Shown: positions 1-64,000 of the stretch, piece by piece
How positions within the stretch are numbered: the stretch's first letter is position 1
How the letters are laid out: every line of letters begins with the position of its first letter
NCBI GenBank assembly: GCA_003555025.1
Contig: PWHV01000008.1
Span: forward strand, 1 to 64,000
Length of the DNA: 64,000 bases
Reading direction: 5' to 3'
Source of the DNA: Methanomassiliicoccaceae archaeon
GTDB lineage: Archaea > Thermoplasmatota > Thermoplasmata > Methanomassiliicoccales > Methanomethylophilaceae
Notes under the pieces: generated by a model
The model's input: the letters and a program-made list of their open reading frames with translations, nothing else
Told to the model about the DNA's origin: nothing
Databases searched by the model: none
Translations under genes and position numbers: made by a program

Positions 1-963
1 ATCAACCCCGCCTACATACTGCTGGTGGGGAGGTCCACCAGCAAGGTCAAGGAGAGCGATGGCTACCGCGAGCTCCCCTGCAACACCGTGGCCCTCAAGG
101 CCGCCAAGGACTACCTGCGCGCCCAGTTCAACAACCTGGACGTCGATAACGAGCTCATCATGGACATCAAGATGGGCCAGGGCTCCAGCGACCTCATGGG
201 CGTATTCGAGACCTCGAAGCTGCTGGCAAACGACACCTCCTTCGGCGTCAGCTACGCCCCCTTCAGCCAGACGGAGAGCGCGGTCATGGAGGCGGAGAGG
301 TTCATCAACGGCCCCTTGAAGGACTCCATGCCCGAGGCGGGCCACGACGTGAAGGTCATGGCCTCGCGGGTGGACGACCGCCTCAGCCTCACCGTGGCCT
401 GCGCCATGGTGGACAAGCACATCGATGATGCGGACCATTACCGATCGGTGGTTGATGAGCTTCGCTCGCGCACCCACGACCATTTGCTCAAGTTCACCGA
501 CCTCGACCTGGCGGTGGACGTGAACACCGCCGACGACTACGCCCGCGAGAACTACTACCTCACCTGCACCGGCCTCTCCCAGGAGATGGGCGACGACGGC
601 TCGGTGGGGAGGGGGAACCGCGCCAACGGCCTCATCACCCCTTACCGCCCCATGAGCATGGAGGCCACCTCGGGCAAGAACCCCATCACCCACATCGGAA
701 AGATTTATAACATCCTGGCGCGGATAATAGCCGAGGACATCGCCAAGGAGGTCCCCGATGAGGCGGAGGTACGGGTGCGGCTGCTCTCCCAGATAGGCAG
801 CCCCATATCCGAGCCGCACAACGCCAACATCCAGATAATAACCAGGGACCAGGGCGTAATGGAGCGCCACAGCAAGGAGGCGGAGCAGATCACCCAGGAC
901 TGGCTGCAGAACATCGACAGGGTAACCGAGATGATCATCGACGGCAAGCTGAGCACCTTCTGA
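1..963 (+). CDS. mat: S-adenosylmethionine synthetase, archaeal type (5' partial)
   Basis: Makes S-adenosylmethionine from methionine and ATP in the cytoplasm. The reading frame is open from base 1, so the N-terminus lies outside the window; about 320 of the roughly 400 residues usual for the archaeal family remain. Visible family stretches are GQGSSDLMGVFE, SFGVSYAPFSQTE, NGLITPYRPMSMEATSGKNP and a late QIGSPISEPHNANIQ block, all typical of archaeal MAT and unlike bacterial MetK. The next gene begins 5 nt after the stop and may share its transcript. Identification is firm; only the start is missing. Confidence 0.93.
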   Translation: MNPAYILLVGRSTSKVKESDGYRELPCNTVALKAAKDYLRAQFNNLDVDNELIMDIKMGQGSSDLMGVFETSKLLANDTSFGVSYAPFSQTESAVMEAERFINGPLKDSMPEAGHDVKVMASRVDDRLSLTVACAMVDKHIDDADHYRSVVDELRSRTHDHLLKFTDLDLAVDVNTADDYARENYYLTCTGLSQEMGDDGSVGRGNRANGLITPYRPMSMEATSGKNPITHIGKIYNILARIIAEDIAKEVPDEAEVRVRLLSQIGSPISEPHNANIQIITRDQGVMERHSKEAEQITQDWLQNIDRVTEMIIDGKLSTF

Positions 964-967
964 TATC

Positions 968-1552
968 ATGAAGATAATCGACGTACCCCAGTACGGTCCC
1001 ATGTTCCGGTTCAAGGATCATCACGTCTATTGGACCCTCTATCTGCTGGCATCGGGGAAGCGGCTGGGACGCAAGCGCCTCGCCGAGCTGGTGGGCATCG
1101 GCGAGGGGAGCATGAGGCGCATCATCAACACCCTCCGGGAGTGGGAGATGATCGATGTGAAGCAAACTGGCATAAAGATCTCCCGCGAGGGGCACGGCTT
1201 CTTGGCCGAGCTCCCGATAAAGATCATCGGCCTGGACATCGGCGACCTCGTCGTCGGCGACCATCAGCAGGCGGTGCTGGTCAAAGGGGTTGCCCACAAG
1301 ATCGAGAACGGCATGCAGCAGCGGGACGCCGGCATAAGGGCGGGCTCGGAGGGCTGCACCACCATCCTCCAACGCGACGGCAGGCTACTGATGCCGCCCG
1401 ACTGGGACCTGGACCGTGAACGCCCCCGGCTGGCGAAGGAGATACGCTCCCTGGAGGACATGGAGGAAGAGGACGTGGTCATCGTCGGCGGCGCCTACGA
1501 CCCCATGGGGGCGGTCAACGGCGCGCTGGCGGCGGCGTTCGAGCTTTTCTGA
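968..1552 (+). CDS. Winged-helix domain protein (DUF4443-like)
   Basis: A 194-residue protein of unknown job. Residues about 10-80 look like a winged-helix DNA-binding domain (GRKRLAELVGIGEGSMRRII is the helix-turn-helix candidate). The rest is an alpha/beta ligand-type domain ending in a glycine-rich GGAYDPMGAVNGALAAA stretch. This order recalls the archaeal family catalogued as DUF4443; that assignment is from memory. It starts 5 nt after the SAM synthetase stop, so co-expression is likely. A transcriptional regulator is the simplest reading, but no target is visible. Confidence 0.6.
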   Translation: MKIIDVPQYGPMFRFKDHHVYWTLYLLASGKRLGRKRLAELVGIGEGSMRRIINTLREWEMIDVKQTGIKISREGHGFLAELPIKIIGLDIGDLVVGDHQQAVLVKGVAHKIENGMQQRDAGIRAGSEGCTTILQRDGRLLMPPDWDLDRERPRLAKEIRSLEDMEEEDVVIVGGAYDPMGAVNGALAAAFELF

Positions 1553-1590
1553 CCCTCATCTTTTTGAGCGTCCAACGCCATGGCCGCCCG

Positions 1591-2577
1591 ATGCCCCGGC
1601 ACCTGGTGAACATATCGGCCTACGGTTTCGACCTCGAGCGACTCGGAGGCGGGGACGGCGTTCGAAGACTGGTGGACGAGGGCGGCGTCTCAGGGACGGA
1701 GATGCTCACCGGCCACTTCCCCTCCCCGGAGGGGATGGCGGACGTGGTGGAGGCGGTGCATCTGCCCTATGCGGTGGACTGGTTCTCCGGCTGGAACGGA
1801 CGCCACGACCTGGAAGGCCTCAGCGACGAGCAATGCCTCTTCCTCTGCTACGGTCGCGACCGCGGCTCCATGGTGCGCACCGTGACCGAGATGATCGCCC
1901 ACGCCGCCCCGTTGCGGCCGGCCTACGGCGTGTTCCACGGCGCCAGCCCCGACCTGTACCACGTGTTCTCCCAGCGCAACGGCTTCAGCGACCGCGAGGT
2001 GCTGGCGGCGCTGGCGGAGCTGCTGAACTCCGCCGTCTCCTCCTTCCCCGGCGGCGAGCCCCCTTTCCCCCTGGCCCTGGAGAACCTGTGGTGGCCGGGC
2101 CTGAGGCTCCTGGACCGCTCGGAGGTCTCGGAACTGGAGAGGAGATTGGAATTCGAGGATTGGATGCTCTGCCTGGACACCGGCCATCTGATGAACGCGC
2201 TGCGCGACTGCCGTGAGGAGGCCGCGGCGGTGGAGAACGTGGAAACGGCGCTGGACCGGTTAGGCGATGACTCGGTGGAACGCATCGGGGCCATGCACCT
2301 GCATCTCAGCCTCTCCGCCGATTACCAGGCCGAGACGGTGGACCGGGGGGAGAGCGCCGAGTACCGGGAGGCGGACATCGACGGCAAGCTCTCCATCGCC
2401 TACCCGCACTTCGGCCGCATGGACTGGCACTCGCCATTCGAGACCGACGCCTGCCTCCGCATCGTGGACAGGGTCAAGCCTGGGCATGTGACGCATGAGT
2501 TCGTCACCCCGGGCCGGGGGGAGCTCGTGGCGAGGCTGGATAAGCAGATGTCCCATTTCCGCCGCCGGGAGCAATAA
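1591..2577 (+). CDS. TIM-barrel protein, sugar-isomerase/AP-endonuclease-2-like
   Basis: A protein of about 328 residues with the layout of the xylose-isomerase-like TIM-barrel superfamily. Strand-end motifs are ALENLWWPG, CLDTGHLMN and MHLHLS, where E, D, H and H could bind a divalent metal. Residues are otherwise divergent, so substrate and reaction are unknown. The ATG at 1591 is preferred because the conserved part begins at once (MPRHLVNIS); an upstream TTG at 1564 would only add nine residues. It is followed after 29 nt by a UbiA-type prenyltransferase, which suggests but does not show a shared pathway. Confidence 0.6.
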   Translation: MPRHLVNISAYGFDLERLGGGDGVRRLVDEGGVSGTEMLTGHFPSPEGMADVVEAVHLPYAVDWFSGWNGRHDLEGLSDEQCLFLCYGRDRGSMVRTVTEMIAHAAPLRPAYGVFHGASPDLYHVFSQRNGFSDREVLAALAELLNSAVSSFPGGEPPFPLALENLWWPGLRLLDRSEVSELERRLEFEDWMLCLDTGHLMNALRDCREEAAAVENVETALDRLGDDSVERIGAMHLHLSLSADYQAETVDRGESAEYREADIDGKLSIAYPHFGRMDWHSPFETDACLRIVDRVKPGHVTHEFVTPGRGELVARLDKQMSHFRRREQ

Positions 2578-2606
2578 AGAAATAGCCGTTGGGCATTCGA
2601 CCGCCG

Positions 2607-3575
2607 ATGACCGAGGACCGGAGCATCGGCCCGTTGCGCAGACTGAACCTGATAATGCGCTTCAGCTACACCCTGCCCTTCGTGCTGGCATCGCTGTGCG
2701 GCGTGGCCTACGGCCTGGCGTACAGCGACGACCTGCTGATCGCGGCGCTGATACCGCTGACGGTGTGGTTCATGGCGATGTTCGTCAACTTCTCCAACGA
2801 CTATTACGACCACGTCAGCGGCGTCGACGCCGAGGTGGAGGAGGAGCGTTTCTCCACCATGAGGGAGTCCGACGTGTTCGAGGACAACGAGATGCTGAAG
2901 AAGATATACTGGGACGGCAACCAGTTCGAGCGCGGCCTCATCACCGCCGAGCAGGGCCGCCTGGTGATGGCGTTCCTGGTGGCGGCATCCCTGCTGCTGG
3001 CGCTGCCCATAGTGCTGCACGGCGGCCTGCTGGTGATCGTCCTCGGCCTGGCAGGCCTGTTGCTGGCTTACTTCTACACCGCCCCGCCGTTGAACATGGG
3101 CGCCCGCGGCCTCGGAGAGGTGAACGTGGGCATATCCTTCTTCATGCTGGTCTTCTTCTCCCATTACGTGCTGAGCGGCGTTTTCAGTTGGGAGATGGCG
3201 GTCTTCGCGGCGGCGGTGGCATTGGCGGTGGGCCTGATGCGGGCGGTGGACGCCATGTCGGGATACGAGTCCCACCTCCGTCACGGCGAGAAGGACCTGG
3301 CGGTGAGGATGGGCGGCCGCGAGCGGGCGGTGCCGGTGATCAAGGGGCTGCAGGCGGCGTTCTATGCGCTGGTGGCCGCCACCGCCGTCTTCCACCCGCT
3401 GAACCTGCTGCTGCTCCTCACCCTGCCGCTGGCGCTCCGCTCGTGGAGGGCCATGGACCGCAAGGATGAACTGTGGTACGTGCGCATCGCCCCCCAGTTC
3501 TTCGGCGTGAGCATGCTCACGATGCTGCTCTACCTCATCGTTTTGTCAGCGCGAACATTCCTGACATCTCTGTGA
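2607..3575 (+). CDS. UbiA-family prenyltransferase
   Basis: Integral membrane prenyltransferase, expected to attach an isoprenoid chain to an aromatic or polar acceptor. The first Mg-diphosphate motif is seen as NDYYDHVSGVD near residue 60, and the second Asp-rich region as DAMSGYESHLRHGEKD near residue 215. About eight hydrophobic helices surround them. At 322 residues it is longer than archaeal DGGGP synthases, with an insert after the first motif (EEERFSTMRESDVFEDNE). The acceptor cannot be told. Its 3' end overlaps the converging radical SAM gene by 41 nt. Confidence 0.8.
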   Translation: MTEDRSIGPLRRLNLIMRFSYTLPFVLASLCGVAYGLAYSDDLLIAALIPLTVWFMAMFVNFSNDYYDHVSGVDAEVEEERFSTMRESDVFEDNEMLKKIYWDGNQFERGLITAEQGRLVMAFLVAASLLLALPIVLHGGLLVIVLGLAGLLLAYFYTAPPLNMGARGLGEVNVGISFFMLVFFSHYVLSGVFSWEMAVFAAAVALAVGLMRAVDAMSGYESHLRHGEKDLAVRMGGRERAVPVIKGLQAAFYALVAATAVFHPLNLLLLLTLPLALRSWRAMDRKDELWYVRIAPQFFGVSMLTMLLYLIVLSARTFLTSL

Positions 3576-4455
3576 TGGTGAACGGGTCGCCGCGGTTGAT
3601 CAGGTAGTACTCCCGCACCGCGTCGAAGCCGCAGTTGCGGCAGGACTCGGTCCCCTCCATGGGGCAGCCGCGGGCGTGGGAGCCGTCCGGGAGAACGAAG
3701 GCGGACACGTGGTGGGGGCATTTGCCGGAGAAGTCCTCCTCCAGGAGCAGGCGCAGGGCCTTTTTGGAGTTCAGCACCGGGTAGCCCTCTTTTTTCAGCA
3801 TGAGTATCTCCTCCACCACCGCCCTCTTCTCGTCCAGTGTGAGGGTGAGATCGTGGGGCGGGGGGGTTATGAAGTTGTAGATCACGCCGCGTATCCGTGG
3901 GTTGTCTTGCACGAGCTCCGCCACCTGGCGGACGGTGTGGAAGTTGTCGCGCTGCACCACCATGTTGGCGAAGACCGCCGGATGGGAGATCTGCTCCAGG
4001 TTGCCCATCATGCTGTCGTAGGCGCCCTCGCACCTTATGCTGTCGTGGACCTCCCGCGGGCCGTCGAGGCTTATGGATATCACGTCCGATTCTTCGAAGA
4101 ACACGTTGGTGCCGTTGGTGGTGTAGCCGATGTTGAAGTACCCCACTTCCCTGCCCAGGGCGATGAGGTCGCCGAGGTCCTTGCCGCCGTCGGACCAGAT
4201 GGTGGGCTCCCCGCCCTCGAAGTAGAGTATGCGCGCCCCCTGGCGGAAGTGCTCGCGCATCTCCTCCTCGATCTCCGCATAGCTCAGGCTCTGCTTGGCC
4301 GGGAGGAGGTGGCGGTTGCCCCCGATGCTGCAGTGGCGGCAGCTGAGGTTGCAGTCGTAATGGATGATCATGGTGTTGACAAGAGGCCTCTTGAAGCCCA
4401 TCTTGCACCCGACCCACCAGCCAGCGTAACTGGCGAACTGAAGCGCCAAACCCAT
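3535..4455 (-). CDS. Radical SAM protein with C-terminal cysteine cluster
   Basis: Radical SAM enzyme of 306 residues. The [4Fe-4S]-SAM motif CNLSCRHC lies near residue 35, followed by FEGGEPTIW (the GGE motif) and SISLDGP. The C-terminal part holds further cysteines (GKCPHH, ARGCPMEGTESCRNCGF) that could bind an auxiliary cluster or zinc. The N-terminal stretch with MGLALQF and WWVGCKMGF is amphipathic, as in membrane-associated HpnH-like enzymes. A TATA-like element (TTTTATAA on this strand, about 4478-4486) sits roughly 27 nt upstream of the ATG, so the message is probably leaderless. Substrate unknown. Confidence 0.75.
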   Translation of the reverse strand: MGLALQFASYAGWWVGCKMGFKRPLVNTMIIHYDCNLSCRHCSIGGNRHLLPAKQSLSYAEIEEEMREHFRQGARILYFEGGEPTIWSDGGKDLGDLIALGREVGYFNIGYTTNGTNVFFEESDVISISLDGPREVHDSIRCEGAYDSMMGNLEQISHPAVFANMVVQRDNFHTVRQVAELVQDNPRIRGVIYNFITPPPHDLTLTLDEKRAVVEEILMLKKEGYPVLNSKKALRLLLEEDFSGKCPHHVSAFVLPDGSHARGCPMEGTESCRNCGFDAVREYYLINRGDPFTITEMSGMFALTKR

Positions 4456-4533
4456 GGACCATGGATTCCTCCCGGCTTATAAAAGGGAATCGCCGTCCCC
4501 AAGTTTTTTCTGCGCCCATCTGGATAAAGGGGC

Positions 4534-5070
4534 ATGAGGTTGTTCTACGCCGTGGACGTGGAGCCCGGCGAGCGCCTGCGCTCGCTGCTGCGGGAGATGC
4601 GCTCTATCCCGGGCGCCAAGGTCATGAGCCCCGACTCCCTCCACATCACCCTGAGGTTTCTCGGCGATCAGGACCCGGCCATGACGACCGAGCTCTGCCA
4701 GGCCTTGGAGGAGGCCGTCGAGGGGGAGGGGCCCTTCGAGATGGCGTTCCGCTCAGTGGGCTGCTTCCCCGGCGAGCACCGGCCCCGGGTGCTGTGGGCG
4801 GGCGTGGAGGACGGCGGGGCGCTCCCACGGATCGTTGAAAGGCTGGAGCGGCGGCTCCAGGACATGGGGCTGCCCGGCGAGGCCCGACCTTTCCGGCCCC
4901 ATCTCACCCTGGCGCGGCTGAAGAGGCCAGACCCCTCGGCCATGGACGGTCTGTCCTCCTGGAAGGGGGAGGAGCTGGGGTCCATGACCGTCTCCGCCCT
5001 CCGCCTAAAGAGCAGCGTCCTCGCCCCTGGCGGCGCGCGTCACGAGGACGTTTGCGTCCGAAGCCTGTGA
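4534..5070 (+). CDS. thpR: RNA 2',3'-cyclic phosphodiesterase (LigT/ThpR)
   Basis: 2H-family phosphoesterase that opens 2',3'-cyclic phosphate ends on RNA. The two catalytic His-x-Thr motifs are plain: LHITLRFLG near residue 37 and PHLTLARLK near residue 125. Length (178 residues) is normal. It stands alone between the radical SAM gene and the pilin-like genes. Confidence 0.88.
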   Translation: MRLFYAVDVEPGERLRSLLREMRSIPGAKVMSPDSLHITLRFLGDQDPAMTTELCQALEEAVEGEGPFEMAFRSVGCFPGEHRPRVLWAGVEDGGALPRIVERLERRLQDMGLPGEARPFRPHLTLARLKRPDPSAMDGLSSWKGEELGSMTVSALRLKSSVLAPGGARHEDVCVRSL

Positions 5071-5096
5071 GCCCGCAGCCTAGATGCAGTTGACAG

Positions 5097-5106
5097 CGAT
5101 ATAAGC
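5097..5106 (+). promoter_or_regulatory. Candidate TATA box for the pilin-like gene cluster
   Basis: The sequence GCGATATAAG is centred about 27 nt before the ATG at 5128, the archaeal TATA-to-start distance. This implies a message with almost no leader. No ribosome-binding site is visible between the two. Confidence 0.5.
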
Positions 5107-5127
5107 GCCCCCGCCGCTCGCACGGCC

Positions 5128-5604
5128 ATGAAGTCCACGGCGAAGCGCTACGCCGCACTCCGCCATGACCGCGGCGGCGCCATCGAGGGTCTGCCGCTGC
5201 AGCTCATGATACTGGTGATTGTGGCCGGGCTGGCCACCACCGTCATCGTCGGCTGGATGTCGGCGATAGACATGCCCCAGGGCATGGGCCCGATCGCCCT
5301 CGAGCCCGGGGAGATAGAGCTGGACAGCGAGCTGAACGGCACGAGGCACGGGGAGGGCATCGTTCTTGAGGTGACGGTGCACGACAGCATGGGCGACCCG
5401 CTGCCGGGGGCGGCGGTGGTCCTCAGCGGATGCGGCGTCAGCGACGGCGGCGGCACCGTCTACGCGGTCACCGGCGAGGACGGCGTGGCCCTCTTCAGCG
5501 GCCTGAGCATGCAGCTGCCGGGGACGGGCGTGGGCTTCCTGGAGGTCACGGCGACCAAGAGCGGCTATGACGGCGTCTCCGAGGCCAGGGTCCTGGTGGT
5601 ATGA
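5128..5604 (+). CDS. Pilin-like protein with Ig-like domain
   Basis: A 158-residue protein, unknown by name. Residues about 14-45 form a basic stretch, then RGGAIEGLP, then one long hydrophobic helix (LQLMILVIVAGLATTVIVGW). A short N-terminus with Glu just before the helix resembles archaeal type IV pilins. The remainder (about residues 70-158) looks like a bacterial-Ig or carboxypeptidase-regulatory beta-sandwich (GDPLPGAAVVLSG, TGEDGVALFSGL). Its stop overlaps the next ATG (ATGA), so three genes are coupled. Likely exported and surface-exposed. Confidence 0.6.
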   Translation: MKSTAKRYAALRHDRGGAIEGLPLQLMILVIVAGLATTVIVGWMSAIDMPQGMGPIALEPGEIELDSELNGTRHGEGIVLEVTVHDSMGDPLPGAAVVLSGCGVSDGGGTVYAVTGEDGVALFSGLSMQLPGTGVGFLEVTATKSGYDGVSEARVLVV

Positions 5605-6020
5605 TGGACCGGCGGGCGGTCATCGACATGCCCCTGCGGCTCACGCTCACCCTGTTGATCATCTCCCTCTCCCTCCCGGTGGCCGACGCGGCGCTGCAGA
5701 TGCAGGAGAGGGAGGCGGCGCTGCGGGACTGCGAGGCCGAGGCGCAGCGGATACTCGACGCCGCCCTGGAACTGCATTTCCAGGGCCTCGGGTCCAGCCG
5801 TGCTCTGCACGTGTCGCTGCCGGAGGACTCGGCGCTGGTCATCGATGACGGCGGGGCTCTCCATATCGAGCATAAGGGGCAACGGCTGAGCTCCATCCAT
5901 GACCATGCCCGCCTCCCTATGCACAGCGACGGCGAGCTGGTCATCGAGGGCCGGGCCTCGCTGGTGCTGCGGGCGGAGGAGCGCGGCGGGTCCCACGGCG
6001 TCTGGGTGGGCCTGCGATGA
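5601..6020 (+). CDS. Pilin-like exported protein, second of three
   Basis: A 139-residue protein with one N-terminal hydrophobic helix (LRLTLTLLIISLSLPVADAAL), then a polar, probably beta-rich domain. It starts within the stop of the previous gene (4-nt ATGA overlap) and its own stop overlaps the third gene in the same way. This tight coupling and the shared single-helix layout suggest minor pilins or pseudopilins of one surface structure. No family can be named. Confidence 0.5.
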   Translation: MMDRRAVIDMPLRLTLTLLIISLSLPVADAALQMQEREAALRDCEAEAQRILDAALELHFQGLGSSRALHVSLPEDSALVIDDGGALHIEHKGQRLSSIHDHARLPMHSDGELVIEGRASLVLRAEERGGSHGVWVGLR

Positions 6021-6454
6021 TGGAGTTCACCCTCTCCCGGGCGGTGATGAGCGTCTGCGCCCTCATGCTACTCGCCGCCCTGGGGCCCCTGTTGCAGACC
6101 CATGCGGACGCCCGGATGGACGACGAGGCGGCATCGATCGCCGAGTCCTTCGACAGCCTCCTGGTCTCCGTGTCGCGGAGCGGGGCGTCGATGGTGTTGG
6201 ACTGCTCACGCATCCTCCCCTCCGAGGATTGGACCCTGGAACTCGACGAGGGAAGGGTGACGGTCAGCGACGGCGAGCGCAGCCACCTCCGTCCCTTGGA
6301 GGCCCCCTACGGCGGAGGAAGGATGACGCTCGACAGCGGGAGCGCAGTCAGGATAAGCGCCGAGGAGAGGGGAGGGGAGCTTCACCTGCAGAAGGTGGAG
6401 GCCATCTCCTGCAATGCGTCGGCGAGCCTGTCCACGTCCCCGTGGTCGTTGTAG
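6017..6454 (+). CDS. Pilin-like exported protein, third of three
   Basis: A 145-residue protein with one N-terminal helix (VMSVCALMLLAALGPLLQ) and a polar C-terminal domain. It is translationally coupled to the gene before it (ATGA at 6017-6020). Its last 73 nt run over the end of the cysteine desulfurase gene on the other strand, so the C-terminal residues are dictated partly by that overlap. It ends with TAG. Function unknown; probably works with the two genes upstream. Confidence 0.45.
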   Translation: MMEFTLSRAVMSVCALMLLAALGPLLQTHADARMDDEAASIAESFDSLLVSVSRSGASMVLDCSRILPSEDWTLELDEGRVTVSDGERSHLRPLEAPYGGGRMTLDSGSAVRISAEERGGELHLQKVEAISCNASASLSTSPWSL

Positions 6455-7581
6455 ACGTGCATGGAGGCCCGCGCGCAGCCGTTCAGGCCGCGGGACTGGA
6501 ACCAGGGGTGGCAGCAGTGCATGCCCGAGCGCAGCAGCACCCCCGCCATCTCATCGAGTATCATGGCCACGTCGTGGGAGCCCATGCCCTCCACGTTAAA
6601 AGAGAGAATGCCCCCGCGGAGCCCGGGGTCATCGGGGCCGACGATGCTCAGCTCGGGGATGGCCTCCAAGCGGGTGTGCAGCCTCCGCTGCAGCGAGGCC
6701 TCATGCTCCCGTACCCGGCGCATGCCGATCCCCATCAGGTACTCCGCCGCCTTGGAGGCGCCGATGACGCCCGCGTAGTTCAGCAGGCCGCCCTCGAAGC
6801 GCTCCGGCGGGGGCAGCAGGTTCACCGAGCCGTAGTCGGCGAGGCCGACGGTGCCGCCGCCGACGCTCAGAGGCTCCAGGCGCTCGAGGAGCTCCTCCTT
6901 CCCGTAGAGCAGGCCGACGCCGGTGGGGCCGAGTATCTTCTGCACCGAGACGGTGTAGAAGTCGGCGTCGAGCTTCTCGAGGTCCAAGGGGGCGTGGCCG
7001 CAGTGCTGCGCCCCGTCCAGCATCAGCAGCGCGCCGTGGTCGTGGGCGATCTCCGCCACCTCCTTGGCGGGGATGGTGGTGCCGGTGACGTTGGAGGTGT
7101 GCACCATGGACACCAGCGCCACGTCGGCGCTCAGGTGCTCCTTGAAGGTCTCGATGTCCAGGGCGCCGTCCTCGGTGGGGCATATGCCCCGGCGCACGCC
7201 GTGGCGCTGCAGCCGCAGCCAGGGGACGTGGTTGGAGTTGTGCTCGATGTCGGTGGTCAGCACCCGGTCGCCGGACTTGAGGCCGAGGCCGGAGGCCACG
7301 GTGTTGATGGCCTCGGTGCAGTTCTTGGTGAAGACAATCCTCTCGGCCGCGGGGGAGCCGATCAGCTCCGCCAGCCTCTCCCGGGCGATGTCCACCTCCA
7401 TCGACACCCTGTCGGCGAGGCGGTGCACGCTGCGGCCGCCGCAGGCGGGGTACTCGCGGTTGTAGAGGTCCATGGCCTCGATGACGCAGTCGGGCTTGAG
7501 GCTCTGACAGGCGCTGTCCATGTAGACCAGCGAACCATCCCTCAACAGAGGGAAGTCCTCCCTCAGCCTGCTGACGTCCAT
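6382..7581 (-). CDS. Cysteine desulfurase, SufS/CsdA-type (class II)
   Basis: PLP enzyme that releases sulfur from cysteine for iron-sulfur or thio-cofactor assembly. It has the class II layout: TDIEHNSNHVPW, MLDGAQHCGH, the PLP lysine in SVQKILGPTGVG (near residue 220; most relatives have a His before the Lys, here Gln), and the active-site cysteine region LRSGMHCCHPW near residue 360 with two adjacent cysteines. 399 residues is normal. It diverges from the class I desulfurase at 7660 across 78 nt. No SufB/C/D lies in the window. Confidence 0.88.
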   Translation of the reverse strand: MDVSRLREDFPLLRDGSLVYMDSACQSLKPDCVIEAMDLYNREYPACGGRSVHRLADRVSMEVDIARERLAELIGSPAAERIVFTKNCTEAINTVASGLGLKSGDRVLTTDIEHNSNHVPWLRLQRHGVRRGICPTEDGALDIETFKEHLSADVALVSMVHTSNVTGTTIPAKEVAEIAHDHGALLMLDGAQHCGHAPLDLEKLDADFYTVSVQKILGPTGVGLLYGKEELLERLEPLSVGGGTVGLADYGSVNLLPPPERFEGGLLNYAGVIGASKAAEYLMGIGMRRVREHEASLQRRLHTRLEAIPELSIVGPDDPGLRGGILSFNVEGMGSHDVAMILDEMAGVLLRSGMHCCHPWFQSRGLNGCARASMHVYNDHGDVDRLADALQEMASTFCR

Positions 7582-7659
7582 ACCGCCTCCATCCCGTTCG
7601 CGTTTATTGAAGTTTCCCTAGCCATAATCCATAACTACCGCCGCGGCGATTGCGTGGAC

Positions 7660-8820
7660 ATGCGCAGGGTCTATCTCGACAACAACGCCACCACCTGCCT
7701 GGACGAGGAGGTGCTGGACTCCATGATGCCTTTCCTGCGCCAGAGCTACGGCAACCCCAGCAGCCTCCATCGACTGGGGGACGAGGCCGCCGCCGCCATG
7801 CGCTCATCGCGGGAGGCCGTCGCTCGGACGCTGAACTGCTACCCCAGTGAGCTGGTGTTCACCTCCAGCGGCACCGAGTCGGACAACATGGCCATCACCG
7901 GCGGTGCCCTCGCCGCCGGCGGGCGCCGCCGCCTGATAACCTCGGCGGTGGAGCATTCCGCCGTCCTCGACACCTGCCACCACCTCGCCGCCGAAGGCTT
8001 CGAGCTGACCGTGCTGCCGGTGGACGAGGGCGGTTCACTGGACCCTGCGGACCTGGAGAGGGAGATCTCCGACGATGTGCTGCTGGTGACCGTCATGGCG
8101 GCGAACAACGTCATAGGAACGTTGCAGCCCCTCCGCGAGCTTGCGGCGATAGCCGCCGAGCACGGGGCCCTGTTCCACACCGACGCGGTGCAGGGCTACG
8201 GCCGCATGCCACTGGACGTCCGCGACCTGGGCATTGACATGCTCTCCCTCTCGGCCCACAAGCTGCACGGGCCCAAAGGGGCGGGGGCGCTGTACGTGAA
8301 GGAAGGCAGCCCGGTGAGGCCGCTCATGCACGGCGGCGGTCAGGAAGGAGGGCTGAGGCCCGCCACCGAGAACGTCCCCGGCATAGTGGGTCTGGGCAAG
8401 GCCGCCGCCCTGGCGGTGGAGAACATGGACGCCCGCAACCGCCATACCGCCAGGCTGCGCGACCGCCTGCTCGACGGTCTGCTGGAGATAGACGGGGCCC
8501 ATCTGAACGGGCACCGCTCCCCCCGGCTGGCCAACAACGCCCACCTGCGCTTCGACGGCGTCGGGGGCACCGACCTCGTGCTCAGGCTGAGCGACGAGGG
8601 GGTGCTGGCGTCCACCGCGTCCGCCTGCAGCGCCAGCAGCCCCTCGCCCTCCCACGTGCTCTCGGCCATCGGTCTGGACTGGGGCCAGGCGGAGTCCTCC
8701 CTCCGCCTGGGCCTGTCGCACCACACCAGCGACGAGGACGTCGACCACGCGCTGGAGGCGATAACTAGGACCGTGACCTCGATGCGGGATGCGAAGCGGT
8801 TTAATCCGCCGAGCGCATAG
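7660..8820 (+). CDS. Cysteine desulfurase, IscS/NifS-type (class I)
   Basis: PLP-dependent cysteine desulfurase of 386 residues. Class I marks are VYLDNNATT at the N-terminus, SSGTESDNMA, VEHSAVLD, the PLP lysine in SAHKLHGPKG, and a cysteine-bearing mobile loop STASACSASSPSPSHVL. The ATG at 7660 puts the conserved YLDNNATT right at the start, as in the family; a GTG two codons earlier is possible. It ends with TAG. With the class II enzyme on the other strand it gives the organism two desulfurase types, and a cysteine-synthesis cluster lies 10 kb downstream. Confidence 0.88.
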   Translation: MRRVYLDNNATTCLDEEVLDSMMPFLRQSYGNPSSLHRLGDEAAAAMRSSREAVARTLNCYPSELVFTSSGTESDNMAITGGALAAGGRRRLITSAVEHSAVLDTCHHLAAEGFELTVLPVDEGGSLDPADLEREISDDVLLVTVMAANNVIGTLQPLRELAAIAAEHGALFHTDAVQGYGRMPLDVRDLGIDMLSLSAHKLHGPKGAGALYVKEGSPVRPLMHGGGQEGGLRPATENVPGIVGLGKAAALAVENMDARNRHTARLRDRLLDGLLEIDGAHLNGHRSPRLANNAHLRFDGVGGTDLVLRLSDEGVLASTASACSASSPSPSHVLSAIGLDWGQAESSLRLGLSHHTSDEDVDHALEAITRTVTSMRDAKRFNPPSA

Positions 8821-8831
8821 CGGTGCTGACC

Positions 8832-9740
8832 ATGATCGACCTAGCCGTGGAGATCGGAACGATAAGGATGTCCAACCCCGCCATGCTGGCCTCGGGGGTC
8901 ATGGACGAGACCGGCGAAGCCCTCGTGCGCATGATGGAGGCGGGCGCGGGGGCGGTGGTCACCAAGTCCATCGGCGTCGCCGCCCACGACGGCCATCCCA
9001 ACCCCTGCCTGGTGGAGTTGCCCCACGGCTACGTGAACGCCATGGGCCTGCCCAATCCTGGCATGGACCGCTTCGCCGAGGAGCTGCGGACGATAATGCC
9101 CGCCCCCGCTCCGGTCATCGCCTCGGTGTACGCCGCCGATGAGGAGGGGTTCGTTGCCGTCGCCGCCGCCATGGAGGACGCCGGCGCCGCGGGGGTGGAG
9201 ATGAATCTGAGCTGCCCCCACGCCGCGGGCTTCGGGATGGAGCTGGGCACCGACCCCGCCCGGGTGAGGTCGATGGTCGAGGCGGTGGCCTCATCGGTCT
9301 CGGTGCCGGTGATGGCCAAGCTGACGCCCAACACCGCCGACATCACCGCCATCGGGCGGGCGGTGGAGGACGGCGGCGGCGACGCGGTGGTGGCCATAAA
9401 CACCCTGAGGGCGATGTGCATCTCGCCGGAGTTCGCCCGCCCGGTCCTGTCCAACCGCTACGGCGGCCTGTCGGGGCCGGCTGTCAGGCCGGTGGGCGTG
9501 CGCGCCGTCTACGACCTGCGCCGCGAGCTGTCCATCCCCATCGTGGGCGTGGGCGGCATCGAGACCTGGAGGGACGCCGCCGAGTACATCATGGCGGGGG
9601 CGTCATGTTTCCAGGTGGGGAGCGCGGTGGGACGCCGCGGACCGGAGGTGTTCCGGGAGATAACCGGAGGCCTGCAGGCCTTCATGGAATCGCACGGTTA
9701 CGCGGGGATGAAGGACATGGAGGCCGCCGTCCATGATTGA
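8832..9740 (+). CDS. pyrD: Dihydroorotate dehydrogenase B, catalytic subunit
   Basis: FMN TIM-barrel enzyme oxidising dihydroorotate to orotate in pyrimidine synthesis. Visible marks are LASGVMDETGE, VTKSIG, EMNLSCPHA near residue 130, KLTPNTADI, GLSGPAVRP and VGVGGIETWRDA, which binds the FMN phosphate. The ATG at 8832 is chosen; a GTG three codons upstream is the alternative. The 3' end overlaps pyrK by 8 nt, as expected for the two-subunit PyrD-PyrK enzyme that passes electrons to NAD. Confidence 0.92.
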   Translation: MIDLAVEIGTIRMSNPAMLASGVMDETGEALVRMMEAGAGAVVTKSIGVAAHDGHPNPCLVELPHGYVNAMGLPNPGMDRFAEELRTIMPAPAPVIASVYAADEEGFVAVAAAMEDAGAAGVEMNLSCPHAAGFGMELGTDPARVRSMVEAVASSVSVPVMAKLTPNTADITAIGRAVEDGGGDAVVAINTLRAMCISPEFARPVLSNRYGGLSGPAVRPVGVRAVYDLRRELSIPIVGVGGIETWRDAAEYIMAGASCFQVGSAVGRRGPEVFREITGGLQAFMESHGYAGMKDMEAAVHD

Positions 9741-10491
9741 AGCGGTCGTCATTAACCGCGTGGAGGCGGAGTCGAAGGACTGCCTCACCCTGCACTTCGA
9801 ATGGGACCGCCCCGTGTCGCCCGGACAGTTCGTCATGGTGTGGATACCGGGCCTGGACGAAGTTCCGATGTCAATCTCGTCGATCGGGCCGGAGAAGGCC
9901 ATGACCGTGCGACGGGCGGGGGAGGCCACCGAGGCCTTGCACGCCTTGTCGCCCGGGGACCGCATGGGTGTCCGCGGGCCGTACGGCAACGGGTTCGAGC
10001 TCAACGGCATGAGGACGCTAGCGGTGGGGGGCGGAGTGGGCATGGCCCCGCTGATGCCGTTGCTGCGCACGATGTACGCGGACGTGGCCATCGGCGCCCG
10101 CAGCGCCGACGAGCTGCTCTTCGAGGAGGAGGCCCGGCGCTACTGCGACAAGGTGGAGACCTCCACCGATGACGGCTCCCGCGGCATGCGCGGCAACGCG
10201 GTGCAGCTGGCGGAGCGGATGATGGACGAGGGCGATTACGAGCAGGTGGTCGCCTGCGGCCCGGAGGTCATGCTCTACCATCTATTCCGGGCCTGCGAGG
10301 CGCGCGGCGTGCATTGCCAGATGTCGCTGGAGCGCTACATGAAATGCGCGGTGGGGCTCTGCGGCTCCTGCATGCTGGGCAAGGAGAGGGTGTGCATCGA
10401 CGGTCCGGTGTTCGACTCCGCCAGGCTCCGCGCCCTCTCCGAGTTCGGCAGGTCCAAGAGGGACGCGGCGGGGCGCTCAGTCGGACTTTGA
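9733..10491 (+). CDS. pyrK: Dihydroorotate dehydrogenase electron transfer subunit
   Basis: Carries FAD and a [2Fe-2S] cluster and links PyrD to NAD(P). The FAD-binding region (PGQFVMVWIPG, VPMSIS), a glycine-rich nucleotide loop (AVGGGVGMAPL) and the C-terminal cluster cysteines (MKCAVGLCGSCMLGKERVC) are all seen. 252 residues is typical. It overlaps pyrD by 8 nt and ends 14 nt inside the end of the converging LeuA-family gene. Confidence 0.92.
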   Translation: MIEAVVINRVEAESKDCLTLHFEWDRPVSPGQFVMVWIPGLDEVPMSISSIGPEKAMTVRRAGEATEALHALSPGDRMGVRGPYGNGFELNGMRTLAVGGGVGMAPLMPLLRTMYADVAIGARSADELLFEEEARRYCDKVETSTDDGSRGMRGNAVQLAERMMDEGDYEQVVACGPEVMLYHLFRACEARGVHCQMSLERYMKCAVGLCGSCMLGKERVCIDGPVFDSARLRALSEFGRSKRDAAGRSVGL

Positions 10492-11646
10492 CCCCAGGCA
10501 GCGCTCCACAATGCGCGCGAAGTCCTCATCGGTGACCCTGCCCATCCTCTCCCCCTTCTTCTTGACCTCGTCGAGCATCATGTTGAGCTGGGAGCGGCTG
10601 TACTCCAGGCCCATGTCCTGGAGGCGCTTCTCGATTATGTGCGCCCCCGAGTGCTTGCCCATCTTCAGATGGCGGACGTTGCCAACCTCCCTCGGTTCGA
10701 TGTACTCGTAGGTGGCCGGGCAGTTGAGGATGGCCGCCACGTGTATCCCCGACTCGTGGGAGAAGGCGTTCTCCCCGGTGATGGGATGGTTGACCGAGCA
10801 CTGGTAGCGGGACACGGCGGCCACCCGCCGCGACAGCGGCGTCAGTTTGGAGCAGTCGATGCCCAGGTCCTTGCCGTAGAGGAACCTCATCGCCGCCACG
10901 AACTGCTCCAGCGGCACGTTGCCGCAGCGCTCCCCCATGCCGTTGACGGTGGTGGTTATGGCGTCGGCGCCGGCTGCCACCGCGGATATGGCGTTGGCGT
11001 TGGCGAGGCCGAAGTCGTTGTGCAGGTGGACCGAGACCGGGGTGGCGAAGCGGGACTTGACCTCTCGCACCAGTTCGCTGATGCCATCCATCGTCACGCA
11101 GCCGAGGGTGTCGGTTATCCCCAGGCGGTCGACGCCGAGCTCGTCCACGGTCTCGTACATGCGCAGCAGCACATCCAGCGGGGTGCGGGTGCCGTCCTCG
11201 CAGCTGAAGCTCACGCCGAGGCCGTGGTCCTTGGCATGCTCCACCGCCTCCACCGCGTAGCGCTGCAGGGTCTCCACCTCGACCTCCTTCCCGTACTTGT
11301 AGCGGCGGTGGATGTCGGAGGTGCCAGCGAAGATGAGCACGGTGTCCACCTCCGCTTCCAGGGCGCAGTCGATGTCCGGTCGGCGGGAGCGGGCGAGGCT
11401 CAGTGTCCTGGCATCGAGGCCGAGGCGGGATATGTCCCTGATGGCCTCCATCTCGCTGCGCGACACGGCGGCGAAGCCCGCCTCGATCTCCGGCACGCGG
11501 GCGTCGTCGAGGAGCGTGGCTATCTCCAGCTTGTCATCGTGGCTGAAGGCGACGCCCGGCATCTGCTCCCCGTCGCGCAGGGTGGAATCGTAGATAGTCA
11601 CATCCCCGACCGCCAACGGCCGGTTGTAAGGACAATGACTGAGCAT
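10477..11646 (-). CDS. LeuA-family synthase, probable homocitrate synthase (AksA-type)
   Basis: Condenses acetyl-CoA with a 2-oxoacid. The HMGL-like barrel begins TIYDSTLRDGEQMPGV; the metal site HLHNDFGLANAN, the GMGERCGNVPLEQ segment and the post-barrel HESGIHVA are intact. At 389 residues it lacks the large LeuA regulatory domain, which fits homocitrate synthases (AksA for coenzyme B, NifV for nitrogenase cofactor) or citramalate synthase. In a methanogen AksA is the likeliest. A TATA-like element on this strand (about 11669-11677) lies roughly 25 nt from the ATG at 11646, so the transcript is near-leaderless. Confidence 0.8.
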   Translation of the reverse strand: MLSHCPYNRPLAVGDVTIYDSTLRDGEQMPGVAFSHDDKLEIATLLDDARVPEIEAGFAAVSRSEMEAIRDISRLGLDARTLSLARSRRPDIDCALEAEVDTVLIFAGTSDIHRRYKYGKEVEVETLQRYAVEAVEHAKDHGLGVSFSCEDGTRTPLDVLLRMYETVDELGVDRLGITDTLGCVTMDGISELVREVKSRFATPVSVHLHNDFGLANANAISAVAAGADAITTTVNGMGERCGNVPLEQFVAAMRFLYGKDLGIDCSKLTPLSRRVAAVSRYQCSVNHPITGENAFSHESGIHVAAILNCPATYEYIEPREVGNVRHLKMGKHSGAHIIEKRLQDMGLEYSRSQLNMMLDEVKKKGERMGRVTDEDFARIVERCLGSKSD

Positions 11647-11755
11647 GGTCCTTCCCAATGTTGCGCAGCTTAATATCATTTGCCAGAAAACATCATGTTT
11701 ATCAACGCCGAGGGCATTCACATCAACGGCCGAGAAGGCCAGGTGGGACATGCGA

Positions 11756-12169
11756 ATGAGCGAAGAGAAGTTATTCCTGCTCTGTGTGGACGGTTCGGAG
11801 AACTCGTTCCGCGCCGCGAGGTTCATAGGGGAGATGGCATCCGAACTGGATGCCACCGTCACCGTGCTGCACGTCCTCAACGAGGAGGAGGCGGGGGCCC
11901 TGCCCCATGACCCTGAGGACGATGAGTACGTCCGAGAGAGCAAGATCGGCCCGGCCGTGGAAACCCTGGACGAGCTGGATGTGGACATGGCCGTCTCTGT
12001 GCAGATAGGCAACCCCAAGGGGATCATCATCGACATGTCCGCCAAGTACGACGCCGTGGTGATGGGCTACAAGGGCCTGACCGGGCGCAAGATCAGTGAG
12101 GTCCTCTTCGGAGGGGTGGCGGAGTATGTGCTCCGCCACAGCGACCGGCCGGTGTTGATGGTCCCTTGA
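11756..12169 (+). CDS. Universal stress protein A family
   Basis: A 137-residue single UspA domain. It starts KLFLLCVDGSENS and carries the ATP-binding signature near the C-terminus (VMGYKGLTG then FGGVAEYVLRHSDRPVLMV), with G-2x-G-9x-G-S/T spacing roughly kept. The ATG at 11756 has AGGTGGG about 9 nt upstream; an ATG two codons earlier sits too close to it. A short palindrome, AAACATcATGTTT (11688-11700), lies upstream. The stop overlaps the next TTG start. Confidence 0.8.
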   Translation: MSEEKLFLLCVDGSENSFRAARFIGEMASELDATVTVLHVLNEEEAGALPHDPEDDEYVRESKIGPAVETLDELDVDMAVSVQIGNPKGIIIDMSAKYDAVVMGYKGLTGRKISEVLFGGVAEYVLRHSDRPVLMVP

Positions 12170-12570
12170 GCAGGCAGCGCGAAAGCGTCGAGGTCTGGCA
12201 CGGCAAGCTCCGCGTCCAGGTGCCCCGCGGAACGTTCGCTGCCGACGGGAGCGTCGACCCTGAGGAGGGCGGGCGCTTCCGCGAGCTGCTGAAATCCCGC
12301 TACCCATGGCTCAGCGAGCGGTCGTTGGACGATTTCATGTCCAAGGCGGTGGAGGCCTTGGAGATGGCGAGGCGGGAGGAGATGGCGGGGGCGCCCATGG
12401 GCAGGGAGCTCGCCGCCGATGACCCCGCCAAGGCGGTATCCTATCTGAAGAGGCATCTGGAGTCCGACCCCGAGGACCGCGATGCCTGGTACGTGCTGGG
12501 CGAGGCCCTGTGCCGCGACGGCCGCAGCGAGGAGGGCTACCAGGCCTTCCGCCGCGCCCGCTCATTGTGA
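12166..12570 (+). CDS. Small TPR-motif protein
   Basis: A 134-residue protein of unknown role. The last 40 residues form one clear tetratricopeptide repeat (PEDRDAWYVLGEALCRDGR, then EEGYQAFRRARSL), suggesting a protein-protein contact. The N-terminal part contains a helical RFRELLKSRYPWLSE region. It begins with TTG inside the stop of the stress protein gene (TTGA overlap), so translation is coupled. The last 9 nt overlap the converging gene. Confidence 0.55.
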   Translation: MSRQRESVEVWHGKLRVQVPRGTFAADGSVDPEEGGRFRELLKSRYPWLSERSLDDFMSKAVEALEMARREEMAGAPMGRELAADDPAKAVSYLKRHLESDPEDRDAWYVLGEALCRDGRSEEGYQAFRRARSL

Positions 12571-13407
12571 GGGGTGCAGGGAGCGCACCGCCTCGGCGAC
12601 CTCGGGCACCGTCGCGCCCCAAGGGACGGAGCGCAGGCCGCCCTCGGCCTCGAAGCCCTCCTTCACCTTGCAGCATTTCACGATGGTGGGCACCCCGTCG
12701 TCGGGGACGTGGTCCTTGGGGCAGACGTTGATGAACGGCGGCTCCCGCTTGTACAGCGATTCGAATATCCTTTTGGAGAGATGGCAACCTATCAGGGTGA
12801 CCTCATGCTCCAGCACAGGGGACTCGTCGAGGAAGTAGACTGGCATCGACGCCTCGATGCCCGAGACCCGGCAGGGGAACATCACCGCCTCGGTGCCCAC
12901 CCGCGCCAGGAAGGAGCGGATGTCGATGTCCACCACCTCGGGCGCGATGGGCAGGTCGAGGAATCCCGATGCCAAGGCCATCTCCGTGAGAACCGAGAGC
13001 TTCGAGGGCGACGGGGGCACATCGTCGACCACCCGCAGCGGCAGCCCCTCCAGCCCGTGGACGAAGTTCAGGTGGTTGAACATGCCCTCGACCACCACCG
13101 TCCTTCCCGGATGGCGCAGCGAGAGGCGCAGCAGGGCGCTGGGGTTGATGACGTCCATGTCCGGGTCGCGCACGAAGACGGTGTCCTCCGGTAAGGAAAG
13201 CGGCTCCGCTGAGAGCACCGGGCGGAAAAGGCCCTTGCCCTCCTCCTTCCGAATGGCGACCACCGCGTGCTCGTCGCCACGGCGCAGGACCATGTAGTCG
13301 TTGCGGGTGTAGGCCTTGCGCCCCCGCATCGCGGCGGCGATGGCCTCGGGGGTGAGCTTGTGGTCCACCTCGCGCAGGGAGACGTCCTTGCAATGCCCGG
13401 GCAGCAT
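12562..13407 (-). CDS. Conserved hypothetical protein (possibly DUF7714-like)
   Basis: A 281-residue cytosolic protein that I cannot assign a function. Features are an early basic segment (AAAMRGRKAYTRNDYMVLRR), a central TVVVEGMFNHLNFVHGL, and a C-terminal cysteine-rich VKCCKVKEGF; four cysteines in the last third might bind metal. I recall similar methanogen proteins catalogued as DUF7714, but this is unverified. It is transcribed away from tRNA-Cys and the nitrogenase-like genes, with a TATA-like AACTTTATC on this strand near 13430. Confidence 0.55.
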   Translation of the reverse strand: MLPGHCKDVSLREVDHKLTPEAIAAAMRGRKAYTRNDYMVLRRGDEHAVVAIRKEEGKGLFRPVLSAEPLSLPEDTVFVRDPDMDVINPSALLRLSLRHPGRTVVVEGMFNHLNFVHGLEGLPLRVVDDVPPSPSKLSVLTEMALASGFLDLPIAPEVVDIDIRSFLARVGTEAVMFPCRVSGIEASMPVYFLDESPVLEHEVTLIGCHLSKRIFESLYKREPPFINVCPKDHVPDDGVPTIVKCCKVKEGFEAEGGLRSVPWGATVPEVAEAVRSLHPSQ

Positions 13408-13486
13408 GCCGGTGCCAACGCCCTATCCGTTGATAAAGTTTGACGCCCACCGGCGGCACTGGAGCCAGCGCCGCCAGCGAAAGTAA

Positions 13487-13496
13487 GATATATGGA
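13487..13496 (+). promoter_or_regulatory. Candidate TATA box of tRNA-Cys
   Basis: AGATATATGG lies about 27 nt before the first base of tRNA-Cys, in otherwise G+C-rich surroundings. The spacing fits an archaeal core promoter. Confidence 0.5.
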
Positions 13497-13518
13497 TTCC
13501 CTGTTAGCGAGTAGCGAC

Positions 13519-13592
13519 GCCGGGGTAACATAGAGGCTATGTGGCGGACTGCAGATCCGCAGACGGGAGTTCGAATCTCCCTCCCGGCCCCA
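13519..13592 (+). tRNA. tRNA-Cys (anticodon GCA), CCA encoded
   Basis: A complete cloverleaf. Acceptor GCCGGGG (13519-13525) pairs with TCCCGGC (13582-13588) with one G-U; D arm ACAT/ATGT; anticodon arm GCGGA/TCCGC with loop CTGCAGA (anticodon GCA); 4-nt variable loop; T arm GGGAG/CTCCC with loop TTCGAAT. The base at the discriminator position (13589) is C, followed by genomically encoded CCA (13590-13592). Archaeal tRNA-Cys normally has U at this place. It stands just upstream of the nitrogenase-like genes and 4-7 kb from cysK, cysE and cysS. Confidence 0.93.
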
Positions 13593-13640
13593 TCATCATA
13601 CCCCTTCTTCTTATTCCGATCGGAACAATGCTTAGTTCAT

Positions 13641-13648
13641 TTTTTATA
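13641..13648 (+). promoter_or_regulatory. Candidate TATA box of the nitrogenase-like operon
   Basis: TTTTTATA in an AT-rich patch after tRNA-Cys. A start of transcription about 25 nt downstream would fall near 13670, after the first possible ATG (13663) but before the TTG at 13702. This supports the TTG start of the following gene. Confidence 0.45.
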
Positions 13649-13701
13649 CCATCCAGTGCTTAATGCAATGGCTGGATTATCCATCCAACAGGGGATCCGT
13701 T

Positions 13702-15858
13702 TTGCGCATCGCGTTGTATGGGAAAGGAGGCATAGGCAAGTCGACGGTGTCAGCAAATCTGACCGCCGCCCTTGGCCGCATGGGACTGAAGGTGCTGCAG
13801 ATCGGCTGCGACCCCAAGCACGACTCCACCCGTCTCCTCCTGGAGGGGAGGGAGCCCCCCACGGTTATGGAGATGGTGCGCAGCTCCCGCCGCGAGGATA
13901 TGAGTCTGGACAGCATCGTATCCCGGGGATACCTCGGCTGCCTCTGCGTGGAGGCGGGGGGACCCGAGCCGGGGGTCGGCTGCGCCGGCAGGGGCATACT
14001 CTCCACCTTCGAGCTCCTTGACGAGTTGGGGGTGGACTCCCTCGATGCAGACATCACCGTCTACGACGTCCTCGGGGACGTGGTGTGCGGTGGATTCGCC
14101 GTCCCGTTGCGCAACGACTACGCCGAGAAGGTCTACGTGGTGAGCTCCGGCGAGTTCATGTCCATATACGCGGCCAACAACATCCTGCGCGGGGTGAGGA
14201 ACTACGACCCCCGCCGCATGGCCGGCATAATCTTCAACAGCCGCGGCGAGCCGGAGGAGGGGGAGAGGGTGCGGCGCTTCGCCGCCGCCGTCGGCCTCCC
14301 GGTGGTGGCGGAGATACCGCGCTCGCCCCGGTTCCTGGATGCGGAGCGCTCGGGCAGGACGGTGGTGGAGAGCGACCCCGGCGCAGATCTGGCGCAGATA
14401 TTCTTCCGCCTGGCGAGTAACGTGGTCGAGGGCGATGTGATGGAGGCGTCGCCTCTGAGCGACGAGGAGTTGGAGACGGTGGTATTGGGGAAGAGCCCGC
14501 CGCCGCCGATCCGCCGCGGCGGCCAGGAGGAGCCGCCCCCGGAAGGGAGGCGCGAGGCGCCCCCCGCCTACACCTCGCGCAACGTGGAGCGCAAGGAGGT
14601 CCTGCACGGCTGTGCCTTCACGGGGGCGGTGATCACCTGCCTGTCCGTAGAGGGGCTGCAGACGGTCATGCACTCCCCTGACAGCTGCGCCCACCTGTCC
14701 TGTCAGATGGCCCAGAACGCCGCCCGACGGGCATTCGTCAAAGAAGGGGTGGCGATACCCTCCTTCCTGAGGCCGGCGGCGCACTGCAGCTCGCTGGACG
14801 ACCCGGACATGGTCTTCGGCGGCCGTCCCTCTCTGGAGGAGGCTCTGCAGCGCGCCTTCGAGCGAGGCAACGACGTCGCCCTGGTGAGCTCCTGCCCGTC
14901 GGGGATTATCGGCGACGACGTGGAGGAGGCCGCCCGCGCCGTCTCCGCCTCTCGGCCGGAGGGCAGGGTGCTCACCATGCTGGAGGACGGGAACGCCGCC
15001 GGCGACCACATGCAGGGCGTCATCGATGCCTGCGTGGCCCTGGCATCTGGACTCATCGACCCTTCGGCGGAGCCGAGCGACGGCCTGGTGAACGTGGTGG
15101 GCATCAAGCCCATCGCCACCAACAACGAGATGAACATGACCTACGCCGAAGGCATCCTGCGGCGCATGGGGGCGGCCATCAACTGCCGCTTCATCGGCGG
15201 CACCGACATCGCTGGCATAGAAGGGTTCCATCGCGCCCGCCACAGCATCCTGGCCAACACCGACCGCTTCGCCCTCATGCTCTCCCGTTACCTGCGGGAA
15301 GAGCACGGCGCCGAGGTGCTGCGCAGCCCGCTGGCGCCGGGGTTGAGAGGCACTTTGGATTGGCTCGGGGAGCTGGCCGCCGCCACCGACAGGGAGTCCG
15401 CCGCCGAGGAGCTGGCGGCATCTTTGCGGCAGGAGTACGAGGAGGCGCTCCCGCCGTTGCGCCAGGAGCTGCAGGGCCGCAAGGCCTGCATCATCAGTAT
15501 GCACAAGGACATAGACTGGCTCATCGACACCCTCGACGACCTGGGGATCGATCTGCTCTACGCCGCCGTTGTAGACCGCTCCGACCATCTCATGGACTAC
15601 CACGTGGGCAACCGCCACGCTGGACGCATCGTTCTCCTCGAGGATTACGACATGTCCACGGTGGTGACGGACGCCATGTCCCGCGGTCCGGACATCCTGC
15701 TGAGCACCTATCCGGTGAGCACCGACGGCGCGGTGCTGCAGGAGAGGATACCCATGGTCCCCGACATCGGCCACCTGGCCCCTTTGGAGCTGGCGCGGCG
15801 CTGGGCGCTGGGTCTGAAAGCTCCCCGCAGGGAGGGATGGAGGGAGGACCATGGCTGA
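13702..15858 (+). CDS. Nitrogenase-like NifH-NifD fusion protein
   Basis: A 718-residue fusion. Residues 1-265 are a full NifH-like iron protein: P-loop GKGGIGKST (about 7-15) and both cluster cysteines, in EPGVGCAGR (Cys94) and DVVCGGF (Cys129). A Pro/Glu-rich linker (about 265-295) joins a NifD/NifE-like nitrogenase component 1 domain. This keeps the three cluster cysteines seen in NifD: HGCAFTGA (304), PDSCAHLS (329), SSCPSGIIGDD (398). A Cys275 (cofactor) equivalent is not evident. The TTG start has AGGGGA about 8 nt upstream and gives the NifH-like beginning MRIALYGKGG; ATG 13663 is the alternative. It overlaps the NifK-like gene by 8 nt. It resembles methanogen CfbC/CfbD in part, but those are separate proteins. 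ATP-driven reduction of an unknown substrate is inferred. Confidence 0.85.
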   Translation: MRIALYGKGGIGKSTVSANLTAALGRMGLKVLQIGCDPKHDSTRLLLEGREPPTVMEMVRSSRREDMSLDSIVSRGYLGCLCVEAGGPEPGVGCAGRGILSTFELLDELGVDSLDADITVYDVLGDVVCGGFAVPLRNDYAEKVYVVSSGEFMSIYAANNILRGVRNYDPRRMAGIIFNSRGEPEEGERVRRFAAAVGLPVVAEIPRSPRFLDAERSGRTVVESDPGADLAQIFFRLASNVVEGDVMEASPLSDEELETVVLGKSPPPPIRRGGQEEPPPEGRREAPPAYTSRNVERKEVLHGCAFTGAVITCLSVEGLQTVMHSPDSCAHLSCQMAQNAARRAFVKEGVAIPSFLRPAAHCSSLDDPDMVFGGRPSLEEALQRAFERGNDVALVSSCPSGIIGDDVEEAARAVSASRPEGRVLTMLEDGNAAGDHMQGVIDACVALASGLIDPSAEPSDGLVNVVGIKPIATNNEMNMTYAEGILRRMGAAINCRFIGGTDIAGIEGFHRARHSILANTDRFALMLSRYLREEHGAEVLRSPLAPGLRGTLDWLGELAAATDRESAAEELAASLRQEYEEALPPLRQELQGRKACIISMHKDIDWLIDTLDDLGIDLLYAAVVDRSDHLMDYHVGNRHAGRIVLLEDYDMSTVVTDAMSRGPDILLSTYPVSTDGAVLQERIPMVPDIGHLAPLELARRWALGLKAPRREGWREDHG

Positions 15859-17104
15859 GCGCTGCCCGGAGAGCCTGATGGGGGCAATAATGGCCTTCGA
15901 GGGCATGGCGGGATCCATCACCGCCATGAACGGCCCCACCGGATGCAAGTACTACCCCGCGTCCTTCTCGGAGACGGTGACCAGGCGCGGGGGTTTCAAC
16001 CCCATGCTCCACGACACGCTCTTCTATCTGGGCCAGTCAAGGGTCCCCTGCACCTACATGGACAGCAGCGACTACGTGTCCGGGGCGAGGGAGAGGATGC
16101 GGGCGCTATGGGACGACTCGCGGAGCCGCCGGCCGTCGATGTTGGCCCTGATAAACTCCCCCGGAGCCTCCCTGATAGGGGAGATGCTCACCTTCGATGG
16201 CGAGGCGCCGCCGACGGTGGCCATGGAGAGCCCCCCGCCCTCTGCCAGCTTCTCCTCGGGCTACGAGACGGCCATGCTCGCCACGCTCGAAGGCCTGGCG
16301 CCGTCGCCGGCGGAGCCGCGGGAGATGACGGTGAACCTCCTGGGGATATCGGTGGCCGACCTGGGATGGGAGGACAGCATCGCCGACCTCCGCCGCCTCC
16401 TCTCGCTCTGCGGCGTGGAGGTCCTGTGCTCTCCGGGGGCGGGATGGGCGCCCGAGGACGTGCAGCGCTCGGCGGGGGCGGCCTTGAACGTGGCCGTGCA
16501 CGACGAGAGGGCGGCGATGACCTCGGAATGGTACCGTCGCAATCTAAACGTCCCCTTCGTCCGCTGCTCCTCCGGGGCCCCGCTCGGCTTCGAGGCCTTG
16601 GAGGAATGGCTGAAGGAGGTATGCCATGCACTCGAAGCCGACCCCTCGCCCGCCCTCGGGCGCATCGCCGCTTCCCGGCGGCGCGCCCACCGCGAGATAT
16701 CGAGGCTGGACCAGTACGCCGGCCTGCCGCGGGGCTGCAGCTTCTCCCTGGAGGGGCGGCCCTCGTTGGTGTGGCCGGCGCTGCGCAGCATGCACGCCTA
16801 CCTGGGCATGGTGCCGGTGGCGGTCAGCATGACCGAGGACGGCCCCTGCGCCGCAGAGGTCGAGAGCTATCTGCGCAGCATAGGCTGCGGGGAGGCCAGC
16901 ACCTCGGTGCTCGACTGCCCCGCCGACGTGGTGCTCGCCGACGGCAACACCGTCGCCGGCGTCCTCGGCCGCGGGCTGAGCGACTGCGGCGTGGAGCTGG
17001 ACCATCCGTCCCTCACCCCGATCTGCATCCGCGAGGACCCCCTCCTCGGCCTAGGGGGTACGTTGCGCCTGATCGAACGGTCTTTGCAGGGCCTCAAGCG
17101 CTAG
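15851..17104 (+). CDS. Nitrogenase component 1-like protein (NifK/NifN/BchB-like)
   Basis: A 417-residue partner of the fusion protein, in the same operon (8-nt overlap). The N-terminus RCPESLMGAIMAFEGM, then NGPTGCKYYP, matches the first two cluster cysteines of NifK (Cys5 and Cys32 here). At the third cysteine place the motif reads NSPGASLIGE, with Pro or Gly instead of Cys, so a NifK-type P-cluster is unlikely and a simpler [4Fe-4S] cluster shared with the D domain is more plausible. The Rossmann-like repeats of the family follow. It ends with TAG. Together the two genes make an H-D-K set lacking any assembly genes in the window. Confidence 0.78.
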   Translation: MAERCPESLMGAIMAFEGMAGSITAMNGPTGCKYYPASFSETVTRRGGFNPMLHDTLFYLGQSRVPCTYMDSSDYVSGARERMRALWDDSRSRRPSMLALINSPGASLIGEMLTFDGEAPPTVAMESPPPSASFSSGYETAMLATLEGLAPSPAEPREMTVNLLGISVADLGWEDSIADLRRLLSLCGVEVLCSPGAGWAPEDVQRSAGAALNVAVHDERAAMTSEWYRRNLNVPFVRCSSGAPLGFEALEEWLKEVCHALEADPSPALGRIAASRRRAHREISRLDQYAGLPRGCSFSLEGRPSLVWPALRSMHAYLGMVPVAVSMTEDGPCAAEVESYLRSIGCGEASTSVLDCPADVVLADGNTVAGVLGRGLSDCGVELDHPSLTPICIREDPLLGLGGTLRLIERSLQGLKR

Positions 17105-17192
17105 GGCTCCTCACCCCTCCGCAAAAGGGCCTCCAGAGCCTCGGGGCGATCCATCTGAACACGACGATATTTTACAAACCTTTTTTAATACC

Positions 17193-17202
17193 TTTATAAA
17201 TA
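17193..17202 (+). promoter_or_regulatory. TATA box of the TBP gene
   Basis: TTTATAAATA, preceded by a T-rich stretch, about 25 nt before the ATG of the TBP gene at 17222. A weak GGTGA ribosome-binding site (17213-17217) also lies just before the ATG. The strong consensus fits a highly expressed gene. Confidence 0.65.
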
Positions 17203-17221
17203 CACCGGCATAGGTGAACTG

Positions 17222-17770
17222 ATGGCAAAGATGAAGATTGAGAACGTCGTAGCATCAACATCCCTCGGCCAGGAACTGGACCTGCGGGCGATCGAGCTCG
17301 CCCTGGACGGCGCCGAGTACAATCCCCAGCAATTCCCTGGCCTGGTCTACCGGCTCAAAGACCCCAAGACCGCCACCCTCCTTTTCCGCAGCGGCAAGGT
17401 CGTATGCACGGGGGCCAAGAGCCTGGACGATGTCAAGGTGGCCATCGGCAAGGTGGCCAAGCACATCGAGAAAGCGGGGATCATCATCGACATCGAACCC
17501 GATGTGGAGGTACAGAACATCGTCGCCTCCTCCGACCTGGAGCAGGAGATAAACCTCAACACCGTGGCCATCACCCTCGGCCTGGAGAAGGTGGAGTACG
17601 AGCCGGAGCAGTTCCCCGGCCTGGTGTACCGCCTCGACGACCCCAAGGTTGTGGTCCTCCTGTTCGGCTCCGGCAAGATGGTCTGCACCGGCGCCAAGGT
17701 CCCCGATGACGTGGTCAAGGCCGTGGACCGTATCGCCGCCGAGCTGCGCGCCGCCGGCCTGATGCGCTGA
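17222..17770 (+). CDS. tbp: TATA-binding protein
   Basis: General archaeal transcription factor that binds the TATA box and recruits TFB. Its 182 residues hold the two direct repeats of the TBP saddle: the first has QFPGLVYRLKDPK and FRSGKVVCTGAKS, the second QFPGLVYRLDDPK and FGSGKMVCTGAKV. Repeats begin IENVVASTSLGQELDL and VQNIVASSDLEQEINL. Length is standard and the family is unmistakable. The cysteine biosynthesis genes follow after 10 nt and may share its transcript. Confidence 0.97.
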   Translation: MAKMKIENVVASTSLGQELDLRAIELALDGAEYNPQQFPGLVYRLKDPKTATLLFRSGKVVCTGAKSLDDVKVAIGKVAKHIEKAGIIIDIEPDVEVQNIVASSDLEQEINLNTVAITLGLEKVEYEPEQFPGLVYRLDDPKVVVLLFGSGKMVCTGAKVPDDVVKAVDRIAAELRAAGLMR

Positions 17771-17780
17771 GCCCGGAAGC

Positions 17781-18710
17781 ATGCAGCAAGAACCCAAGGA
17801 CGACGTTCTCCGTCTCATCGGCGACACCCCGCTGCTGCGCCTGCGGCGCGTCATCCCCCGGGGTGAGGCGACGCTCCACGTCAAGCTGGAGTCCTTCAAT
17901 CCCATGGGCTCCGTCAAGGACCGCGTTGCCTTGGCGATGGTGGAGGACGCGGAGGCCCGCGGCCTCCTATCCGCGGAAGGTTCCATCGTCGAGGCCACCT
18001 CTGGCAACACCGGCATAGGCCTGGCGATGGTGGCCGCCGTCAGGGGATATCGCCTCACGTTAGCGATGCCGGAGTCCATGAGCGTCGAGAGGAGGCAGCT
18101 GCTCAAGGCGCTGGGCGCGGAGCTGCTGCTGACCCCGGCGTCGGAAGGTATGGCGGGCTCGCTGTGCCGGGCGGAGGAGCTGGCGGAGAGGGAAAGCGCG
18201 TTCATGCCCCGGCAGTTCTCCAACCCCGCCAACCCCTTGGCCCATTACACTGGCACGGCGCAGGAGATTCTGCGCCAGCTCCCGGATGTGGACGCGATAG
18301 TGGCCGGCATCGGAACCGGCGGCACCGTAACCGGCCTGGGCAGGGCGATGAGGAACTTCGCGCCCGGCGTGCGCGTGATCGGTGTCGAGCCGGAGGAGAG
18401 CCCGCTGCTGAGCGAGGGGCGCTCCGGGCCGCACGGCATCGAGGGCATCGGCGCCAATTTCGTCCCCGACAACCTGGACCTCGAGGTTCTGGACGGGGTG
18501 AGGACCGTCTCTTACGAACAGTCCAAGGCCGCGGCGCGCCGCTTGGCCCGAGAGGAGGGGCTGCTGGTGGGCCCATCGTCGGGGTCGGCCCTGCACGCCG
18601 CTCTGGAGCTGGCGGAGGAGATGGGGACCGGCAAGGTCCTGGCCATCCTGCCTGACGGTGGGGAGAGGTACATGAGCACCGGCATCTACGGAGACGATGA
18701 CAATGACTAA
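17781..18710 (+). CDS. cysK: Cysteine synthase (O-acetylserine sulfhydrylase)
   Basis: PLP enzyme joining O-acetylserine and sulfide to cysteine. Key marks are NPMGSVKDRVAL with the PLP lysine, TSGNTGIGLAM, GTGGTVTGLG binding the PLP phosphate, and GPSSGSALHA. 309 residues is typical. It is followed directly by serine acetyltransferase (14-nt overlap) and then CysRS, so the pair makes cysteine from serine. This is the bacterial-type route rather than the tRNA-dependent Sep-tRNA route of many methanogens. Confidence 0.92.
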   Translation: MQQEPKDDVLRLIGDTPLLRLRRVIPRGEATLHVKLESFNPMGSVKDRVALAMVEDAEARGLLSAEGSIVEATSGNTGIGLAMVAAVRGYRLTLAMPESMSVERRQLLKALGAELLLTPASEGMAGSLCRAEELAERESAFMPRQFSNPANPLAHYTGTAQEILRQLPDVDAIVAGIGTGGTVTGLGRAMRNFAPGVRVIGVEPEESPLLSEGRSGPHGIEGIGANFVPDNLDLEVLDGVRTVSYEQSKAAARRLAREEGLLVGPSSGSALHAALELAEEMGTGKVLAILPDGGERYMSTGIYGDDDND

Positions 18711-19341
18711 GGAAGGAGACCTCAAGGCGGTGATGGACCGCGACCCCGCGGTCAGGGACCGCCGCGACGCCGCCTGGTTCAGCCAGGGTTACCACGCGAT
18801 ACGCTTCCACCGTTGGAGCCACGCCCTATGGATGAAGGGGAGCCACCGCCGCGCCCGCTTCTTGAACTACGTGGGCAGGGTCCTCACCGGCGCCGACCTC
18901 CATCCCGGCGCCGACATCGGCGAGGACGTCTTCATCGACCACGCCAGTGGCGTGGTCGTCGGCGAGACGGCGGAGATCGGGGACCACGTGTGCATATTCC
19001 AGGGCGTAACCTTGGGCGGGGTGTCCTCGGAGAAGGGAAAGAGGCACCCCACCATCGGCGAGAACGTGGTCATCGGCGCCAACGCCACCGTGCTCGGCGA
19101 CATAAGCATCGGCAGCAACACCCGCATCGGGGCCGGTTCGGTGGTGGTCAAGGACGTGCCGCCGAACTCCACCGTGGTGGGCATCCCCGGCAAGGTCATC
19201 AAGCAGGGGGGCGTGCGATTGGACCAGGTCCTCAAGCACGACGAACTCCCCGACCCGGTCAAGGAGGCGTTGCAGGAGACGGCGGCGGAGGTCGAATCGC
19301 TGCGCGAGCGCCTGGAGGCCCTGGAGCGCGGGCAAAAATGA
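18697..19341 (+). CDS. cysE: Serine O-acetyltransferase
   Basis: Acetylates serine to O-acetylserine for CysK. A helical N-terminal part (WFSQGYHAIRFHRWSHALW) leads into left-handed beta-helix hexapeptide repeats with the active-site FIDHASGVVVGETAEIGD and VTLGGV segments. The C-terminus adds a charged tail (EALQETAAEVESLRERLEAL) likely to form a coiled coil; 214 residues makes it the short form of the family. The ATG at 18697 overlaps cysK by 14 nt; ATG 18703 is nearly as good. Confidence 0.9.
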   Translation: MTMTKEGDLKAVMDRDPAVRDRRDAAWFSQGYHAIRFHRWSHALWMKGSHRRARFLNYVGRVLTGADLHPGADIGEDVFIDHASGVVVGETAEIGDHVCIFQGVTLGGVSSEKGKRHPTIGENVVIGANATVLGDISIGSNTRIGAGSVVVKDVPPNSTVVGIPGKVIKQGGVRLDQVLKHDELPDPVKEALQETAAEVESLRERLEALERGQK

Positions 19342-19379
19342 TATAGGTACTCGCTTTAACTCCAACAGGGGCGCCTGAA

Positions 19380-20774
19380 TTGACACTGAGGATACACAAC
19401 ACACTGACCGGCAGCAAGCAGGAGTTCGTGCCTCTGCGCGAGGGCGAGGTCTCCATGTACGTCTGCGGGGTGACCGTCTACGACGACATCCACCTGGGCC
19501 ACGCGCGCTCCATCGTGGTCTTCGACATGGTGAACCGCTACCTGCGCCACCTGGGCTACGATGTGACCCACGTGACAAACTTCACCGACGTCGACGACAA
19601 GATAATCAATCGCGCCAATGAGGAGGGCGTCGATCCCTTGGAGCTCTCGGCCCGCTACATCGACCGTTATTTCGAGGAGACCGACTCGCTCAAGGTGCTG
19701 CGGGCGGACATGTACCCCAAGGCGAGCGAGAGCATGGACGCCATCATCGACATGGTTCGGTCCATCATCGACAACGGCTACGGATACGCCACCGACGAGG
19801 GGAACGTGTACTTCTCCATCGCCAAGGTGGAGGACTACGGCAGGCTGACCAACCAGCGCCTGGAGGACATGTCCGGTGCCCGGGAGGTCATGCAGGACCC
19901 GCAGAAGCGCGACCATATGGACTTCGCGGTGTGGAAGGCCGCGAAGCCGGGGGAGGTGGCATGGGAATCGCCCTGGGGAAGGGGGAGGCCAGGCTGGCAC
20001 ATCGAGTGCTCGGCGATGATAAGGTCACGTCTCGGCGACCTCATCGACATCCATGGCGGAGGGAACGACCTGATCTTCCCCCACCACGAGAACGAGATAC
20101 TGCAGACCGAGGCGGTGACCGGTGGGACGCTGGCGAGGTACTGGATGCACAACGGCATGCTGCAGCTCCAGGACGAGAAGATGAGCAAGTCCCTGGGGAA
20201 CTTCCTCCGCGTCAGCGACCTGCTGCGCGAGCACGATGTCCAGACCCTGCGGTTCTTCCTGCTCAACACTCATTACCGCGGCCCGCTGGTGTACACCGAG
20301 GGCTCGCTGGAGGAGGCCAAGGCCTCGCTGCGGCGCCTGTGGAACACCTGGCGCGAGCTGCAGGCCTACCGGCGGGAGGCCGCCGGCGATGACGACGCCG
20401 CCGCGGCGCTGCAGAGGGCGAGGGCGGAGTTCCATGAGAACATGGACGACGACTTCAACTCCCGCGCCGCCATCTCGGCGCTGTTCAACCTCGCCCGCGA
20501 GCTGAACCGCATGATGGCCGACGGAAGCCTCTCGGCCGCGGGCGCCGGCGCGGCCCAGGAACTTTTCCAGGATCTCGATGCAGTGCTCGCCATCCTGCCG
20601 GAGGAAAGCGGCGGCGGGGAGCTCGACGCGGTGGTCGGCCTGCTCGCCGACGTCAGGCAGGAACTGCGCAGGAGGAAGATGTTCGACCTCGCCGACACGA
20701 TACGTGACCGCCTCAGGGATGCGGGCATACAGCTTGAGGACCAGGGGGAAGGGGTGAAATGGAAGAGGACCTGA
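19380..20774 (+). CDS. cysS: Cysteinyl-tRNA synthetase
   Basis: Class I synthetase charging tRNA-Cys. The zinc and active-site elements are present: YVCGVTVYDDIHLGHARS (HIGH motif variant HLGH, first zinc Cys), PGWHIECSAM, FPHHENEI, and KMSKSLGN. 464 residues is the usual length. The start is a TTG at 19380, 38 nt after cysE. Its end overlaps a radical SAM gene by 16 nt. It lies 6 kb from the window's tRNA-Cys and directly downstream of cysteine synthesis genes. Confidence 0.95.
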   Translation: MTLRIHNTLTGSKQEFVPLREGEVSMYVCGVTVYDDIHLGHARSIVVFDMVNRYLRHLGYDVTHVTNFTDVDDKIINRANEEGVDPLELSARYIDRYFEETDSLKVLRADMYPKASESMDAIIDMVRSIIDNGYGYATDEGNVYFSIAKVEDYGRLTNQRLEDMSGAREVMQDPQKRDHMDFAVWKAAKPGEVAWESPWGRGRPGWHIECSAMIRSRLGDLIDIHGGGNDLIFPHHENEILQTEAVTGGTLARYWMHNGMLQLQDEKMSKSLGNFLRVSDLLREHDVQTLRFFLLNTHYRGPLVYTEGSLEEAKASLRRLWNTWRELQAYRREAAGDDDAAAALQRARAEFHENMDDDFNSRAAISALFNLARELNRMMADGSLSAAGAGAAQELFQDLDAVLAILPEESGGGELDAVVGLLADVRQELRRRKMFDLADTIRDRLRDAGIQLEDQGEGVKWKRT

Positions 20775-21787
20775 TACGCCGCAAGGCCGAGCTCATCCTC
20801 GGCGGCGAGGTCAGGGTGCCCAGCGGCCATCGGCTGCCGGTGCGCATCTCCCGTTCCACCGCCGGGCCGGGAGCGGGCTCCCGGGGCATCGTCCTGAGCT
20901 TCCACGGCATGCGGGTGAAGAAGCCCATCTGCACCGAGGGGGGAGATTTCGAGCTGGTCCCCGTCGAGGACGGCCTCAGGCTGGACCGCGGCGGGGAACC
21001 GTTCATTGAACGCGTGGACCTGGAGCCGGTCATATACCACTCCCCCGGCCAGGCGTTCTTCAACCTCGACCAGAGATGCGAGTTCCATTGCCTGTTCTGC
21101 ACCTCGCCGTCCTTGGGGGTGGAGGCCACCAAAGGCCTCACCCCGGAGAGCATAGCGGAGATGGTCGCCGAGGCGGCGGAGAGGGAGGACTTCGTCTCGG
21201 CGGCGCTGACCAGCGGCGTGGCGGGGGGCATAGGGGAGACGGTGGAGCGCATGGCGCGCACCGTGGAGCTAATCAAGGGGAAGGTCCCCTGGGCAACGGT
21301 GGGGACGGAGCCTTACGTGGACAGCGAGGAGCAGCTGCTGCGCCTACGCGACGCCGGCGCCGACGAGATGAAGATCAACATCGAGACCTCCGACGAGAGC
21401 ATCTTCCGCAAGGTCTGCCCTGACCTCGACCGCGACCTACTGCACCGGATGATAGAGGCGGCGGTGGACATCTTCGGGCGGGGGAAGGTGTCCTCCAACA
21501 TCATCATCGGCCTGGGGGAGAGCGACGGATCCGTGGTGGAGGAGATGGAGAGGCTGGCGGCCATGGGCTGCGCCCCCGGCCTGCGGCCGCTCAAGGTCAA
21601 CGACAGCAACCACGGCCCGTTGGAGGAGGCCCTCGGGCCGCTCCCCGAACTGGACGCCGACCGTCTGCTGCGGCTGAGCAGGGAGCAGAAGAGGGTGATG
21701 GACGCCCACGGCCTTGACAGCCGGACGTTCAGCACCATGTGCTTCGAGTGCGGCTGCTGCGACCTGGTCCCCTTCCGCGACTTTTAG
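20759..21787 (+). CDS. Radical SAM protein, function unknown
   Basis: A 342-residue radical SAM enzyme. The cluster motif CEFHCLFC lies near residue 105, within FFNLDQRCEFHCLFCTSPS. An N-terminal domain of about 90 residues comes first, with no clear family, and the C-terminus ends in CFECGCCDLVPF, three cysteines that may hold a second cluster. Barrel motifs KINIETSDE and SSNIIIGLGES are typical. GGGGTGAA just before the ATG is a good ribosome-binding site inside the end of cysS (16-nt overlap). It ends with TAG. Substrate unknown. Confidence 0.72.
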   Translation: MEEDLIRRKAELILGGEVRVPSGHRLPVRISRSTAGPGAGSRGIVLSFHGMRVKKPICTEGGDFELVPVEDGLRLDRGGEPFIERVDLEPVIYHSPGQAFFNLDQRCEFHCLFCTSPSLGVEATKGLTPESIAEMVAEAAEREDFVSAALTSGVAGGIGETVERMARTVELIKGKVPWATVGTEPYVDSEEQLLRLRDAGADEMKINIETSDESIFRKVCPDLDRDLLHRMIEAAVDIFGRGKVSSNIIIGLGESDGSVVEEMERLAAMGCAPGLRPLKVNDSNHGPLEEALGPLPELDADRLLRLSREQKRVMDAHGLDSRTFSTMCFECGCCDLVPFRDF

Positions 21788-21809
21788 ATTTAGACTCTCC
21801 TTAAATCTA
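21785..21809 (+). promoter_or_regulatory. Inverted repeat at the DtxR-FeoB promoter (candidate operator)
   Basis: A perfect 8-bp inverted repeat, TAGATTTA and TAAATCTA, separated by 9 nt. Its right arm runs into the TATA-like AATCTATATACC about 27 nt before the ATG at 21836. A repressor bound here would block the promoter. Since the first gene is a DtxR-type metal sensor, self-control by iron is a natural guess. The left arm begins in the stop codon of the preceding gene. Confidence 0.6.
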
Positions 21810-21835
21810 TATACCGAAATGCGATTCCAACCTCC

Positions 21836-22489
21836 ATGGTGAGCGCGAACATGGAGGATTACCTCCTGGCGATCTACCGGCTCAACAAGGACGGCGGCCC
21901 GGCCAAGACCAACGACATCGCCGATAGCCTTGACATATCCCCCGCCAGCGTCACCGAGATGGTGAAGAGGCTCTCCGAGCAGGGGCTGGTGGAATACGAG
22001 AGGTACCGCGGCGCCACCCTTACGCGCAAAGGCTACCGGCACGCTCACCGCATGCACCGCAAGCACCGTCTGGTGGAGAAGTTCTTCGTGGATGTGCTCA
22101 AGAGCGACACTGACAGCGCCCACGCCAGCGCCTGCCACATCGAGCACAGCTTCACCGACGAGGCCGCCCGCCAGCTCTGCCGCATCATCGGGTCGCCCGA
22201 TGTCTGCGATTGCGAGGAGGTCTGCGAAGACCTCTGCGACAACCGCCAACTGCAAGGGACGGCGCTGTCCGAGCTCGTAGAGGGCCAGTCAGCGCGGATA
22301 TCGCACCTGATATGCGACAGCCCCGAGAAGGTGCGCAAGCTCATCGCCATGGGCTTGGTGCCCGGACGGTCGATCAAGATGGAGAGCGGCATGCCGATGC
22401 GGGGGCCGATGGTGGTCCGCATGGACGACAGCCTGGTCGCCCTCGACCGCGAATACACCCGCCTGGTGATGGTGGACCTGGAGGAATGA
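21836..22489 (+). CDS. DtxR-family metal-dependent regulator with FeoA-like domain
   Basis: Metal-sensing repressor of 217 residues. Residues 1-65 are the winged helix (MEDYLLAIYRL, TNDIADSLDISPASVTEMVKRL). The dimerisation and metal-binding part follows, with GYRHAHRMHRKHRLVEKFF and a Cys-rich PDVCDCEEVCEDLCDN stretch. The last 75 residues form an SH3/FeoA-like domain (LIAMGLVPGRSIKMES, VALDREYTRLVMV). It overlaps feoB by a few nt or lies 5 nt before it, depending on the feoB start. It probably controls its own operon through the inverted repeat at 21785-21809. Confidence 0.88.
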   Translation: MVSANMEDYLLAIYRLNKDGGPAKTNDIADSLDISPASVTEMVKRLSEQGLVEYERYRGATLTRKGYRHAHRMHRKHRLVEKFFVDVLKSDTDSAHASACHIEHSFTDEAARQLCRIIGSPDVCDCEEVCEDLCDNRQLQGTALSELVEGQSARISHLICDSPEKVRKLIAMGLVPGRSIKMESGMPMRGPMVVRMDDSLVALDREYTRLVMVDLEE

Positions 22490-22494
22490 CGCTG

Positions 22495-24420
22495 ATGGGC
22501 GACAGGATGGAACTGGCCCTGATGGGCAATCCCAATGTGGGGAAGTCGACGCTGTTCACCAAGCTCACCGGCGTGGGCGTGATGGTCTCCAACTATCCCG
22601 GCACCACGGTGGAGTTCAAGGAGGGAAGCTTCCTGCGCGACGGCAGGAAGGTGGCCGTGCACGACCTGCCGGGGACCTATTCCCTGTCGGGGGAGAGCGA
22701 GGACGAGATCGTCGCCATCCGCATGCTGGCGGAGAACCGCTTCGACGCGGTGGCGGTCGTTGTCGACGCCACCAGGCTGGAGAGCAGCCTCGTCCTCATG
22801 TTCCAGGTGATGGAGCTCGGCCATCCCGTTATCGTAGCGTTGAACCAGATGGACATCGCCCAGAAGCGCTACGAAATGGACATCGCTAAGATGGAGGGGA
22901 TACTGGGCGTACCGGTCTTCCCCATCTCGGCCATAACGGGCGAGGGCGTCGACGAGCTGGCGCAGGCGGTGGTCTCCGACCGCGCGGTGAGGTCCGACTT
23001 CAAGGTGAGCTACGACTCCCACATAGAGGAGCAGCTCGAGGCCCTTCCCGCCGACCTTCCGGAGACGCAGTTCCCCGCCCGCGGGGCCTTGCTCAAGTTG
23101 CTGGAGGGCAACGAGTACATATCCTCTCTATTCGACGAAGAGACCAAGCAGAATGTCTACCTCGCCGCCAAGGAGTTCCACGCCGACCACGGCGAGTCCA
23201 TAAACATCCACATCACCCGGGACCGCTACGGCGAGGCGGGGCGCGTACGCAAGGAGGCGGTCACCCCGCGCAAGGGGCCGCTGACCATGCGCGACCGCGT
23301 ATCCGACATGACCATGCGCCCGGCCACCGGCGTACCCATACTGATAGGCGTCTTAGCAACAATATTCCTGGCCATCGTTATCATGGGCGAGTGGCTGGAG
23401 CACGAGCTCGAAGAACTCTTCGACCTGCTGGTGGGCGATGCGATGGTCGAGATCGGCCGCTCGCTCGCCGGCGATTTCGGCGCGGCCGTGGGGAGCGGCG
23501 TCACCATGGGCATCGAGGCCATCGTGGTGCTCATCATACCCTTCATCATGGTCTGGTACATCATACTGGCCCTCCTGGAGGACAGCGGCTACATGCCCAG
23601 GGCGGTGGCGTTGCTCGACGGCGTCATGCACAAGGTGGGCCTGCACGGCCGCGCCGTGATCCCCATGATGGTGGGCATAGGGTGTTCGGTGCCCGCCATA
23701 CTGGCGACGCGGACCGCCGGCTCCAAGAGGGAGAGGCTCATCCTCTCCACCCTCATCGTCATGGCGGTCCCCTGCGGGGCGCAGATGGCGATAATCATCG
23801 GTCTGGTCTCGCGTTTCGTGGGCATCGCCGCCGCCGCGGGCATCTTCGCCATGCTGCTGGGGCTGCTGCTTCTCCTCGGATTCGTGATGGACCGCTGGCT
23901 GCGCAAGGAGCCCACCTGCCTGGCGATGGAGATACCCGACCTCCGCACCCCCACGGCGCGGAACGTCGCTTTCAAGACCTACAGCCGCAGCCGCGACTTC
24001 TTCCTGATAGCGTTCCCGTTCCTACTGGTGGGCAGCGTTATCGTTGAGGTCCTCCTCTCATTCGGCGCGATGGACTTCATCGTGGAGCCGATGTCCTTCA
24101 TAACCGTGGGCATACTGGGCCTTCCGGCCGTCACCATCATCGCCTTCTTGTTCGGAATCCTGCGCAAGGAGCTGGCGGTGGGGATGCTGGTCACCATCTC
24201 CGGCGTGGGGGCGGTCAGCGGGCTTTCCGAGTTCATGGACCCCGTCCAGTTCGTGGTGTTCGGCGTGGTGATGGCGATATACATGCCCTGCCTCGCCGCC
24301 TGGGCGGTGCTCATGAAGGAGGTCGGCGTCAAGAACGCGCTGCTGGTGGGCGCGGCGTCCATCCTAACCGCTCTGCTGGTGGGCGGGACGGTCAACCTGG
24401 TGCTGAGCGCGCTGTTCTAG
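22495..24420 (+). CDS. feoB: Ferrous iron transporter FeoB
   Basis: GTP-gated Fe(II) importer. The N-terminal G domain has GNPNVGKS (G1), [10 protein letters not shown] (G2), DLPGTYSL (G3) and NQMD (G4). After about residue 270 come roughly ten membrane helices with the Gate motifs (MVGIGCSVPAI, VPCGAQMAIII, PCLAAWAVL). About 641 residues, usual for archaea. The ATG at 22495 has GAGG about 10 nt upstream; ATG 22486 overlapping the regulator stop is also possible. Its stop shares the CTAG at 24417-24420 with the converging gltX. A second FeoB starts at 63700. Confidence 0.93.
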   Translation: MGDRMELALMGNPNVGKSTLFTKLTGVGVMVSNYPGTTVEFKEGSFLRDGRKVAVHDLPGTYSLSGESEDEIVAIRMLAENRFDAVAVVVDATRLESSLVLMFQVMELGHPVIVALNQMDIAQKRYEMDIAKMEGILGVPVFPISAITGEGVDELAQAVVSDRAVRSDFKVSYDSHIEEQLEALPADLPETQFPARGALLKLLEGNEYISSLFDEETKQNVYLAAKEFHADHGESINIHITRDRYGEAGRVRKEAVTPRKGPLTMRDRVSDMTMRPATGVPILIGVLATIFLAIVIMGEWLEHELEELFDLLVGDAMVEIGRSLAGDFGAAVGSGVTMGIEAIVVLIIPFIMVWYIILALLEDSGYMPRAVALLDGVMHKVGLHGRAVIPMMVGIGCSVPAILATRTAGSKRERLILSTLIVMAVPCGAQMAIIIGLVSRFVGIAAAAGIFAMLLGLLLLLGFVMDRWLRKEPTCLAMEIPDLRTPTARNVAFKTYSRSRDFFLIAFPFLLVGSVIVEVLLSFGAMDFIVEPMSFITVGILGLPAVTIIAFLFGILRKELAVGMLVTISGVGAVSGLSEFMDPVQFVVFGVVMAIYMPCLAAWAVLMKEVGVKNALLVGAASILTALLVGGTVNLVLSALF

Positions 24421-26099
24421 CGATGGGCGTAGACCGCCCTCACCCCGTCATCGACGCTCTCGATGCGGACGAAACCGAAACGCTCGAACTGCACCACATC
24501 TCCGGGCGAAGCGTCCAAGGGCTCGACCAGGCCGCGCGTCAAGCCGCCATCGGGCATGACGACCTCGGCGGGCAGGGAGCCTTCCGGCGCCCATTGCACG
24601 ATCCTCACCCCTTGCCGCGAGACGCTCTTGTCATCGCCCGCGTGGCGGCAGGTCTCACCGGACTCGATGTTGCACAGGCCCTTGAGTCTCAGCATCCCCT
24701 TGCGCCGCAGCTCCTCGTGGTCCTCGGAGCATATGTGGACCTGAAAGTCCCCCTGGAAACTGTGTCTGCGCACACCCATCTCCGGCCGGTCGGGGTGGAG
24801 CGGGCAGCTCGACTCCGTCGTTCCATCGAATTCGACGCTCACCTTCACCGGCTCAGGCACGAAGAAGAAGCGTTTCGCCTCCGGCTCGACGATGTCGCGG
24901 TTGATGGCGAACAGGTTGTCCCAGGAGACCTGCACGTCCACCTGCTTAATCCCGACCTCAAGCCAATAGCGCCTTATGGCCTCCGGGCTGATGCCCCGTC
25001 GCCTCAAAGCGCGCAGGGTGCCGACGCGGACGTCGTCCCAGCCCTTGTACTCTCCCTCTTTGATGCCCTGGCCGATCACCGAGGTCTTGAGCACGGTGTC
25101 CGGTATGGACACCAGCCCGTAATGGATGAACACCGGCCTGGTCCATGACAGGTAATCGTAGATGAAACCTTGGCGGTGGGTGTTGTTGAGATGGTCCTTG
25201 CCCCGCATCACATGCGTTATGCCAAAGTCGTGGTCGTCGACCGCCACCGAGAGGTTCATCATCGGATAGACGTTGTAGCGGTCGCCTGTGCGGGGATGGG
25301 GATGGTCCACCTGGCGGAGGGCGATGAAGTCCCGCAGCGCCGGGTTGGGGTGGTCCACAGCGGTCTTGACCACCGCCGCGGCCTCCCCGGCGGAGTAATG
25401 GGATGAGAGGAGGCGGTCGAGCCTCTCCAGATTGTCCTCCGGCCCCGATCCGCGGCAGCCGCAGGCCTGGCAGGCAACCTTCATTTCCCTCCAATCGTTG
25501 CTGTCGCAGAGGCAGATGTAGGCATGCCCCATCTCCGTCAGCTTCCTGATGACGTCATAATAGCGCTGGAACCGGTCGCTCTGGTGAACGGTCTCGTGGA
25601 CATCCACTCCCAGCCACTCGAGGTCCTCGGCGATCATGTGGTAGGCCTCGGGGTCCACCTTCTCGGGGTTGGTGTCCTCGAAACGGTTCACGAGCCTCCC
25701 GCCGCTCATCTTGACGTACTCGTCGTTGAGCACCGCTACGCGGGAATGGCCTAGATGGAGAGGGCCTGACGGTCCGGGAGCGATCCTCATCACCACGCCG
25801 CCGGGCACGTCCGACGCCTCGAGCTCAGGCAGGGAGTTGCGCCTCTCCTTCTTCTCCTTGACCATGAGGCCGGAGTCAATGGCGCGCAGGGCCTCCTCCT
25901 GAGCATCGGCGCCGAGTCCGTTCACCTCGGCGACGATGCGCTCGATGATCGGGACGAGCTCCTTGGAATTCTTCCGAAGCTCCGGGCACTCGCCCATCAC
26001 CTTGCCCACCACCGCCTTGGGGTTCGCCTTGCCCTTGTAGAAGACCGCGTTCTGCAGGGCGTACTTCCTCACCGTCGTCTCGACGTCCTCTGCGACCAT
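24417..26099 (-). CDS. gltX: Glutamyl-tRNA synthetase, archaeal type
   Basis: Class I synthetase. After an archaeal N-terminal extension (helical, with KANPKAVVGKVMGECP) the HIGH-type motif appears as GPSGPLHLGHSRV near residue 110, with the KMSKS-type loop seen as LKTSVIGQGIKEGEY. The C-terminal beta-barrel anticodon domain is of the archaeal/eukaryotic kind. An insert with CQACGC and CLCDSND is notable and may bind zinc. 560 residues is normal. The stop is TAG, on the same CTAG that ends feoB. Confidence 0.92.
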   Translation of the reverse strand: MVAEDVETTVRKYALQNAVFYKGKANPKAVVGKVMGECPELRKNSKELVPIIERIVAEVNGLGADAQEEALRAIDSGLMVKEKKERRNSLPELEASDVPGGVVMRIAPGPSGPLHLGHSRVAVLNDEYVKMSGGRLVNRFEDTNPEKVDPEAYHMIAEDLEWLGVDVHETVHQSDRFQRYYDVIRKLTEMGHAYICLCDSNDWREMKVACQACGCRGSGPEDNLERLDRLLSSHYSAGEAAAVVKTAVDHPNPALRDFIALRQVDHPHPRTGDRYNVYPMMNLSVAVDDHDFGITHVMRGKDHLNNTHRQGFIYDYLSWTRPVFIHYGLVSIPDTVLKTSVIGQGIKEGEYKGWDDVRVGTLRALRRRGISPEAIRRYWLEVGIKQVDVQVSWDNLFAINRDIVEPEAKRFFFVPEPVKVSVEFDGTTESSCPLHPDRPEMGVRRHSFQGDFQVHICSEDHEELRRKGMLRLKGLCNIESGETCRHAGDDKSVSRQGVRIVQWAPEGSLPAEVVMPDGGLTRGLVEPLDASPGDVVQFERFGFVRIESVDDGVRAVYAHR

Positions 26100-26180
26100 C
26101 GAATGAGTGAAGAGCCCCTCCGTATAATAGCATTGCTCGCCGCGAGCATCATTATTATAGGGAGAATGGGATTATCGGGC

Positions 26181-27452
26181 ATGGCTGTCAGGTCCTTGCT
26201 AGTCCGCATGAAAGAGGAGCCGTTGCTGATCGATCCCCCGGTGGACCCCGACTCGTCCGCGGTGAGCGAGAGGCTGTTGGAGGACCAGGACCGCACCGTC
26301 CTGTACAGCTCCCTCAACGGCGGCAGCGCGGTGGGCAACCTGTTCTCCACCCGCGACAAGATAGCCCGCTATCTAGGGGTTCGCAAGGAGGACATCATGG
26401 AGCACCTGATGACGGCCATGTCCGAGCCCCGTCCCTTCGAGGTGATTAAAAAGGGCGAGTGGATGGACAACGTTACCGAGGATTTCGACCTCCGCGACCT
26501 TCCCATCCCCCGCTACTATCCTGAGGATGGCGGCCGCTACATAACCGCCGGGGTGATAGTGGCCGAGCACAAGGGCAAGAGGAACGTGTCCTTCCACCGC
26601 ATGATGCTGATCGGCCGTGACCGCATGGCGGTGCGCCTGGTGCCTAGGCACTTGTACACCATGCACCAGGCGGCCAAGGCCGAGGGTGAGGACCTGAAGG
26701 TCTCCATATGCGTCGGCCTCTGCCCCTGCGGCCTGCTGGCCGCCGCCAGCTCGCTGGACTACGAGATCGATGAGTTCGAGGTGGCCAGCGCCCTGAGGGA
26801 GGCGACCCTGGGTGAGCCGATGCGACTAGCACACGGACCCAACGGGCTGCTGGTCCCGGCGGGCTGCGATTACGTCCTCGAGGGAAGGATAACCTCCGCT
26901 GAGGTCGACGAGGGGCCGTTCGTGGACATCACCGGCACCTATGACCACGTCCGCAGGCAGCCGGAGATCGTCATCGACCGCATCTGCCATGTCAACGACC
27001 CGGTGTTCCAGATGCTGCAGCCGGGCGGCAATGAGCACTTCCTGCTCATGGGGATGCCCCGCGAGCCAGTGATATTCCGCACCGTGCGCCAGGCGGTCCC
27101 CCGCACCCATGCGGTCAGGCTGACCGAGGGAGGCTGCTGCTGGCTGCATGGGGTGGTGTCGGTAAGCAAGAACAAGGAGGGCGACGGGACCAACGCCATC
27201 ATGGCCGCGTTCAGCGGCCACCCGTCCATGAAGATGGTCACCGTGGTGGACGGGGACATCGATGTCTTCGACGACCGCGAGGTGGAGTGGGCGGTGGCGA
27301 CCCGTTTCCAGGGCGACCGCATGCTGGTGGTGCCCGGAGCCGCCGGGTCATCGTTGGACCCCAGCTCCGACGGCACCACCTGCAAGGTGGGCATAGACGC
27401 CACCATGCCCCTGGGCAAGGAGCGCCTGTTCCGCAAGGCCTCTCTGGACTAG
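26181..27452 (+). CDS. UbiD-family decarboxylase
   Basis: Prenylated-FMN decarboxylase family, about 423 residues. Family segments are RDLPIPRYYPEDGGRYIT, NVSFHRMMLIGRDRMAVRLVP (flavin site region), HLYTMHQAAK and SKNKEGDGTNAIMAA. In archaea this family includes anhydromevalonate phosphate decarboxylase of the modified mevalonate route to lipids; that is the likeliest role here but cannot be told apart from other UbiD members by eye. A TATA-like ATTATTATA ends near 26159, so a near-leaderless start at ATG 26181 fits; ATG 26166 is the alternative. It ends on a CTAG shared with purA. Confidence 0.8.
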   Translation: MAVRSLLVRMKEEPLLIDPPVDPDSSAVSERLLEDQDRTVLYSSLNGGSAVGNLFSTRDKIARYLGVRKEDIMEHLMTAMSEPRPFEVIKKGEWMDNVTEDFDLRDLPIPRYYPEDGGRYITAGVIVAEHKGKRNVSFHRMMLIGRDRMAVRLVPRHLYTMHQAAKAEGEDLKVSICVGLCPCGLLAAASSLDYEIDEFEVASALREATLGEPMRLAHGPNGLLVPAGCDYVLEGRITSAEVDEGPFVDITGTYDHVRRQPEIVIDRICHVNDPVFQMLQPGGNEHFLLMGMPREPVIFRTVRQAVPRTHAVRLTEGGCCWLHGVVSVSKNKEGDGTNAIMAAFSGHPSMKMVTVVDGDIDVFDDREVEWAVATRFQGDRMLVVPGAAGSSLDPSSDGTTCKVGIDATMPLGKERLFRKASLD

Positions 27453-28753
27453 GCCCACCAGCTGCCGCGGCGGTCGATGGTCTCCGACCGGCGCTTGCCG
27501 ATGCTTATCATTTCCGCGGGGACTCCAGTCTCCTTCTCGATGAACGACACGTAAACCTTGAGCTCAGAGGGCAGGCCGTCGTACCCGGCGGCGGCGACGC
27601 TCTCCGCGCTGCCTCCCCAGTCCTCCCACCCGGGAAGCTCCACGTAGCAGGGCTCGAGGCGGGAGAGCTTGCTGAGGCAGGCGGGGAAGTGGTCTATCCT
27701 CTCCCCGTCGAGCTCGTAATGGGTGCAGACCTTGACGGTCTCCATGCCGTTGAGCACGTCCAGTTTGGTGACGGCGAACGATGTTATGCCGCCGATGCGC
27801 ACCGCGTGCTTGGCGATGACCAGGTCAAGCCAGCCGCAGCGGCGGCCGCGGCCGGTGGTGGTGCCGAACTCCCCTCCTTTCTTCATGATGTACTCGCCCA
27901 GCTCGCCGTGCAGCTCGGTGGGCAACGGCCCCTCGCCCACGCGGGTGGTGTACGCCTTGAGGCAGCCGAGCACGTCGCCGATGCGGTTGGGGCCGACGCC
28001 GCCGCCGGTGCATATGGCGCCGGCCATGGTGTTCGATGAGGTCACGTAGGGATAGGTGCCATGGTCGATGTCCAGCATTATGCCTTGGGCACCCTCGAAC
28101 AATACCCTGTCGCCGCGGTCGATGCTCTCGTTGACGAGTACCGAGCCATCGCAGACGTGGCGCTCCAGGGCCTTCCCCCATCCCAGGAGTCTCTCCACCA
28201 GCATCTCCTCGGTGCACTCGCAGGAATCGCCCATCACCTCCAGGATGTCCTTCTTCATCCGCAGCACCGCCGGGGCCTTCTCCCTGAGGGTGTCCTCCTC
28301 CAGCAGGTCGCAGACGCGGAAACCGGTCCTGGCGGCCTTGTCCTGATAGCAGGGGCCGATGCCGCGCCGCGTGGTGCCCACGCTCTTGTCGCCGCGGTAG
28401 AGCTCCTCCGCGCCGTCCAGCTTGCGGTGGTAATTCAGAATCACGTGCGCCCGGTCGGAGATGCGCAGGCCGTCGAGGCTCCTTCCCGAGGCCTCCACCG
28501 TCCTCATCTCCTCCATGAGCTCCTCCACGTCTATGACCACGCCGTTGCCGATGACCGCCGCCTTACCCTCGCGGAGTATCCCCGAAGGCAGAAGATGGAG
28601 CTTGAAGACGTCCTCCCCTATCTGGATGGTATGTCCGGCGTTGTTCCCTCCCTGGAAACGGACGATGGTGTCCGCGTCCTGAGCCAGGTAATCTGTGATC
28701 TTCCCTTTGCCCTCGTCACCCCACTGGGCTCCGGTGATAGCGAGTGTTTTCAT
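27449..28753 (-). CDS. purA: Adenylosuccinate synthetase
   Basis: GTP-dependent first step from IMP to AMP. N-terminal GAQWGDEGKGKITD is the catalytic and P-loop-like signature; FQGGNNAGHTI, GTTRRGIGPCYQDK and LDIDHGTYPYVTSSN confirm it. At 434 residues it is the long, bacterial-like form rather than the short archaeal one. The ATG at 28753 places the signature at residue 8, as expected. Its stop is the TAG of the CTAG at 27449-27452, shared with the UbiD gene. Confidence 0.95.
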   Translation of the reverse strand: MKTLAITGAQWGDEGKGKITDYLAQDADTIVRFQGGNNAGHTIQIGEDVFKLHLLPSGILREGKAAVIGNGVVIDVEELMEEMRTVEASGRSLDGLRISDRAHVILNYHRKLDGAEELYRGDKSVGTTRRGIGPCYQDKAARTGFRVCDLLEEDTLREKAPAVLRMKKDILEVMGDSCECTEEMLVERLLGWGKALERHVCDGSVLVNESIDRGDRVLFEGAQGIMLDIDHGTYPYVTSSNTMAGAICTGGGVGPNRIGDVLGCLKAYTTRVGEGPLPTELHGELGEYIMKKGGEFGTTTGRGRRCGWLDLVIAKHAVRIGGITSFAVTKLDVLNGMETVKVCTHYELDGERIDHFPACLSKLSRLEPCYVELPGWEDWGGSAESVAAAGYDGLPSELKVYVSFIEKETGVPAEMISIGKRRSETIDRRGSWWA

Positions 28754-28781
28754 GCTCAGCCTTGGGATTGATTCAACGGTA

Positions 28782-29885
28782 TTAAATGTTGTCAATGCCC
28801 GCCGCCTCGCGGTACGCGTCCAGCACATCCTCCATCGGCAGCGCGCAGCGGAATGCCGTGGGCGAGACATGGCTTCGGCTCGCCTCCCCGCGGCGGCGGA
28901 GGGACTCCAGCAGACGCTCCATGCGGGGCGGGTTGATCTTGAGCTTGGAAGAAAGCTCGGACACCTCGTAGCATATGGGGGTGTCCAGCTCCTCACTCCA
29001 CAGCTCTAGGGCCTTGGCGCAACGGCGGGGCTCGGCGAGACTCTCGTCGGCCTCCATCCGCTCCAGGACGCCGCGGTCGTGCAGAGGGCCGAGCCACATC
29101 GGGCCGTGGGGGTGCCCCTCCGGGGATGCGGACACCGACCTTTTGAGGCTGTCGCGCTCATACCGCATCCAGCCCAGCCGCCGCAGCATGGCGTCGGCGC
29201 GCTGGGCCCCTTTGGTGACCCGCAGGTGCAAACGGAAATAATGGTCGCTGTGGAAACAGAGCAGCGGCTCCATGCCGCGGTCGAAGCGCGCCAGGTCCCT
29301 GGCGACCGCGCCCATGAGGATGCGCAGCCCCGCCTCGTGGCATATGGGCCCCCGCAGAGGGCGGGCCATATAGCGGCGCTCGCACTTGTCCCTCCGGGCG
29401 CCGGCCAGGGGCGCGGTGTCGGTGGCAGTCACCGCCAGCACGCCGTTCCTCTCCACCCCTTTTATGGCCGCATGCAGGAACGGCACGGGCGAGCCGAAAG
29501 GATCCAGGTCGACGTAGCCGAAGCGCTGCTCGGCGAGAAGACAGGCGAGGTCCATGTTGCTGGCATCGCAGTTTTTTAGCCCGTTGAGCTCGATGTTCCT
29601 GCCTATCTGCTCGTAAGCCTCGGCGGAGATGTCGTTGGCGGTGACATGGACGCCCTGCACCTCATTGGCGAGGCGCACGGCGCGGGAGCCGGCGGCCGAC
29701 ATGCAGTCGACGGCGCTCAGGGGGCCGAGGGCGCGCAGGAGCATGACGCTCACATCGCGGGCGAAGGCCATCTGGCGGTTGTAGAACACCGAGGGGCCGC
29801 GGGTGCCGGGCCCCCGTGAAGAGTATCCGGACGGCACCAGCAGATCGGTGCAGCCCTCGCGCACGGTGACTTGTTCCGCGGTCAC
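28782..29885 (-). CDS. trm1: tRNA (guanine-26-N2)-dimethyltransferase
   Basis: Methylates G26 of tRNA using S-adenosylmethionine. It has the archaeal Trm1 layout: PSVFYNRQMAFARDV early, the SAM-binding DCMSAAGSRAVRLANE, the catalytic DLDPFGSPVPFLHA near residue 125, and TATDTAPLAG. The C-terminal half ends in a winged-helix-like region. 367 residues is usual. Its start overlaps the THEP1 gene stop by 4 nt, and purA follows 28 nt downstream on the same strand. Confidence 0.92.
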   Translation of the reverse strand: MTAEQVTVREGCTDLLVPSGYSSRGPGTRGPSVFYNRQMAFARDVSVMLLRALGPLSAVDCMSAAGSRAVRLANEVQGVHVTANDISAEAYEQIGRNIELNGLKNCDASNMDLACLLAEQRFGYVDLDPFGSPVPFLHAAIKGVERNGVLAVTATDTAPLAGARRDKCERRYMARPLRGPICHEAGLRILMGAVARDLARFDRGMEPLLCFHSDHYFRLHLRVTKGAQRADAMLRRLGWMRYERDSLKRSVSASPEGHPHGPMWLGPLHDRGVLERMEADESLAEPRRCAKALELWSEELDTPICYEVSELSSKLKINPPRMERLLESLRRRGEASRSHVSPTAFRCALPMEDVLDAYREAAGIDNI

Positions 29886-30430
29886 ACGACTTCTCCGTGC
29901 ATGAGCCTTATTATCTTGTAGGGAAGGAGGTTGCGGTTAGTGGGCGTGACCTCGAGGATGCGCACGTCGTCCCGCCTCCTGATGTCCTGCAACAACGGGT
30001 TGCGGGACTTCTTGTGCAGCGTCAGCAGCATGGGCTTCTCGGTGTCCAGTGCATGCTTGACCGCGTCCACGAAGGCCTGGCTCTCCACCTCCATCTTGCC
30101 CACCTCGTCGATGACTATCACGTCGGTCTCGTCGCAGGCGCGCATGATGGCTTTCACACCCACGTCCTCCAGCCGTTTGAGGTCCACGCCCAGCTTGCCC
30201 ACCGTTACCTTGCTCTGGATCTCAGCATGAGCGAATATGCTCGTCTCCTCTGTGAGCCAGTCCTTGACGGTGAAACCGATGCGCCGCCTGCCGTCGACGA
30301 TGGGCTCGGTTATCATCCCACCGATGGTCAGTTCCTCCTCCGCGAGCATCTCCATGACCCTCATCAAGGCGTGCGTCTTGCCCGCCCCGGGTAGACCAGT
30401 TATGCCGATTTTGTTGTTAGCGACCATCAT
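29882..30430 (-). CDS. Nucleoside-triphosphatase, THEP1 type
   Basis: Small P-loop NTPase of 182 residues. Walker A is GLPGAGKTHAL near residue 12 and Walker B VIVIDEVGKMEVES near residue 95, both diagnostic of the THEP1 family (archaeal and eukaryotic NTPase related to RNA or DNA kinases). The ATG at 30430 puts MVANNKIGITG next to the P-loop. A TATA-like ATTTTATTAA on this strand lies near 30485. Its stop overlaps trm1 by 4 nt. Cellular role of the family is not settled. Confidence 0.85.
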   Translation of the reverse strand: MMVANNKIGITGLPGAGKTHALMRVMEMLAEEELTIGGMITEPIVDGRRRIGFTVKDWLTEETSIFAHAEIQSKVTVGKLGVDLKRLEDVGVKAIMRACDETDVIVIDEVGKMEVESQAFVDAVKHALDTEKPMLLTLHKKSRNPLLQDIRRRDDVRILEVTPTNRNLLPYKIIRLMHGEVV

Positions 30431-30510
30431 TTCCACCGTGTAAAAACCATCCCGCAAAGGTATTACCGAATATAGTTATTGCTTAATAAAATAATGCCGA
30501 AACCGAGGGT

Positions 30511-30894
30511 TCAGATGTCCTCCACTGAACGAACGGACATCAGCGGGTAATCCAGCTCCTCGACGTATCCCATCGCCGCTCTCACCCGGGCCTGGCCGTA
30601 CTCCACGGCGATCTCCACGCTGAGCATCCCCCCGCTCAAGGAGGCGTAGCCGTACACGCCCCCTTCAGAGGGCAGCACGGCGCGGTCTATGGTCACCTTC
30701 GCACCGACCACGTAGGGCTGGGCGGCCACTGAGCTCTCGATGCAGCGCTCGAGGTCCGCGACGCTGCCTCTATTGACGGGAACGCCTATGAACTGGTGGT
30801 AGACGGTGCCCATCTTTATGCCCGCCTCGAAGGCGGCCCTTTCCCGGTCGTTGCAATCGAAATGCGAATCGGCCCGCTCCTCCTCGCCGCTCAT
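30511..30894 (-). CDS. mptD: Dihydroneopterin aldolase, archaeal MptD type
   Basis: Cleaves dihydroneopterin to 6-hydroxymethyl-dihydropterin on the way to tetrahydromethanopterin. The N-terminal CNDRERAAFEAGIKMGTVYHQ is the hallmark of this archaeal family (formerly DUF381), which is unrelated to bacterial FolB. PVNRGSVADLERCIE and GAKVTIDRAVLP follow. 127 residues is normal. This gene is one of the better pointers to a methanopterin-using archaeon. Confidence 0.85.
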   Translation of the reverse strand: MSGEEERADSHFDCNDRERAAFEAGIKMGTVYHQFIGVPVNRGSVADLERCIESSVAAQPYVVGAKVTIDRAVLPSEGGVYGYASLSGGMLSVEIAVEYGQARVRAAMGYVEELDYPLMSVRSVEDI

Positions 30895-30972
30895 GCCTCA
30901 TCCCGTATGTCCTGTTATTAGAAAAACAGTTTGCTGGGAGGCATTCATCCGATGATAGGCCGGCGAAAACGG

Positions 30973-30980
30973 TTTTATAC
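30973..30980 (+). promoter_or_regulatory. TATA box of nadA
   Basis: TTTTATAC lies about 26 nt before the ATG at 31003, so transcription should start almost exactly at the start codon (leaderless). No ribosome-binding site is seen in front of the ATG, in agreement. Confidence 0.6.
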
Positions 30981-31002
30981 CATTCATCCTCTGATAAACA
31001 CG

Positions 31003-31899
31003 ATGAACATAAGGCAACGCGTCCAGGCCCTGAAGGAGGAGCGCAACGCCGTGATACTGGCCCACAACTACTGCTCCAACGAGGTACAGGACATCGCCGA
31101 TCACACCGGCGACTCGCTCGGTCTTTCGATAAAGGCCTCCGAGGTGGACGAGCCGGTCATAGTTTTCTGCGGGGTGACCTTCATGGCCGAGAGCGCCAAG
31201 ATTCTGAACCCCGACAAGAAGGTCATCATTCCCGAGGAGGACGCCGTATGCCCCATGGCCAACATGTGCACCGGAGCCCAGCTGGATGAGCTGCGTTCCC
31301 GTGAGCCCGGCGTCAAGATCATCGGTTACGTGAACACCAGCGCCGAATCCAAGGCGCGCATGGACATCTGCTGCACCTCCGCCAACGCCGTCAAGGTGGT
31401 GGAGTCCATGGCGGGCGGGGACCTGCTCTTCGTGCCCGACCGCAACCTGGGCCGCCACGCGGCCTCGGAGGCGGGAGTGGAGATGAGGCTGTGGGACGGC
31501 TTCTGCCCCACCCACCAGGCCATCACCCTGGGGATGGTCGAGGACCTGAAGCAGGAGCACCCCGACGCTGTGGTCATGGCGCATCCAGAATGCCGCCCCG
31601 AGGTGCTGGAGGCATCGGATCACATCGGTTCCACATCGCAGATGCTGGACTTCGCCCACGGGTCGGAGGCCAAGGAGTTCATCGTCCTCACCGAGCAGGG
31701 GCTGCTGCACCCGCTGCGTTCGAACAACCCCCTCAAGACATTCTACACCCCGGAGGCGGCGCTGTGCCCGGTGATGAAGATGACCGACATCCGCTCCGTG
31801 CTCCGCGCCCTGGAAGAGATGGGCCCGGAGGTGGTGCTCGACGAGGACACCATCGACAGGGCCCGTGGCCCGTTGGAGAGGATGATAGCCCTCAGATGA
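31003..31899 (+). CDS. nadA: Quinolinate synthase
   Basis: [4Fe-4S] enzyme that condenses iminoaspartate with DHAP in NAD synthesis. Family segments are AVILAHNYCSNEVQDIADHTGDSLG, FCGVTFMAESAKILNP, the cluster-region VCPMANMC, VNTSAESKARMDICCTSANAV, AHPECRPEV, GSTSQML and CPVMKMT. 298 residues is usual. The ATG at 31003 is fixed by the TATA box 26 nt upstream. No NadB or NadC lies in the window. Its end overlaps the converging LysE-type gene by 8 nt. Confidence 0.95.
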   Translation: MNIRQRVQALKEERNAVILAHNYCSNEVQDIADHTGDSLGLSIKASEVDEPVIVFCGVTFMAESAKILNPDKKVIIPEEDAVCPMANMCTGAQLDELRSREPGVKIIGYVNTSAESKARMDICCTSANAVKVVESMAGGDLLFVPDRNLGRHAASEAGVEMRLWDGFCPTHQAITLGMVEDLKQEHPDAVVMAHPECRPEVLEASDHIGSTSQMLDFAHGSEAKEFIVLTEQGLLHPLRSNNPLKTFYTPEAALCPVMKMTDIRSVLRALEEMGPEVVLDEDTIDRARGPLERMIALR

Positions 31900-32512
31900 G
31901 GGAGAGCAGCCCGTCGCCGAGGAAGTAGAGGCCGAAGGCCACCATTATCCCGCCGGCGACCGTCGCCAAGCGGCTTATCCATTTGGAATGCACCTTGCCG
32001 GCGGAGGCGCTGAGGGTCATCGATATCGCCATGTAGCACAGCAGGTCGACGCCCACGTGCACCACGATGAACGCCGGCAGCATCCACAGGCCGAAGGAAA
32101 CACCGGTCACCACCAGGACGGTGCCGATGGTCGCCCACCATATCCACCAATAAGGGTTGGAGACGCTGGTGACGAAGCCCAGCATGACCGTGGAGCCGGT
32201 CGCCTCCGCCGACAACTCCAGCGCCCGGTGCCTGTTGCGCAGCGCGGCGATGCCTGAATAGACGAGCACCCCTCCTCCCAGAACGGCGATGGCGGTGAAC
32301 AGAGAGCCGGTGAGGAACGCGTCGAGCCCCAGGAATATGGCCGCGATGAGCGGGACCTCCGCCACCATGTGCCCCAGGGTCACCCTGGCGCCGGCGAGGC
32401 GGTCCCCGGCCCCGCGGCCGATCACCGCCGCCATGTTCGGCCCGGGGACGAGGGTGCCGCTGAGGGTTATCAGCCCCACCGCCGCCAGGAATCCCGCCGC
32501 GCTCTCCAGCAT
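31892..32512 (-). CDS. LysE/RhtB-family transporter
   Basis: Predicted amino-acid exporter of 206 residues with six hydrophobic helices. The N-terminal LSGTLVPGPNMAAVIGRGAG matches the PGP motif of the family, and SVSNPYWWIWWATIG its second conserved region. Substrate cannot be told. It converges on nadA with an 8-nt overlap. Confidence 0.8.
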   Translation of the reverse strand: MLESAAGFLAAVGLITLSGTLVPGPNMAAVIGRGAGDRLAGARVTLGHMVAEVPLIAAIFLGLDAFLTGSLFTAIAVLGGGVLVYSGIAALRNRHRALELSAEATGSTVMLGFVTSVSNPYWWIWWATIGTVLVVTGVSFGLWMLPAFIVVHVGVDLLCYMAISMTLSASAGKVHSKWISRLATVAGGIMVAFGLYFLGDGLLSLI

Positions 32513-32593
32513 CGCTTCGGCAATCGCTCAGCCGTTTAATAGATTGTCCTGAGCAAAGCTTTAATCCCCATGGAGCGCTGGGCGGCCGAGGAG

Positions 32594-32648
32594 GCCGGAT
32601 GAAGAGAAACCATGCTGAGCGGTGATGAGCCCTATGAGTGCTGACGGC
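32594..32648 (+). ncRNA. Candidate C/D-box guide sRNA
   Basis: The gap between the LysE-type and hjc genes holds the pattern of an archaeal C/D sRNA. C box CGGATGA (32596-32602, core GATGA kept), 12-nt spacer (32603-32614), D' box CTGA (32615-32618), 3 nt, C' box GTGATGA (32622-32628, perfect), 12-nt spacer (32629-32640), D box CTGA (32641-32644). Short flanks GCCG and CGGC can pair. Both spacers are exactly 12 nt, the usual guide length. A TATA-like GCTTTAATC lies about 30 nt upstream. The weak first two bases of the C box lower confidence. Targets would be rRNA or tRNA 2'-O-methyl sites. Confidence 0.55.
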
Positions 32649-32651
32649 CCC

Positions 32652-33176
32652 TCACTCCTCCGCCCTGAGGAACTCCAGGTAGGCGAGGAAGGATGAGAGT
32701 TTCATTCCCTCCTCCCAGCGCATTATGTAGTTCCCGTTGTCGTTGCGGGACATCGCCGGAATCTTCCTAACCAGCAGGGCGTGCCTCCCCTGGAGGCTGC
32801 CGTCCAACGGCAGGGAGAACAGGCGCCAGGGGTCGCCGCGGAACCCTTTCAGACGGAACGCGTAGACCGGCACCAGGCCGGCGCGTTCGCAGGACTCCGA
32901 CATCCGGTCCGCCTGCTCCATCAACCTCGGCGCGGCGCTGAAGCGGAGCACGTCGCTCACCGAGGACTTGACCTCGATGGGGAACGAGACGTCCCAGCGC
33001 ATGGCCACCAGGTCCGAGCCCAGCGACCCGGCGGCGCGGACCATCATGAACGGGTTGCGCTCGATGGAGAGGTATCCGTCCCTCTCTTCGGGGCTGCAGC
33101 TCTTGAGCATCCTCTTCACCGTGCGGTCGTCGGCGCTGAGGAGGTTCTTCAGCTCCCGCTCGTAGTTGTCTCCCAT
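32652..33176 (-). CDS. hjc: Holliday junction resolvase Hjc
   Basis: Archaeal four-way junction endonuclease of the restriction-enzyme-like fold. Catalytic parts are YERELKNLL near the start, FMMVRAAGSLGSDLVAMRW, and FPIEVKSS (the E-x-K motif). About 174 residues is longer than typical Hjc, with an insert (SCSPEERDGYLSIERNP) before the core. The ATG at 33176 gives MGDNYEREL at once; a GTG three codons earlier is possible. Confidence 0.82.
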   Translation of the reverse strand: MGDNYERELKNLLSADDRTVKRMLKSCSPEERDGYLSIERNPFMMVRAAGSLGSDLVAMRWDVSFPIEVKSSVSDVLRFSAAPRLMEQADRMSESCERAGLVPVYAFRLKGFRGDPWRLFSLPLDGSLQGRHALLVRKIPAMSRNDNGNYIMRWEEGMKLSSFLAYLEFLRAEE

Positions 33177-33232
33177 GCTGTTCACAGGGGCGGGAGCTTA
33201 AATATGCTTGACCACGGGATGGGCGAAAGTGC

Positions 33233-34540
33233 CTATGGCGCCAGGCGGTGCATGTCGCGGGGGAACAGTATGGCCTCGCGGATGTTGCCCAGGTCGAGCA
33301 TCTTCACCAGCAGCCTCTCCACCCCGATGCCCCACCCTCCATGGGGGGGCATGCCGTAGCGGAAGGCCTCCAGGTAGTCATTGAAGCTCACAGGGTCGAG
33401 TCCCTTGTCCTCCATCCTCTTCAGCAGCACGTCGTAGCGGTGCTCCCTCTGCCCGCCGGAGGATATCTCCTGGCCGCGGTAGTCGAGGTCGAAGGAGTGG
33501 GAATAGGGCGTGCCCTCCTTCTCCATGATGTAGAACGGCTTCTCCTCGGCGGGATACTCCATGATCCAGTACATGTCGTTGCCCTTGTCGGACATCAGCT
33601 CGCCTATGAGCCTCTCGCCCTCGGTGCCCAGGTCCTCGCCCTCCGCCAGCTCCATGCCCTCGGAGTTGAGCATGTCCAGGCACTGCGAGTAGGTCAATAC
33701 CGGATAGGGCGCCTTGGGCAGTTCCACCTCCTTCTCCAGCAGCTCAAGCTGTCGGGCCCCCTTGTCCTTGATGCCGGCGATGGTGTGCTGCATCACCCTC
33801 TCCATGACGTCCATTATGTCCCGCTGGCTGTCTATCCAGGCCATCTCGCCATCGAAGGACAGGAACTCCGACACATGGCGCACGGTGTTGGACTTCTCGG
33901 CGCGGAAGGCGGGGGCGATCTCGTAGACGCGGTCCAGGCCGCTGGACATCACCATCTGCTTGTAGAGCTGGGGACTCTGCGCCAGATACGAACTCCTGCC
34001 GAAGTAGCCCACCTCGAACAGCGTGGCGCCCCCTTCGGCGCCGGATGCCACTATCTTGGGGGTGTGTATCTCCGTGAACCCCTCTACGGCCATAGCCTCG
34101 TCCAGGAGATGACGCAAAAGGGACTTCAACTCGAACACCGTCCTCACCTCCGGCCGCCGCAGGTCCATCGGCCGGTTGTTGAGGCGGGTGTCGAACTCCA
34201 CGTTGACCTTGTCAACCACTCCCAGCGGGAGGGGCGTGGCGGCCTCCGAGAGCACCTCCAGGGCCTGGGGGATAAGCTCGAGGCCAAGCTCGGTCTGATC
34301 GCTGGGCTTCACCTCGCCGCTGATCGAGACCGCCGATTCCCGCGGTAGCGAGGCAAGCCTCGCGAAGACCTCGGCGTCCACCTTCTTCTTGGGGGCGGTG
34401 ACCTGCACGGTGCCGTGACGGTCGCGGACGATCAAGAACGAGATACCGCCCAGGTTCCTGATGTCCTGGACCCATCCCTTCACTGTCACAGGGCCGTCGT
34501 CCGCCCTAATGGTGCTGGTGTCTTTTATGGGGAAGGCCAT
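33233..34540 (-). CDS. aspS: Aspartyl-tRNA synthetase, archaeal type
   Basis: Class IIb synthetase. An N-terminal OB-fold (VTVKGWVQDIRNLGGISFLIVRDRHG) binds the anticodon. Motif 2 region YEIAPAFRAEKSNTVRHVSEF and motif 3 GIGVERLLVKMLDLGNIREAILFPRD are clear. 435 residues fits the archaeal form, which may be discriminating or not; this cannot be told by eye. The ATG at 34540 gives MAFPIKDTSTIR, with conserved sequence starting soon after. Confidence 0.94.
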   Translation of the reverse strand: MAFPIKDTSTIRADDGPVTVKGWVQDIRNLGGISFLIVRDRHGTVQVTAPKKKVDAEVFARLASLPRESAVSISGEVKPSDQTELGLELIPQALEVLSEAATPLPLGVVDKVNVEFDTRLNNRPMDLRRPEVRTVFELKSLLRHLLDEAMAVEGFTEIHTPKIVASGAEGGATLFEVGYFGRSSYLAQSPQLYKQMVMSSGLDRVYEIAPAFRAEKSNTVRHVSEFLSFDGEMAWIDSQRDIMDVMERVMQHTIAGIKDKGARQLELLEKEVELPKAPYPVLTYSQCLDMLNSEGMELAEGEDLGTEGERLIGELMSDKGNDMYWIMEYPAEEKPFYIMEKEGTPYSHSFDLDYRGQEISSGGQREHRYDVLLKRMEDKGLDPVSFNDYLEAFRYGMPPHGGWGIGVERLLVKMLDLGNIREAILFPRDMHRLAP

Positions 34541-34583
34541 GTTACCGTCGCGACTATCGTGAGCGGGAATAAATAAATGATGG

Positions 34584-35996
34584 TCAGCCCAGTATGACGG
34601 TCTTCCATTCCATGTACGAGTCCAGGGACTCGGTGCCGTTCTCCCGCCCCATGCCACTGTCGCCGATGCCGCCGAAGGGCGCCTCCACCGGCACCCGCAG
34701 ATGCATGTTCACCCACACCATGCCGGAGCGGAAACCCTCGGCGCAGGCCCTGGCAGTGTCCAGGTCCCTGGTCCATACGGACGCGCCCAGGCCGTACGGG
34801 CCGCCGTTGGCCAGCTCCATCGCCTCGTCCAAGGAGGACGTGCGCACCACCGGCAGTATGGGTCCGAACAGCTCCTCATCAAGCATCCTGGCATCGGAGG
34901 GCGGGTCGGTGACCAGCGTCGGCGGGAAGAAATGCCCCTTCATGTCCGGCACCACGCCGCGGGACGCCTCCTCCCCGCCCCGGGAGCGGAGGTCGTCCAT
35001 GAAAGAGCGCATAAGCCGCTGCTGCTGCAGGCTGACCAAGGGACCCATCTGGGTTCCGCTCTCGCCCCCATCGCCCACCCGCAGTGCGGACACCCGCTCC
35101 TTCAGCATGCTGATGAGACGGTCGGCCACCGGCTCCATGACGTAGAGCCTCTTGAGGGACGTGCAGGCCTGGCCGCAGTTGTAGAAGCGGGCGGAGATGA
35201 TGCCGTCCGCGGCCCTCTCCAGGTCAGCGTCCTCGCAGACGATGGCAGGGTCGCTGCCCCCCAGCTCCAGGGTGAGGCGTTTCAGCGTGGGGGCGGCGAT
35301 TCCCGCCACCCTCTTGCCGGTGCCGGACGAGCCGGTGAAGGAGACCTTGCGCACGCCGGGATGCGAGGCGATGGCCTCGCCGACGGCGGCGCCGGGGCCG
35401 GTGACCACGTTCAGCACGCCCGGCGGCAGGCCGGCCTCCTGCAGCTTGGAGGCCAGCGATAGGCAGCACAACGGGGCCTCGCTCGAGGGCTTGAGGACCA
35501 CCGTGTTACCGGTCGCCAGCGCCGGTGCCGTCTTCCAGGCCATGATGAGGGCCGGCAGGTTCCACGGTATGATCGCTCCGCAGACTCCCAGCGGCTCCCG
35601 CAGGGTGAGGCCTTTGCCCATCCCCTGCAGGTCGAGGGTCTTGCCGTGCAGCGAACCGCATACGGACGCGTGGTACTCCAAGACGTTGGCGAAGCCGAGG
35701 ACCTCCCCTTTCGACTCGGTGAGCGGCTTCCCCTGCTCGCGGGTGAGCAGGGCGGCGAGCTCATCGCCGGCATCCCGGACGGCCGCCGCCGCCCTCCACA
35801 GCACCCGCCCCCTTTCCCTAGCCGGCGTTGCCGACCAGGGCACGAAGGCCTCGGCGGCGCTGTCCACCGCCGCGGAGACGTCCTCCCTACCGCCTTGCGG
35901 GACCTCGCCGGCGGCGCTGAGGTCCGCCGGGTTGGTCACCCCGGTCACGCCTCCTCCGGCGGCCGCGGCCCATTCTCCGCCGATCAACATCATCAT
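34584..35996 (-). CDS. Aldehyde dehydrogenase family protein
   Basis: NAD(P)-dependent aldehyde oxidation. 470 residues with the full family pattern: PWNLPALIMAWKTAPALATGN, KPSSEAP, FTGSSGTGKRV, catalytic Glu in LELGGSDPAIV, catalytic Cys in NCGQACTSLKR, and the C-terminal EELFGPILPV and PFGGIGDSGMGRE. Substrate unknown; succinate-semialdehyde or lactaldehyde dehydrogenase-like enzymes share this layout. It diverges from the FBP aldolase/phosphatase gene, with its own TATA-like element (ATAATATATC on this strand, near 36019-36028). Confidence 0.88.
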   Translation of the reverse strand: MMMLIGGEWAAAAGGGVTGVTNPADLSAAGEVPQGGREDVSAAVDSAAEAFVPWSATPARERGRVLWRAAAAVRDAGDELAALLTREQGKPLTESKGEVLGFANVLEYHASVCGSLHGKTLDLQGMGKGLTLREPLGVCGAIIPWNLPALIMAWKTAPALATGNTVVLKPSSEAPLCCLSLASKLQEAGLPPGVLNVVTGPGAAVGEAIASHPGVRKVSFTGSSGTGKRVAGIAAPTLKRLTLELGGSDPAIVCEDADLERAADGIISARFYNCGQACTSLKRLYVMEPVADRLISMLKERVSALRVGDGGESGTQMGPLVSLQQQRLMRSFMDDLRSRGGEEASRGVVPDMKGHFFPPTLVTDPPSDARMLDEELFGPILPVVRTSSLDEAMELANGGPYGLGASVWTRDLDTARACAEGFRSGMVWVNMHLRVPVEAPFGGIGDSGMGRENGTESLDSYMEWKTVILG

Positions 35997-36065
35997 GGTG
36001 CCGCAATCTCATTACGGATATATTATTCGGACCCCCGGATCAGGAGATGTCCAGGGTATCAAACC

Positions 36066-36075
36066 TTTTATAATA
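36066..36075 (+). promoter_or_regulatory. TATA box of the FBP aldolase/phosphatase gene
   Basis: TTTTATAATA lies about 50 nt before the ATG at 36121, which gives a leader of roughly 20-25 nt. A 10-bp palindrome, GTTGATCAAC (36110-36119), sits in that leader immediately before the start codon and could be an operator or affect translation. Confidence 0.55.
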
Positions 36076-36120
36076 TCCATGACATTGCCATCAGCAATCG
36101 CACCTTCGAGTTGATCAACA

Positions 36121-37260
36121 ATGTCAGATAAAGTCACCGTATCAGTGATCAAGGCCGATGTAGGCTCCGTCGTGGGCCACACCCGCCCCCACCCCGCGAT
36201 GATGGACGCCTGCAGGGACGTCCTCGCTGAGGGTGTAAAGTCCGGATGTCTGCAGGATTTCTACGTCACCCGCGTCGGTGACGACATCAACCTCCTCATG
36301 TCCCATTACAAGGGCGAGGGGAACTGTGACGTCCACGAGCTCGCCTGGAACGCGTTCAGCGACGCTACCGACCTGGCCAGGAATATGAAGCTCTACGGCG
36401 CTGGCCAGGACATACTGTGCGATGCGTTCAGCGGCAACGTCAAAGGCGCCGGCCCCGGCGCCGCGGAGATGACCTTCGAGGAGCGCGGCTCGGAGCCAAT
36501 GATGTTCTTCATGGCGGACAAGACCGAGCCATCCGCTTACTCCCTGCCTCTGTCGAAAGTCTTCCTGGACCCGTTCAGCACCACCGGCCTGGTCATCGAC
36601 CCCCGCGCCACCAAAGGCTTCGAGGTGGAGATCCATGACGTGGTCGACTCCAAGAAGGTCGTGATGAAGTCCCCGGAGGAGACCTACAGCATGCTGACTC
36701 TGCTGGGCGACACCACCCGCTACGCCATCAAGAGCATCGAGAGCCGCGCCGGCGTGGGGACCGCCGCGGTGGTGAGCACCGACAAGCTCAACCTCGCCGC
36801 CGGCAAGTACGTCGGCAAGGACGACCCGGTGTGCATCTGCCGCGCCCAGAGCGGCCTGCCCGCGGTCGGAGAGTATCTGCAGCCCTACATGAACACCATG
36901 CTCGTGGCGGGTTGGATGCGCGGCTCCCACTACGGCGCCTTCTACCCCTGCTCGGTGGATTGCTCCGACCCCACCTATTACGACGGCCCGCCGCGGATTT
37001 GCTGCATCGGCTTCCAGCTGAACAACGGCCGCTTCCAGGGGCTGGAGCCTGTCTCCGCCCCCGCCGGGGACCGTCAGCCAATCGACTTCTTCGCCGGAGG
37101 GGAATGGGACGAGGTGAGGCGCAGGGCCATCAAGACCAGCGCCATGATGCGCGGCCACGGGCCGTTCATGCCCGCCATACTGGGGCCTGGCGAGATGGAG
37201 TACACCACCCGCCCCGAGGTCCTGGACTCGTTGAAGCAGAGGTTCGAGGACCTTGACTGA
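36121..37260 (+). CDS. fbp: Fructose-1,6-bisphosphate aldolase/phosphatase
   Basis: Bifunctional archaeal gluconeogenesis enzyme (class V FBPase) that makes FBP from triose phosphates and removes a phosphate. Seen are VTVSVIKADVGSVVGHTRPH, the metal-binding VGDDINLLMSH, GAGQDILCDAFSGNVKG, GPGAAEM and the Schiff-base loop region PTYYDGPPR. 379 residues is standard. The TTG-started triosephosphate isomerase gene overlaps its end by 8 nt, so the two gluconeogenic steps are translationally coupled. Confidence 0.96.
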   Translation: MSDKVTVSVIKADVGSVVGHTRPHPAMMDACRDVLAEGVKSGCLQDFYVTRVGDDINLLMSHYKGEGNCDVHELAWNAFSDATDLARNMKLYGAGQDILCDAFSGNVKGAGPGAAEMTFEERGSEPMMFFMADKTEPSAYSLPLSKVFLDPFSTTGLVIDPRATKGFEVEIHDVVDSKKVVMKSPEETYSMLTLLGDTTRYAIKSIESRAGVGTAAVVSTDKLNLAAGKYVGKDDPVCICRAQSGLPAVGEYLQPYMNTMLVAGWMRGSHYGAFYPCSVDCSDPTYYDGPPRICCIGFQLNNGRFQGLEPVSAPAGDRQPIDFFAGGEWDEVRRRAIKTSAMMRGHGPFMPAILGPGEMEYTTRPEVLDSLKQRFEDLD

Positions 37261-37930
37261 TATCAGGACCCCTGCGGTGATAGTCAATTTCAAGGCCTAC
37301 ACGCAGGTGGACGGCGAGGCCGCCCTGCGCATGGCCGGGGCCTGCGCCGCCGTCGCCGAGGAGACCGGCGTCTGCATCGCCGCCTGCCCGCCCATGGCGG
37401 AGCTGGGCTCCGTCGCCCGCTCAGTGGACGTGCCGGTGCTCTCCCAGCACGCCGACGCCCGCAAACCGGGTTCGGCCACCGGCTGGGTGACTCCTTCGAT
37501 GGTCGCCGCCTCCGGGGCCAGCGGTACGCTGCTGAACCACTCCGAGCACCGCATGGTCCTCTCTGAGATAAAGGAGGCGGTGAGCATGTGCCGCGATGCC
37601 GGACTGGCAACGGTGGTGTGCAGCGACTCCGCCGCCAGCTCGGGCGCGGTGGCCTTCTACTCGCCGGACTTCGTCGCGGTGGAGCCTCCCGAGCTCATCG
37701 GCGGCGACGTGTCGGTCACCAGCGCCAGCCCGGAGCTCGTCTCCGACGCGGTGGACGCCGTCAGGTCGGTGGATGAAGGTGTCACCGTCCTCTGCGGCGC
37801 CGGTGTCAAGACCGGCGACGACGTGCGCGCCGCCCTCGACCTCGGCGCCGGCGGGGTGCTGCTCGCGTCCGGCGTGGTGAAGCACGATGACCCCGCGCAG
37901 GCCCTGCGGGACCTGGTCTCCAGGATCTGA
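37253..37930 (+). CDS. tpiA: Triosephosphate isomerase, archaeal type
   Basis: Interconverts DHAP and glyceraldehyde-3-phosphate. Short archaeal form of 225 residues: VNFKAYTQ (catalytic Lys), LLNHSEHRM (catalytic His), the catalytic Glu in FVAVEPPELIGG, and phosphate-loop segments LCGAGVKTGDDV and GVLLASGVVK. Begins with TTG overlapping the fbp stop by 8 nt. The pairing with FBP aldolase/phosphatase makes a compact gluconeogenesis unit. Confidence 0.94.
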   Translation: MTDIRTPAVIVNFKAYTQVDGEAALRMAGACAAVAEETGVCIAACPPMAELGSVARSVDVPVLSQHADARKPGSATGWVTPSMVAASGASGTLLNHSEHRMVLSEIKEAVSMCRDAGLATVVCSDSAASSGAVAFYSPDFVAVEPPELIGGDVSVTSASPELVSDAVDAVRSVDEGVTVLCGAGVKTGDDVRAALDLGAGGVLLASGVVKHDDPAQALRDLVSRI

Positions 37931-37980
37931 GCCTTAATGTAGCCCCATAGCTCATAAGCCCCCGATCCGTGCTCAGGGCG

Positions 37981-39951
37981 ATGAGGTTAGCACCGATTCT
38001 GATTCTGGCGTTGCTGCTGGCAGCCCCCACCGTCCAGGCCCAGCCCTGCGAGGGCGAGGGCAGCCCGCTGATGGGCGAGCTTCTGATCAGCGCCGTCATG
38101 CCGGTGCACAGCAGCGAGTTCGTCTGCATCCTCAACAACGGCGGTTCCGTGGTGCGGATGGGAGGCCTGACGGTCACCGACGGCGAGGGCATACTCACCA
38201 TACCCGAGGGCACAGTCCTCGAACCCGGCGAGGAGCTCGTCATAGCCAGCGGCGAGCAGACCTTCCTCGATCCAGAGGGAAGGCAGTTCATGCTCATCTC
38301 CGAGATGGAACGTTGGGGCAGCTTCATACTCGCCGACCGCGGAGATTGGGTGCACATAATGGACGGCGACGTCGTGCTGGACACCTTCGTCTACGGGGAC
38401 GTGGACCGCCTCCTCCCCGGATGGGACGGTCCGCCGTTCGATCGCATCGGCCGCTGCCAGATGGCGGTTCGACTCCCCGGAGAGGACAGCGACACCCGCT
38501 GGGACTGGACCGTGACCGTCCCGGGAAGGTCGGAGCACCCGGAGAGGGCCTTCATGGCCGAGGTGCAGGGGTTCCTCTTCCCTGACGAAGGCTTCGATAT
38601 CATCATGAGGGAGCTCTCGATGGCGCGCAGCAGCGTCCTCCTTTCCCTCTATTATCTCGACAACGGCAGCGTGATGTCGTTGCTGTCGAAGCTAGCAGGC
38701 AGCGGCGTCGAGGTGCGCGTGCTCCTCGAGGGGGCGCCCGTGGGCGGCATCAGCGAGTCCACCGCCGCCCGGCTCATGACCATGGCCGAGGAGGGTGTGG
38801 AGATCCACCTGCTGCGCTCCGCCGACGGTTACAAGCGTTACGATTACATGCACTCCAAGTACGCGGTGGTGGACGGGCGCACCCTGATGATGACCAGCGA
38901 GAACTGGAGGACCTCGGCCTTCGAGAGCAACCGCGGCTGGGGGGCGTTGGCTTCCAGCAGCGCCCTCGCATCCCATATGGCGGAGCTCTTCCACCTCGAT
39001 CACGACCTCCATCGCCACGATGTCCACTGCGTCCTCACTTACTACTCGTACCTCGATCCCGAACCTCTGCCTTCGCCCTCCCCTGTGGACGGAGGCCCCC
39101 GCGACACCGTCCTCTCCAAGGTCACGGTTGTCACCGGCCCTGAGCACGGACGCGGGTGGCTGCAGGGACTGTTCGAATCCGCCACCGAGAGGATCTACTC
39201 GCAACAATTCTACTGCCAAGCGTCCTGGGCCTACGGCGACGGGGTGCTACAGTGGATGCGGGACGCCGGGGCCCGCAACGTCGACTCCCGTCTTCTGCTC
39301 GACTCGACCTTCATGGGGGACTCCGGCGGAAGGAACGCCAAGGTCGCGGCGGCCTTCGACGGCTGGGAGGGCTGTAGCGCCCGGCTCTGGGAGGGGGAGA
39401 GGGAGTTCAGCCTGCAGCACAACAAGGGCCTGGTGGTGGACGATGCGGCGGTGATATCCACCTTCAACTGGGTGGACGCGTCCTTCGACAACAACCGCGA
39501 GAACGCCCTGGTGATAGAATCGGCGGAGATAGCATCAATGTTCGCCGACGCGTTCCTGCTCGATTGGTCCCCTGACCCTTACCCGCCCACGGCGGTGCTG
39601 GACTGGGAGGACAGGACATATCGGGCGGGGGAGATGGTGCTGCTCACTGCCAATCGCTCCCATGACAACGTGGCCGTGACCGGCTACCATTGGGACCTGA
39701 ACGGCGACGGGGAGGCGGACCGGGAGGGCAGCAGGGTGATGCACAGCTTCCCGGCGGGGGAGTGGGAATGCACGCTATGGGTCTATGACGCTGAAGGGAA
39801 CAGCGACCACGTCCGCTTCACGGTGACGGTGGAGGAGGAGGCCTCGGTCGGCGGCTCGGCGTACCTCCCCTTGGCCGGACTGAGCGCCGCCCTGCTGGCG
39901 TGGAGGGCGGCGGTCCTGCGGCGGCGGAGGGCCTCTCAGACCTCGATGTAG
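37981..39951 (+). CDS. Secreted, membrane-anchored phospholipase D-like protein
   Basis: A 656-residue surface protein. Order seen: signal peptide (LAPILILALLLAAPTVQAQ), a lamin-tail-like beta domain (about residues 30-150), two phospholipase D halves with HKD motifs (MHSKYAVVDG and QHNKGLVVDD), a PKD domain (PPTAVLDW to VTV, DLNGDGEAD inside), and a C-terminal helix (YLPLAGLSAALLAW) followed by Arg residues as a membrane anchor. Both HKD sites look intact, so it may be a nuclease or a phosphodiesterase outside the cell. Lamin-tail domains often go with secreted nucleases. It ends with TAG. Confidence 0.75.
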   Translation: MRLAPILILALLLAAPTVQAQPCEGEGSPLMGELLISAVMPVHSSEFVCILNNGGSVVRMGGLTVTDGEGILTIPEGTVLEPGEELVIASGEQTFLDPEGRQFMLISEMERWGSFILADRGDWVHIMDGDVVLDTFVYGDVDRLLPGWDGPPFDRIGRCQMAVRLPGEDSDTRWDWTVTVPGRSEHPERAFMAEVQGFLFPDEGFDIIMRELSMARSSVLLSLYYLDNGSVMSLLSKLAGSGVEVRVLLEGAPVGGISESTAARLMTMAEEGVEIHLLRSADGYKRYDYMHSKYAVVDGRTLMMTSENWRTSAFESNRGWGALASSSALASHMAELFHLDHDLHRHDVHCVLTYYSYLDPEPLPSPSPVDGGPRDTVLSKVTVVTGPEHGRGWLQGLFESATERIYSQQFYCQASWAYGDGVLQWMRDAGARNVDSRLLLDSTFMGDSGGRNAKVAAAFDGWEGCSARLWEGEREFSLQHNKGLVVDDAAVISTFNWVDASFDNNRENALVIESAEIASMFADAFLLDWSPDPYPPTAVLDWEDRTYRAGEMVLLTANRSHDNVAVTGYHWDLNGDGEADREGSRVMHSFPAGEWECTLWVYDAEGNSDHVRFTVTVEEEASVGGSAYLPLAGLSAALLAWRAAVLRRRRASQTSM

Positions 39952-40259
39952 ACGTGGCCGTCCTCGATCAGCGCCTCGTATCTCCTCAGGTCGCTGGCCT
40001 TCCCTATCAGAGGGATGCCCACCTGCTTGGTGAGCTCCCCGGTCATGAGGTCGTACCTCGCTCCGTGCACCGGGCATCTCACCGAGCCTTCCACCACTTT
40101 CCCCATGCGCAGGGGGCCGCCCCAGTGGGTGCATTTGCCGTCGAGCACGCTGATCTCGCCATCCGCTTTGGAAACCAGGTACTGGTTCCCTCCTGCCTTG
40201 ACCCCCACGAAGCCTCCCTCGGGGACGTCCTCCTCCTTCATCAGTTTCAGCTTGGTCAT
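39936..40259 (-). CDS. Rieske-type [2Fe-2S] ferredoxin
   Basis: Small soluble Rieske protein of 107 residues. Cluster ligands are Cys and His in KCTHWGGPL near residue 45 and in RCPVHGARYD near residue 63. The compact form without membrane anchor matches Rieske ferredoxins that feed oxygenases or reductases; its partner is not in the window. The ATG at 40259 gives MTKLKLMKEEDVPEG. The end overlaps the phospholipase gene by 16 nt. Confidence 0.88.
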   Translation of the reverse strand: MTKLKLMKEEDVPEGGFVGVKAGGNQYLVSKADGEISVLDGKCTHWGGPLRMGKVVEGSVRCPVHGARYDLMTGELTKQVGIPLIGKASDLRRYEALIEDGHVYIEV

Positions 40260-40347
40260 GATATCGCATTGGAAAGGTGGCGTTGCAGGCATAAAAACGG
40301 TTCGCCGCGACAAAGGGATTAAGCGGCACGACGGTGTTGCCGGGGCG

Positions 40348-40797
40348 ATGATGGTGCGCGAGTTCCGCCCCAGCGACCTGGAGCAGGTCTTCGGCCTGGC
40401 CCGCGCCAGCTTCGACGAGGAGTACCGGCCCGACGCCTTCCTCTACTTCCACGGTCAATGGCCCCAGGGCCAGCTGGTGATGGTCACTCCCGATGGAGGG
40501 CTAGGCGGTTTCATCTTCGGGATAAGGACCACTGACGGCCAGGCGAGGATCATGCTGGTGGCGCTGAGGGCGGAGCTGAGGGGAGGCGGCCTGGGGACTA
40601 TGCTGATAAAAGATTTCGAGTCCCGCGCCCAGGCATCCGGATGCGCCCGCATCGCCCTGGAGCTGAGGCACTCCAAGAGGAGGCTGATGCACTTCTATCA
40701 AAGGCTGGGATTCATCACGGTGGGGATGCTGCAGAGCTACTACAGCGACGGCGAGGACGGCCTGCTCATGGAGAAGCCCCTTCAGTGGAACATCTGA
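40348..40797 (+). CDS. GNAT-family N-acetyltransferase (RimI-like)
   Basis: A 149-residue GNAT domain. It starts MVREFRPSDLEQVFGLARASF as in RimI-like proteins. The acetyl-CoA motif is somewhat altered, with ALRAELRGGGLGTMLIKDFE in place of R-x-x-G-x-G. The C-terminal HFYQRLGFITVGMLQSYY is typical. Substrate may be a protein N-terminus, but this is not certain. The end overlaps the converging Lon-like gene by 16 nt. Confidence 0.82.
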   Translation: MMVREFRPSDLEQVFGLARASFDEEYRPDAFLYFHGQWPQGQLVMVTPDGGLGGFIFGIRTTDGQARIMLVALRAELRGGGLGTMLIKDFESRAQASGCARIALELRHSKRRLMHFYQRLGFITVGMLQSYYSDGEDGLLMEKPLQWNI

Positions 40798-42326
40798 TCG
40801 CCCAGATGCTGATTCTGCAGGTAGTAGGAGGACTTCTCCTTCTGCGAGTCCGAGACGTCCTTGGACAGCCCCTTCATGTAGGAGCCGTAACGGTCGCGTA
40901 TCTGCTCCTCCACGGTACGGGCGCGGCGCAGCGCCGCATCGAGATGCTCCGTCTCGATGCGATCCGAGCCCTCCTTCACCGCCTGGTCGCCGGCGGCGCG
41001 CAGCAGCCCGCCCATCTCCCGCAGCCGCAGGGTGAGGGCGTTGCTGTGCTCGTCCCAATCGCGGGCGCGGCGGCGCCCCTCCTTCACCAGGCCTCGTACC
41101 GTGTCAATGCTCGCATGCGGTATCCTGCCGTCCATCTCCACCTCCTGGGCGATGAACTGCAGGTATTTTCCGCGGTTCTCGAGGGTGTCAGGCATGGAGG
41201 TGTCCATGAGCAGCTCGTAGCCGCCGCCGGACACCCTCGAGCGCAGCGGCGATAGGATGTTCTCCAGGTCCTGGATGTTGCAGGCCGCCACCAGTATGAA
41301 GTCGCAGGGCACGGCGTCCACCCGCACCGAGGCGCCGGCACTCTGAGGGTTCTGCCCGGTGATGGGGAATTGCTTCTCCTGCATCGCCGAGAGGATGTAG
41401 CGCTGCGTCTGGCCAAGATGGGTTATCTCGTCGATGAACAGCACCCCCTCGTGGGCATCGTGTATGGCCCCCGGCACCACCCTTTCGTAGGGTGGCGTCC
41501 CCAGGCCCTGGTGGCCCCCGTAGGGGTCGTGCCTGACATCGCCCAGCAGCTCGGTCTCCGAGGCACCGGTGGCGAGGACGAACGGGTTCCTGTTCAGAGG
41601 TACGATGACTTTGCGGTTGGAGGTCTTCTCCAGCTCACGGCGCTTCTCCAGCGACGCCTGGTCCAGGACGCGGATTCTGTCGCCGGCGCGCTCGAAGACC
41701 ACCACCTCCTCCTTGCCCCGCTTGACGCGGGTGGTGGTGACCTTCTCCTTGCCCACCGGCGACTGCGGCAGAGCGCTCATCGCCGATTCCAGCATGCCGC
41801 CCAGAAGGTCGCCGAATGGGTTCTCGCGGCGGTCGACGTCCATCTTGGAGCCTCCGCATGAGGGGCAGGTCCTTTCGCTCGGAGGCGAGACGCCGCCGCA
41901 GTCGCGGCAGCGGTAGCCGAGGCGCTGTGCCACGTTGGGCGGGGCGTCCTCGACGTCGATGAGCTCCCCGGCGGCGGAGGCGCGCCTGGCCTTCTCGGCC
42001 TCGACCTCATCCTCGGCGCGCACCTCCAGCATGGGGCGCTCATGGTTCTCCGGATTGTGCACTACCCGCAGCTCGTGACGCGGCGCCGGTAGGTGCAGCG
42101 CCAAGGCCTGGGCGATCATGGACTTCCCGGTGCCGGGAGGGCCCACGAGGAGCAGGTGCCGCCTCTGCCTGGCGGCGAGGCGGGCGAGGTCGATGGCCTC
42201 GTCCTGGCCGATCACCCTTCCCAAGGGGTCGGACGGTATGCTGACCTCAGCGGTGCTGCTGAGGTCGGCCACGCGCTCCCAGACGGTCAGCCCGTCGTCC
42301 TTCAGATCAGGTCTTCCTTGGTCCAT
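40782..42326 (-). CDS. LonB-like AAA+ ATPase lacking a protease domain
   Basis: A 514-residue AAA+ protein. Walker A is [15 protein letters not shown] near residue 58, and the Walker B region reads [14 protein letters not shown] zinc-ribbon-like insert ([22 protein letters not shown], given as its two CxxC halves) lies near residue 140. ATPase and sensor parts resemble archaeal LonB ([22 protein letters not shown]). The Ser-Lys protease domain that should follow is missing and no transmembrane pair is visible. It starts inside the end of dnaG (25-nt overlap), so they are co-transcribed. Unfoldase or regulatory ATPase is inferred. Confidence 0.75.
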
Positions 42327-43732
42327 ATCTCCACGCCGCTGGGCTGTTTGGTGACGCTGCCCATCTTGGCGCCCACCACCACCGGTATGTTCTTCTCGGC
42401 GACGATGTCGAGTATCCGCTGCGATATCACGCCGTCGAACACTATGGCATCCAGCTGCTCGTCGGTCTTCTTGAGGGTGTCCACCAGCTCCTTGACGGTG
42501 GTCTCGTGCTTGACCTCTCCGCCGACGATGAGCTTGGCGTTGTGGCTGGTGCTCATCTCGTTGATCATGTCGCGGAAGGCGATCTGCTGCTCGTTGAGGC
42601 TCTTGTCCGCCTTGGCGGGGCGCTCCTCCCTTTTCTCCCGCGGCTCCTTCTTCTTGTAACGCTCGGCGGCCTCGGTGTCGAAGCGGGGCTCTTTGCGCTT
42701 GGAGCGCTCCTCCTTGCCGTTCTTGTCGTCCTTGGCGGCCTTGTCGTCCTTGGCGGCCTTGTCGTCCTTGCCGGCCTTGTCGTCCTTGGCGGCCTTGCCG
42801 TTCTTGTCGTCCTTACCGTTGGACGGCTTCTCCTCCTTCGCCTTGCGGGAGGGTTTCTCATCATCGGCGCGCTCCTCGCGCTTTTTGCCGTTGACGTCGG
42901 CGAGGCCGTACATCTCGATGTACTGCTCGGCGGGTATCTTGTTGCGCAGCGCCTTGGTTATCTGCTTCTGCGTTAGCTCCTCGACCTCCAACGGCCGCGG
43001 CGCGCGGGCCACGAAGTCCATCTCCGCCACCTGGAACAGCTCGCGGAGGATCAGCTCGCCGCCGCGGTCGCCGTCCACGAAAGCGGTGATTATGCGTTCC
43101 TTGGAGAGATCCATCACCGTCTTGGGGATGTTGGTCCCCTCCACGGCGATGGCGTTCTTTATCCCGGAGCGGAGAAGGTTGAGGACGTCGGAACGGCCCT
43201 CGACCACGATTATGGCGTCGGATTCCTTGACGTTCGGTCCTGCGGGCAGGCGCTCCTTTCCGTAATGGACGATCTCCTCCATCTGCACGCTCTGCCTGAC
43301 GCTGTCGGTGAGGTCGACTCCGCTCTGGTTGGACTGCGTCATCAGATCGTTGAGCAGCTCCTTGGCGCGGTCGATTATCTTCTCGCGCTTGGTGATGCGC
43401 ACGTCCTCGATGGACAGGACCTTTATCCCCGCCTTGCAGGGCCCGACTCGGTCGATGGTCTCCAACGCCGAAGCGAGGATGACGGTCTCCACCTGGTCTA
43501 GGCTGGAGGGGATATGCACAATGCCCTCGGACTTCCCGCCCTTGGAGGTAATCTCCACCTCGATGCGGCCTATGCGGCCGGACTTCTGCAGGTCGCGCAG
43601 ATCGAGTTCGTCACCTAGCAGCCCCTCGGTCTGGCCGAAGATGGCGCCCACCACATCAGGCTTCTCGACGATTCCGTCGGCGTTGATGCGGGCCTTTACC
43701 ATGTATTTAGTAGTACTGGGATCGATGTTCAT
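42302..43732 (-). CDS. dnaG: Archaeal DnaG primase-like protein
   Basis: Toprim protein linked in archaea with the exosome and possibly priming. N-terminal [44 protein letters not shown] (only the first part is diagnostic) precedes the Toprim core [15 protein letters not shown] and AFVDGDRGG. 476 residues. Between the core and the C-terminal domain lies a Lys/Asp-rich low-complexity stretch of about 100 residues made partly of KDDKAA repeats. A TATA-like GATATATT on this strand near 43875-43882 would give a leader of over 100 nt. Confidence 0.93.
42723..42794 (-). repeat. Four tandem 18-bp repeats inside dnaG
   Basis: Four adjacent copies of TTGTCGTCCTTGGCGGCC (plus-strand reading): 42723-42740, 42741-42758, 42759-42776 (one mismatch) and 42777-42794, flanked by worn copies. 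Each encodes KDDKAA or a variant on the minus strand. The length is a multiple of three, so changes in copy number would keep the frame. Confidence 0.9.
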
Positions 43733-44042
43733 CGCTCACACCTTCCTGGTGTCGGGAAAATGCCGTCTGCGATCCACCAATTGCAGGATAGCGGAGGCCG
43801 CCTGCCCCTCGTCTAGCCCTCTTGCGTCTGCCCCGCGAGGCCATCGCGGCCGCCGTAGGTCATCCAGTTCTCAATATATCTGATGGTCAGATGATAGTGA
43901 TCTATTGATTAGTGAACCGGGTCTGTCACTCCCGTTGTTAAGCCGATTGTGGATTTCAGTTATATAACTTTTGTTGAAATGCATGCTGTACTGCTTTAAA
44001 TGCCCGGTCCTGCACTGGCCTACCATGATGCCGGTAGTTCTT
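43733..44042. other. 310-nt intergenic region with promoter-like elements
   Basis: No gene is seen. The part nearest dnaG looks like its leader, with a hairpin candidate (GCAGG/CCTGC on the minus strand) and a GGTGTGAG ribosome-binding site close to the ATG. A perfect 12-bp palindrome AGTTATATAACT (43958-43969) holds a TATA-like core that could work on either strand. The upper strand also has GATATATTG-type sequence near 43875. A small RNA is possible but no known RNA family could be recognised. Confidence 0.4.
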
Positions 44043-46979
44043 TCAAAGGACGGTCTCCTCGCCGCCGACGAGGACCTTGCCGCCGGCGATCCTCATATGC
44101 TCCGCTCCCGCCTCTATCCTGCGGAACACATCGGCGACGGCGGCGTCGCAGGTGAAGAACAGCACCTGCTGCTCCGCGGCTACAGCGGCGATGGCCTTGG
44201 CGGCCCCCTCGCGTCGGGAGGGGTCGAAACGCACCAGCACGTCATCGAGTATCATCGGCAGCGGCTCGGGAGCGCCCATGGCCCTCGCCAGCGCCAATCG
44301 CAACGAGAGCTGCACCTGGTCCCCCAGGCCGCTGGACCACATATCCTCCTCCTTGCGTGCATGGCGGTCATGGACCACGATGCCGCCCTCGCCCGCCGCT
44401 ATGAGGTCCAGTTCCTTGCCGGTCATCAGACGCAGGTAGCCCTCCGCCTTCTTCACCACCTCCGGCTGCTTGTCCCTCTCGAACTCGTCGCAGGCCTTGC
44501 GCAGGACGCCGTCGGCCAACTTCAATGTGGCCCATCGACGGATGAGGGCCTCCATGTTGGCCTCCGCATCGGCGAGCTCCTCCCTGGCCCTGGCGAGACG
44601 GTCGTCCACCTTGAGGCCCTCTATCTCCCCCTCCGTCCTGCCGAGCTCCGCCTGCGTTCCGTCCCTCTCACGCTCCAGCTCGTCCCGTTGTTGCTGGAGG
44701 GCGGCCGCCCGCTGCTCGGCCTCGCTACGGTCCATCCGCACCATGGCCTCCACCATCCGTTCGAACGACTCGGGGTTCCCGGCGGTCGATGTGAGGGAGC
44801 GGCGCAGCACGGCCTCCTCCTCCCGCGCCGCCTTCAGCTCTCTGCTGCGCTCAGCCATGGATATGAATTCCTCCTCGCCGCCATAGGGCGACAGCAACGC
44901 GTCCATCTCCTCGGCGGCCCTCGTCTCCTCGGCCTCGGCGGCGCGGTCGGCGTCCTCCATCTGGGCGATGCGCTCGCGGTGGCCGTCGGCCCGCTGCTTC
45001 GAGCTCTCGGCGCGTTCCAGCTCGTCCTCCAGGCGATGGACGGTCTGCACCGTGTCGCCGCTGTCCCTGCTTAGCTCGCGGGCGACGGCGGCGACTTCCT
45101 CCTCGTATTCGGCGACGGCGGCCTTCTTGGCCTCCAGCCTCCCGCGGGCCTCGTCGATGTCGTCCTTGAGGGAGCGGACCTTCTCGATGACGCTGACGTT
45201 CAGCGGCACCAGCTCCGGTTCCTCGTAATGTGGCCAATTCGCCCCCCTCAGGGCGTCCTCCCATGTCTCCTGCGCCTCGCCCTTCTGCACCTCCAGGGCC
45301 TCCAGCCGCTCCCGCAGGCCCGCCAGCCGCTGCCTTTTGGCGGCGGCATCCTCGGACAGTTCCTCATGGCGGCGTAGGAGGCTCTGGGCCTCGCTGTACC
45401 CCCGGATGCGCTGGTCGATGCCCTCCCTCCAGGCGTCCAGGCCATCGCGGTCGGCGGGAACGCCCTCAGGGAGCAGGGCGCAGAGCGAGGCCACGGCCTG
45501 GTCTATCGCCCGGGACCTCTCCTCGCTTCTGCGCGAGCGCTCCCTGCGACTCCAGAGGCCGTATCCGAACAGGACGGCCGCGCCGGCGGCGCCGCCTAAG
45601 CCCAGTAGCGTCTCGCCGCTCAACGCCCCCGCGGCCGCCAGCACCGCCATCAGGGCCGCCGCCGCAACGGCGGGCGGCGACCTGTCCGGCGGCAGGGGCC
45701 GCTGCTCAGCCCTCTCCACGCCGCGCTGCAGCGCCTCGGCCTCTCTCAGCCTTCCCTTCTCCTCCTGAGGGTCGGGCGGCAGGGAGGGTGGGTCCCCGGG
45801 GCCCTCTGTGGCCTGGGACTCGGCGTCGACGATCTGCAGCCTCAGCGCTGAGATGCCTTCATCGATGTCGCTCAGGACGCGGTCGGCCCGCTTGCCCTTC
45901 TCCATGAACGAGATGGACACGTCCGCCTCCATTATGCGATCCTCGTCCCAGTCCAGCCTCCCTGACTCCTTGCGCCGCTCCCGCTCCTTCCGCTCCACTG
46001 TCTCTGTGAGCAGGGGAATCTCCTTGAGGCCGTCGCGGTAGATGGACAGGTTGGCGGCGAGGCGGCGCAGCTCCTCGGCGCGGGACAGCAGCCCCTCGTC
46101 GACGCTGACGCCCTCCAGCTCCCTCTCCAGTCTGCCGATGTCCCCGGCGAGGGTGCGGCGCTTCGACCGCAGCTCCTCCAGCTTGGACTTCAGCTCCTTT
46201 AGGCGCTCCTCCCCGCCCGCGGGGAATCCTTCGGAATCCTGGAGTCGGACGATGGCCTCCTCACAATCCCGCAGCTTGACCCAGTTCTCCCGCTGCTCGT
46301 TGAGCTTGTTGAGCCAGAGAAGCTCCTTGTCGATGGTCGACATCTCCCCCTTCAGGGAATCCAAGTGCTCAGCGAGCCGCTCCCTCTCCGCCACCAGGGC
46401 ATCGAACCCCTCCACCCTCTCCTCGAGGGCCCTGACCTCCTCCCTCTTCTCCTCGATGGTGTTGTACAGGACCTCCAGCGCCTTGTCGGACTTGGCGGAT
46501 TTCCGCTTCCCCATCATCGCTTCGGTGGCGCTGCTCAGCGAGGAGAACGCTCCGGGAAGGTTCCTCGCCCCCGCGTCGCTGACGATGCGCCCCCTCATCC
46601 TCCCCAGCGCTCCGCTGCGGGACAGGTCGGCGAGGCCGATGGCGAACATGCTCTCGTACGTCTCTATGTCCATGCCGTGGAACAGGTCATGGGGGAGGGG
46701 CCCGCCGTCGCGGTCACGCAATTTAGCGCCCTCGCGCTCGATGACCTTGCGGGAGCCGTCCTCCATCTCCACCATCACCGAGCCGCGATGGTCCTTGTCG
46801 GGACGGGGATAGCGCTTCTTGTTGTAGCCGGCGGGGAAGAGGCCGGAGCGGATGAACTCCATCAGCGAGCTCTTGCCGCTCTCGTTGTCGCCCACCACCA
46901 CCGATAGCCCGGGAGGGAACTCCGCCCGCAGGCCGTTGATGCCGGCGTAGCGCTCCGCCTCCACCGAGCGTATCCTCAT
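44043..46979 (-). CDS. yhaN: YhaN-type AAA ATPase (SbcC/Rad50-like)
   Basis: A 978-residue SMC-like ATPase. Walker A is VVGDNESGKSSLMEF near residue 32; the C-terminal half has SSGLGDQVQLSLRLALARAM (signature) and PMILDDVLVRFD (Walker B). Two long coiled coils lie between. Instead of a zinc hook the middle holds two hydrophobic helices (AVAAAALMAVLAAAGALSG and GAAGAAVLFGYGLW), as in bacterial YhaN, which suggests membrane attachment. It follows yhaO with a 4-nt overlap. Role: probably DNA end processing or repair together with the YhaO nuclease. Confidence 0.82.
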   Translation of the reverse strand: MRIRSVEAERYAGINGLRAEFPPGLSVVVGDNESGKSSLMEFIRSGLFPAGYNKKRYPRPDKDHRGSVMVEMEDGSRKVIEREGAKLRDRDGGPLPHDLFHGMDIETYESMFAIGLADLSRSGALGRMRGRIVSDAGARNLPGAFSSLSSATEAMMGKRKSAKSDKALEVLYNTIEEKREEVRALEERVEGFDALVAERERLAEHLDSLKGEMSTIDKELLWLNKLNEQRENWVKLRDCEEAIVRLQDSEGFPAGGEERLKELKSKLEELRSKRRTLAGDIGRLERELEGVSVDEGLLSRAEELRRLAANLSIYRDGLKEIPLLTETVERKERERRKESGRLDWDEDRIMEADVSISFMEKGKRADRVLSDIDEGISALRLQIVDAESQATEGPGDPPSLPPDPQEEKGRLREAEALQRGVERAEQRPLPPDRSPPAVAAAALMAVLAAAGALSGETLLGLGGAAGAAVLFGYGLWSRRERSRRSEERSRAIDQAVASLCALLPEGVPADRDGLDAWREGIDQRIRGYSEAQSLLRRHEELSEDAAAKRQRLAGLRERLEALEVQKGEAQETWEDALRGANWPHYEEPELVPLNVSVIEKVRSLKDDIDEARGRLEAKKAAVAEYEEEVAAVARELSRDSGDTVQTVHRLEDELERAESSKQRADGHRERIAQMEDADRAAEAEETRAAEEMDALLSPYGGEEEFISMAERSRELKAAREEEAVLRRSLTSTAGNPESFERMVEAMVRMDRSEAEQRAAALQQQRDELERERDGTQAELGRTEGEIEGLKVDDRLARAREELADAEANMEALIRRWATLKLADGVLRKACDEFERDKQPEVVKKAEGYLRLMTGKELDLIAAGEGGIVVHDRHARKEEDMWSSGLGDQVQLSLRLALARAMGAPEPLPMILDDVLVRFDPSRREGAAKAIAAVAAEQQVLFFTCDAAVADVFRRIEAGAEHMRIAGGKVLVGGEETVL

Positions 46980-48190
46980 TCATCCCCTCCCAGCAGCCTC
47001 TCGAACAGCTCGATGGCGGCGTCCTCGGAGAGCTGCGCGACCTCCAGGTCGCTTATGTTGCGGATCCATTCGCTGAACCGGCCCGCCCCCTCCGCCTCCT
47101 CGAGGAAGGAGCGCACACTCTCCGGCGCCGAGCCGCAGCCCTCGGCGTGCCTCAGCACCGTCGCTAGAAGGTCCTCGCCGCCGCGGCGCCTCTCGAGGTC
47201 GACGGGCGGCCTGCTGCTGACCTTGAAGCGGGCGAGCCGCGACCCGCGGCGGCGGCATATCTCCTCCGCCACGTCGGAGGCGACGCCCTCCTTCCTCAGA
47301 TCCGTGTCCAGGTGGCCGCGGCCCACGAACTCCACCACGCTGATCGTCTTGCCGTGATGGGAGGGCGTCTCGGCGGGGTCCAGGAGGTCCAACGTCTCCG
47401 TTCCGCCGATGTCCACCGTCAGCCTCTCCCAGCTGAAGGGCGCCAGGGGGCGGAACTCCATCGATGAGACCTCGCCCCCGTCCACCGTGACCAGGTAGCA
47501 TCCCTTCTCCCCCGTCTCGTTGACATGCCTTCCTTGGCTGTTGCCCGCGTAGGCCACGTGCGGCCTCTCGTTGAGCAATTGGCGCGCATGCACATGCCCT
47601 AGCGCCCAGTAGTGGAAACCGCGCGACACCAGGTTGGCGAGGCTGGTCTGCGCGTACTCCCCGTGGCCGCTGGCGCCGATGTTGCAGTGCAGTACGGCGA
47701 TGTCGAAGGCCTCCCCCTTCGGTCCCATGAGGAGGCTGAGGTCCTCGGCGGTCTCTCTGGTGGCGTAGCTCACTCCGCACACGTCGGCCGCCTTGCGGCC
47801 GTCCTTCATCACCGGGTGCGTCTCTGGCTCCGGGCCGAAACGCAGCACGTTCCCCGGCAGCGACACCGAGGAGGGCCACTCGTCGAGCGGGTCGTGGTTG
47901 CCGCAGGCGATGAACACAGGGATGCCGTGGTCGCCGGCGCGGGCCATGGCATCCCGGAAACGGAACTGGGCCCGGACGGAGCGACTCTCGTTGTCGAAGA
48001 CGTCGCCGGCGACCACGATGAAGTCGGCGCCCTCCTCGACGGCGAGGTCCACCATCCGCTCCATGGCGACGAACGTCGCCTCCCTCATCTCGTCCCCCCA
48101 GGCGGGGTCCCGGCGCATCAGGCCCTGGAACTGGCTGTCCAGGTGCAGGTCGGCGCAATGCAGGAAGCGGAACGTGGCGTCGCCTTTCAT
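46976..48190 (-). CDS. yhaO: Metallophosphoesterase, YhaO/SbcD-type nuclease
   Basis: Calcineurin-like phosphoesterase of 404 residues. The five motifs are present: HCADLHLDSQF (I), VVAGDVFDN (II), ACGNHDPLD (III), VLHCN (IV) and WALGHVHAR (V). A C-terminal domain of about 150 residues follows that likely contacts the ATPase. It is first in a two-gene operon with yhaN (ATGA overlap), the SbcD/Mre11-SbcC/Rad50 arrangement. A TATA-like TTTTTATATCC on this strand lies near 48210-48221. Confidence 0.87.
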   Translation of the reverse strand: MKGDATFRFLHCADLHLDSQFQGLMRRDPAWGDEMREATFVAMERMVDLAVEEGADFIVVAGDVFDNESRSVRAQFRFRDAMARAGDHGIPVFIACGNHDPLDEWPSSVSLPGNVLRFGPEPETHPVMKDGRKAADVCGVSYATRETAEDLSLLMGPKGEAFDIAVLHCNIGASGHGEYAQTSLANLVSRGFHYWALGHVHARQLLNERPHVAYAGNSQGRHVNETGEKGCYLVTVDGGEVSSMEFRPLAPFSWERLTVDIGGTETLDLLDPAETPSHHGKTISVVEFVGRGHLDTDLRKEGVASDVAEEICRRRGSRLARFKVSSRPPVDLERRRGGEDLLATVLRHAEGCGSAPESVRSFLEEAEGAGRFSEWIRNISDLEVAQLSEDAAIELFERLLGGDE

Positions 48191-48236
48191 TATGAGTATA
48201 AGATAAAGAAAAAGGATATAAAAACGGTTTGAATGG

Positions 48237-48449
48237 TCAGCCGAAGGTGCGCTCGCGGATGACCCTCTCCACGTCCACCTTGCCGGCGTGCCTTATGGGA
48301 ACCACGACGGCGGCCACGGTGAAGAATAGGCCCATGATGACCAGCATCTCCTCCTTGACAGCCCTCAGCTCCAGACCTTTCAGGACCTCGGTAGCCTCTC
48401 CGCTGGAGAAGTAGCCCTTGTCCACCCCGTCAAGCTCCACCAAAGACAT
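48237..48449 (-). pseudogene. Collapsed ABC transporter: ATPase start joined to an unrelated end
   Basis: A 70-residue reading frame. Residues 1-40 match the beginning of a LolD/MacB-type ABC ATPase (SLVELDGVDKGYF, EVLKGLELRAVKEEMLVIMG) up to just before where the Walker A loop should begin. It then switches to a hydrophobic helix and a basic tail (LFFTVAAVVVPIRHAG, VDVERVIRERTFG) that looks like the end of an ABC permease. An in-frame deletion joining the ATPase start to the permease end is the simplest account. It cannot bind ATP. Alternatively it is a new small membrane protein. Confidence 0.5.
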
Positions 48450-48493
48450 CTTCGGCCAGCCTTTCAGGAGTACAAGATGCTCGGTGGTTCATT

Positions 48494-48805
48494 TCAATTT
48501 CCAATGTTCCGATCACCGCGGGCGAAGAAGGCCAGGGCTACCGAGCCCACCGCCGGCACCACCAGCAGCCCCACGAGGGCGACGGCGCTGTTGTCCAGCA
48601 CCTCGCCGGTGAAACCCAAGGCGATGATGAGGAACGCCATCAGGGTCATGCCCACGCCCACGGTCCTCGCCAGGCCCTGGGAGTCCTCGCGGTTCTCATT
48701 GTTGGGGCCGGCGATGATGTCCAGCGCCTTGCCCGTCCAGATGGAGAGGCCGATGAGCAGCATGGAGAACCCCAGGACGATGGCGAGTATGGCGGTGATG
48801 TTCAT
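48494..48805 (-). CDS. Small membrane protein, DUF3784-like
   Basis: 103 residues with three hydrophobic helices: AILAIVLGFSMLLIGLSIW, TLMAFLIIALGFTG and AVALVGLLVVPAVGSVALAFF. The polar loop between helices 1 and 2 (AGPNNENREDSQGLAR) resembles small DUF3784-type membrane proteins. No function is known. It lies 44 nt upstream of the collapsed ABC gene on the same strand. Confidence 0.55.
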   Translation of the reverse strand: MNITAILAIVLGFSMLLIGLSIWTGKALDIIAGPNNENREDSQGLARTVGVGMTLMAFLIIALGFTGEVLDNSAVALVGLLVVPAVGSVALAFFARGDRNIGN

Positions 48806-48870
48806 ATTTGCCCTCCGCGGTACTGGACCGGTCTGGATTCCTTATGCGGAAACCAATAGAAATACATTGC

Positions 48871-49989
48871 TCACCAGTCCCCGTAGCGGCCATGGTCCTC
48901 GGCCGCCCTCACCAGGGCCAGTATGTTCCCCGGCGGCGAATAGGGCGGCACCTCGCAGCTCGTTCCCAGTATGAACCCCTTGGGGCTGTCCCTTCCGTCG
49001 ACGATCTGCCGCGCCGCCTCGTCGTAGATCGCCTTGGGGTTGGGCATGGTGAACCGCTTGGTGTCCACCGACGGCATGATCGTCGCCTTGTCCCCGAACA
49101 TGGCCTTCATCTCCTCGGCGGGATAGACCTCCCGCCCCTTGTAGCCCACGTGGACGATGGTCAGCGGCGAATAGATTATGCGGTTTTCGAAGAGGTGGAG
49201 GTCGGCGTCGTGGTTGCCGCAGAAGTGATAGAATACCTGGGGGCCGGCGCCGCGGGTGAAGGCCTGTCTAACGAGGTACTCCAGATTGTCGGCGGACACC
49301 TTCTCTATGGTCTCGGGGGGCATAATGTCGCTGTTGGCGAGCACCGAGCCGGTGGTGAGCAGGGCCATGCCGTAGGTCTTGGCCATCGCCTCGGCGCCGG
49401 CGACGGCGGTGTCGGTGTACTTGCGCACCAGCTTGAGAGCGAGGTCGAGGTCGGTGAGGGTCCACATCAGGAACTCCTCTATGCCTGCCAGACCGGCCGC
49501 CGACCCCTCGGGCTCGGGGCAGGGTGAGATGGGGACGAACATCTCCGGCAGCTTCTCCTTGATGTAATCGTAGGCGCCGCTGAGCTGCCTGAAGGTGAAC
49601 ATGTCCTTGATTCCTTCAGCATCGGGGACCTCGAGGTTGTCGACGTCCTCGGGGCCGTGCACCACGGGGCCCTCCGGCACCGGCGGGGTGAGGTCCATGA
49701 ACTTGAGCTTGGTGCCCAGCTCTGACATCCACGGGTGGGCGAAGTAGTACTTGGTGACCGGCAGAAGGTCGTAGAGCTGCTGCACATAGGCCAGGCAATG
49801 CGCCCCCAGCTTCGGCCTCTCGTAGAAGTCCCGTATGCTGTGACCGCAGGCCACGGTGGAGTGGGAGAGCATCATGGGGTCCACCGGCACGTGGTCCGCC
49901 TCCCCGCCCAGCACGGCGGCGGCGTACCGCCTTCTGGCGTTCGCCTGCCAATCCTTGTCGGTCGGCGGGAAGAGCTCGGAGACGTCCAT
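48871..49989 (-). CDS. UroD/MtaA-family cobalamin-dependent methyltransferase
   Basis: A 372-residue member of the uroporphyrinogen decarboxylase superfamily. The zinc-site pattern of methylcobamide:CoM methyltransferases (MtaA, MtbA) is seen: His-x-Cys in FYHFCGNHDADL and a later Cys in LGTSCEVPPYSPPGN. UroD proper lacks these. So it likely moves a methyl group from a corrinoid to a thiol such as coenzyme M. No substrate-specific partner or corrinoid protein is adjacent. It diverges from cobyric acid synthase, 100 nt away. Confidence 0.75.
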   Translation of the reverse strand: MDVSELFPPTDKDWQANARRRYAAAVLGGEADHVPVDPMMLSHSTVACGHSIRDFYERPKLGAHCLAYVQQLYDLLPVTKYYFAHPWMSELGTKLKFMDLTPPVPEGPVVHGPEDVDNLEVPDAEGIKDMFTFRQLSGAYDYIKEKLPEMFVPISPCPEPEGSAAGLAGIEEFLMWTLTDLDLALKLVRKYTDTAVAGAEAMAKTYGMALLTTGSVLANSDIMPPETIEKVSADNLEYLVRQAFTRGAGPQVFYHFCGNHDADLHLFENRIIYSPLTIVHVGYKGREVYPAEEMKAMFGDKATIMPSVDTKRFTMPNPKAIYDEAARQIVDGRDSPKGFILGTSCEVPPYSPPGNILALVRAAEDHGRYGDW

Positions 49990-50089
49990 GGACAGGCAAT
50001 GTCGGTGGCGCTAAATAGATTTGTCCGGGAAAGGTTCTTTATCCGCGTTCAGCATTGGTGTTGGATAATACATCCATCCGAGGTATGTC

Positions 50090-51892
50090 ATGCAATGGGT
50101 GAAGGAAGAGGTCCGTGATGAGCTCAAGAGCGGGCACAGGGGGCCGGACGAGAGCTGCCAGTACCACCCCTGCCACTTCGACGGGCAGGACTGCAGCTGG
50201 TGCTTCTGCCCCTTCTACCCGTGCCACAGGCCGGAGCTGGGGGCGACGGTGGTGTCCAAGCGCAGCGGCGAGCCGGTCTGGAGCTGCGTGGACTGCGAGT
50301 TCCTCCATCGTCAGGACGTGTCCCGCGCCGCGCGGGAGCTGATCCGCGGCGAGGGCATCGAGGACCCTGACGACCCCCGTTTGGCGGGAATCTTCGATGA
50401 GCTCATTGCGCGATTCAACACCCGTGCCAAAGCGTTGATGGTGCTGGGGGCGACCTCGGACGCCGGCAAGTCCATCGTGGCCACCGCGCTGTGCCGGGTG
50501 CTGTCCGACATGGGTTACGCGGTGGCGCCGTTCAAGTCGCAGAACATGAGCCTGAACTCCTTCGTCACCCATGGCGGCGACGAGATATCCCGGGCGCAGC
50601 ACCTGCAGGCGTTGGCGGCGAGGATGGAGCCCGACCATCACGTCAACCCCATCCTGCTCAAGCCCAAGGGCGACGCCGTGTCGCAGGTGGTGGTGGAGGG
50701 AAGGCCCTACGCGGACCATGACGTGCGCTCCTATTACGAGGAGTTCGTACCTGGCGAGGGCACGGCGGTGATGAGGCGGAACATCGAGTACCTGATGCGC
50801 AAGAACGATTACGTGGTCATGGAGGGCGCGGGCTCGCCGGCGGAGATCAACATCTACCACTGCGACATCGCCAACATGGGCGCCGCCAAGGCCGCCGGCG
50901 CCGACTGCATCCTAGTGGTGAACATCGAGAAGGGCGGCGCCTTCGCCTACGCTTACGGGACGATCATGCTGATGCCGGAGGAGGACAGATCCATGGTGAA
51001 GGGGATATTGATCAACAACATGCGCGGCGACGCGTCCTGCCTCGACGAGGGCATCAAGGAGCTGGAGGGCCGGCTGGGCGTGCCGGTGCTGGGAGTGCTC
51101 CCGCATTTGGACCTGAAGCTCCCCAAGGAGGACTCGCTGGGATGCCGGGACATCGACGGCGAGGGGGCGGTGGTGGCGGTGATACGGCTGCCGCGCCTGT
51201 CCAACTTCACCGACTTCGACGCGTTGGAGCTAGAAGGGGCCAACGTCCGCTTCGTGGATGACCCCGCCGAGCTGTCCGACGCCGACATGGCGGTCATCCC
51301 GGGGAGCAAGAACACCATCGGGGACCTGGAGTGGCTGAAGGGCAAGGGGTTCCCGGAGAAGCTGCGGGAGCTCAAGGGCAAGGTGCCCATCCTGGGCATC
51401 TGCGGCGGCTACCAGATGATGGGCGACCGCATCGACGACCCTCTGGCGGTGGAGGGCCCGGCGCCCTCTTCCACGGAGGGGATAGGACTGCTGCGCCTGT
51501 CCACGGTCTTCGACAGCCGGGAGAAGAGCACGGTGCAGGTGGAGGGCGAGGCCCCCGGAGGCGGCCGACTGCGCGGCTACGAGATACACATGGGCCGCAG
51601 CGACCGCCACGGCCATGCGCCGCTCTTCCGCCTCAAGAACGGCGACGGATGGAGGGACGAGGGCTGCCTCGACGAGGAGATGATGTTGATGGGGAGCTAC
51701 GTACACGGGCTCTTCGACCTCCCCGCCTTCCGCGCCTTCGCGCTGTCCATGGCGGGGAAGGGGCCGAAGGACGGGGAGGGGGATGACCACGATGACAGCG
51801 TGGAGGAGGGCCTCGACCGCCTGGCGGAGGCTTTCCGCGCCGCCGTCGACGAGGACGCTCTGTTGGGGGGCATGCTGGGGGCGCTGCGATGA
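50090..51892 (+). CDS. cobQ: Cobyric acid synthase with N-terminal Cys-rich domain
   Basis: Amidates the corrin ring (four side chains) in cobamide synthesis. Residues 20-75 are a cysteine-rich small domain (DESCQYHPC, DCSWCFCPFYPC, WSCVDCEF) that probably binds metal. The ATPase domain starts LMVLGATSDAGKSIVATAL, then QNMSLNSF and NPILLKPKGD. The class I glutaminase domain has the catalytic Cys in LGICGGYQMMG and His in GSYVHGLFD. 600 residues, longer than usual because of the extra domain. TATA-like GGATAATACA lies about 22 nt upstream. A CobQ-like ATPase gene overlaps its end (ATGA). Confidence 0.93.
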   Translation: MQWVKEEVRDELKSGHRGPDESCQYHPCHFDGQDCSWCFCPFYPCHRPELGATVVSKRSGEPVWSCVDCEFLHRQDVSRAARELIRGEGIEDPDDPRLAGIFDELIARFNTRAKALMVLGATSDAGKSIVATALCRVLSDMGYAVAPFKSQNMSLNSFVTHGGDEISRAQHLQALAARMEPDHHVNPILLKPKGDAVSQVVVEGRPYADHDVRSYYEEFVPGEGTAVMRRNIEYLMRKNDYVVMEGAGSPAEINIYHCDIANMGAAKAAGADCILVVNIEKGGAFAYAYGTIMLMPEEDRSMVKGILINNMRGDASCLDEGIKELEGRLGVPVLGVLPHLDLKLPKEDSLGCRDIDGEGAVVAVIRLPRLSNFTDFDALELEGANVRFVDDPAELSDADMAVIPGSKNTIGDLEWLKGKGFPEKLRELKGKVPILGICGGYQMMGDRIDDPLAVEGPAPSSTEGIGLLRLSTVFDSREKSTVQVEGEAPGGGRLRGYEIHMGRSDRHGHAPLFRLKNGDGWRDEGCLDEEMMLMGSYVHGLFDLPAFRAFALSMAGKGPKDGEGDDHDDSVEEGLDRLAEAFRAAVDEDALLGGMLGALR

Positions 51893-52719
51893 GCTCGCTG
51901 ATGATGGTGGGGGCCAGCTCGGCGGCGGGCAAGAGCACCGTCTGCGCCATGCTCTGCCGCCTGATGAGGCGCCGCGGCATGGATGTGGTGCCGTACAAGA
52001 CCCTGAACCTCTCCTTGAACTCGTTCGTCGACCACGACGGCGGGGAGATGGGCATGTCGCAGGCATTTCAGGCCTGGGCCTGCGGCCTGGAGCCCGATTG
52101 CCGCATGAACCCGGTCCTCATCAAGCCCCATGCGGAGGGGAGGATGCAGACCGTTATCGCCGGACGCGTTGCTGACGGGAGCGGGCTGCGGGAACGGGCG
52201 TTCGCCGAGGCCATGGGATGCTTCCGCTCCCTCTCCGACGAGCATGAGCACATCGTCGTCGAGGGCTCTGGCTCGGCGGCGGAGATAAACCTCCGCCACA
52301 GCGACATCGCCAACATGCGCACCGCCCGCGCCACCGCCTCGCCGGTGGTGATCGTCGGCGACATCGACTCCGGCGGGGTGTTCGCCGGCATCTATGGCAC
52401 GTACATGCTCCTGCCCGAGGAGGACCGTGCCCTGGTGAAGGGTTTCATCATAAACCGGTTCCGCGGCGACGCCTCCATACTGGATGCTGCGCTTCGTCGC
52501 ATCGAGGAGGAGACGGGCATGCGCTGTTTCGGCGTGATGCCCTACCTGCCTTTCCGGCTACCCAGTGAGGACTCCCTCGACATGGGGGCGCCGGGCGAGC
52601 TGGAGGGCGAGGACGTCCGGGGGGCGTGGATGGACAACCTCGACCGCCTCGCCGACGAGGCGGAACGATCGCTGGACGTTGACGGCCTCCTATCACTCAT
52701 GAAGGACTCAACCGCCTGA
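51889..52719 (+). CDS. CobQ-like ATPase domain protein without glutaminase
   Basis: A 276-residue paralogue of the first half of CobQ. P-loop VGASSAAGKSTVCAML, TLNLSLNSFVDHDGGEMG, RMNPVLIKP, VEGSGSAAEINLRHSDIANM and GDIDSGGVFAGIYGTY all match. The glutamine amidotransferase half is absent and the gene ends normally, so this is not a random cut. It is translationally coupled to full-length cobQ. It might borrow the CobQ glutaminase, use free ammonia, or act on another corrinoid or tetrapyrrole carboxylate. Function unknown. Confidence 0.75.
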   Translation: MSSLMMVGASSAAGKSTVCAMLCRLMRRRGMDVVPYKTLNLSLNSFVDHDGGEMGMSQAFQAWACGLEPDCRMNPVLIKPHAEGRMQTVIAGRVADGSGLRERAFAEAMGCFRSLSDEHEHIVVEGSGSAAEINLRHSDIANMRTARATASPVVIVGDIDSGGVFAGIYGTYMLLPEEDRALVKGFIINRFRGDASILDAALRRIEEETGMRCFGVMPYLPFRLPSEDSLDMGAPGELEGEDVRGAWMDNLDRLADEAERSLDVDGLLSLMKDSTA

Positions 52720-52899
52720 GGCCACCGGCAGCGCCCGCACGCGATCGGCGTCCGCGGGCACGGCGGTCATGGGGACCGGCCTCCCCTCCATCAGGAAGAT
52801 GTGCGAGTCGGGCAGCACCCCCAAGGCCAAGGCTATCTGCTCCAGGCTGCGGCCCTCCACCGCCACCTTCCTCTCCCCGTCCTTGGTGACCAGAATCAT
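52708..52899 (-). CDS. Ubiquitin-like small carrier protein (ThiS/MoaD/SAMP-like)
   Basis: A 63-residue beta-grasp protein ending in Gly-Gly (VRALPVASGG), the C-terminus needed for adenylation and thiocarboxylation. The pattern MILVTKDGERKVAVEGRS, then LEQIALALGV and FLMEGRPVPM, fits ThiS/MoaD-like folds. It may be a sulfur carrier or a protein modifier (SAMP). ATG 52899 gives the usual length; ATG 52917 would add MASPSP. A TATA-like ATTTTATC on this strand lies near 52928. No E1-like enzyme is in the window. Confidence 0.7.
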   Translation of the reverse strand: MILVTKDGERKVAVEGRSLEQIALALGVLPDSHIFLMEGRPVPMTAVPADADRVRALPVASGG

Positions 52900-52950
52900 C
52901 GGCGACGGTGATGCCATCAGCGATAAAATGCTTTGCCCCGGACATAACGG

Positions 52951-53073
52951 TTAAATATGTTCCTCTGAATATTCCCTCTTCATGAAAGAAGCGAGAGCAC
53001 GCTCCAACGTACCGGACGCGACCGTCATCCAGTATGACAGCTTCTTCTTTTTTAGTCCGTTCCAGTGAACCAT
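52951..53073 (-). CDS. Possible 40-residue protein
   Basis: A short frame with GGAAGG about 9 nt before the ATG and a TAA stop. The protein is basic and slightly amphipathic (MVHWNGLKKKKLSYWMTV, then ERALASFMKREYSEEHI), matching nothing I know. The stretch is richer in A+T than its neighbours. It shares an AT-rich element (TTTAAAAG) with the symporter promoter on the other strand. Evidence is weak; it may not be translated. Confidence 0.25.
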   Translation of the reverse strand: MVHWNGLKKKKLSYWMTVASGTLERALASFMKREYSEEHI

Positions 53074-53205
53074 GCTAATCCTTCCTGGGTCGAGGGGCCG
53101 CCGGTTTGGCAGGCTGGTGCCCCGTTGCTCGCGCAACTTCCGGGGAAGGGCTTTTAAACAACCTGAATCCCCGAAGCTTTTGTCCGGGTATGAAACGAGG
53201 AATGG

Positions 53206-53331
53206 ATGACGATGCTGGGAGTTGACGACCCCTACGTAATACTGGCCTACGCCCTCACCTTCGGGCTGGCCCTGTTGTGCATAGCTTACGGAATACTCAA
53301 TTGGAACAAAGGAGGCGATGAGTGTGGTTGA
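53206..53331 (+). CDS. Symporter small accessory protein
   Basis: A 41-residue membrane peptide directly before a sodium symporter gene. It reads MTMLGVDDPYVILAYALTF, one hydrophobic helix (LALLCIAYGILNW), then NKGGDECG. DDP-x-V at the start and YGILNWNKG at the end are the layout I know for small accessory proteins of SSS symporters. GAGG (53197-53200) precedes the ATG. Its last 14 nt overlap the symporter start, so the two are coupled. It probably aids folding or stability of the symporter. Confidence 0.75.
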   Translation: MTMLGVDDPYVILAYALTFGLALLCIAYGILNWNKGGDECG

Positions 53332-54889
53332 CACCGCCACCTTCGCGGCCATAACCGCCCTCTACCTGGTGGCGATAGCCTACCTGGGATACCTGGGCTA
53401 CAAGAAGACCAGGCAGTCGGAGGACTATATGGTCTGCGGCAGGAGGATAAACCCGGTGGTGTTGGCGTTCTCCTACGGGGCGACCTTCATATCCACATCC
53501 GCCATAGTGGGCTTCGGAGGGGTGGCCGCCCTCATGGGCATGGGCATCACCTGGCTGACGGTGCTCACCATCGGCGTCGGCGTCTTCGTCGCCTTCGTCG
53601 TCTACGGCAAGAAGATACGCCGCATCGGGCAGCGCACCGGGGCGATAACCTTCCCCGACCTCTTCGGTAAGATGTTCGGCTGCGACAGGCTGCGGGTGGG
53701 CGCGTCCATCATCATACTCCTGGGGATGCCGCTGTACACCGCCGCCATCCTCATAGGCGGGGCGCATTTCATCAACACCACCCTGGGCATCGGCTACGAG
53801 AGCTCGCTGCTGGCGTTCGCGGTCATCGTTGCCATCTACGTCATCGGCGGCGGCCTAATCGCCGTGATGTACACCGACGCGATGCAGGGGGCGATCATGT
53901 TCTGCGGCATGCTCCTCCTGCTGGTGATCAGCTACATCGTCCTCGGCGGGGTGAGCAGCGCCAACCAGGAGCTGACCAACATGAGCGACCTGGTCCCCGC
54001 CGGCCTCGCCGGTGCTGGCATGACCGGATGGACGTCGATGCCCGTCCTGGGCTCGAGCATATGGTGGACCCTCATCTCGACAATCGTCCTCTGCGTGGGC
54101 GTCGGCGTCCTCGCCCAGCCGCAGCTGTCGGTCCGCTTCATGACCGTGAGCAACGACCGCGCCCTGAACCGCGGTGTGCTGATCGGCGGGCTCTTCGTCC
54201 TGGTCATGCTCACCTCGGCGTTCACCATCGGCGCCCTGAGCAACGTCTACTTCTGGGACGAGCAGGGCCAGCTGGCGGTGCAGGCGGCAGGGAATATGGA
54301 TGCGGTCATACCGTTGTTCATCAACTCGGCGATGCCAGAGGCCTTCGTGGTGGTGTTCATGCTTGCCCTGCTGGCGGCGGCGATGAGCACCCTGTCCTCG
54401 CTGTTCCACAACATGGGCACCACCTTGGGCTACGACCTGTACAAGATGACCTACGGTACCAACGGCAGGAGGGTGGTGCAGCGCTCCGCCAAGAGGGTCT
54501 CGCAGCTGGGCGCCATGGTGATGATCGTCATCAGCGTCGTTCTGGCCTTCCAGATGCCCCCGGACATCATCGCCCGCGCCACCGCCATGTTCATGGGCCT
54601 CTGCGCGGTGGCGCTGCTGCCGTCGCTGACCTACGCGCTCTACACCGAGAGCCCGCGCTCCGAGCCGGCGGTGGCGAGCCTGGCGGTGGGCGCCGGATTC
54701 TGGCTGCTGTGGACCGCGTTTGTGCACCAGGCGGAGTCCAGCGTCCTGGGCCTGACCGAGGCGCTGTTCGGCGTCGAGTCGTTGGCCGGCCATCCCTGGG
54801 ACGTGATGAACCCCATCGTCATCGGCCTGCCCCTTTCGGCGCTGGTTCTGGTGGCGGTGCACCTGTGGCTGAAGCGCGCCGCCGCATGA
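53318..54889 (+). CDS. Sodium:solute symporter (SSS family)
   Basis: A 523-residue permease with about 13 membrane helices of the LeuT fold. Early SEDYMVCGRRINPVVLAFSYGATFISTSAIVGFGG (key part YGATFISTSA) and GGGLIAVMYTDAMQGAIM are typical of the family. Cargo is unknown; organic acids, amino acids or sugars are all possible. A strong GGAGG lies 3-7 nt before the ATG, inside the small accessory gene. A TATA-like CTTTTAAAC (53151-53159) serves the pair. Confidence 0.88.
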   Translation: MSVVDTATFAAITALYLVAIAYLGYLGYKKTRQSEDYMVCGRRINPVVLAFSYGATFISTSAIVGFGGVAALMGMGITWLTVLTIGVGVFVAFVVYGKKIRRIGQRTGAITFPDLFGKMFGCDRLRVGASIIILLGMPLYTAAILIGGAHFINTTLGIGYESSLLAFAVIVAIYVIGGGLIAVMYTDAMQGAIMFCGMLLLLVISYIVLGGVSSANQELTNMSDLVPAGLAGAGMTGWTSMPVLGSSIWWTLISTIVLCVGVGVLAQPQLSVRFMTVSNDRALNRGVLIGGLFVLVMLTSAFTIGALSNVYFWDEQGQLAVQAAGNMDAVIPLFINSAMPEAFVVVFMLALLAAAMSTLSSLFHNMGTTLGYDLYKMTYGTNGRRVVQRSAKRVSQLGAMVMIVISVVLAFQMPPDIIARATAMFMGLCAVALLPSLTYALYTESPRSEPAVASLAVGAGFWLLWTAFVHQAESSVLGLTEALFGVESLAGHPWDVMNPIVIGLPLSALVLVAVHLWLKRAAA

Positions 54890-54960
54890 GGAGCGGCGCA
54901 AACCCTTTCCTTTCAACCACCCAAACAAAGATAAATACCAAAAGGCGAATCGGGAAACGG

Positions 54961-55046
54961 GCCGAGGTAGTCTAGTCCGGTAAGGCGGTGGTCTCGAAAA
55001 CCACTGGCGTTCCGCCTCGGGAGTTCGAATCTCCCCCTCGGCGCCA
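54961..55046 (+). tRNA. tRNA-Ser (anticodon CGA), CCA encoded
   Basis: Acceptor GCCGAGG (54961-54967) pairs with CCTCGGC (55036-55042). The anticodon arm GTGGT/ACCAC holds loop CTCGAAA, anticodon CGA. A long variable arm, the mark of tRNA-Ser, follows; T arm GGGAG/CTCCC with TTCGAAT. Discriminator G (55043) is right for serine, and CCA is encoded (55044-55046). A TATA-like GATAAATACC lies about 25 nt upstream. Confidence 0.95.
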
Positions 55047-55053
55047 TCCTTCC

Positions 55054-55608
55054 TCAGTAGATGCCCTTGGTGAAGAACCCTGGTCCGAGAAGGCGGTCCT
55101 GGATCTCGTTGGAGAACACCTCGGCCTTCTGGTAGTAGTCGTCGCCGAAGCGGCGCAGGAAGCCCTGGTAGCCGTTGTTAATCCTCTCGTCCATCTCCAA
55201 AGGAAGGCTATCGTCCACAGGGGGGAAGATGTAATCCTCCTCCAGCTCCACATGGGCGGTCATGTGCCGCACGAGGGCGCGGCAGGACTCGGCCATCGCC
55301 GTCCAGTCGTTCTCATCCAGCGCCTTGATGGCGTCCTCGAGCATCCCACGGGCCTGGACGTGGTCGTCGTAGATGCCGTCCACCTCCTCCTTGAAGCGGG
55401 GGAACTGCTCCAGCACCACCGAAAAGAAGAACTCCTCCTCCTTGGCGTGGTGGAAACGGTCCACGAACTCGTAGAGGAAGTCCAGCAGCTCTTTGACGTC
55501 GTCCCGCTTGGCGGCGGCCCGGTCTTCCTTGATGACCTCGGCGAGGACGTCCAATACCTGTCTCAGGATGCCATGCTCGTACTGTAGAAGGGTGACGGAT
55601 ATCCTCAT
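55054..55608 (-). CDS. Hemerythrin-like HHE domain protein
   Basis: A 184-residue four-helix protein with the histidine and glutamate pattern of hemerythrins: LLQYEHGILRQ, FHHAKEEEFFF, YDDHVQARGML and HMTAHVELEEDYIFPP. It probably binds a di-iron centre and may sense or store oxygen or iron, or answer redox or nitric oxide stress. In an expected anaerobe, oxygen protection is a fair guess. It converges on tRNA-Ser. Confidence 0.87.
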   Translation of the reverse strand: MRISVTLLQYEHGILRQVLDVLAEVIKEDRAAAKRDDVKELLDFLYEFVDRFHHAKEEEFFFSVVLEQFPRFKEEVDGIYDDHVQARGMLEDAIKALDENDWTAMAESCRALVRHMTAHVELEEDYIFPPVDDSLPLEMDERINNGYQGFLRRFGDDYYQKAEVFSNEIQDRLLGPGFFTKGIY

Positions 55609-55691
55609 GGTTCAGAATTAGGACCTAAAGGGTATTTCTGTTTTATGTCGCTCGGTGACAATCATATACCGCCGCGGCGTTCACTGAGCGC

Positions 55692-57125
55692 ATGGAGGAC
55701 CTGCTGCGGTCGGCGATGGAGCACGCCCTCTCCTTGGGGGCGGAGTACGCGGAGGCGAGGCACCAGTCAGACGTGTCGGAGAGGACTGTGGTGAAGAACG
55801 GCGCCCCGGAGGTGAGCAGCGTCGAGTCCCGCAGCGGATTCTCGCTGCGCGTGGTCAAAAGGGGGTGCATGGCCTTCGCGGCCGGCAACGGCCTCGACGC
55901 CGCCGGGCTGCGAGGGCTCGCAGCCAAGGCGGTGCGGGCGGCGGACGCCTCTGGCGCCCTCAAGACCGAGCTGCGGATGGACGGCTCCCCGGTCTGCGAC
56001 GCCAAGGACGTGCTCGCTCCGCGGGTGCCGTTCGCGGACGTGCCCCTGCAGGAGAGGACCTCGCTGCTGCTGGAGTCGCACCGGCGGGCGGCCGATAGTG
56101 CCGCCGCGGCCGGATGCCGCCTCGCCGGCGCCTTCATGTCCCTGGGGCTGCTCCGCACCGAGAAGACCATCATCAACAGCGACGGCGGCCGGCTCTTATC
56201 CAGCATTCCGCGGGCCTCAATGAACGCCTTCCTCACCGTCTTCTCCCCGGAACGAGGGGCGGTGCAGCGTCACATCTCCAAGGGAAGCGCCTCCGGATGG
56301 GAGGGCGTCGAGTCATGGGCCTTGGAAGAGAGCATGGCCGAGGAGGCTGCCACTCTAGCCAAGGTGGTGAACGAGGCGAGCCCCCTCTCCGCGGGGAGGA
56401 AGGACCTGGTCTTGGGGCCGGAGATCATCGGCCTGGTGGCGCACGAGAGCGCCGGACACCCCAGCGAGGCCGACCGGCTGCTCGGCCGCGAGGCGGCGCA
56501 GGCGGGCGAGACCTTCCTCAGCGAGAGGGGCGCTCCCCGGCGCGTGGGGCGGCCGATGCTCAATGTCGTGGACGACCCCACGCTCCCCGGGTCGTTCGGC
56601 CGCTATCTCTACGACGACGAGTGCGTCGCCGCCCGCCGCCGCTACCTGATACGCGGCGGCGAGTTCGATGAGCTCCTCCACGACCGCAGCTCCGCCGCCG
56701 CTATGGGCACGCTGAGCAACGGGTCGTCGCGCTCCCTCCGTTACGACGTGGAGCCCATCGTCCGCATGGCCAACACCTTCGTTGAGCCCGGGGACCACAG
56801 CCTCGAAGAGCTGCTGGAGGGGGTCAAGGATGGCATCTACATGCGCAGCTTTATGGAATGGAACATCGACGACCGACGCTACAACCAGCGCTATGTCGGC
56901 CTGGAGTGCCACCGCATCGCCGACGGGGAACTGGCCGGCCTGCTGCGCGGCCCGGCGCTGGAGATCAGCACCCCCGCCCTCTGGTCATCCATCGACGCCA
57001 TCGGCCGGGATCTGGAGTTCAGCGCCGCCCTCTGCGGTAAGGGCGAGCCGATGCAGGGAATACCGGTATGGACGGGAGGACCGCCGGTCAGGCTCCGCGG
57101 CGTGCACATGGGAGGGTCGGCATGA
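55692..57125 (+). CDS. tldD: TldD-type metalloprotease subunit
   Basis: Catalytic half of the TldD/TldE peptidase, which in bacteria trims modified peptides such as microcin precursors. The zinc site HESAGHPSEAD (HExxxH) lies near residue 255, and a late Cys in ALCGKGEPMQGIPV is the expected third ligand. LSNGSSRSLRYDVEPIVRMANTF is family-typical. 477 residues. Its stop overlaps the tldE start (ATGA). No peptide substrate gene is seen nearby. Confidence 0.9.
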   Translation: MEDLLRSAMEHALSLGAEYAEARHQSDVSERTVVKNGAPEVSSVESRSGFSLRVVKRGCMAFAAGNGLDAAGLRGLAAKAVRAADASGALKTELRMDGSPVCDAKDVLAPRVPFADVPLQERTSLLLESHRRAADSAAAAGCRLAGAFMSLGLLRTEKTIINSDGGRLLSSIPRASMNAFLTVFSPERGAVQRHISKGSASGWEGVESWALEESMAEEAATLAKVVNEASPLSAGRKDLVLGPEIIGLVAHESAGHPSEADRLLGREAAQAGETFLSERGAPRRVGRPMLNVVDDPTLPGSFGRYLYDDECVAARRRYLIRGGEFDELLHDRSSAAAMGTLSNGSSRSLRYDVEPIVRMANTFVEPGDHSLEELLEGVKDGIYMRSFMEWNIDDRRYNQRYVGLECHRIADGELAGLLRGPALEISTPALWSSIDAIGRDLEFSAALCGKGEPMQGIPVWTGGPPVRLRGVHMGGSA

Positions 57126-58432
57126 GCCTCGCCCATGAGGTGATGGAGACCCTCCTCCGCCTGGGGGTGGAGAACGGGGTCGTCAGCTCCGCCCGTGAGA
57201 GGGAGGTGCTGCTGCGCTTCTCCAACGACCGCATGACCGTCGCCGACGCGGTGGAGGGCACCACGGTATCGGTGTTCGTGCGCGAGAGGGGCCGCAAGGC
57301 GGGCATCACGCTGGGCGAGACCGACGCGTCCAAGGTGGAGGCGGCGGTGGAGTCCATGGTCGCCGAGATGCGCCGCCATGGCGGCGGCGGGTCAGTCCCG
57401 TTGCCGCAGGGGCCGTTCCGCTACGCCGCGGCGGCGGAGGAGCCGCTGGTGGACGTGGAGGAGATGGCATCCATGGCCGCCGCCGCGGTGGAGGCCGCCC
57501 GATCGGCGGGAGCGACCCGATCGGCGGGCTCCTTCAAGGCCAGCGTCACCTCCCTCTCCATGTGCACCACCGCCGGCGCCGAGGGCGAGGCGTTGCTGCC
57601 GGAGGCGGAGCTGTCGCTGCGCTCCTTCAGTCCTGACGGCTCCTCCGGCCACGGCCTGGCGGTCGCGGCCGATCCGCGCCGCATCGACGCCGCCGCCGCC
57701 GGGCGGGAGGCCGGAGGCCTGGCCCGCATGTCGATGGGCGCGAGCGAAGTGAAAGGCGGGAAGCGGGACGCGGTGCTGGCGCCCATGGTCTTCGCCGACC
57801 TGGCGGCGGAGGCCGGCGACATGGCATCCGCCTTCTATGTGGACATGGGCATGTCCTTCCTCAAGGACAAGGAGGGGAAGGACGTGGCATCGCCGCTGCT
57901 GCAGCTCAGCGACGACCCCACCATCCCCGGATGCATCGGCACCCGGCCGTTCGATGACGAGGGGTCGCCCACCCGCCGCAACGAGATCATCGCCGACGGT
58001 GTACTCCAGGGCTATCTGCACAACTCCGAGACCGCCCATGCCCACGGCGTCGCCAGCACCGCCAACGCCGGCCTTGTGGCGCCAAGGCCTTTCAACCTGA
58101 CGGTGGGCGCCGGCAAAGGGGGATGGGAGGACCTGGCGGCGGAGATGGACCGCGGCCTGGTGGTCACCAACGCCTGGTACCTGCGCTACCAGAACCACGC
58201 CGCCGGCGAGTTCTCTGTCATCCCCCGCGATGCGGTGTTCGTGGTCGAGAAGGGCGAGGTCGTCGGCGCCGCCAAGGGCCTGCGGGTCAGCGACACGCTG
58301 TCATCGCTGCTCTCCAACATAGAGGCGTTGGGCGGCGACCGCCGCTGGGTCCGCTGGTGGGAGGTGGACGTGCCCACCCTCTCACCGTCGGCCTGGGTGC
58401 GGGACGTCTCCTTCACCCGCTCGACGATGTGA
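57122..58432 (+). CDS. tldE: TldE/PmbA-type peptidase subunit
   Basis: Non-catalytic partner of TldD: the same fold without HExxxH. The ATG at 57122 lies in the tldD stop. Conserved marks are SMGASEVKGGKRDAVLAPMVFADL, GTRPFDDEGSPTRRNEIIADGVLQGYLHN and VTNAWYLRYQNHAAGEFSVIPRD. 436 residues is normal. The pair forms the heterodimer needed for activity. Confidence 0.9.
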   Translation: MSLAHEVMETLLRLGVENGVVSSAREREVLLRFSNDRMTVADAVEGTTVSVFVRERGRKAGITLGETDASKVEAAVESMVAEMRRHGGGGSVPLPQGPFRYAAAAEEPLVDVEEMASMAAAAVEAARSAGATRSAGSFKASVTSLSMCTTAGAEGEALLPEAELSLRSFSPDGSSGHGLAVAADPRRIDAAAAGREAGGLARMSMGASEVKGGKRDAVLAPMVFADLAAEAGDMASAFYVDMGMSFLKDKEGKDVASPLLQLSDDPTIPGCIGTRPFDDEGSPTRRNEIIADGVLQGYLHNSETAHAHGVASTANAGLVAPRPFNLTVGAGKGGWEDLAAEMDRGLVVTNAWYLRYQNHAAGEFSVIPRDAVFVVEKGEVVGAAKGLRVSDTLSSLLSNIEALGGDRRWVRWWEVDVPTLSPSAWVRDVSFTRSTM

Positions 58433-58434
58433 GT

Positions 58435-59223
58435 TCATTCCCACATGCTGCCGCTGCGGTAGCCCTTGAGGTCGAGGGACACGTGCCGGAAGCCCAGCTC
58501 GCGGAGGCGGGTGTGCACCTTGCGCCCCATCCCCGCAAGCATCGCCATGTCCGCCGGCGCCACCTCTATCCTCGCGTCGTCCCCGCTGACGCGCACCCTC
58601 GCTTGGCCCACGCCCATCTCATGGAGGAAGGACTCCGCCCGCTCGATTCGGTCCAGGAGCGCGTCGTCCCATGGGGCCCCCGGCTCCAGGCGGGTGGCGA
58701 GGCAGGACTCCTTGCTGAGGCGCACCGGTAGCCCCATATGTTTCACCATGCTCTCGACCGCATCGCGGCCGATGCCCAGCTCCACCAGGGGGCTGATGAC
58801 GCCCCGCTCGCGGGCGGCTACCCTGCCGGGGCGGACATCGTCCTCATCGCCGGGGTTCTCGCCGTCGACGATGGTGCCAAGACCTCGCTGCCGCGCCGCC
58901 ATCGACACCATGTCATAGATGATGGCCTTGCAGTGGTAGCAACGGCCGCGGTCGTTGCGCCGCACCGCCTCGAACTCCTGGTTCTCGGCGGGGAGCGTCA
59001 CCAGGTCAAGGTCTAAGGCCTCCGCGGTCTCCAGGGCGGCGCGGCGCTGCATCCTCGATATGTAAGGGAGGTCCACGTAGAACGCCTGGTACCCGCCGGG
59101 GGCCTGCTCGGCGGCCACAGCGGCCAGGAGGGTGCTGTCCCCCCCGCCAGAGTAGGCGATGGCCATGCCGCTCCGTCCGCGCATCCATGCCCGCAGGCGC
59201 TCCAAGCCGTCCTCGCAGTCCAT
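58435..59223 (-). CDS. larE: Pyridinium-bisthiocarboxylate sulfur-inserting enzyme LarE
   Basis: ATP-dependent sulfur transferase of nickel-pincer nucleotide (NPN) synthesis. The PP-loop reads AYSGGGDSTLLAAVA near residue 22. The cysteine that gives up its sulfur in LarE is present in LSKESCLATRLEPG near residue 175. GRCYHCKAIIYD has a further CxxC that is common in the family. 262 residues is usual. The ATG at 59223 is chosen. It diverges from larB across 74 nt that hold an inverted repeat. LarC is not in the window. Confidence 0.87.
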   Translation of the reverse strand: MDCEDGLERLRAWMRGRSGMAIAYSGGGDSTLLAAVAAEQAPGGYQAFYVDLPYISRMQRRAALETAEALDLDLVTLPAENQEFEAVRRNDRGRCYHCKAIIYDMVSMAARQRGLGTIVDGENPGDEDDVRPGRVAARERGVISPLVELGIGRDAVESMVKHMGLPVRLSKESCLATRLEPGAPWDDALLDRIERAESFLHEMGVGQARVRVSGDDARIEVAPADMAMLAGMGRKVHTRLRELGFRHVSLDLKGYRSGSMWE

Positions 59224-59241
59224 GACCATTAATCCGAGGGG

Positions 59242-59261
59242 AGCGATAAGCAATTATCGCT
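59242..59261. promoter_or_regulatory. Inverted repeat between larE and larB (candidate operator)
   Basis: AGCGATAA and TTATCGCT, perfect 8-bp arms with a 4-nt GCAA spacer, in the middle of the divergent promoter region. It can serve as an operator for both genes. As RNA it would form a hairpin with a GCAA tetraloop, so a role in an overlapping transcript is also possible. Confidence 0.5.
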
Positions 59262-59297
59262 GAAAAGATGAAATAGGCACTAGGAGATGGCAGGGGC

Positions 59298-60053
59298 ATG
59301 GACATCCGCGGCATACTGGAGGCGATCAAGGAGGGCAGCCTGGACATCGACGAGGCGGAGCGGCTGCTCCGCCTGGACTATGTGCAGATGATCGAGGGCC
59401 ACACCGTCTTCGACCACGCCCGCCAGCTCCGCTCCGGCGTGCCCGAGGTGATATACGGCCTCTCCAAAGACCCCGAGACGGTGGCGGACATCGCCGAGAG
59501 GGCGCTGGAGAGGAGGGGCATGGTCATGGTCTCCCGCGCCGACGGACGCCACCACGAGGCGCTGATGCGGCGGCTGGGCGCTGACGGCCTGCGCTACGAG
59601 GCCGCCGCCCGCATGGTCGTCATCGACAAGCGCGCGCAGGTCGAGCGCAAAGGCAAGGTGGGCATCATCACCGCCGGCACCTCCGACCTGGCGGTGGCCG
59701 AGGAGGCGAGGGTGATGCTGGACGCGATGGGCGTGGACTGCATGTGCTTCCACGACGTGGGCGTGGCAGGGATGCACCGCTTCCTGGAGCCGATGCGCAG
59801 GGTCCTAGAGGAGGACGTGGACGCGCTCATCGTGGTGGCGGGCATGGAGGGGGCCCTCCCCACCTTGGTGGCGTCGCTGGCGCACATACCGGTCATCGGG
59901 GTGCCGGCGTCCACCGGCTACGGCATCGGCGGCCAGGGCGAGGCGGCGCTGTACAGCATGCTGCAGTCATGCGCTCCGGGTTTGGCGGTGGTGAACGTGG
60001 ACAACGGCATCGGCGCCGCCTCGTTGGCGGCTATCATCGCCCGGCGGCGCTGA
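59298..60053 (+). CDS. larB: NPN biosynthesis carboxylase/hydrolase LarB
   Basis: First step of nickel-pincer nucleotide synthesis: carboxylates the pyridinium ring of nicotinic acid adenine dinucleotide and cuts the phosphoanhydride. The C-terminal half is PurE-like: GIITAGTSDLAVAEEA, VAGMEGALPTLVASL, GVPASTGYGIGGQGEAAL, and VVNVDNGIGAA. The N-terminal half has LDYVQMIEGHTVFDHARQLRSG. 251 residues is usual. With larE opposite it, the cell can probably make the cofactor of lactate racemase-like enzymes if LarC is elsewhere. Confidence 0.9.
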   Translation: MDIRGILEAIKEGSLDIDEAERLLRLDYVQMIEGHTVFDHARQLRSGVPEVIYGLSKDPETVADIAERALERRGMVMVSRADGRHHEALMRRLGADGLRYEAAARMVVIDKRAQVERKGKVGIITAGTSDLAVAEEARVMLDAMGVDCMCFHDVGVAGMHRFLEPMRRVLEEDVDALIVVAGMEGALPTLVASLAHIPVIGVPASTGYGIGGQGEAALYSMLQSCAPGLAVVNVDNGIGAASLAAIIARRR

Positions 60054-60296
60054 TCAATCCTCCTCCTTCAGCGCTATGTAGTAGAGGGCGGCGAGTATCG
60101 AGCCCAGGAACAACAGTATGATGACGCCGGCGATGATGTAGTCCCTCTCCGGGTCATCGGCCCAGAGGCAGATGCCTCCGCTGTCGGCCGCGAGCTCTTC
60201 TGACCGTGAGTCGGCTGGAAGGCCATCGTCGCAACAGAGCGGCACCAACGCCAACAGCACCGTCACCAGCAGCAGCCTCGCAGCGAGGGACGTCAT
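60054..60296 (-). CDS. Small membrane protein, unknown
   Basis: 80 residues with a signal-like N-terminal helix (RLLLVTVLLALVPLCC), a short polar part with a lone Cys and acidic residues, and a C-terminal helix (YIIAGVIILLFLGSILAALYYIAL) ending EED. It begins where larB ends (adjacent stops, opposite strands). No family recognised. Probably exported with a C-terminal anchor. Confidence 0.5.
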   Translation of the reverse strand: MTSLAARLLLVTVLLALVPLCCDDGLPADSRSEELAADSGGICLWADDPERDYIIAGVIILLFLGSILAALYYIALKEED

Positions 60297-60439
60297 CGGT
60301 GCATCATCGCACAGCGAGGTTAAACGATTTGCCTGCCATCCGTTATCCGCAATAGCGGCGTCGCCGCTTGGGAAGAGGCGATATAATAAATGCGCCTTTT
60401 TCCATAGATGCGGACGGGCACGGGAGCGGGGACGGAAAC

Positions 60440-61129
60440 ATGGGAAGGTTCAGGTCCAAGAAGAAGGAGCCTCCGGAGGCGGAGGAGGCCTCAGGGCTGA
60501 AAATCGTCTCCTCATCGGAGGAGAACGCCGGGGATGAGGCCCCGGCGAAAGAGGAGCGGAAGGGCAGGAAGAGGCCCTCAGACCTCAAGGAAGAGGTTAC
60601 CAGATTGGACAGGGAGGTCGATGCCCTCAAGAGCAGCGTCATGAGCCTGTTCTCCATCTACGAGGCGATCGACGGCCTGCCGGCGAGCGACGGTGATGTC
60701 GCCTCTTCCTTCTCGCTGCTGTTCCAGGCGGTGAGGCGGATCGAGAACCAGATGGATCAGATAGCCTCCAAGTACATGGCCGACGACCAGCCCAGCGTGC
60801 AGGAGCACGAGCGCCTCGACCGCCTTTACTCCGACTTCGTGTCCGTGCTGCAGGGGTTCTCCCCCGAGGCGGCGGGGAGCGCCATCACGCTGGAGTCGCT
60901 GCAAAACGACGAGGACATCACGGCGCCGCCCAACTCCGGCCCGAGGGTCAGCCCTGAGGAGGGCGACGGCTACCGCCAGGACGACGAGGAGCAGATGATG
61001 ACGGCGCTGCGCATGACCCAGCAATGCCTGGAAGGGTTGCTGGTCAAGACCGCTCGCGGCGGGCGGGCCAGCGAGAGGGAGATCGACATGCTGGACCACT
61101 GGTACCAGGTATTCGCCTCCTTCCGCTGA
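60440..61129 (+). CDS. Coiled-coil protein, FlaC-like segment
   Basis: A 229-residue acidic cytosolic protein. It begins with a charged, disordered stretch (FRSKKKEPPEAEEASG). Then VTRLDREVDALKSSVMSLFSIYEAI resembles the coiled-coil to YE motif of the archaellum accessory protein FlaC. The C-terminal half is helical with an acidic linker. Start ATG 60440 is chosen for MGRFRSKKK. A TATA-like ATATAATAAA (60381-60390) sits inside an AGGCG/CGCCT inverted repeat. No other archaellum gene is in the window. Confidence 0.45.
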   Translation: MGRFRSKKKEPPEAEEASGLKIVSSSEENAGDEAPAKEERKGRKRPSDLKEEVTRLDREVDALKSSVMSLFSIYEAIDGLPASDGDVASSFSLLFQAVRRIENQMDQIASKYMADDQPSVQEHERLDRLYSDFVSVLQGFSPEAAGSAITLESLQNDEDITAPPNSGPRVSPEEGDGYRQDDEEQMMTALRMTQQCLEGLLVKTARGGRASEREIDMLDHWYQVFASFR

Positions 61130-61143
61130 ACCAGGCTTGTTTT

Positions 61144-62136
61144 TCATATTTCATTCAAAGTCCGGCGCCCGTCCGCCCGCTGCAGCAATGCCAGCGCCGC
61201 CACCGATGAGATGAGCAGGGGGAACCAGAACGTCACCGTCCTCGCCATCAACGCCACCGCCATGCCGGCGGCGAAGGGCACGCCGTTGAAGCTCAGCAAC
61301 AGGGCCAGGGTGCCCTCGAATGCCCCCAGTCCGCCGGGCGTGAGGGGGAGCATGCTGACCAGGTAGGCGGCGTATGTCGCCGCGACCACCAAGGTGAGGC
61401 TCATATCCATACCGAGCACCGAGGCCACCAGGAATATCTTCAGCGGATAGAGGCCCCAGACCGCGAAGGAAACGAGGAAGAGGGACCTCCTCTCCGCCGG
61501 AGGGGAAAGCTCCCTGGACCGCGACGCCGCCGTCTCCAGGTATCGGATGGCTCCCATCGCCCTGCCCCTCATCCCCGTCGGCGATGGCCCATTATCAATC
61601 TTAGAGGCGCGAGGTCGTCGTTCGACGGACCAGGCCAGCAGCCCCAGGGGAATGGCCAGCAGAACGAAGGCCGCGTAGACCGCGGCCGGTAGGACGATAA
61701 GGAACGGCGCCGCGATGAGCAGAGCGGCGCATATCGTCATGAAAGGGAGCAGGGACACATACTTGTGCGTGAGGAGGAGCGAGGTCAAGTCATGATAGCA
61801 CATGCCGCTGCGGCGGCGGAAGAGGTAGACCTTGGCCGCCTCCCCGCCCAGCTTGGAGGAGGGGGTGACGCTCTCTACGAAGTTGCCGGCCAAGTGAACC
61901 TGGAACACGTCCCGGAAGCGGAGCGAAGGGTCCTCCTTCCTGAGAAGGACGTGCCACTGGTAAGCGGTCATAGCCATGGTCGCCGTCTGCAAGGCGAAGA
62001 GGATGGCGAGGACCGCCGCCAAGGTCACGGGAGCGATGCCCGACCAGATATCCGCTATGGAGTCCCAGCCGGTGATGAACGTGACAGCCAGCAACGAAGC
62101 GATGCCCGCGGTCCAGAGCAGAGCCTTCTTGTTCAT
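61144..62136 (-). CDS. Flippase-like membrane protein (PF03706/UPF0104 type)
   Basis: A 330-residue protein with about eight membrane helices of the lysylphosphatidylglycerol-synthase membrane-domain family. Marks are QWHVLLRKEDPSLRFRDVFQVHLAGNFVESVTPSSKLGGEAAKVYL (core part TPSSKLGGEAAK) and LPLTPGGLGAFEGTLALLL, both family-typical. It lies 9 nt after the nicotianamine-synthase-like gene on the same strand, so both should be on one transcript controlled by the divergent promoter region. Possible roles are lipid or small-molecule movement across the membrane. Confidence 0.78.
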   Translation of the reverse strand: MNKKALLWTAGIASLLAVTFITGWDSIADIWSGIAPVTLAAVLAILFALQTATMAMTAYQWHVLLRKEDPSLRFRDVFQVHLAGNFVESVTPSSKLGGEAAKVYLFRRRSGMCYHDLTSLLLTHKYVSLLPFMTICAALLIAAPFLIVLPAAVYAAFVLLAIPLGLLAWSVERRPRASKIDNGPSPTGMRGRAMGAIRYLETAASRSRELSPPAERRSLFLVSFAVWGLYPLKIFLVASVLGMDMSLTLVVAATYAAYLVSMLPLTPGGLGAFEGTLALLLSFNGVPFAAGMAVALMARTVTFWFPLLISSVAALALLQRADGRRTLNEI

Positions 62137-62145
62137 CCTTCAACC

Positions 62146-62721
62146 TCAGGCGCTGTAGAGCAGGGAGCGGTCGAAGGTGGGCATCAGGTGCCCCGTCTCC
62201 CCGGTCGATCTCAAGGGCATCGCCCCGAAGCCGTAGGAATCCTTGAGCCCGGCCCGCGGCACGCGGACCACCGCCTTGACCCCAGGACGGTCGCGGATGA
62301 CGTTCTCCAGCACCTCGCCCTTGGGCTCCACGTGCAGTGCCAGCACCGCTTTGTCGTAATGAAAGGGGAGCGGTGCCATGCCATCGCAGTGCAGCGCTTC
62401 CACCTGGTGGTCCATGCCGATGCCCTTCAGCAGGGCGTTGGCGGCCTCCACCGCCCCCGGGTCCTGGTCGATGGCCACCACCCGGGCGCCGCTGAGCCTG
62501 GTGATGAGGACGGCGGTGAAAGGCGATGGCCCGCAGCCGACGTTGAGAACAACGTCCCCTTCCTCTATCCCAGCCAAGGAGATCTCGCGGCGCAGCACCC
62601 TGCCGTAGGGGAGCATGTACAGCTCGAAAAGGCAACGGCTGCTCTGCAGCATCCTTTCGCAGGCGCAGGTGAACCTCTGTATCGTCTTGCTCTTGTTCAC
62701 GCATCGGCAACCGGGAGCCAT
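62146..62721 (-). CDS. Nicotianamine-synthase-like / SAM-dependent methyltransferase-fold protein
   Basis: A 191-residue Rossmann protein. The SAM-binding motif is VVLNVGCGPSPFTAVLI, followed by acidic VVAIDQDPGAVEAANALL. The xGxGPxPxT pattern resembles nicotianamine synthases more than ordinary methyltransferases, but length and the rest are divergent. A Cys-rich N-terminus (PGCRCVNKSK, FTCACERM) is notable. It shares a divergent promoter with the fusion gene at 62779. Metallophore synthesis is a guess from context. Confidence 0.55.
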   Translation of the reverse strand: MAPGCRCVNKSKTIQRFTCACERMLQSSRCLFELYMLPYGRVLRREISLAGIEEGDVVLNVGCGPSPFTAVLITRLSGARVVAIDQDPGAVEAANALLKGIGMDHQVEALHCDGMAPLPFHYDKAVLALHVEPKGEVLENVIRDRPGVKAVVRVPRAGLKDSYGFGAMPLRSTGETGHLMPTFDRSLLYSA

Positions 62722-62730
62722 GATAAATAG

Positions 62731-62746
62731 TTTAGGGGTTCCTAAA
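62731..62746. promoter_or_regulatory. Inverted repeat in the divergent FeoA/FeoB2 promoter (candidate operator)
   Basis: TTTAGG and CCTAAA arms with 4 nt between, and a third CCTAAA copy at 62760-62765. TATA-like elements for both directions overlap here (TTTATATC near 62751-62758 for the plus strand; GATATAAAAT on the minus strand). The sequence recalls DtxR-type sites with TTAGG half-sites, which fits iron control of both transcripts. The plus-strand TATA is about 25 nt from the ATG, so that message is near-leaderless. Confidence 0.55.
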
Positions 62747-62778
62747 ACATTTTATATCTCCTAAATATTCCCCTGTCT

Positions 62779-63696
62779 ATGGAAGGTAAACGGAGGTCGA
62801 ACGACCGTTCCTATGGGACCCTGGGCATCGAAGCGATTCCCGTTAAGGATCCTATGGATGACGAGCCCCCTGTGATGAAAGGCCTCGCGAACCGCGCCAC
62901 CGTCATCCTCGGCCGCGCATTCAAGTCCTTGGAGTCCGTTGTCCGCCGCTCGCCGCTTCTCGCCCGCGTCTATGAGGAGCTCTTCTACAGCCGCATCCTG
63001 CATCGCGAGCTGGATATGTCCCGCCTTCCCTCTGGGTCCCGTGTACTGGTGGTGGGCAGCGGCCACCTGCCCATGACCGCTCTGCACCTCGCCCGGCACG
63101 GCCACGAGGTCACCGCTGTTGACAACGATCCCCACGCCACCGCTTCGGCGAGCAGCTTCGTCGCGCGTGTCACCCCCTATATGAATGTCCGGTTCGGGAC
63201 TGCGGACGGCGTCGATGCCGACACCTCGGCCTACGATGCCGTATGGGTGACGTTCAACGTCACTCCTAAGGACAAGGTGCTGGAGAGGATGCTGCAGACC
63301 CTGTCCGAAGGCGCCCAGGTAGTCTTCCGCAACCCGCGGGGGATGGTCACGCGGCTCTACGCGCCCGTGGACGCCGACTGCCTCGGCCTGATGCCGCATC
63401 GCCGCCGGCACCTCTTCGGAAAGGAGTCTGTGATGCTGGTAAAGGGCAGCTGCGGGGGGCCGTTCGAGCTGAGCGAGACGGAGGGGGGGATGACCCTCGC
63501 CTGCCTGCAGTGCGGTCTGCAGGGCGTGATAGCCCGCTGCCCTGAAGACCCGGTGCTGAACGCTCTCGGCCTGAGGCCGGGGAAGACCGTGGTGAGCATA
63601 TCGAGGCAGCCCTTCGGCGGTCCGTTGCTGGCATCGGTGGACGGCCGCAAGGTGGCCATCGACGCCCAGGTGGCGGCATCGATACTACTGGTCTGA
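62779..63696 (+). CDS. Nicotianamine-synthase-like domain fused to FeoA domain
   Basis: A 305-residue fusion. Residues about 60-215 form a SAM-binding Rossmann domain with the NAS-like motif RVLVVGSGHLPMTALHLARHG and acidic VTAVDNDPHATASA. After HLFGKES and a linker, the last 70 residues read as a FeoA/SH3 domain: LACLQCGLQGVIARCP, ALGLRPGKTVVSISRQPFGGPLL, VDGRKVAIDAQVAASI. FeoB2 starts 4 nt after its stop. So a FeoA that should bind FeoB carries a domain from a metal-chelator synthase family. An iron or nickel metallophore role is inferred, not shown. Confidence 0.7.
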   Translation: MEGKRRSNDRSYGTLGIEAIPVKDPMDDEPPVMKGLANRATVILGRAFKSLESVVRRSPLLARVYEELFYSRILHRELDMSRLPSGSRVLVVGSGHLPMTALHLARHGHEVTAVDNDPHATASASSFVARVTPYMNVRFGTADGVDADTSAYDAVWVTFNVTPKDKVLERMLQTLSEGAQVVFRNPRGMVTRLYAPVDADCLGLMPHRRRHLFGKESVMLVKGSCGGPFELSETEGGMTLACLQCGLQGVIARCPEDPVLNALGLRPGKTVVSISRQPFGGPLLASVDGRKVAIDAQVAASILLV

Positions 63697-63699
63697 ACC

Positions 63700-64000
63700 A
63701 TGGGTCAGGAGATACTCCTTGTCGGGCCTCCCAACGTGGGCAAGAGCGTCCTCTTCAACCGCCTCACCGGCCTGGACGTGTCGATGGCCAACTATCCTGG
63801 CACTACTGTGGAGTTCAAGAAGGGGGAGGCCAAGGCCGCCGGGAAGCGCTTCACCCTCATCGACGTGCCGGGGACCTATGACCTGAACGCCTCCAACGAG
63901 GCGGAGAGGGTGGCGGTGGACATGCTGTCCGGAAGCCCCGCGGGCGCGGTCTTCGTTCTGGACGCCAAGAACCTGGAGAGCAGCGTCCACCTTCTTCTTC
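63700..64000 (+). CDS. feoB: Second ferrous iron transporter FeoB (3' partial)
   Basis: Only the first 100 residues are in the window; the rest runs off the right edge. They form the beginning of a FeoB G domain: [17 protein letters not shown] (G1), [14 protein letters not shown] (G2), [17 protein letters not shown] (G3) and [13 protein letters not shown]. It differs in sequence from the FeoB at 22495, so it is not a recent copy. It is 4 nt downstream of the NAS-like/FeoA fusion and probably co-transcribed with it. Confidence 0.88.

Follow-up and report, generated by a model that had tools for sequence, protein, structure and literature searches.

Which reaction is catalyzed by a nitrogenase-like enzyme whose iron protein is permanently tethered to a catalytic subunit? 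This question is raised by a locus in a draft genome of the order Methanomassiliicoccales (G000; 1.41 Mb, 97% complete, 36 contigs). The locus lies in a 64,000-nt stretch of contig C27, which is called the window here.

Architecture and recurrence of the fused locus

The open frame from position 13663 to 15858 on the plus strand comprises 731 codons and encodes a full NifH-type domain as well as a full nitrogenase component 1 domain. The best supported start of the fused gene, designated HD (13702–15858, plus strand, 718 amino acids), is the TTG at 13702, because the ATG of relatives aligns there, the relative L008 has no ATG further upstream and the presumed promoter is located only about 55 nt upstream. 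The alternative ATG at 13663 is less likely. We infer the promoter from a TATA-box-like element (TTTTTTATA) at 13640–13648 (plus strand), which is conserved 5' of HD among members of the window clade (the window itself, L008, L009 and L011–L013).

The H (iron-protein) domain (13705–14484, plus strand) matched the Pfam profile PF00142 NifH over residues 15–274 of the open frame with 300 bits, and its cluster cysteines are encoded at codons 13981 and 14086 (C94 and C129 in alignment A1). A Pro/Glu-rich linker of approximately 38 residues (14485–14598, plus strand) connects it to the NifD/E-like D domain (14599–15855, plus strand), which matched PF00148 over residues 317–684 of the open frame with 173 bits, carries cluster cysteines at codons 14611, 14686 and 14893 and lacks the cofactor cysteine. 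The P-loop, both Fe-protein cluster cysteines and the three D cysteines are all present in HD and conserved. The NifK/N-like K gene (15851–17104, plus strand; PF00148, 115 bits) overlaps HD by 8 nt (15851–15858). A preliminary description of this DNA had reported a NifH-NifD fusion in one frame and an 8-nt overlap with a NifK-like gene. The overlap was found as described, and the fusion is real, PF00142 and PF00148 lying in a single open frame and recurring together in relatives.

An order-wide search of 147 Methanomassiliicoccales genomes detected HD-K in 91 of them, frequently as several paralogues, with up to eight HD matches in one genome and with complete single-contig genomes among the carriers. 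Full-length HD fusions were present on contigs of seven other MAGs (best-segment identity 52–85%), and the window-clade locus is syntenic across three genera. Among 390 genomes sampled from elsewhere in the phylum, no HD fusion was seen. Wherever the contig of a relative continued, K directly followed HD, and the spacing from the P-loop to the first D cysteine was nearly constant (285–312, median 297; 68 measured). Comparison of the window with L008 yielded dN/dS values of 0.18 for H, 0.25 for D, 0.19 for K and 0.57 for the weakly constrained linker; every part of HD-K is under purifying selection. The many contigs of the draft genome might suggest an assembly or binning artefact, but its probability is negligible. 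Recurrence in 91 of 147 genomes under purifying selection excludes an assembly error, the synteny in three genera speaks against it as well, and a frameshift between H and D, a concern raised earlier, is ruled out because complete single-contig genomes, along with dozens of further genomes, have the identical architecture. A common pyrrolysine site was considered for the in-frame TAG codons of some relatives and rejected, the positions of these codons being scattered and none shared.

Reports from 2012, 2014 and 2024 show that the fusion architecture as such is not new. nifH-nifE fusions followed by nifN-like genes were described in Archaea, Firmicutes and Deltaproteobacteria (Dos Santos 2012; PMC3464626), a 'fused nifH/nifE' in Methanomassiliicoccales with 'Ca. 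M. intestinalis' (Borrel 2014; PMC4153887), and a NifH-NifD/E fusion in Methanomassiliicoccales as cluster 443 in a survey of archaeal fusions (2024; PMC11237513). The preliminary view that the iron protein is known only as a separate component was therefore mistaken. With NifH and NifD/E-like domains in one frame, a NifN/K-like gene behind them and no cofactor ligands, HD-K belongs to the NifH-NifE fused nitrogenase-like family. In the passages of the three reports that deal with the fusion, the architecture, the order of archaea and the absence of FeMo-cofactor ligands are the same as here. These passages name the fusion and give no function; new here are the links of HD-K to CobN, CobQ, importers and an operator.

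Cluster ligands and family relationships

The three cluster cysteines of the D domain were found in 108/113, 113/113 and 113/113 sequences, and the sole family-conserved cluster cysteine of K (codon 15944) in 103 of 104 K proteins. At the column of the first P-cluster cysteine K carries Asp or Glu, and at that of the third Pro. The nitrogenase P-cluster set of six cysteines, three per subunit, is hence represented by three of three in D and one of three in K. The FeMo-cofactor ligands are missing from the D domains: Cys occupied the NifD Cys275 column in none of 113 sequences, and the His442 column was mostly Val or Ile. This pattern predicts a bridging [4Fe-4S] cluster of the NifEN type, ligated by three cysteines of D and one of K, without P-cluster or large cofactor. 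The expectation that HD-K is unlikely to hold FeMo-cofactor was borne out by the empty Cys275 column. The reported lack of nifE, nifN and nifB near the locus stood as well. For nifE and nifN it extends to the whole of G000, where PF00148 matched only D, K and CfbD, whereas nifB is absent near the locus and present elsewhere in the genome. As a pointer to a large cofactor NifB was rejected; it is uninformative either way, because it is near-universal in the order, in genomes with or without HD-K.

HD-K could nevertheless be an enzyme that, like methylthio-alkane reductase, carries a NifB-derived large Fe-S cofactor and reduces a small molecule or a C-S bond. The genome does encode NifB, and among solved relatives methylthio-alkane reductase (9fmg) comes closest to the D domain. 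Moreover, cysK, cysE and cysS lie downstream of the locus, hinting at sulfur metabolism, and Dos Santos 2012 described a cysteine synthase beside Cys275-bearing relatives (PMC3464626). The chance of this reading is slim. None of the 113 D domains has the cofactor cysteine common to NifD, NifE and MarD, P-cluster cysteines are missing from K, and NifB also occurs where HD-K does not. The conserved neighbors of the window locus are tRNA-Cys, TBP, cysK, cysE and cysS; the cysteine genes among them are confined to the window clade, and other loci differ in context.

AlphaFold models computed from six-sequence alignments had a mean pLDDT of 68.6 for HD and 48.7 for K, which is too weak for reading an active site; among the Foldseek matches listed, there were Fe proteins only. 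In the H tree, the fusion H domains formed one group apart from CfbC, NifH, MarH and BchL (support 90). The K proteins likewise formed one group (support 94), and in the D-domain tree long outgroup branches prevented a resolved placement. Of the NCBIfam models, CfbC scored best for the H domain with 317 bits versus a cut-off of 402, while BchL reached 196 of 345 bits and BchB 33 of 490 bits, far below the DPOR/COR cut-offs.

The CfbC score is the point in favor of a paralogous F430 enzyme (CfbCD) or another methanogenesis enzyme, which we find scarcely credible. The score stays below the cut-off, and HD-K is not the F430 enzyme because the genome contains separate CfbC and CfbD genes on contig C24. 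Furthermore, CfbD works without a distinct K partner, whereas the K proteins of HD-K are a distinct clade, and the fetched cfb locus (L048) lacks the operator described below. The earlier conjecture that HD-K is something other than CfbC/CfbD is thus supported, and the suggested look for separate copies in the same genome found them. Of the trees to which it appealed, that of H sets CfbC elsewhere and that of D does not decide.

Co-occurrence with CobN and a shared operator

Archaea using the early-cobalt pathway need no CobN for synthesis. For archaea, the role of chelatases of the CobN/ChlH type has been called unclear (PMC12583661) or speculatively ascribed to salvage (PMC8305020). In 147 genomes, HD-K and CobN (PF02514) were both present in 81 and both absent in 53, with HD-K only in 10 and CobN only in 3 (Fisher p = 7e-26; 13/147 discordant), presence calls being approximate in incomplete genomes. 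The corresponding numbers for genomes at least 90% complete were 41, 30, 5 and 0; near-complete genomes with HD-K and without CobN are G014, G016, G057, G072 and G116. Stratification within genera, ten of which vary, gave z = 6.2. HD-K and CobN are gained and lost together across the order. As a control, the presence of any CbiZ, which is found nearly everywhere, showed a far weaker link to HD-K (p = 0.008, near-complete genomes); extra CbiZ copies do track HD-K and CobN. In the genus of the window HD-K and CobN are apart in the genome, yet co-occur. The single chlI-chlD-cobN operon of G000 lies outside the contig of the window, and CobN of this genome scores above the cut-off of the cobaltochelatase CobN model TIGR02257 (953 vs 822 bits). 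In some genomes HD-K and CobN stand in one cluster, so that co-occurrence and neighborhood are partly dependent lines of evidence.

Within 8.5 kb, FecCD was present at 52 of 116 fused loci, CobN at 15, ChlI/D at 8 and CbiZ at 7, and some loci are also near binding-protein genes. In seven complete genomes, FecCD lay at most 7.5 kb from 10 of 13 HD genes versus 1.2 expected from random shifts, and proximity to CobN alone had no significance up to 10 kb, both for the matches listed and with approximate positions. SBP, FecCD, CbiZ, ChlI/D, HD-K and CobN stand side by side in L064, L065 and L077. In the window's own genus, by contrast, no tetrapyrrole genes adjoin the locus, which counts against a tetrapyrrole role.

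An inverted repeat, TGGAT-N5-ATCCA, at 13673–13687, directly 5' of the fused gene and just after the TATA box, is a probable regulator site. It is conserved upstream of HD in the window clade and exact in 34 of 111 distinct HD upstream regions (approximately 30%). Each of 29 control arms of the same composition was found 0 times in these regions, and other spacings almost never. By chance 0.04 copies are expected per 64 kb; the only other copy in the window (50062–50076) ends 13 nt before the start of cobQ (50090–51892, plus strand). This gene encodes a cobyric acid synthase with an N-terminal Cys-rich domain (NF001989, 541 bits, cut-off 273; TIGR00313, 490 bits) and is a putative member of the same regulon as HD-K. 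It is overlapped by a gene for a second, short CobQ-like protein comprising the ATPase half only (51889–52719, plus strand). In the same genome the operator also lies in the intergenic region 5' of chlI-chlD-cobN (L178, position 2438), and it occupies the same place in five relatives (L180–L184). In some of these genomes this site is also upstream of a divergent DUF2769 gene, which may be its target instead or in addition. Elsewhere in the family, the operator stands before CobN, substrate-binding protein and FecCD genes. It was absent from the fetched stretches around the cfb genes and nifB (L047) and from the dtxR/feoAB genes of the window, and Rfam detected no riboswitch in the window.

An operator shared with importers could equally define a metal-limitation regulon. 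HD-K would then serve metal acquisition, imported metallo-tetrapyrroles being reductively stripped together with a CobN-superfamily dechelatase in an HmuS-like manner. The neighbors met most often are FecCD importers and binding proteins, which share the operator, and HmuS, a CobN relative that takes iron from heme, has archaeal relatives without known role (PMC12583661). However, CobQ and CbiZ are corrinoid enzymes and not iron genes, the G000 CobN passes its cobaltochelatase model, and dtxR/feoAB of the window carry no operator, which makes this explanation quite unlikely.

Alternatively, HD-K might be an ATP-driven corrin cobalt reductase that prepares corrinoids for adenosylation by reducing their Co(II) to Co(I). 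Metal reduction deserves to be taken seriously because the pathway step from CobN to CobQ is this very reduction, and the operator set found here (HD-K, chlI-chlD-cobN and cobQ) flanks exactly that step. We know of no member of the nitrogenase family that reduces Co(II) corrinoids, and the presence of up to eight paralogues in a genome points to more than one substrate and away from a single housekeeping step. In the aerobic pathway, the flavin-dependent CobR acts between CobN and CobQ (PMC7242693), and ATP-dependent Co(II) reduction is known for unrelated activating enzymes (PMC6739815). On balance we regard a CobR-like role as unlikely. Such a cobalt reductase would be a variant inside the tetrapyrrole class.

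Proposed function and comparison with known systems

The co-occurrence with CobN, the gene neighborhoods and the shared operator argue for a tetrapyrrole/corrinoid programme. Judged from genes and genomes, the substrate class of HD-K is probably that of the tetrapyrroles, an estimate that includes the rival readings keeping this class. HD-K would thus be an ATP-dependent nitrogenase-like tetrapyrrole reductase, most likely engaged in the salvage or remodelling of a corrinoid or a related macrocycle. The preliminary description had proposed a different reductase for an unknown substrate; CobN, neighbors and operator narrow the substrate to tetrapyrroles or corrinoids. Characterised family members without a large cofactor (DPOR, COR and CfbCD) all reduce tetrapyrroles (PMC7242693), and ring reduction is for this reason our first guess. 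Reduction of ring double bonds is favored over that of a corrin-bound metal, with a confidence slightly short of even.

In the proposed mechanism, the H domains of two HD chains would pair into an Fe protein that carries one [4Fe-4S] cluster. Driven by ATP hydrolysis, single electrons would enter the [4Fe-4S] cluster ligated by three cysteines of D and one of K and, as they do in DPOR, COR and CfbCD, would then pass to a substrate inside the D/K cavity. If closed within the complex, the tether would provide one H dimer per D2K2 unit. The fixed H:D link might alter the docking cycle, as the preliminary description supposed. A class-I chelatase (ChlI-ChlD-CobN) and CobQ would belong to the same programme as HD-K, to which many relatives add a FecCD-type importer and CbiZ. 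The boldest version is speculative and rather unlikely: HD-K would be an ATP-driven corrinoid reductase, performing a reaction so far without precedent among nitrogenase-like enzymes. A CobN-type chelatase, CobQ and this reductase would then constitute archaeal corrin salvage or remodelling, and its single H dimer per D2K2 would serve the two halves in turn.

Reports going back to 2012 list NifH-NifE fusions and assign no function to them; co-occurrence and operator now tie these proteins to the question of archaeal CobN. The joined question offers a testable system in a methanogen order found in animal guts. Moreover, a permanently tethered iron protein would lend itself to testing the extent to which nitrogenase-type catalysis is limited by Fe-protein docking and undocking.

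Among solved structures, methylthio-alkane reductase, MarHDK (9fmg), is nearest to the D domain by sequence. Mar contains a P-cluster as well as an [Fe8S9C] cluster that involves Cys270 (PMC12552129); the large-cluster Cys270 and the P-cluster ligand sets are both missing in HD-K (columns compared with MarD of L155 and L156). NflHDK on pTS1 of Treponema saccharophilum (L159) is an H/D/K set of the no-cofactor type and has a FecCD-type iron ABC importer next to it, but it consists of three separate genes and its sequence match is weak. A Treponema-like split pair also occurs in G073 (L176). NifEN resembles HD-K in the three cysteines of its alpha-type and the one cysteine of its beta-type subunit. 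In contrast to the D domain, NifE retains the cofactor cysteine, and the genome has no nifDK partner. CfbC/CfbD is likewise a methanogen tetrapyrrole reductase with a NifH-like reductase, the substrate of HD-K being predicted, and differs by its separate genes elsewhere in the genome and by the lack of a K partner. DPOR and COR (BchLNB, BchXYZ) have a separate iron protein, and the B subunit of DPOR lacks the cysteine kept in K. They share with HD-K subunits of the H, D and K types and a bridging [4Fe-4S]-type site, as well as ATP dependence, tetrapyrrole chemistry and operons with a CobN/ChlH-type chelatase, features that are predicted for HD-K.

Genes facing the putative operator, and an RNA match

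In the window, the gene for a URO-D domain protein of a methyltransferase-type family (48874-49989) is divergent from cobQ (50090-51892, forward strand), and the intergenic region common to both carries the inverted repeat TGGAT-N5-ATCCA, a putative operator. On a second stretch of the same genome (L178), a DUF2769 protein gene (1909-2304) is divergent from the chlI-chlD-cobN operon; this arrangement, with the operator between gene and operon, was found in several genomes. The window also contains a match to the C/D-box sRNA sR41 (RF01126; 32595-32646), whose score lies barely above the gathering score.

TAG codons in the fused genes

Single in-frame TAG codons, as expected in pyrrolysine-decoding archaea, are located inside the fused HD genes of loci L058, L092, L103, L106, L113, L125 and L135. 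Their positions are scattered, and no TAG position common to these genes was found.

NifB and other nitrogenase-like sets

An order-wide survey revealed that almost every Methanomassiliicoccales genome retains NifB, including genomes devoid of nitrogenase or HD-K; the window's genome encodes it on contig C7 (G000:C7:131839-133020). Within this order, G031 harbors a complete nifHDKEN (L171), and G015 (L174 4210-8177, L172, L173) possesses a methylthio-alkane-reductase-like HDK set, two nitrogenase-type clusters and a further Nfl set alongside two HD-K systems. The split nitrogenase-like pair of genome G073 (L176 5152-7493) resembles the separate NflHDK genes of Treponema saccharophilum plasmid pTS1 (L159 4913-8086), and in both loci a FecCD importer and a binding protein adjoin the nitrogenase-like genes.
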